Virus record (IMG/VR): IMGVR_UViG_3300021468_000008
Coordinates: 1-20,674 of that record
DNA: 20,674 bases
Strand: one strand, 5' to 3'
DNA from: a virus
Notes under the pieces: model-generated
Told to the model about the DNA's origin: nothing
The model's database searches: none
Seen by the model: only the letters and a program-made list of their open reading frames with translations
Shown: positions 1 to 20,674 of the stretch, in pieces
How positions within the stretch are numbered: the stretch's first letter is position 1
How the letters are laid out: every line of letters starts with the position of its first letter
Made by a program: the position numbers and the translations under genes

Positions 1-31
1 AAAGGAGGGTGAACGCGGAGAACCCGCTGTA

Positions 32-100
32 TAGTGTTGCCTGAGTAAGCAGTGTTGCATGTTGCACATGATGCGCAACACTATGCCTTTATGCAACACT
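32..100. promoter_or_regulatory. Symmetric AGTGTTGC repeat array (candidate operator or iterons)
   Basis: The 8-mer AGTGTTGC occurs at 33-40 and 51-58 on the + strand and as its complement GCAACACT at 75-82 and 93-100. Starts are spaced 18, 24 and 18 bases, so the whole array is mirror-symmetric about 66.5. Flanks extend the matches: 32-40 and 75-83 are exact 9-nt inverted copies, and 51-60 and 91-100 exact 10-nt copies. A partial fifth copy, TGTTGCA, lies at 60-66. This looks like a site for a dimeric or tetrameric DNA-binding protein upstream of the first gene. No convincing promoter could be placed inside it, so operator versus replication iteron is not resolved. Confidence 0.6.
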
Positions 101-156
101 TGTCAAGCCTCAGCTTGGCTTAGGCTAAGTAGAGGCGAATAAAAGGGAAGTGCAAG

Positions 157-675
157 ATGAACACGATACAGGAAGTGGCTGGGTTTCTAATAGGATATGC
201 AATTGGTCTATTAGTACTAGGTCTCGTTATTATTGCCTTACGTATATTGTGGGATAAAATACGATGTGGCAGGAGGGATAAAGTGAAGATTATGGGCAGG
301 GTGGTTGATACCAGCCGATTCCGTTACAATCCTTGGCCGCAGGACATCCATATTGATCCGGTTATTTATTATGACTCGCAGACAGGGGAGGAACAGCATT
401 ACGTAACCGCACATGCCGATGGTCCTAATCCTGACGGCGAGACATGTCATCATGCCTTCGGTGGATATTGGGATGGCTTCACTAATAGGAGGGAGCTATA
501 CCAATTTTCCGCCCGGCTTGCTCAGCTAATAACTCGCTTGACCGGATGTAGGCCGCGGATTTATTTGACGCAGGTTAGTCGTAGTCTTCATGCTGGATGG
601 TGTCTACACGAGAATTCACACCCACCGAGGGGTGTGGACTATGATGAGTTCATAGCTTTGTGGGGAAAGGATTAG
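157..675 (+). CDS. Membrane-anchored hypothetical protein
   Basis: 172 aa, not recognised. Residues about 8-31 form one strongly hydrophobic segment followed by a basic stretch (KIRCGRR), which suggests an N-terminal anchor with the rest of the protein in the cytoplasm. The soluble part is rich in Trp, Tyr and His and has no known catalytic motif. The start at 157 follows AAAGGGAAG with a spacer of about 6 nt. It is the first gene after the AGTGTTGC array. Its end overlaps a possible GTG start of the downstream methyltransferase at 660, although the ATG at 678 is a better start for that gene. Confidence 0.7.
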   Translation: MNTIQEVAGFLIGYAIGLLVLGLVIIALRILWDKIRCGRRDKVKIMGRVVDTSRFRYNPWPQDIHIDPVIYYDSQTGEEQHYVTAHADGPNPDGETCHHAFGGYWDGFTNRRELYQFSARLAQLITRLTGCRPRIYLTQVSRSLHAGWCLHENSHPPRGVDYDEFIALWGKD

Positions 676-677
676 TG

Positions 678-1199
678 ATGATTCATGATGATTCCTTTGA
701 ATTGCTTCGTGGCTTTGAAGACGAGCAATTCGATTTGGTCCTGACGGATCCGCCCTATAATTTAGCCGAGGACCAGAAGCGGTGGCTTCACGAGCAGTTC
801 CTCCGTGTTACTCGGACGGGCGTTATCGTCTTTTCGCCGCCGGAGAATCAGTGGATTCTCCCCGCCGACCAATACCTGTTCTGGATTAAGCCTATCAGCA
901 CCAAGAACACATCACGGCGGTACAGCCGGTTTGTGGAGATGATTTTCCTATATGGGGACCTGAAATGGCAAACTGGGCGGCACTGGTCCCAGTACACAAA
1001 TGTCTTTCATGATTTGGTGGATGTACCGGTCCACCCACACCGCAAGCCGCCGTCGCTCGTTGAACGCCTTATCTTAAATCACACTGACCCTGGAGATATC
1101 ATCCTAGACCCATTTGGCGGGAGCGGTGTGGTGGAGGAGGTTGCAAAGCGATTAGGACGACGAGCACTTGTGATAGAAATAGAAAGGAGAAACCGATGA
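678..1199 (+). CDS. DNA methyltransferase (N4-cytosine / N6-adenine, beta order)
   Basis: Small orphan DNA methyltransferase of 173 aa. The catalytic motif IV TDPPYN lies at residues 23-28 and the SAM-binding motif DPFGGSG at 144-150. The order IV, target region, then I is that of beta-class amino-methyltransferases. It would transfer a methyl group from SAM to the exocyclic amine of A or C. No restriction endonuclease lies nearby, so protection of phage DNA or regulation is likelier than a restriction-modification pair. A GTG at 660 extends the frame by six residues but has no Shine-Dalgarno. The ATG at 678 has GGGGAAAGG about 7 nt upstream and is preferred. The stop overlaps the next start (ATGA). 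It is short for the family, leaving little room for a target-recognition domain. Confidence 0.88.
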   Translation: MIHDDSFELLRGFEDEQFDLVLTDPPYNLAEDQKRWLHEQFLRVTRTGVIVFSPPENQWILPADQYLFWIKPISTKNTSRRYSRFVEMIFLYGDLKWQTGRHWSQYTNVFHDLVDVPVHPHRKPPSLVERLILNHTDPGDIILDPFGGSGVVEEVAKRLGRRALVIEIERRNR

Positions 1200-1477
1200 C
1201 TTGGAATTACCGCGTTGTTCGTCGTAGAGGAGGCGGCGAGGCTCTTCGTGAGGAGCGGGGAGTTCCCCCTGCCTCTTGGGCGGAACCCGAATACTTCTAT
1301 GCTATTTACGAGGTGTACTACGATGAAAACGGCGAACCTGTCGCCGTGACTGAGCGGCCCGTTTGGCCCGCTGGCGATACGCTAGAAGAACTGGCGGAAG
1401 ATGTCCGCCTCTATGTGAGGGCGTTGAGGAAACCGGTTCTGGATTACGAAGATATAGCCGGTGTGGAAGGAGGATAA
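1196..1477 (+). CDS. Small conserved hypothetical protein
   Basis: 93 aa. The pattern MTWNYRVVRR, then EYFYAIYEVYYDENG, a PAGDTLEEL stretch and a KPVLDYED end is typical of a widespread small bacterial and phage protein of unknown role (recognised from memory of the pattern, no family name certain). It is probably an alpha/beta soluble protein. It starts inside the stop of the methyltransferase (ATGA overlap) behind AAAGGAG, so translation is probably coupled. No catalytic residues are evident. Confidence 0.8.
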   Translation: MTWNYRVVRRRGGGEALREERGVPPASWAEPEYFYAIYEVYYDENGEPVAVTERPVWPAGDTLEELAEDVRLYVRALRKPVLDYEDIAGVEGG

Positions 1478-1478
1478 A

Positions 1479-1598
1479 ATGGAAGGCTTGATTACACTTG
1501 GCAAGATTTGGTTATGGCTACAGATCGGGATGGCCGTTTTTGCCGCTTTAGTGCTCTTACTTGCGCTGTATCTATCTTATAAGGAACACATGAAGTAG
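1479..1598 (+). CDS. 39-aa single-pass membrane peptide
   Basis: A short frame of 39 codons plus TAG, starting at ATG 1479 behind an excellent Shine-Dalgarno (GGAAGGAGG, 1465-1473), one base after the upstream stop. Residues about 10-34 are almost purely hydrophobic (WLWLQIGMAVFAALVLLLA) and the C-terminus is charged (YKEHMK), so it should be a single-span membrane peptide. The ribosome site, tight spacing on both sides and clear hydrophobic pattern support a real gene. The function is unknown; small phage membrane peptides include spanin-, antiholin- and exclusion-type proteins, but nothing here selects one. Confidence 0.7.
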   Translation: MEGLITLGKIWLWLQIGMAVFAALVLLLALYLSYKEHMK

Positions 1599-1607
1599 GG
1601 GGAAGTA

Positions 1608-2102
1608 ATGTTTGGTGAATACGTTCGATGTCCAGTGTGTGGACGGTATACTAGGGTTGATGAAGGTACGGTACTCGTGACATGTGATAGTTGCGGCAGA
1701 TCGTTCCTAAAGGGCGCAGCGTTGCGACCATACGTATCGCCAAAGGACGTAGAGGTAGACATTTGTGATACTGGTCAGTCGAAGCGTTGTTTGGCAGGAG
1801 GAAACGAAATGGACTTTGCAAATAATCAACTACTACTATACGTTTGGGAGGACATCCCGATCAATGCTTATGCTGTGGCTTCGCTTATAGTTGTAGCGCG
1901 TACAGAACTAGAGGCGTTGCGGCTTGCCGAGAAGATTATCCAGGAGGAAACAGAGCGAGGGAATTATATGCCGCCCGAGGGCTATACTGCCGCGGACGTG
2001 CTGAAGATTTCCGAACGGCCCCGCGCTTGGTGGATTATCCAAAATCGTGAACTACCAGAGTTTACTCGAACGCCTGGGCAGTTGATCATTCATTATTTTT
2101 AG
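1608..2102 (+). CDS. Zinc-ribbon protein with internal start (possible gene fusion)
   Basis: 164 aa. The N-terminal part has a zinc-ribbon pattern, C8-x2-C11 and C26-x2-C29, suggesting nucleic-acid or protein binding. The second half (from residue 68) is an unrelated alpha/beta segment with no recognised motif. ATG 1809, at the junction, is in frame and preceded by GCAGGAGGAAACGAA, a near-perfect ribosome site, so a separate 97-aa C-terminal protein could be made. The full-length start at 1608 also has a good site (GGGGGAAGTA). Two ancestral genes may have fused, or both products may be made. The domain identity rests on the cysteine spacing only. Confidence 0.75.
   Translation: MFGEYVRCPVCGRYTRVDEGTVLVTCDSCGRSFLKGAALRPYVSPKDVEVDICDTGQSKRCLAGGNEMDFANNQLLLYVWEDIPINAYAVASLIVVARTELEALRLAEKIIQEETERGNYMPPEGYTAADVLKISERPRAWWIIQNRELPEFTRTPGQLIIHYF
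1809..2102 (+). CDS. Possible internally initiated C-terminal product
   Basis: Alternative product of the preceding gene, 97 aa, in the same frame. Its ATG has a Shine-Dalgarno (AGGAGG) with a 6-7 nt spacer, as good as those of the independent genes around it. The protein would begin MDFANNQLLLYVWED and lack the zinc ribbon. Whether it is expressed cannot be told from sequence. Confidence 0.4.
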   Translation: MDFANNQLLLYVWEDIPINAYAVASLIVVARTELEALRLAEKIIQEETERGNYMPPEGYTAADVLKISERPRAWWIIQNRELPEFTRTPGQLIIHYF

Positions 2103-2112
2103 GGAGTAGATA

Positions 2113-2823
2113 ATGGCTCGTTATACGATTGATGACGACCACCCGCCCATTCTAACGGCGAAGGTGGGTGACAACTCAGACCAGTTCCCGGATGTCTTGG
2201 CGCTCTATGTCCCGCCGCCCGCTCTTATTCTCGATATGACCTACGGGCGGGGCGTGTTTTGGAGGAAGGTTGAACAGGAGTTTGCCGTTCATTATATCGG
2301 CGGCGATCTTGATCGACCACGGACAATGCACGAGGAGCTTTATCTAGTTGTCGCCAACGACATTGACTCTGAGCTAAGCAATACCCACTACGATTTCCGG
2401 TCGTTACCTGAGGAGTGGGCAGACCGATTCGATGCGGTCGTACTGGACCCGCCCTACTTGTATCAAGGGGGCATTGAGACGCTGAAGGACTCTATCGACC
2501 GCGGCTACAAGAACAAGGAGCGGTCGAGGTCCGGCATCCATGGGGTTGCGCTGGTTCATCAGCTATATGCCGCCGGGATGTCGGAGGCGTATCGGGTTCT
2601 GAGGCGGAAGGGTATTCTCATCGTCAAGTGCATGGATCAAGTCATGTCGGGGAAGCAGGTCTGGATGGGTTGGGAGATGCAACGACTGGCCGAGACTTTA
2701 GGCTTCGTGTCGGAGGACCTGTTCGTTCTCGTCAACAAATCCACACCGACGATGCGGCACAAAGTCCAGGATCATGCCCGTAGGAATCACAGCTATTTCT
2801 TAGTCTTCAAAAGGAGGCCATAG
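2113..2823 (+). CDS. DNA methyltransferase (DPPY type)
   Basis: 236 aa Rossmann-fold methyltransferase. A SAM-binding motif I, ILDMTYGRGVFW, lies at residues 39-50, a second acidic strand end (GGDLDR) near 63-68, and the catalytic DPPY at 112-115. The order I then IV fits gamma-like amino-methyltransferases or phage DNA methylases of the DMTYG type. A C-terminal segment (residues about 155-235) contains LRRKGILIVK, the strand after motif IV. It likely methylates A or C in phage DNA. It starts 10 bases after the upstream stop behind AGGGAG. Target specificity cannot be inferred. This is the second orphan methyltransferase within 1.5 kb and is clearly not a duplicate of the first, since the motif order differs. 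Confidence 0.85.
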   Translation: MARYTIDDDHPPILTAKVGDNSDQFPDVLALYVPPPALILDMTYGRGVFWRKVEQEFAVHYIGGDLDRPRTMHEELYLVVANDIDSELSNTHYDFRSLPEEWADRFDAVVLDPPYLYQGGIETLKDSIDRGYKNKERSRSGIHGVALVHQLYAAGMSEAYRVLRRKGILIVKCMDQVMSGKQVWMGWEMQRLAETLGFVSEDLFVLVNKSTPTMRHKVQDHARRNHSYFLVFKRRP

Positions 2824-2869
2824 AGCTTGTATTGAGCCAGAACTAGCGTGGACGATTGTAGACATACCC

Positions 2870-2898
2870 TTGACAGATACGTAAATATATGGTATTTT
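2870..2898 (+). promoter_or_regulatory. Sigma70 promoter, extended -10
   Basis: TTGACA at 2870-2875 is a perfect -35 box. After exactly 17 bases comes TATTTT at 2893-2898, preceded by TGG (2890-2892), an extended -10. The spacer is A/T-rich. The transcript should start near 2905 and read the block from 2936 onward. This is one of only two such promoters seen in the window. Confidence 0.8.
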
Positions 2899-2935
2899 AT
2901 GTTCATTCGTGATTGAAAGGAGGAAGGAGGATGAA

Positions 2936-3217
2936 ATGCTAGAAGTTACGAAAAATATCCCCGAATTGAATATCGACGAAGGCGATTCCGTATTAGTTTT
3001 CAAGGAGGACGGCTTTTTGGGACTTGCCCTTCCAAAGACGTTCTTTGATGAACCCGACCGCCCGGCTCCTGCGCATGTCGCCGTAGCAGCGGCGATTGCG
3101 GCGCTTTTTGCATCACGGAATGAGGAATTAGCGGCGCTTATTGATAAGACGCTGAACGAGATGGTTAGGGTGATCGAGTTCCTTGTCAAGAACGAGGAGG
3201 AGGAATATCTCCAATGA
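2936..3217 (+). CDS. Hypothetical protein
   Basis: 93 aa, not recognised. It opens with a beta-rich segment (LVFKEDGFLGLALPK), then an Ala-rich helix (HVAVAAAIAALFASRNEELAA begins near residue 49), and ends in an acidic helix. The frame is open from a GTG at 2909, but ATG 2936 has the purine-rich AAAGGAGGAAGGAGG just upstream and is preferred. It is the first gene behind the promoter at 2870-2898 and overlaps the next gene by ATGA. Likely cytoplasmic. Confidence 0.72.
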   Translation: MLEVTKNIPELNIDEGDSVLVFKEDGFLGLALPKTFFDEPDRPAPAHVAVAAAIAALFASRNEELAALIDKTLNEMVRVIEFLVKNEEEEYLQ

Positions 3218-3489
3218 AGATTCTGCGACGCGGCTTCATGTTCTTAGTTTGTGGAAAGAACGAGCAAATCGACGACGCTGAACTGATAAAACGGCTGGAC
3301 AGTTATTTTCAGCGGGCGGTCAGTCGTCTCCGACCGAATGAGGAGATTGTAGAGGTCCTGGCCGCCACGGATGTGGGTGAGCGTGTCGATGCTGCGTCAG
3401 TAGATGGTCTGCCAATGCGGGTTGATAGAAGTATCCCCGCTGGACATATGTATTTCATTGTGGAGGACGAGAATGACGAAGAAGCTTAA
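3214..3489 (+). CDS. Hypothetical protein
   Basis: 91 aa, not recognised. It is an alpha/beta protein with a helix near residues 18-40 (DDAELIKRLDSYFQRAVSRL) and a strongly acidic end (VEDENDEEA). The start overlaps the upstream stop (ATGA), with GAGGAGGAGG about 9 nt before it. No membrane segment or catalytic motif. Its end overlaps the next gene's start by 17 bases, as expected for a coupled operon. Confidence 0.68.
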   Translation: MKILRRGFMFLVCGKNEQIDDAELIKRLDSYFQRAVSRLRPNEEIVEVLAATDVGERVDAASVDGLPMRVDRSIPAGHMYFIVEDENDEEA

Positions 3490-3829
3490 GCTCCTACACC
3501 GAGAATATACCGTCCGTCTACTTCCTGCGGATGATGAGCGTTTGAGTGATAATTGGGGCAAGGTCCGCCCGTCAGATGAGATAATTCACATTGCCGACCG
3601 CGGCACAATAGGCGATAAGATAGACACATTCATACACGAGATTATCGAGGCTTTAGGCTTGGACTTGCGGCTTTGGGGAGATATGTCTCGCCAAGATGCT
3701 GAGGCATTGGTGGTCCGGCTTACAGGTGGCCTCTTATCGGTTATCCGAATCAACTTCCCAGAAATATGGGACATTTTGGAACAGTATGTTGGGGAGTTGG
3801 AAGTAGAGAAGGATCAGAGATATGAGTGA
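3473..3829 (+). CDS. Phage protein with HEIIE motif (metallopeptidase-like)
   Basis: 118 aa. A central helix reads TFIHEIIEALGLDL (about residues 54-67), similar to the HExxH helix of small phage zinc-peptidase-like proteins but with Glu in place of the second His. Similar HE-x2-E helices are known to me from other conserved phage hypotheticals, so the variation may be a family trait rather than decay. The frame extends upstream to 3404, but ATG 3473 has TGGAGGACGAGA directly before it and is preferred. It overlaps the preceding gene by 17 bases and the next by 8. Enzymatic activity is uncertain. Confidence 0.7.
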   Translation: MTKKLKLLHREYTVRLLPADDERLSDNWGKVRPSDEIIHIADRGTIGDKIDTFIHEIIEALGLDLRLWGDMSRQDAEALVVRLTGGLLSVIRINFPEIWDILEQYVGELEVEKDQRYE

Positions 3830-4409
3830 GACCTTTTTCATCTTCTTAGACCTGCATGATGTTATAGCAGGATATGTTCTAGAGTTAATTTCACGCCACG
3901 GATGGCCTGAGAATCCAGAGGCGTGGACGTTGTATCGAATGTTCCCTAATGTTGATTGGGTTGCCCATTTCGATGAGCCACATCACGCCGAATTCTTACG
4001 GAACCTATCTCCGCTTGATGGGGCGGTTGATGGTGTTCAAAGATTGATGGACCGGGGAATCGTAAGAATACTTACGGCCACTAAGCCCGGCGGCGAGAGT
4101 GAGAGGGCCGTTCGGGAATGGGTTCATTGGTATCTTGGGGCCGACATTCCTGTGATTTGTACAGGAAGTGCGCTGGAAAAGGTTGCGTGGATCAATAGAA
4201 ATGTGGTAAAATACAGTATCGACGCTTACATTGTTGACGACCATCCGGCTGTTCTGTCTCAGCTTACGCTAAAGGAGAATGGGCTGAGAGTGGTCAGGTT
4301 CAAGGCTCCGTGGAATGATCACCCGGAACTTGATCATCTTGTGACGGTCAAGAACTGGGATGAATTAGAGACGCTGATTTGTAGCAATACAGGAGGTTAC
4401 TATGAATGA
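3822..4409 (+). CDS. HAD-superfamily 5'-nucleotidase-like protein
   Basis: 195 aa. The layout is that of the 5'(3')-deoxyribonucleotidase branch of HAD phosphatases: a motif I strand IFLDLHDV (residues 7-14, nucleophile D10), a long cap helix, motif II ILTAT (83-87), a candidate motif III Lys at 120, and motif IV YIVDDHP (136-142, D139/D140). Such enzymes remove phosphate from (deoxy)nucleoside monophosphates. The residue two after the nucleophile, normally Asp as general acid, is His12, which may alter or abolish activity. In phages this family can tune nucleotide pools. ATG 3822 lies inside the previous gene. Confidence 0.75.
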   Translation: MSETFFIFLDLHDVIAGYVLELISRHGWPENPEAWTLYRMFPNVDWVAHFDEPHHAEFLRNLSPLDGAVDGVQRLMDRGIVRILTATKPGGESERAVREWVHWYLGADIPVICTGSALEKVAWINRNVVKYSIDAYIVDDHPAVLSQLTLKENGLRVVRFKAPWNDHPELDHLVTVKNWDELETLICSNTGGYYE

Positions 4410-4812
4410 GGTGATTAGGTTTTTGGACACCCTGCCGGGACTGCTGCCGTGGTCTATCCGAGCCATTATGGGCTTAGTCACGGTAGATGTCTTGTTAGGC
4501 ATCGCCCGCGCTATTCGTTTGAAGGAGTTCAAATGGCAGCGGATGGCCGCATTCTATCGAACGATGGTGGTCCCATACATCATCGGCTACGTGGCTGTTA
4601 TTGCCGCGGCTAAGTTCATCGGTGAGGCAACGCTGCCGGAGCCTTACGGCTTTATCGTCAGTGCGTCTATGATCGGCTTGGCATGGGTGTCGCTCGTTGG
4701 GACGTTGGCTAGGTCTTGCTGGACAAACGCTCGTGAGCTTTGGAGCGGTATCCCTGAGTGGCAACGCTACTTCGATGAGATAGACGGGGACGAGCACTTT
4801 ACCGAAAAGTAA
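4402..4812 (+). CDS. Holin-like three-span membrane protein
   Basis: 136 aa with hydrophobic segments at about 17-38, 54-73 and 83-104 and a charged, acidic C-terminal tail. The arrangement DVLLGIARAI followed by a basic turn (KEFKWQR) and a second hydrophobic segment resembles phage holins of the holin_4 (TcdE/UtxA-like) type. These form inner-membrane pores that release endolysin. ATG 4402 has AGGAGG with a 5-nt spacer and overlaps the stop of the HAD gene. No endolysin is recognisable next to it. An unrelated membrane protein is possible. Confidence 0.62.
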   Translation: MNEVIRFLDTLPGLLPWSIRAIMGLVTVDVLLGIARAIRLKEFKWQRMAAFYRTMVVPYIIGYVAVIAAAKFIGEATLPEPYGFIVSASMIGLAWVSLVGTLARSCWTNARELWSGIPEWQRYFDEIDGDEHFTEK

Positions 4813-4820
4813 GTCTTACT
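4808..4820. repeat. Perfect 6-bp palindrome at the end of the holin-like gene
   Basis: AGTAAG-T-CTTACT spans the TAA stop of the holin-like gene. There is only one central base and no T-tract, so it is not a rho-independent terminator. It could be a protein-binding site. Confidence 0.4.
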
Positions 4821-4914
4821 GGGCGCGAAAAGGTGAGCCTGCGGCTGATATTACGGGCGGCCAAGTTTCCGCCTGAGGGCCGCAGGGACGCGGGTTCGAT
4901 TCCCGCCGCGTCCA
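4821..4914 (+). ncRNA. tRNA/tmRNA-like structured element
   Basis: A canonical T arm is visible: GCGGG (4890-4894), loop TTCGATT, CCCGC (4902-4906), followed by CGCGTCC (4907-4913) and A. GGGCGCG at 4821-4827 pairs with CGCGTCC (one G-U), giving an acceptor-like stem. Between them CTGCGGC (4839-4845) pairs perfectly with GCCGCAG (4879-4885), enclosing a hairpin of GGGCGG (4855-4860) with CCGCCT (4869-4874). GGAC directly before the T stem matches the conserved 3' end of tmRNA. There is no usable anticodon loop with T33, no normal D arm and no 3' CCA. It may be a degenerate tRNA, a tmRNA-like small RNA, or a phage copy of a host tmRNA 3' end serving as an integration core. Confidence 0.5.
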
Positions 4915-4916
4915 CT

Positions 4917-4942
4917 CCGCCTTGGCGGTACCACCTTGGCGG
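4917..4942. repeat. 14-nt imperfect tandem repeat with GGCGG hairpin
   Basis: CCTTGGCGG occurs at 4920-4928 and 4934-4942 with a 14-nt period. The first copy also forms the palindrome CCGCC-TT-GGCGG (4917-4928). Short repeats continue downstream: ATGTAGT twice in tandem (4954-4967) and AAGTC twice (4973-4982). They lie just 3' of the tRNA-like element. Arm-type recombinase sites would look like this, but no protein is known to bind. Confidence 0.45.
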
Positions 4943-4996
4943 ATCGGGGTGAGATGTAGTATGTAGTAGGACAAGTCAAGTCACCGCGCCACATCC

Positions 4997-5032
4997 GAGG
5001 GCCGATTGGCTGGCGGTGCGCCATAGGCCCTC
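4997..5032. promoter_or_regulatory. Nested RNA hairpin upstream of the 58-aa gene
   Basis: GAGGGCC (4997-5003) pairs perfectly with GGCCCTC (5026-5032). Inside, TGGCG (5011-5015) pairs with CGCCA (5019-5023) around a GTG loop. No T-tract follows, so it is unlikely to be an intrinsic terminator. It ends 22 bases before ATG 5055 and could be a 5' leader structure or a processing site. Confidence 0.5.
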
Positions 5033-5054
5033 CCCCGAATAATGAGGAGGAACA

Positions 5055-5231
5055 ATGGAGGTCAAGATAAGCTGGTTCTCGAAGGCTAGAAATTCTGTAG
5101 ATACTAAAGCTCTGGTAGATTTGATAATGGATGCGGTGCGAATGCATGCCCAAGCTGTAACACTAATGCCCTATCTCAACGGACGATCAAGCCCATGGCG
5201 TGAATATTGGATGAGGGAGGAGGATGAGTGA
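5055..5231 (+). CDS. Small hypothetical protein
   Basis: 58 aa, not recognised. ATG 5055 lies behind ATGAGGAGGAACA, a strong ribosome site, and the frame is open to a TGA that overlaps the next ATG (5231). The protein is amphipathic and mostly helical (residues about 15-38, VDTKALVDLIMDAVRMHAQ), with an acidic end (REEDE). It is the first gene after the non-coding island. Confidence 0.65.
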   Translation: MEVKISWFSKARNSVDTKALVDLIMDAVRMHAQAVTLMPYLNGRSSPWREYWMREEDE

Positions 5232-5722
5232 TGGATAATACGCAGGCTATAAATCTTCAGCGCGAGATTATGGACCGCGCCCTGGAGGTTGTGAAGTGCA
5301 AGCGGTCCGATTACTCCCACGGTAGCGACCCGTTTAGGAATTTCCGTAAGAGCGCCCTGTTTGGGGTCGAGCCATGGCGGGGTGTTTTGATCCGGCTTAC
5401 AGACAAGATGAGCCGGGTTGAGAGTATCATGGAGAAGAAGGGCGAGCGGGCTGTCAAGGATGAGACTTTGATGGACGTATTCGTCGACATGGTGAACTAT
5501 GCCTGCATTCTTGCTGGGCTGTGTTTAGAGGAGCTTGGGGAATTACAGCAAATTACTAAGGAGGAAAAGATGACTGAGCTAAGTAAATCACCGCAGGAAT
5601 TGGTGAAGACGTTGCTGGACACTCATACCGATGATCCAGAGTTGAACGCGCTGCTACTATCGGCGGCGAAGGCAATTGAGCGCATGGATATGACTTTTAG
5701 TAACGAAGATGATGATGGCTAA
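5231..5722 (+). CDS. DUF1599 / Nmad1-like nucleotide-modification-associated protein
   Basis: 163 aa. Residues about 20-105 follow the pattern of phage DUF1599 (nucleotide modification-associated domain 1) proteins: KRSDYSHGSDPFRNFRKSA, then GVLIRLTDKMSRVES and DETLMDVFVDMVNYACI, an all-helical fold. This domain is found in phages near genes for base or nucleotide modification; its biochemistry is not settled. ATG 5231 is used with GGAGGAGG upstream and overlaps the preceding stop (TGATG); a GTG at 5228 would add one residue. The C-terminal 50 residues (from M114) are not part of the domain and have their own internal start. Confidence 0.75.
   Translation: MDNTQAINLQREIMDRALEVVKCKRSDYSHGSDPFRNFRKSALFGVEPWRGVLIRLTDKMSRVESIMEKKGERAVKDETLMDVFVDMVNYACILAGLCLEELGELQQITKEEKMTELSKSPQELVKTLLDTHTDDPELNALLLSAAKAIERMDMTFSNEDDDG
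5570..5722 (+). CDS. Possible internally initiated 50-aa product
   Basis: ATG 5570 is in frame with the DUF1599-like gene and preceded by AAGGAGGAAAAG, a near-perfect ribosome site. The product would be a 50-aa acidic helical peptide starting MTELSKSPQELVK. A TAA lies just before the Shine-Dalgarno in another frame (ACTAAGGAGG), as between separate phage genes. This fits a fusion of two neighbouring genes, or an isoform. Expression is unknown. Confidence 0.4.
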   Translation: MTELSKSPQELVKTLLDTHTDDPELNALLLSAAKAIERMDMTFSNEDDDG

Positions 5723-5915
5723 TAGATGTCCCATTTGTGGCGAAATGAATACGACGGGCGGACTGCTTCATCAGCATTGGTGTCCATATTCCGAGCACAA
5801 TAGAGTAAACAGGCCGTCGGAATCGCCGGTACAGGGCTGGGTGTGTCCAAAATGCGGTAGGGTCTACGCGCCGTGGGTTCCAGCGTGTAGCTTTTGCAAC
5901 TTAAGGAAAGAGTGA
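5709..5915 (+). CDS. Zinc-finger-like protein
   Basis: 66-68 aa. Cysteine pairs at C5/C8, C44/C47 and C58/C61 (counted from ATG 5715), plus C23 and histidines at 19 and 21, suggest two zinc-binding knuckles. The C-terminal one (VCPKCGRVYAPWVPACSFC) is a typical zinc ribbon. Three in-frame ATGs (5709, 5712, 5715) are available and none has a strong Shine-Dalgarno, so the exact start is open. It overlaps the end of the previous gene and is coupled to the next (TGATG). Nucleic-acid or protein binding is plausible. Confidence 0.7.
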   Translation: MMMANRCPICGEMNTTGGLLHQHWCPYSEHNRVNRPSESPVQGWVCPKCGRVYAPWVPACSFCNLRKE

Positions 5916-6190
5916 TGCCGGATCAGCACGGATATCCAACCGAACAGGAGCTACAAACCGTCCGGGAATGGCCCTATAGTGACCTCAACGGGTTGATGGA
6001 GTATTTGAAGGGCATCTGGCATTGGCCGGAGTGGGGCATCGTAGAGCGGGAAGATGGCTATTGGGAACTCCATACTGGTGGCTGGAGTGGAAACGAGGAC
6101 ATTATCAGGGCGATGATGGACAATCAAGTGTGGTGGGCAATGTACTGGGAAAGCTCCAGACGAGGTGGTCACTATGAGTTTGGATGGTAA
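5915..6190 (+). CDS. Conserved Trp-rich phage protein
   Basis: 91 aa. The end reads YWELHTGGWSGNEDII, then VWWAMYWESSRRGGHYEF, a pattern I recognise from small conserved phage proteins of unknown role. Tryptophan content is very high. The frame opens at 5894, but ATG 5915 overlaps the previous stop (TGATG) and has AAGGAAAGAG upstream, so it is chosen. Soluble, with no catalytic motif that can be named. Confidence 0.72.
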   Translation: MPDQHGYPTEQELQTVREWPYSDLNGLMEYLKGIWHWPEWGIVEREDGYWELHTGGWSGNEDIIRAMMDNQVWWAMYWESSRRGGHYEFGW

Positions 6191-6203
6191 TTAGGAGGTT
6201 ATG

Positions 6204-6425
6204 ATGGCGAAGAAAGGGAAGCGGCTTAGTGACGTTGATGTTGCTGAGGGTTCTTTGAGGAAGATGGGCTGGCCGGATAGCAGTAAGCTGGTAGCGGCGG
6301 CCCATCGAGATCGAAAGAAAGTGACAAGCAAGTTGGTATGGCTGATGAACATCACCCCTCACGCCAACGTCAAAGCCAAGTGCCGAAGTATCCTGAACCG
6401 GATCAAAAAGGAGCTAGGCGACTAG
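6204..6425 (+). CDS. Small basic hypothetical protein
   Basis: 73 aa, strongly basic (many Lys/Arg in MAKKGKRL and in the C-terminal helix KCRSILNRIKKEL), suggesting nucleic-acid binding. The family is not recognised. AGGAGG at 6193-6198 is 5 nt before ATG 6204; ATG 6201 is too close. Its 3' end is overlapped by the next frame. Confidence 0.65.
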   Translation: MAKKGKRLSDVDVAEGSLRKMGWPDSSKLVAAAHRDRKKVTSKLVWLMNITPHANVKAKCRSILNRIKKELGD

Positions 6426-6559
6426 AGCAGCTTTTGGCCGTCGGTACAATTATAATGGCGATTGGTGTACTACTTGACGCGGACGGAGTAGTATTGGTAG
6501 GGGCTGGCCTGTCTTTGATGACGGGACTGGCGCTGATTATGCTCGAAGGTATAGAGTAG
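6338..6559 (+). CDS. Small membrane protein, start uncertain
   Basis: Up to 73 aa. The C-terminal 43 residues form two hydrophobic segments (LLAVGTIIMAIGVLL and VVLVGAGLSLMTGLALIML) separated by DADG, a short hairpin membrane protein. The N-terminal 30 residues overlap the previous gene by 88 bases and look like a shadow frame. No good Shine-Dalgarno precedes ATG 6338, so a TTG or GTG inside may be the true start. The following TTG gene sits 10 bases downstream, which supports translation through here. The role is unknown. Confidence 0.45.
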   Translation: MADEHHPSRQRQSQVPKYPEPDQKGARRLEQLLAVGTIIMAIGVLLDADGVVLVGAGLSLMTGLALIMLEGIE

Positions 6560-6569
6560 GAGGTGAATC

Positions 6570-6716
6570 TTGCCATACAAAATCGTTAAGCAAGGAAGTC
6601 TATACTTCGTAATCAATACGAAGACTGGAAAACGGAAGAATAAGAAAGGCTATCGGAGCAAGAAAGAAGCTCAAGAGCTTCTTGCGGCGCTCAAAATAAA
6701 CGTGGAGGATGCCTAA
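6570..6716 (+). CDS. 48-aa basic protein with TTG start
   Basis: TTG 6570 is preceded by AGGAGGTG (6558-6565), an almost perfect ribosome site, and the frame ends in TAA overlapping the next ATG (TAATG). The product reads PYKIVKQGSLYFVINTKTG then a Lys/Arg-rich turn and a helix KKEAQELLAALK. This resembles the small phage proteins with a beta-hairpin plus helix, related in shape to integrase arm-binding domains. It lacks any recombinase domain, so it is not an integrase. DNA binding is plausible. Confidence 0.72.
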   Translation: MPYKIVKQGSLYFVINTKTGKRKNKKGYRSKKEAQELLAALKINVEDA

Positions 6717-7207
6717 TGCGTCCATGGCTTCCGCCAGATGCCGTCGATTTCATGGATAGCATTCTTACGCCGCAATCTTGGGTTATTGAGCACGGAGCCG
6801 GACAGAGTACAATTTGGCTGGCTCAGCGGGTAGCGCGGGTTATCAGCTACGAGGGCGATCCAAAGTGGTACGTGCGGGTGGGCGGCTGGCTCTACCGTTA
6901 TAACCTTGTGGATAAGGTAACGCTTATCTATTGCGGCGATATAGCTGAGCGCGGTGCAGTCCTGCCGAGGAATGCCCCACAGGATGCAGCCTATGACTTG
7001 ATTTTCGTGGATGGCAGAGGACGGGTACGGTTCTGGCTCGACTTCCAGAAGTATCTCAAACCCGGCGGGTGGTTGTGCTTCGACGACGCCGAACGTCCAA
7101 AATATATGCGAGCCATGGACACTCTATTTGGCTGGAAGCAGAAAATCTTTTTGAAGCCAGAAAAGCCGGGCGCATTCGCGCTATTTGCGCAGAAGCCAGG
7201 GAGGTAA
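6716..7207 (+). CDS. SAM-dependent methyltransferase (class I)
   Basis: 163 aa Rossmann-fold methyltransferase. Motif I VIEHGAGQSTIWLA (residues 23-36), an acidic ribose-binding strand end (SYEGDP, 44-49), DLIFVDGR (94-101), and LKPGGWLCFDD (114-124) are visible. It has no DPPY, so it is unlikely to be a DNA amino-methyltransferase; it is closer to class I enzymes such as O- or FkbM-like methyltransferases. The substrate is unknown. The glycosyltransferase next to it suggests a shared sugar or modified-base substrate. The start overlaps the preceding stop. Confidence 0.78.
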   Translation: MRPWLPPDAVDFMDSILTPQSWVIEHGAGQSTIWLAQRVARVISYEGDPKWYVRVGGWLYRYNLVDKVTLIYCGDIAERGAVLPRNAPQDAAYDLIFVDGRGRVRFWLDFQKYLKPGGWLCFDDAERPKYMRAMDTLFGWKQKIFLKPEKPGAFALFAQKPGR

Positions 7208-7209
7208 GG

Positions 7210-8064
7210 ATGGCACGAGTAGGTATCAACCCATTCTACGGACGACGGTATATAGCCGATTATATGCCTCTCACGATGGTTGTGATAACTCATATCCCAA
7301 GCGTCGAGGGATACTATCAAGAGGCAATTGAGATTGCAGAAATCTCCTTGCGCTCGATGGTGCGTTATGCTAGTGATGACTTCCAACTTCTCATAGTAGA
7401 TAACGGCTCGTGTAATGAGTGGCGTACTCGGCTGCTACAACTTCCATATGTCGATCAGTACTTGCTTCTAAGGTGCAACATTGGGAAGATAGACGCGCAG
7501 AGGTTAGCGTTCGGGTTGGTCCACACGCCCCTAGTTGGTTATTCAGACCCTGACGTGCTGTTTTATCCTGGATGGCTTTTAGCGGAGCTAGAGGTCTTAC
7601 GAACATTTCCTGAGGCTGCCCTTGTCGGTGGGTATCCGGTTGTTAGTCTATTTGAACACTTCCCGGTGCAGAATCGAACACCTCCGCCATACTGTGATGT
7701 AGTAAGGCTTACTTTCGACCAGTTCCCTGAGGAGTGGATTGATGATCACCTAGTAGCAACGGGAACGTCGAGAGAGCACTATTATGAAGCCCACAAGGAC
7801 GCCCCAGTTGCATATGTGGAGCGGTTTGGGACTAAGGCGTGGCTTCACGGCCACCACATGCAATTTATCGGTTGGACGGAACCTATCCGCTATCACTTGC
7901 CGCAGAGTTACGGGTTGCTGATGGGACAGGCAAAGGGTTTGAACTATGCTCTCGATGCCGCAGGATGTTTGCAACTGACAACTTACGAACGAGTAGTAAG
8001 ACATATAGGCAACCGCCTCGATGATAACCTCCGACAGGAAGTCGATGGAATGGCTTTGTCATAA
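7210..8064 (+). CDS. GT2-like glycosyltransferase
   Basis: 284 aa. The N-terminal half has the GT-A nucleotide-sugar binding pattern: MVVITHIPS (residues 23-31), a helix, then LLIVDNGS (60-67), and the metal-binding DxD at 113-115 (YSDPDVLFYPGW). These are hallmarks of family 2 glycosyltransferases, which move a sugar from an NDP-sugar. The C-terminal half would hold the acceptor-binding region. The frame extends upstream to 7069, but ATG 7210 follows GGGAGGTAAGG and is preferred, three bases after the methyltransferase stop. In phages such enzymes glycosylate DNA bases, host surface sugars or virion proteins; the acceptor is unknown here. Confidence 0.8.
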   Translation: MARVGINPFYGRRYIADYMPLTMVVITHIPSVEGYYQEAIEIAEISLRSMVRYASDDFQLLIVDNGSCNEWRTRLLQLPYVDQYLLLRCNIGKIDAQRLAFGLVHTPLVGYSDPDVLFYPGWLLAELEVLRTFPEAALVGGYPVVSLFEHFPVQNRTPPPYCDVVRLTFDQFPEEWIDDHLVATGTSREHYYEAHKDAPVAYVERFGTKAWLHGHHMQFIGWTEPIRYHLPQSYGLLMGQAKGLNYALDAAGCLQLTTYERVVRHIGNRLDDNLRQEVDGMALS

Positions 8065-8077
8065 GGAGTGGATGAAA

Positions 8078-8434
8078 ATGACGTACTCAAGAGTTGGTAG
8101 ACCAACGGAAACTGAACGGGTCACGCCGCCGGGCTATAAATGGTGCCCTCGATGCGACCAATTCAAGCTACTTAGTGAATTCTCTAAGACGGATACCTAC
8201 TGCCGATCCTGTCGTCGAGACTACATGCGTGAATATCGGGCAAGGACCAAGGGCCGTAGGAAGGCGGAAGTAACGGAGGTTAAGATGACCTTCAAGTGCC
8301 CAAATTGTGGCAGAGAGCTTGTAGTCGAGGAGCAATGTCATAACGAGCAGTTGTGGTGTCCGTTCGACCAGACTGAGTTCCGGGTGACGCTCCAGGCCAA
8401 CGCCGTGTACCAGAGGGTGTCCCCCGAAACTTAG
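8078..8434 (+). CDS. Double zinc-finger protein with internal start
   Basis: 118 aa. The first domain has C23-x2-C26 and C42-x2-C45 (WCPRCDQF, then YCRSCRRDYMREYRA), followed by a basic stretch, as in HNH-endonuclease-associated zinc fingers but without an HNH core. The second domain has CPNC (74-77), C87 and C94, another zinc ribbon. ATG 8078 has AAGGAG with a 9-nt spacer; ATG 8072 is too close. M70 (ATG 8285) has its own GGAGGT site and is in frame. Likely DNA-binding. The gene ends just before the second promoter. Confidence 0.72.
   Translation: MTYSRVGRPTETERVTPPGYKWCPRCDQFKLLSEFSKTDTYCRSCRRDYMREYRARTKGRRKAEVTEVKMTFKCPNCGRELVVEEQCHNEQLWCPFDQTEFRVTLQANAVYQRVSPET
8285..8434 (+). CDS. Possible internally initiated 49-aa zinc-ribbon product
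   Basis: ATG 8285 is in frame inside the previous gene, with GGAGGTTAAG directly upstream. The product (MTFKCPNCGRELVV...) would be a complete stand-alone zinc ribbon. As at 1809 and 5570, the boundary falls exactly between two structural units. Confidence 0.4.
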   Translation: MTFKCPNCGRELVVEEQCHNEQLWCPFDQTEFRVTLQANAVYQRVSPET

Positions 8435-8452
8435 CCGTCGTTTCCCCCGAAA
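8420..8452. repeat. Direct repeat TCCCCCGAAA flanking the gene end before the promoter
   Basis: TCCCCCGAAA occurs at 8420-8429 and 8443-8452, 23 bases apart, just upstream of the -35 box. The 9-mer TCCCCCGAA also occurs at 5031-5039, right after the nested hairpin, and at 15770-15778 inside the giant gene. Two of the sites are therefore in regulatory gaps. The function is unknown. Confidence 0.4.
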
Positions 8453-8456
8453 TCGC

Positions 8457-8485
8457 TTGACATAATAACTGGAGTGTGGTATACT
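8457..8485 (+). promoter_or_regulatory. Sigma70 promoter (extended -10) for the packaging operon
   Basis: TTGACA at 8457-8462, a 17-base spacer, and TATACT at 8480-8485, with TGG (8477-8479) giving an extended -10. It lies in the gap between the zinc-finger gene and the metallopeptidase-like gene. Transcription should begin near 8492 and read through terminase, portal and downstream genes, where no other such promoter was seen. Confidence 0.82.
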
Positions 8486-8489
8486 CCAG
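8469..8489. promoter_or_regulatory. Candidate operator overlapping the -10 box
   Basis: CTGGAGT (8469-8475) and its exact complement ACTCCAG (8483-8489) flank a 7-base spacer. The right arm overlaps the end of the -10 hexamer and the left arm lies in the spacer. A repressor dimer here would block the promoter. The repressor itself is not identified in the window. Confidence 0.6.
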
Positions 8490-8523
8490 CAATAGGCCAT
8501 CCTTGTTGGAGGGTTATTTTCGT

Positions 8524-9324
8524 ATGCCTGACCCTATCATCAATTATTTGCCTCCATGGTTTGTCAATTCGCTTAGTGAAGAGGCTCGACAGAGGCTTCA
8601 AGAGGTTCCGGCATATGTGGGTGACGTGCCGTGGTATCTCGCTCCTATACATTGGCCAGCAAGCAGAGAACCGCCCGCTGGATATTATTATCACGGAGTG
8701 CCGCTGAGATACATTTGGCTTGATCCCAGACATCAGGCCGGAACTACACCCATGCACGAATCCATTCATGCCATAGATCCGTCCTTAAATCTATTTTCGA
8801 TGATTACGGGACGGATGCCAGAATGGAGAGCTAGGCTTCTTCAATCACCGCGAGTAGATATAGCACGGGATGTCTATACTGCTGGAGGTAAATATGGATG
8901 GAGGGAAAGCGAATTTTTGCCGATGTCTCTCCAGCTAAATCGCTTCGCTCTTAGTGAGTTACCACCCAATGAGCGCGCTGCGTGGCTACAATCAGGTTTA
9001 TTTAGGCCAATTGCCGCAGTACCAGAGGAATTGGTTAGGGCTGGTAGGCGATCTTGGCAACACGAGGGGCGAAAATTAGGTTTGGCTAGTCCGGCCCCGG
9101 AGCTTACTGGCGCTTTACCGACGGAGCCGTTTCCTGATATATATCCACCTCCGGCATCACCTCCACCGTTCATAAAGCCGCTTAAGCTCAGTAATTTGAT
9201 TGCGGAGCAATTAATGGGAAGAAGGTCATATAGGCGACACAAATCGACTATTGCTAAGCGAGGGCGCGGGCCGGCGCGCCGGAAGCGATATCGGCCATTT
9301 CCTATTGGAAGAGAACACTACTAA
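8524..9324 (+). CDS. HExxH metallopeptidase-like protein upstream of terminase
   Basis: 266 aa. HESIH at residues 78-82, within TPMHESIHAID, is a zinc-peptidase motif; a downstream Glu (WRESEF) could be the third ligand as in gluzincin-type peptidases. The second half is Pro-rich (YPPPASPPPF) and ends in a very basic tail (RRHKSTIAKRGRGPARRKR), which may bind DNA. A start at 8476 would be upstream of the mRNA start, so ATG 8524 with GGAGGG about 10 nt before it is chosen. It occupies the place where small terminase is usual but shows no such fold. Roles such as prohead protease or host-directed peptidase are inference. Confidence 0.7.
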   Translation: MPDPIINYLPPWFVNSLSEEARQRLQEVPAYVGDVPWYLAPIHWPASREPPAGYYYHGVPLRYIWLDPRHQAGTTPMHESIHAIDPSLNLFSMITGRMPEWRARLLQSPRVDIARDVYTAGGKYGWRESEFLPMSLQLNRFALSELPPNERAAWLQSGLFRPIAAVPEELVRAGRRSWQHEGRKLGLASPAPELTGALPTEPFPDIYPPPASPPPFIKPLKLSNLIAEQLMGRRSYRRHKSTIAKRGRGPARRKRYRPFPIGREHY

Positions 9325-10862
9325 TGAAGCCGCTAGTTGAATGGGTTAAAGACCCCGGATTTTGGGTGAAACAGAACTGGGACTGGGAACGTGGCCGGTG
9401 GACCGAGCCTGGGTTTATTCGGCTTGCAGAGCACGAGGCAAGGATTCTGGCCCATTGCTTTACACTAGATCCGGTTGAGGAAAGATTCCCTTACACAACC
9501 GTCGTCTTGAGCGCTCCAAAAAAGTCCGGGAAGACTACGTGGGCCGCTATGATTGGATCCTGGTATGCGGACCAAGTAGTAGCGACGGAAGTCTACTGTT
9601 TGGCAAACGATGAGGAACAGGCTCGTTCCCGCGTTTTTGAGGACATTACTTATGACCTACTTCAGAAAGGTATTAAGAGCCGAAAGAGCGAAGTAACGCT
9701 TCCGAATGGCACACTTATTAAGGCATTAGCAGGAGATTATCGTGGCGTCGCTGGTTCTCGTCACGGCCTTACATTATGGGATGAGTTGTGGGGCTATACC
9801 TCCGACCGGAGCCGACGCCTATGGGCCGAGATGCTTCCTATCCCAACCGTCCCATATCCGTTACGGGTGGTTGTAACCTATGCTGGATTCGAGGGTGAGT
9901 CCGAGCTACTCTGGAACCTCTATGAGGAAGCCTACTTGAAAGGGACACCGGTGCCGGAGCTTGAAGATATCGTGAACGAGGATGGCGAGCCGGTATGCCG
10001 GACCGATGGAAAAGGTACGTTCGTCTATTGGGATACGGTTCCGCGCAAGCCGTGGCAGACGCAGGAGTACTACGAGCAGCAGCTTGCCGACCCGTCCCTG
10101 CGTCCGATGGACTTCCTGCGCTTACACCGCAATCAGTGGGTGACGAGCGAGGAGGAGTTTATCGCCATTCAATACTGGGACAAGGCGGCGGTTTTGAATG
10201 GGCCGGTTATCTACGACACCTCAGATGATCGCCGGAACTTGCCCGTCTCGGTAGGCGTGGACGCCAGCACGAAACATGATACGACGGCGGTGGTTGGGTG
10301 CTATTACGACGCCAGTCGCAAGAAAGTGGGTATCGCCTTCCATCGGATTTGGAAGCCCGCTGGAGGGATTGTGGATTTATCTGAAGTGGAAGATTATATT
10401 CTGACTATTGCCAAGGTATGTCATATCAACACCTTGGTTTATGACCCGACACAACTTCATCAGATGATGACGAATATGGCTAAGCGCGGCTTCAAGACGG
10501 TCGAGTTTAGCCAGAACTCGAAACAGATGAGCGCCGCCACTCAGCACTTGTATGAGCTTTTTGTTGGCGGAAATATCGAAGTCTATCCGAACGACGAGCT
10601 TCGCAACCATATCAAGTTCGCTAAGGTGGAGATTAAGGGCGGCGTACCGAGACTAACGAAATCGAGTAAGCGCAGCAAGAATAAGATTGATGCGGCGGTG
10701 GCCCTAGCTATGGCGGCCTATGATGCTGTCCAGCGGGGCGGGGTGGATACGACGAAGCCTATTATCATCGCATCGCCATTCTCTGATGCTACGGCCTTTA
10801 CCCACAAGACGCCGCAACAGATACTCGAAGAAAAATATTTGCCGGAGGCATTAAGGAGCTAA
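9324..10862 (+). CDS. terL: Terminase large subunit
   Basis: 512 aa, the DNA-packaging motor ATPase and nuclease. Walker A APKKSGKT (residues 64-71) and Walker B LTLWDE (149-154) mark the ATPase. The RNase H-like nuclease follows with VGVDAST (D313), VYDPTQ (D374) and a late Asp (KIDAA, D456). It cuts concatemers and pumps DNA through the portal. Length is normal. It starts at TAATG overlap with the metallopeptidase-like gene and ends 1 base before the portal gene. All key residues are present, so it should be active. Confidence 0.95.
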   Translation: MKPLVEWVKDPGFWVKQNWDWERGRWTEPGFIRLAEHEARILAHCFTLDPVEERFPYTTVVLSAPKKSGKTTWAAMIGSWYADQVVATEVYCLANDEEQARSRVFEDITYDLLQKGIKSRKSEVTLPNGTLIKALAGDYRGVAGSRHGLTLWDELWGYTSDRSRRLWAEMLPIPTVPYPLRVVVTYAGFEGESELLWNLYEEAYLKGTPVPELEDIVNEDGEPVCRTDGKGTFVYWDTVPRKPWQTQEYYEQQLADPSLRPMDFLRLHRNQWVTSEEEFIAIQYWDKAAVLNGPVIYDTSDDRRNLPVSVGVDASTKHDTTAVVGCYYDASRKKVGIAFHRIWKPAGGIVDLSEVEDYILTIAKVCHINTLVYDPTQLHQMMTNMAKRGFKTVEFSQNSKQMSAATQHLYELFVGGNIEVYPNDELRNHIKFAKVEIKGGVPRLTKSSKRSKNKIDAAVALAMAAYDAVQRGGVDTTKPIIIASPFSDATAFTHKTPQQILEEKYLPEALRS

Positions 10863-10863
10863 T

Positions 10864-12735
10864 ATGGCGCAGAATATCGTAGAACCGCAGAGACTTACGG
10901 GCAACCTCCAGTTAGCTGAATTGCTGGCAGAATACAAGCGCGCCGAGCGGGAAACGAAGGACTTCCACGAGAACGTTAAGCGTTGGCGGAACTGGTATAA
11001 CTTCGAGCATTATAAGCGCGACCCGCTACCCGGTGAGGAGCGATATACCGACCCAACGCCAACGAACGTCGTGGATACGGCGGTTGGAATTATGTTAAGT
11101 CGTGGGGTCCGGTGGGTGGCGTCTGGTTTCGAGCCATACGCTACCGAGACGGAAACGGCCAGCAAGATTGAGAAGTACATCGCCGGTACGCTGGAGGCGA
11201 ACAACATTCGCGAAGAGATGGATGTACTGGCGATGGTGGCGACCTATTTCATTCGTGACGGTATGGGTATTATCTATTCGCCATTCGACCCGGTATTGGC
11301 TGAGGATTTGGCTACGCAGATTATGATCCCGGCCCCAGACGGCGAGAATGTGGTAATAGTCGAAGGCTTTATGGAAACGCCCATGCGGGTTCAGGCTATC
11401 GACCCATTGAACATCTTTCTCCTTCCAGGCGGCCCACAGCGTTGGGGCACTGTCTTTAGGAAGGAGCGCATGACCGTCTACGACGTTGAGAAGCTCTACG
11501 GCGTCCAGCTTAATAACTGGAAGCACCTGACAGAAGAGCGTAAGATGACTCAGTATGGGGACCTAATTGATGTTTGGCGGTGGGTCCGAAAGCCGATGGT
11601 GGAAGCTGGACAAATGCCGTTGGAAGGCTTCGAGGGGGAGATTTCGTTGAGAGATAAATGGGTGGTACAGCATGCCGTCATCTTTGAGAAAGAATGGATT
11701 TATCCGTTAGAGGATACGGACTACCCGGATATTCCTTACACTATTGGGTTCTTCAAGCCGGTTGATCCCGGTAGTACTAAGAATTGGTCGCATAGTATCA
11801 TCAGTCCGCTGGAGCATACGACCACCTTCGTAGAAAAGGCCATCAATCGACGGCAGCGACAAATTACGATGCTGACCAGCCTGCCGCTTGTAGCGAGACT
11901 GATGCAGGGTCGTAGCATCGCAGTCGATTCCTCTATAGCAGAGATTGTGGAGCTTCACCCCGACGAAAATCTGGAGTTCCCGCGCTGGCCTGGGAACCCG
12001 CCGGATGTGGAGCAGCAGCTACAATTCTTCCAGCGTCGGCAGGCGCAGGCGGGCTTTTCCGAGCCAGACCTGACTGGCGGGGCCGCTTCGGGATATGCGC
12101 TATCGCAGATTGCGGATGCTAATAAAATCAAACTTCAACAGCCCATTCGCCAGTTCGAGTTTATGCTGACAAACTGGGCGCGCAAGCTGCTACGTTTGAC
12201 AGCGAAGATGGCCGCAGGTAAAGCCATCCACGTCTACGGTAGTATGCGTGGTAAGAGCTTTACCGATCAGATTGTTGCTCAGGACTTTGCTACCTATCTC
12301 GTTCGGGCAAAACTGGAGCCGGAGTTCCCCGGCGAGGAAGTACGCAAGAGCGCCATTGCTACTCAGGCGACTGGCAAGATGTCGCTCGAAACCATCATGC
12401 AACGTTATTACAACATCCAACAGCCGGATGATGAGATAAAGCGCATGATTCGAGAGCAGGCTAAGATGCACCCGATGGTCATCGAGTACGGCATCCGCAA
12501 GTGCCTGATGGAGCTTGCGGATGAAGGCGACGAGGCAGCCATTATGACGTTGATGGCTATGGAGCAGGGCGCTGGCAGACAAGGCGGTGGGTCGGCTCCC
12601 GGCCAACAGCCGCTTACCGGTGTGATGTCCGCTACTGGTGAGCCGACGCCGCAGGAGCAGGGCCGCCGTCCGCCCGGACAGAATGAAGAAGAAGTAGTCG
12701 GGAGTTTGGCTAATATAGCTCCCGGATTGGAGTAA
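10864..12735 (+). CDS. Portal protein
   Basis: 623 aa, the ring at the capsid vertex through which DNA passes. The position directly after terminase, the length, the helical N-terminus (LAELLAEYKRAERETKDFHE), the VDTAVGIMLSRGVRW segment and the long helical C-terminal region ending in a Gly/Pro/Gln-rich flexible tail fit a phage portal. Sequence motifs of portals are weak, so the call rests mostly on pattern and synteny. SD AAGGAG lies before ATG 10864. Confidence 0.8.
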   Translation: MAQNIVEPQRLTGNLQLAELLAEYKRAERETKDFHENVKRWRNWYNFEHYKRDPLPGEERYTDPTPTNVVDTAVGIMLSRGVRWVASGFEPYATETETASKIEKYIAGTLEANNIREEMDVLAMVATYFIRDGMGIIYSPFDPVLAEDLATQIMIPAPDGENVVIVEGFMETPMRVQAIDPLNIFLLPGGPQRWGTVFRKERMTVYDVEKLYGVQLNNWKHLTEERKMTQYGDLIDVWRWVRKPMVEAGQMPLEGFEGEISLRDKWVVQHAVIFEKEWIYPLEDTDYPDIPYTIGFFKPVDPGSTKNWSHSIISPLEHTTTFVEKAINRRQRQITMLTSLPLVARLMQGRSIAVDSSIAEIVELHPDENLEFPRWPGNPPDVEQQLQFFQRRQAQAGFSEPDLTGGAASGYALSQIADANKIKLQQPIRQFEFMLTNWARKLLRLTAKMAAGKAIHVYGSMRGKSFTDQIVAQDFATYLVRAKLEPEFPGEEVRKSAIATQATGKMSLETIMQRYYNIQQPDDEIKRMIREQAKMHPMVIEYGIRKCLMELADEGDEAAIMTLMAMEQGAGRQGGGSAPGQQPLTGVMSATGEPTPQEQGRRPPGQNEEEVVGSLANIAPGLE

Positions 12736-12743
12736 GGCTTACT

Positions 12744-12953
12744 ATGAAGGATATCTTTGATGAGATTTCCAATGAAGTTCGGAAAGGCTTTGAGGATGGA
12801 GTCGGGGTCTTTGGCGTGGACTCGGATCCAGACCTCCGTCTCTATCATCGTATCAATCCAGATTCGTTTGACGAACTAGCGCGACGTTATGGATTTGAAA
12901 ATGTGGCCGAGTATATTCGGCAGATGGAGCTTAGGCGTTTAGGAGTGAAGTAA
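12744..12953 (+). CDS. Small hypothetical virion-operon protein
   Basis: 69 aa, acidic, mostly helical, not recognised. It starts with an amphipathic helix (DIFDEISNEVRKGFEDG) and ends in FENVAEYIRQMELRRL. Placed 8 bases after portal, behind a weak AAGG site. It might be a head-assembly or connector accessory. Its stop is one base before the next ATG. Confidence 0.65.
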   Translation: MKDIFDEISNEVRKGFEDGVGVFGVDSDPDLRLYHRINPDSFDELARRYGFENVAEYIRQMELRRLGVK

Positions 12954-12954
12954 G

Positions 12955-14085
12955 ATGGCACTAATTGGACCAATCGCTCTTGGTGGTGGTGGTAGTGGTG
13001 GAGGGAAAACTCAAAAGTCAAGACGCGGACCTAGATACTCTTATAGGTCTATCAATCCGGGCCTGTATCGTCAGAGGCCCAAGTCTATAAGACCAATCAG
13101 CACAGGGGCTGTACCTGGAGTGACTGAGCCTGATTTATTCCCGACGAAAATCCCTGGGATAACAAAGGTGCTTGCTCCAACCGAGCGCGGAATTTCCTAT
13201 CGGGATGAGAGCGGGCGTTCGCTATTTGGTGCTGGTCCGGGCGGGACCTTCCTGTTCCCGACTGAGTATGCAGGCGTGTTCACAGAACCGGGGTGGACGC
13301 CACCGCCTCCTAAGACTACTGGACCGACGACTGAGGATGGAGGTAAAGAGGCTCCGCCGGGCTATCAACCGATAGATGTCGAGTGGATCATCGGCGACTA
13401 CAGTGTGTCAGATAGGGCACCTGCTTGGTGGAGGCCGTTCGATATCAGGGACAAGAGCCAATACAACCGCCCCGATGTGGCATTCACCTTGATGGCAAAT
13501 GCGCTTATCGGTAGTGGGGCACTAAGTGACGAAGATGCCCGCGCCCTGGCAAAACAACTCTATGCGATGTGGGGCCGGGCTGGAGAGAATCCCTGGGATA
13601 TCTACTCTGATAAATTCATCAGTGAGGAACGTCCGCCGGGCAAACGCATCGGGGCGTATGGCAGACCGGCTATCGCCCGCGAGTTGGCGCTAATCGGACA
13701 GACGGCTCCGGGTGGCGTCATCGACCGCCGTGATGTCTATTCCCGCGAGCGCGCCGAGCGTATTCTCCAGGCATTAAGCCGGATGCGGGAGGCCACAGTC
13801 GGCGGGAATGTTTGGAAGTTCGGCCCTGGTTATCAGTATCTACAAAACATAGCCGGGGCGCTGGGGACGGCTGGCCCTGTAGCGCGGACGCGGGCGCAGA
13901 GGTTAGAGGTACTTGGGGCACTAGATCCGCTTCTGGCTCAGGCTAAAAGCGGTGAACTGTCGGCATTCGCTCCGCTGGCTCAAATGATTGCACAGCCGTT
14001 CTATACCTACGCACCGCCAAGGGTTTCTCGGACCCAGGAAGGCCGCTACCAGTTTGGACGCCGGTCTAAATATCTAATGTTCTAG
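12955..14085 (+). CDS. Gly/Pro-rich structural protein of unknown function
   Basis: 376 aa, not recognised. The first 130 residues are low-complexity: a Gly/Ser run (ALGGGGSGGGK) and Arg/Pro-rich stretches, probably disordered. From about 140 the protein becomes folded, with helices near 175-195, 225-250 and 260-320 (ALAKQLYAMWGRAGEN, RERAERILQALSRMREA). No signal peptide or catalytic motif. Position between portal and the giant gene points to a virion or head-assembly role. It lacks the usual hallmarks of a major capsid protein, but distant homology cannot be excluded. Confidence 0.7.
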   Translation: MALIGPIALGGGGSGGGKTQKSRRGPRYSYRSINPGLYRQRPKSIRPISTGAVPGVTEPDLFPTKIPGITKVLAPTERGISYRDESGRSLFGAGPGGTFLFPTEYAGVFTEPGWTPPPPKTTGPTTEDGGKEAPPGYQPIDVEWIIGDYSVSDRAPAWWRPFDIRDKSQYNRPDVAFTLMANALIGSGALSDEDARALAKQLYAMWGRAGENPWDIYSDKFISEERPPGKRIGAYGRPAIARELALIGQTAPGGVIDRRDVYSRERAERILQALSRMREATVGGNVWKFGPGYQYLQNIAGALGTAGPVARTRAQRLEVLGALDPLLAQAKSGELSAFAPLAQMIAQPFYTYAPPRVSRTQEGRYQFGRRSKYLMF

Positions 14086-14094
14086 GAGGGCACA

Positions 14095-14388
14095 ATGAGG
14101 TACGAATATAAGGTCGAGCGTTTTGATGCTCGCCAACCGGACTATGCAGAGGATAAGCTAAACGTTCTTGGAGATATGGGCTTCAAAGTTGTTGGCATCC
14201 AACCGACGAATACCTATCACGACTTTATTGTCGTTTTGATGAGGGAAGTCGAAGGAGAAGCCAAAAGTAGGGCAAAGGCGAAGGTTATCAAGCCGGTTCG
14301 CAAGAAGAACCAAATCAAGACTCCTCCAAAGCCCATGACCAAGGAAGAACGAGAGGCGCTAGATAAGCTCCAGGACGAAGAGGAGTAA
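14095..14388 (+). CDS. DUF4177-like small protein
   Basis: 97 aa. Residues 1-50 (MRYEYKVERFD, then LNVLGDMGFKVVGIQPT and YHDFIVVLMRE) have the beta-alpha-beta-beta look of DUF4177 proteins, whose function is unknown. The rest is a basic then acidic linker (KVIKPVRKKNQIK to DKLQDEEE), probably flexible. GGAGGGCACA precedes ATG 14095. The stop lies one base before the giant gene. Confidence 0.72.
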   Translation: MRYEYKVERFDARQPDYAEDKLNVLGDMGFKVVGIQPTNTYHDFIVVLMREVEGEAKSRAKAKVIKPVRKKNQIKTPPKPMTKEEREALDKLQDEEE

Positions 14389-14389
14389 T

Positions 14390-17300
14390 ATGGCAAAACG
14401 TCAATATGAAGGCGTGAATCCTGAGCTACGGGTGGAGGACGTGCTTAAGACTATCAAGCGCGTCCCACCCCCGGCGGTTCCTCCATCGACGGAACCTGCC
14501 ACCGCTCCATCTACCGCGCCGTTTTGGAAAACGGACGAGTTCCGAGGGGCCGTGCGGGACTTACAGCCTACACCGCCGTCCCCGAACGTTCCGCACGCCT
14601 TCTTATATTATGACCCAGATAAGCGCCAACTGACGAATGACAAGACGGATTATCGGGTCTACTATAATCCATGGGACCGAAGCCTGACGCTGGAACAGAC
14701 TAAGATTCCGGCGGTCAATGCTACGCTTCGGGTTATCGACCCGCAATTCGATATCTCTCGGCTGGATGAGCAAATCGAGCCTCGAACGACCGTCACGCCA
14801 CTAGAGGTTGAGCAGGTCTTTCCTGAAGCGAGAATGCTCGGAGAACCCATCCCCGGCTTGCCGGGTACTTACCGCCTGTCAGAGGATGCGGAACGGGCGA
14901 TTCGAGCCGCTTATGGAATTGATGAGGAGGCCGTCAAGCGTAAGGCTATAGCATCGGTCGAGCTTGAAGATGTCCGAGAGCGGCTTGCCGCTATCGACAA
15001 CCAAATCCTGTCGGCCTCTTATCCATCTCCGCTCGGACCGCCCCCGGATGTCTCTGATCTAGCTCGCCAGCGCGCTGAGCTAAAGAAGCGCGAACATAGC
15101 CTCATGCAAATCATCGAAGATACTGAAGAAGGCGAGCGGCTCGCAGACGAAGCCCTTGGTCAACTCTCGGAGATTACAGGTCTGAAGCCGCGGGATGTTA
15201 TGTATGTTCCAGGCCCGGATGGGTCGCCTATCGCCGTTACTGGTGAGGACGACGCGGCGGCGTGGCGATGGTGGGACAGATTGTTCATCCGACCGCTTCG
15301 GAGATATACGGAAGAGGCCGCCCAGAACCCGCTGTGGCGGACACTCGGTACGGGGTTCAGGCTCCTTCGTCGTCTGCCTGGGCACATCTGGGGCTTTGCC
15401 AATAATCTCTTCCAGGCTATTCCTGCGGGATGGCGGGCGGCTAGTGCTACAGAATGGTGGAAAACCCGCAACCCGCCTGAAGAACTACGAGTTCGCTATC
15501 CTTTATATTGGGGTACAGAAGTACGAGCCAGAATTGACGAAGAGGCTCTACAAGAGCAGCGGGATGAGGTCAATTTCTTTGCCGCCCTATCTGCATTCGG
15601 GTCTGGGTGGGCCGAGGCGCTAAAGGCCCGCACCCACGAGGAAATGGTATATTTCTTTGAAGATTCGTGGCTTGGTTTCCAGCGGGCCGCCGATGACTTA
15701 TTGAATGGTCGTTTCCCTGAGCCTCTAGAGAAGCCTCGTTTCCCGGCTACCGAGTTGGCTCATATCCTATCCCCCGAAGCGACGCCGGAAGAAGTACGTG
15801 AATGGATTGAAACCGTCGACGATGATGACCTCATCGAGATGCTGGGTGTCAGCAATCCGCACGTATGGCGGACCAAATTCTACACCAACACTGTCCGCTG
15901 GTACGAGGCCGATGAGGGTATTAAGACCGAGTTGGCTCGTGTGGCTGCGGCTCAAGAGAAGTATCGGACCGATTTTGAGACGGACGAGGTATGGCTATAT
16001 ACAGTAGCCAAAGAAGCCGTTGAACGAGTCAAACAATATTACAGGGAGAAATGGGATATCTCTCGTAATGATTGGCGTTACTACGACTTCACGGTCACGT
16101 ATACTGAATCGTGGGGACCTGAGGATCCTGAAGTCCTTAAGAATCAGATTACAACGGCGTTGGCCTATGCTACGCTCCAGAAGGGCGATCTGCTCTCTCC
16201 TCGGGAGATTGAGCTAATTGCTAAACGCTTTACCGACCCAGGTACCGAGTTCTGGGGTGAGTTCCTGTTTGACTTGTCCAACATTATCCCCGGCGTTGTT
16301 ATGGATAAGGCCGTTCTTGGGCCGCTCAAGTTCGTCGGCGGTAATCTATTCAAGGGCGTAGGAAAACTTATCGAAGCAGTAGCGCCAGACTTTGCGGCCT
16401 GGGCCGTGCGGACCTTCAGGACATCTGCCATCATCTCTCACAGTTATAAATTGCGGGCTAAGGCAACCGAGACGTTAGCAAATATCGCCTCGGTCGTACG
16501 CTCGCCTGAAGATATGAGGATGGTCCTCAATAAGTTGGTCCGTGGACAATTGACGCCGGATGAGATGTCGGCCTATCGCTTGACTGCTCGGCAGGTCCGG
16601 CACATCATGGATCCGACGAATGGCGTGGTCATCGAGGCGGCATTGGATGACCCCGAGGACTTAGTTTCATTGTTCGACCAAGCGATTGCTCGGGTCTATA
16701 ATCAGGTATTCCGGCGGCACTTGGGCGACGGGAAAGCGACGGAAGAGGCGGCCCGGCTTGCCGAGGAATATATCTCCAACGCGAAGCATATCGTTCCAGA
16801 ACTGACCCTCCAGCTTCAGACATCTTATTTGAAAGCTAGGGAGGTATTGCCCGGAACTCGTCTAATGCCCGATACCCTTATCGGACGGCTGGCCGAGGCC
16901 TTAAAGTTGGGTTCGCCTCCGGCTAAGATCGAGATCGGCCCTTATGCCCTACCAAAGCGAATTGCCGAGAATGCCATCCGCGGCATAGTATGGCTAACGG
17001 GTACGGTGAGAAACGTTTGGGCATCGCTTGTCCTTACGGCCCGCCCCGGCTTTACTATCATCAACTACCTCGATACCGCCTTCCGCTCGCTCGTGCATGG
17101 AGCTAACATGCTGGACGAGCTTCGCTACCTGCGGGAGCTTGTCCCCTATTGGCCGGAGGAAATTCCCGGCGGCTTCATGCGTGCCCTTACCGAGGACTTA
17201 GGCGAGGATATCGCCCACCTCATTCTGAGCGGCGAGATCGAGGCGAACTTCTGGACGGTATTCCGTCGAGTGGCTGGCGAACGCTGGTGGCTACATCCGC

Positions 17301-20300
17301 TAAGGGGGCTTAGAGGTGTCAACACGGCGTTCGAGACGGTGTTCCGTATGCGGACCTATGTCCCGCTGTTCGTGAAAGATTGGAATGTCGTTCAGCGGCT
17401 CATTCGGGAAGTAATGATAGCCGAGAAGCTACTGGATGACCCGATAGTAAAGGCCATCTTCGAGTCGCTGTCTGCAACTGATATCGGCGATACGGCTACT
17501 ATTAATGAGGTTCTCCGCACGTTGGTCCGCCAGGACCTCGCGGATGCGTCGTATACGCGGTCGCTATTCTTCAGGACCGGCTGGTATGATGAAGTCTATA
17601 AGCGCCTCGGAAGTCATACGGACGCCAAAGTATATCTGCGGCGCGTGACTTCCGCCCTGATAGAGGAGGTCCAGAAGGAGGGCCGCCTTACCCAAGAAGG
17701 TGTCCAGCGAGCCTTCAAGTCCATCATGGACGAAATCGACGCCGCCGAGAAAGAAGCGATGGCGGTAGCCGACGCTACCCGCGGCGTGGACGAGGGCATC
17801 AATCTGAACCCTGACCTGGATGCCCCGTTTGATAAGGAAATTAAAGAAGTTGATCCTGAAGTAGCGGGAGTTCAGCGGAGTGCTAAGCTGAAGGATGGCT
17901 ATCTCATGTATCCCGAGGCGGATGGCATCCGCAACGACGAGCATCTTTTGAATGCCATTAACAAGTATGCGGAGACGAATTACAAAAGCCTGGATGAGGT
18001 CCCCGTTAAGGTGGCGGAGAATGCTCTAAGCGTACGGCGAGAGCGAAAGGGCATCACCTACGTCCCACCTACGAAGGCCCAACAAGAGGCGGTCGAGGCG
18101 CTGGAGCGAGAGGTCGCAGAGCGCGAAGCTAAGCTCGTCGAGGAACGATTGAAGGCGGTGACGGCCCCAGAACCGTCCGAAGCTGAGGCGACGGAGGCCC
18201 GACTGCGTGGCGCTCCGACGCCGGAGATCCCAGAGCCTAGAGTGGTAGATGAGGTTCCGGTCGGTTATCATTCCGACCCGACGAAGCTCATGGACCCCGA
18301 TGTAGTAGATCCCGACTATGAGTATGAGGGGCTATACCACGTAACGACCGCCCGCGATAAAGTCTACAATGAGGGCCTGAAATCCCGCGCTGAAACCGGT
18401 CGATTAGGATTGGGGCCGGGCGGTAGTATGACCGATGACGGTACGCGGGTAAGCCTTACTTACAACTACGCTCATGCAGAAGAACTTGCTCATGGTCTTC
18501 GATTGGCATCCCGCGCCGCTCATAATGAGGCGACGGTCGATGAAATGGTTAATTGGGTTATCAATCGACTGGAAGTAGCGGGCGCTGTGGATACTCCTCC
18601 AGATGGCATTCAACATGCCTTGAACAATACCTTACCTACACCTCGGGAGGACGTAGGAAATTGGACTTGGGACGAGGTGGATGAGGTTATTGAGGAGCTA
18701 GAGCAGATCCTCGATGGAAAAGGAAAGTATGAATTACTTCAAGATTTGGACGAAGTAGTTAGTGATGAAATTGTGGAGATTTCCGCCATCACCGGTTTAG
18801 AGGCTCCATATCTCCCCGTCGGCCTGACGGCTCCGTATGAGGCGATGGTTGAGGTAGACCCCAATCAAATCGAGGTGCTGTCTATTGCAGTTCGGGATGG
18901 TGCAGAGGTTGAGCACGTCCCAGTGGAGTTTGAATTCCGCGTGAAGCCGGAGGATTTGGTCGTCGTCCAGCGAGCGGAAGAACGATTCGTTTCTCCCGTC
19001 TCGATTGAATACAAGGCGATGAAGGAGGCGGGCGCTGATGTCTTGCCACCGTTTGTCGGCGGGCCTCTCCACCACAGCCAGTACAAGTGGGAGATTACGA
19101 CTGGTGAGAATGCGGGCCGGACTGGAAAGCTGATAGATCGCCGCATCACGCCAGATGGTAAGGTACAGTACTTAGTTGACATAAGTGAATCTGCCGATGT
19201 GATACCGTTCTTAGATGAGGACATGGAGGGCCTACGCGTCTGGATTGACGCCGCCGATATCCGCGGTAAGTTACCAGAGCAGACCCGCGCCTCCGCTTCC
19301 CGGCTGAGTCACATCATCAATGCAGTCCTCGAAGAAGGAGAGCAGATTAGCGACTTTGATGAAATCTTCCGCCGCTTCCTAAAGCTGTCAGACGAGGAGC
19401 GCAGGCGGCTCGACCCGCGCTTGGCAGAGGAGTTCGCTGGCGTGGCTGATGAAGTCACTCAGGAGATGGACTTCTACCATTACTGGCGACGGAAGTACCT
19501 GACCGGCTACGACGCGTCCGACCTTGATGAGTCCTTTGTCCTGAAACAAAGGGCAGGGTCGAACTATCCCGACTGGTATCGCCGCCTGACAGAGGAGCGA
19601 TGGAAGGACCTCCGCCGCGCCCAAGCACACGCTGTAGCAAAGAAAGCGTTCGAGATTTTAGGCGCGGGTGAGCGGCCCAAGTACGCCTATCTTGTCAAGA
19701 TTCGTAGTAAGGTTGGCGACGAGTTATGGGAGGTCGTCACAAGCGAAACTGACATCAAGAGCCTAGATGAGCTAGAGGCACTTGTCAAGCAACTGAAGGG
19801 CGAAGGAAGCTCAGTCGTCGAGGCAGTCCATAGCCGAAGGGCCAAGACAAGAGGCGGTATCTATCTTGAAAAGCCTCGGAATATGGCCCGCGCACTCAAC
19901 AACATGGCATATAAGGACGGCCTAGACATTGTTATCGAACGTGCCACTGTGGAGCACCTTGTCATTGATGACTGGGCCGAGGGCGCAGGCGACATCGGCT
20001 ACACGGCTCCTCCGCGGCCTTATATTGCCTACCTCACGGGTGCGGACCTAGAGGAGGTACGGGAATACGCCGAGAGGTTCTTCACTCAGCAAGAGGCTGA
20101 GGAATTCCTAGAGAAGCTGATGCCTACGCCGAAAGAACCTCCAAGCCCTGCTGCTGTGGAGTTTGCAGAGGATGTGGAAGAGGCCGTCGAGGAAGGCCGA
20201 GATATTCCGGCAGTACCGGAGCCGACAGAGGAAGAGCTTGGTGAAATTGAGCACAAAGAGCCGGTACCAGAACCCAAGCTGGAAGAATACGAGGCGGTCT

Positions 20301-20674
20301 TTATCGAAAAGACCAAGGACTTGCCGAATGAGGTCCAGGTCCATCTGCGGGATGAGCTAGAACGGGCAAAGGTTCTCTATAAGGAAGCTGGCGAAGCTGA
20401 GGCCAGGGCACGTGCGCGCGTCAATGAGTTTGCTACTCGCTTGACCGAGGCTATGGCCCGCGTTGAAGACGAGGCGACAAGTAAGGTACTACGCGAGGCG
20501 CTTGCTTACATCCTTCAATTCGACCGCGATTATACCTGGATGGTCACAAATACCCGCTTCCATGAGTGGCTGATTGAGGATTATCTATTCGCTGGGAAGC
20601 GGAAATTTGCGGCGGCCAGCCCGCACAACTATATCTATTGGTACGAAATCAAGCGGGAACTCTACGAGGCGATG
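14390..20674 (+). CDS. Giant multi-domain phage protein (polyvalent / internal virion type), 3' end beyond window
   Basis: Open without a stop to the last base: at least 2095 codons. ATG 14390 follows GAGGAG. Visible regions: a Pro-rich start (1-75), a charged helix (about 180-260), a long helical part, hydrophobic stretches at about 630-677 and 860-907 (WASLVLTARPGFTIINYL), a Glu-rich linker (about 1233-1290), an alpha/beta part with GLYHVTT at 1314-1320, and an acidic Pro/Glu linker (about 1925-1970) before another helical part. Giant proteins of this kind are known as polyvalent proteins or internal virion proteins that enter the host with phage DNA. The exact role here is inference. It is far longer than any other gene in the window. 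Confidence 0.85.
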   Translation, partial: MAKRQYEGVNPELRVEDVLKTIKRVPPPAVPPSTEPATAPSTAPFWKTDEFRGAVRDLQPTPPSPNVPHAFLYYDPDKRQLTNDKTDYRVYYNPWDRSLTLEQTKIPAVNATLRVIDPQFDISRLDEQIEPRTTVTPLEVEQVFPEARMLGEPIPGLPGTYRLSEDAERAIRAAYGIDEEAVKRKAIASVELEDVRERLAAIDNQILSASYPSPLGPPPDVSDLARQRAELKKREHSLMQIIEDTEEGERLADEALGQLSEITGLKPRDVMYVPGPDGSPIAVTGEDDAAAWRWWDRLFIRPLRRYTEEAAQNPLWRTLGTGFRLLRRLPGHIWGFANNLFQAIPAGWRAASATEWWKTRNPPEELRVRYPLYWGTEVRARIDEEALQEQRDEVNFFAALSAFGSGWAEALKARTHEEMVYFFEDSWLGFQRAADDLLNGRFPEPLEKPRFPATELAHILSPEATPEEVREWIETVDDDDLIEMLGVSNPHVWRTKFYTNTVRWYEADEGIKTELARVAAAQEKYRTDFETDEVWLYTVAKEAVERVKQYYREKWDISRNDWRYYDFTVTYTESWGPEDPEVLKNQITTALAYATLQKGDLLSPREIELIAKRFTDPGTEFWGEFLFDLSNIIPGVVMDKAVLGPLKFVGGNLFKGVGKLIEAVAPDFAAWAVRTFRTSAIISHSYKLRAKATETLANIASVVRSPEDMRMVLNKLVRGQLTPDEMSAYRLTARQVRHIMDPTNGVVIEAALDDPEDLVSLFDQAIARVYNQVFRRHLGDGKATEEAARLAEEYISNAKHIVPELTLQLQTSYLKAREVLPGTRLMPDTLIGRLAEALKLGSPPAKIEIGPYALPKRIAENAIRGIVWLTGTVRNVWASLVLTARPGFTIINYLDTAFRSLVHGANMLDELRYLRELVPYWPEEIPGGFMRALTEDLGEDIAHLILSGEIEANFWTVFRRVAGERWWLHPLRGLRGVNTAFETVFRMRTYVPLFVKDWNVVQRLIREVMIAEKLLDDPIVKAIFESLSATDIGDTATINEVLRTLVRQDLADASYTRSLFFRTGWYDEVYKRLGSHTDAKVYLRRVTSALIEEVQKEGRLTQEGVQRAFKSIMDEIDAAEKEAMAVADATRGVDEGINLNPDLDAPFDKEIKEVDPEVAGVQRSAKLKDGYLMYPEADGIRNDEHLLNAINKYAETNYKSLDEVPVKVAENALSVRRERKGITYVPPTKAQQEAVEALEREVAEREAKLVEERLKAVTAPEPSEAEATEARLRGAPTPEIPEPRVVDEVPVGYHSDPTKLMDPDVVDPDYEYEGLYHVTTARDKVYNEGLKSRAETGRLGLGPGGSMTDDGTRVSLTYNYAHAEELAHGLRLASRAAHNEATVDEMVNWVINRLEVAGAVDTPPDGIQHALNNTLPTPREDVGNWTWDEVDEVIEELEQILDGKGKYELLQDLDEVVSDEIVEISAITGLEAPYLPVGLTAPYEAMVEVDPNQIEVLSIAVRDGAEVEHVPVEFEFRVKPEDLVVVQRAEERFVSPVSIEYKAMKEAGADVLPPFVGGPLHHSQYKWEITTGENAGRTGKLIDRRITPDGKVQYLVDISESADVIPFLDEDMEGLRVWIDAADIRGKLPEQTRASASRLSHIINAVLEEGEQISDFDEIFRRFLKLSDEERRRLDPRLAEEFAGVADEVTQEMDFYHYWRRKYLTGYDASDLDESFVLKQRAGSNYPDWYRRLTEERWKDLRRAQAHAVAKKAFEILGAGERPKYAYLVKIRSKVGDELWEVVTSETDIKSLDELEALVKQLKGEGSSVVEAVHSRRAKTRGGIYLEKPRNMARALNNMAYKDGLDIVIERATVEHLVIDDWAEGAGDIGYTAPPRPYIAYLTGADLEEVREYAERFFTQQEAEEFLEKLMPTPKEPPSPAAVEFAEDVEEAVEEGRDIPAVPEPTEEELGEIEHKEPVPEPKLEEYEAVFIEKTKDLPNEVQVHLRDELERAKVLYKEAGEAEARARARVNEFATRLTEAMARVEDEATSKVLREALAYILQFDRDYTWMVTNTRFHEWLIEDYLFAGKRKFAAASPHNYIYWYEIKRELYEAM
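18299..19010 (+). other. Possible ADP-ribosyltransferase-like segment within the giant protein
   Basis: Residues about 1304-1540. GLYHVTT (1314-1320) followed by a short helix and NEGLKSR, then GLGPGG and VSLTYNYAHAEEL (1354-1366), and later a strand-rich end (QIEVLSIAVRDG, VEFEFRVKPEDLV), resembles the order seen in ADP-ribosyltransferase-like and RNA 2'-phosphotransferase-like folds, where an early His binds NAD. There is no full match to catalytic H-Y-E or R-S-E triads that I can name with certainty. Confidence 0.3.

Follow-up and report, generated by a model that had tools for sequence, protein, structure and literature searches.

Why would a phage encode 94 bases that begin and end like tmRNA, the bacterial RNA that rescues stuck ribosomes, but have no room for its coding part? 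The element lies at positions 4821-4914 (+) of the window, by which we mean the whole 20,674-nucleotide stretch of viral DNA analysed here. This stretch is a virus fragment with a terminase gene (9324-10862), a weak portal match and DNA methyltransferases. The element lies in the largest intergenic gap of the gene-dense part of the record (4813-5054, 242 nt), 8 nt after the stop codon of a small ORF (4402-4812). An earlier note had proposed a compact tRNA-like RNA made by the phage, for example a tmRNA decoy or a regulator that binds EF-Tu or SmpB, or else a remnant. Our analysis confirms the fold and supports the tmRNA-like, not tRNA, reading well, while the decoy role remains inferred and a remnant cannot be excluded for this one copy.

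Predicted fold and relation to tmRNA

The element is predicted to fold into four helices, with all pairs at a probability of 0.94 or higher, and comprises the following parts:

4821-4827 (+), acceptor stem, 5' strand GGGCGCG, pairing with 4907-4913 (7 of 7 pairs, G3·U70 retained; pair probabilities 0.98-1.0)
4828-4837 (+), D-loop-like linker AAAAGGUGAG, with GG kept and the canonical UUCGAC signature altered
4838-4846 (+), P2 helix, 5' strand CCUGCGGCU (9 bp; pair probabilities 0.97-1.0)
4854-4860/4869-4875 (+), 7-bp hairpin including one G·U, capping P2
4878-4886 (+), P2 helix, 3' strand GGCCGCAGG
4886-4889 (+), GGAC junction typical of tmRNA 3' ends, its first G closing P2
4890-4906 (+), T arm GCGGG-TTCGATT-CCCGC (stem 4890-4894/4902-4906)
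4907-4913 (+), acceptor stem, 3' strand CGCGUCC
4914 (+), discriminator A; the 3' end is ACTC, so CCA is not encoded (genomic CTCC follows)

The inner stem, P2, is thus 9 bp rather than the 7 bp given in the earlier note. The minimum free energy is -50.8 kcal/mol (z -3.35), with 1 of 200 shuffles as stable. Although the 3' 30 bases are plainly tmRNA-like, the remainder could in principle have arisen by chance. With the 3' part held fixed and 300 nt upstream shuffled with dinucleotides preserved, a 7-bp acceptor partner 40-120 nt upstream occurred in 12% of trials, whereas the acceptor plus a 9-bp P2 at a tmRNA-like spacing occurred in only 40 of 100,000. Downstream, a possible H-type pseudoknot at 4982-5032 (CACCGC 4982, GAGGGCC 4997, GCGGTG 5013, GGCCCTC 5026) precedes the ribosome-binding site of the ORF at 5055; 14 of 2000 shuffles gave as much, and it had no Rfam match.

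ARAGORN called nothing in the element and Rfam gave nothing at gathering score, including for tRNA (RF00005), and the fold has neither the D arm nor the anticodon arm of a tRNA. At relaxed threshold, however, Rfam tmRNA (RF00023) aligned end to end with 302 of 374 model positions deleted (32.7 bits against a gathering score of 47, E 1.1e-11 for 361 nt). The acceptor, D-loop region, P2 and T arm of tmRNA are therefore present, while the tag reading frame and pseudoknots are not: this is a tmRNA tRNA-like domain (TLD) alone, 94 nt rather than about 360. A full tmRNA with a hidden middle can be rejected since only 58 nt lie between the 5' acceptor strand and GGAC. Permuted two-piece tmRNAs (RF04321, RF01849-RF01851) also have a separate TLD-like piece, but there the 3' piece precedes the 5' piece in the gene, whereas here the 5' acceptor strand comes first in one short RNA.

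A class of TLD-only RNAs in phages

Pattern scans of IMG/VR found about 130 viral contigs with TLD-only tmRNAs, mostly of 70-98 nt and most of them 78-83 nt long. Of 102 distinct matches, 95 have a perfect 7-bp acceptor, which the pattern did not request, and 94 of these have G3·U70; the one exception is a chance match. A stricter pattern gave 30 viral contigs and none in 84,980 prokaryote genomes, in which the form is nearly absent overall. One phage contig (L187) contains two mini-tmRNA-like elements about 1.3 kb apart (5-84 and 1317-1395), and another (L131, 870-998 counted on the reverse complement) contains a 129-nt form with a perfect acceptor and encoded CCA, intermediate in length between mini and full tmRNA.

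Conservation in this class is not limited to the 3' 30 bases: the acceptor and P2 covary strongly in dozens of phages. P2 pairs at 7.2 of 8 positions against 4.0 after shuffling partners, never above 4.4 in 2000 shuffles. On 37 aligned sequences 95.6% of cells pair, and 199 cells are changed on both sides against 57 in shuffles, with none of 500 shuffles reaching that number; sliding the partner destroys this signal. ARAGORN misses the elements tested, while all 26 in long contigs exceed the Rfam tmRNA threshold, so they are either unannotated or would be labelled simply "tmRNA".

The window copy belongs to this class, though at its divergent edge. A covariance model built from the 37 other phage elements, without the window, found the element as its only match in the window (45.9 bits, E 2.7e-10 in 20.7 kb). 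Class members score 49-95 bits, while full tmRNA ends, permuted tmRNAs and tRNAs score at most about 40. The cap hairpin is longer than in most relatives, and in alignments to the model and to full phage tmRNA GGGCGCGAAAAGGTATCGAC the linker reads AAAAGGUGAG instead of ending GGUUUCGA. Within the D-loop signature GGNUUCGAC, G19 packs on SmpB and G19C abolishes binding (PMC8363625). In mini-tmRNAs from the scan that did not impose UUCGAC, the GA of that motif is always kept; the window also has a GA (GGUGAG), but it is shifted and its alignment is uncertain. Binding of SmpB by the window copy is therefore uncertain.

These features could alternatively reflect a functionless remnant of a full phage tmRNA left by internal deletion. 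An exact search for the 29-base 3' end gave three IMG/VR contigs, all with full-length tmRNAs, two of which (L002/L004) share GGGCGCGAAAAGGT with the window copy at the 5' end, that is, the acceptor GGGCGCG and AAAAGGT. Furthermore, no close relative of this copy was found in IMG/VR: searches for exact-acceptor and AAGGTGAG variants gave none that were true. The neighbouring 4402-4809 protein led to no relatives, and 14 loci related through the terminase lack the element, and the neighbouring genes were not found in them either, though several are fragments. However, a random deletion would rarely leave a perfect 9-bp P2 (4 in 10,000 for acceptor plus P2) together with a perfect capping hairpin, the acceptor is perfect with G3·U70, the P2 sequence does not resemble that of L004, and the class as a whole is under clear structural selection. 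We consider degeneration of this copy unlikely, but possible.

Genomic context and cultured examples

In 30 of the mini-tmRNA loci (112 of 136 have at least 1.3 kb downstream), the RNA is 30-300 nt upstream of a major capsid gene, most after the head protease gene; 26 loci have a head maturation protease gene nearby. Within this syntenic set (12 distinct RNAs), P2 is rewritten several times while staying paired (7.45 of 8; at most 6.45 in 5000 shuffles). Others lie in tRNA arrays, or beside DnaB helicase, exonuclease, endolysin or head-tail adaptor genes. Cultured examples are Streptomyces phages LuckySocke, GiJojo, pSt2308, BRock and Alone3, Pontimonas phage phiPsal1 (again just before the capsid gene) and Stenotrophomonas virus Jojan60, none annotated as tmRNA. 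Microbacterium phage Quenya carries a divergent 92-nt element (L283, 639-730) with a perfect acceptor and several hairpins, directly upstream of tRNA-Gln, which may be another unusual TLD-type RNA.

The position before the capsid gene could suggest a tRNA-like processing signal that lets RNase P and tRNA 3' nucleases cut a phage polycistronic message, for example to set the 5' end of the capsid mRNA. This seems improbable: such a signal would not need G3·U70, GGAC or P2, which are conserved, many copies lie in tRNA arrays or beside replication genes, and the window copy is not upstream of a recognised capsid gene. Even less likely is an attachment site copied from the 3' end of a host tmRNA gene. 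Copies of this type exist beside integrases, as in Mycobacterium phage Kimona, where a tRNA/tmRNA-like 3'-end copy between integrase and excisionase genes (L269, 701-735) is a likely attP. However, no tyrosine integrase was found in the window, itself a fragment, or in its 55-kb relative, only 4 of 26 long contigs with mini-tmRNAs have one (none adjacent, the nearest about 3.3 kb away), and attP does not need the paired 5' acceptor and P2.

Inferred role in host ribosome rescue

The most likely function, which we favor with moderate confidence, is a decoy that titrates SmpB and blocks host trans-translation. The third acceptor pair is G·U, which is required for alanylation (PMC2584231), and the discriminator A is probably also an alanine identity element. 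After trimming and CCA addition by host enzymes, the RNA may be alanylated by AlaRS, bind EF-Tu and host SmpB, and compete with host tmRNA for SmpB or for stalled ribosomes; having no resume codon, it could not complete tagging. None of the 26 long contigs has SmpB or a second, full tmRNA, as expected if the RNA works on host factors. Transcription, inhibition and benefit to the phage are nevertheless inferred, there are no transcript data, and no promoter or terminator was recognised near the window copy.

One phage precedent is published. The tmRNA of Mycobacterium phage DS6A is reported as TLD only, with no tag frame, and a similar RNA inhibits E. coli tmRNA (PMC4131195, PMC11915505, citing Mao et al. 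2009); PMC4131195 adds that inhibition is strong whether or not the molecule is chargeable, perhaps by titrating SmpB. Tag-less tmRNAs are also known from mitochondria (jakobids and others) and Mallomonadaceae plastids (PMC11915505), although these are organellar, usually permuted in mitochondria, and attributed to reductive evolution rather than phage carriage. Since CDS-less mitochondrial tmRNAs are retained together with SmpB (PMC11915505), and many phage copies lie next to the capsid gene, which is presumably highly expressed, the phage TLD with SmpB could instead act as a tag-less rescue device or a phage-serving ribosome recycler. We regard this as doubtful given the inhibition reported in E. 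coli and the lack of any known stop codon or release step for a TLD alone. More speculatively, phages of many lineages may carry an anti-ribosome-rescue RNA, often placed directly before the capsid gene so that it accumulates late in infection, with the window copy a derived form that works without the standard D-loop signature.

The tmRNA database lists 9 standard-form CDS-less tmRNAs among 97,179, with DS6A as the phage case (PMC11915505). As far as the literature searched shows, the wide distribution in phages (94 distinct sequences), the covariation evidence, the capsid-gene niche and the cultured examples are new. Our scans show that the form is common in phages, under strong structural selection, and almost absent from bacterial genomes. 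If these RNAs inhibit trans-translation, phages have widely adopted an RNA counter to ribosome rescue.
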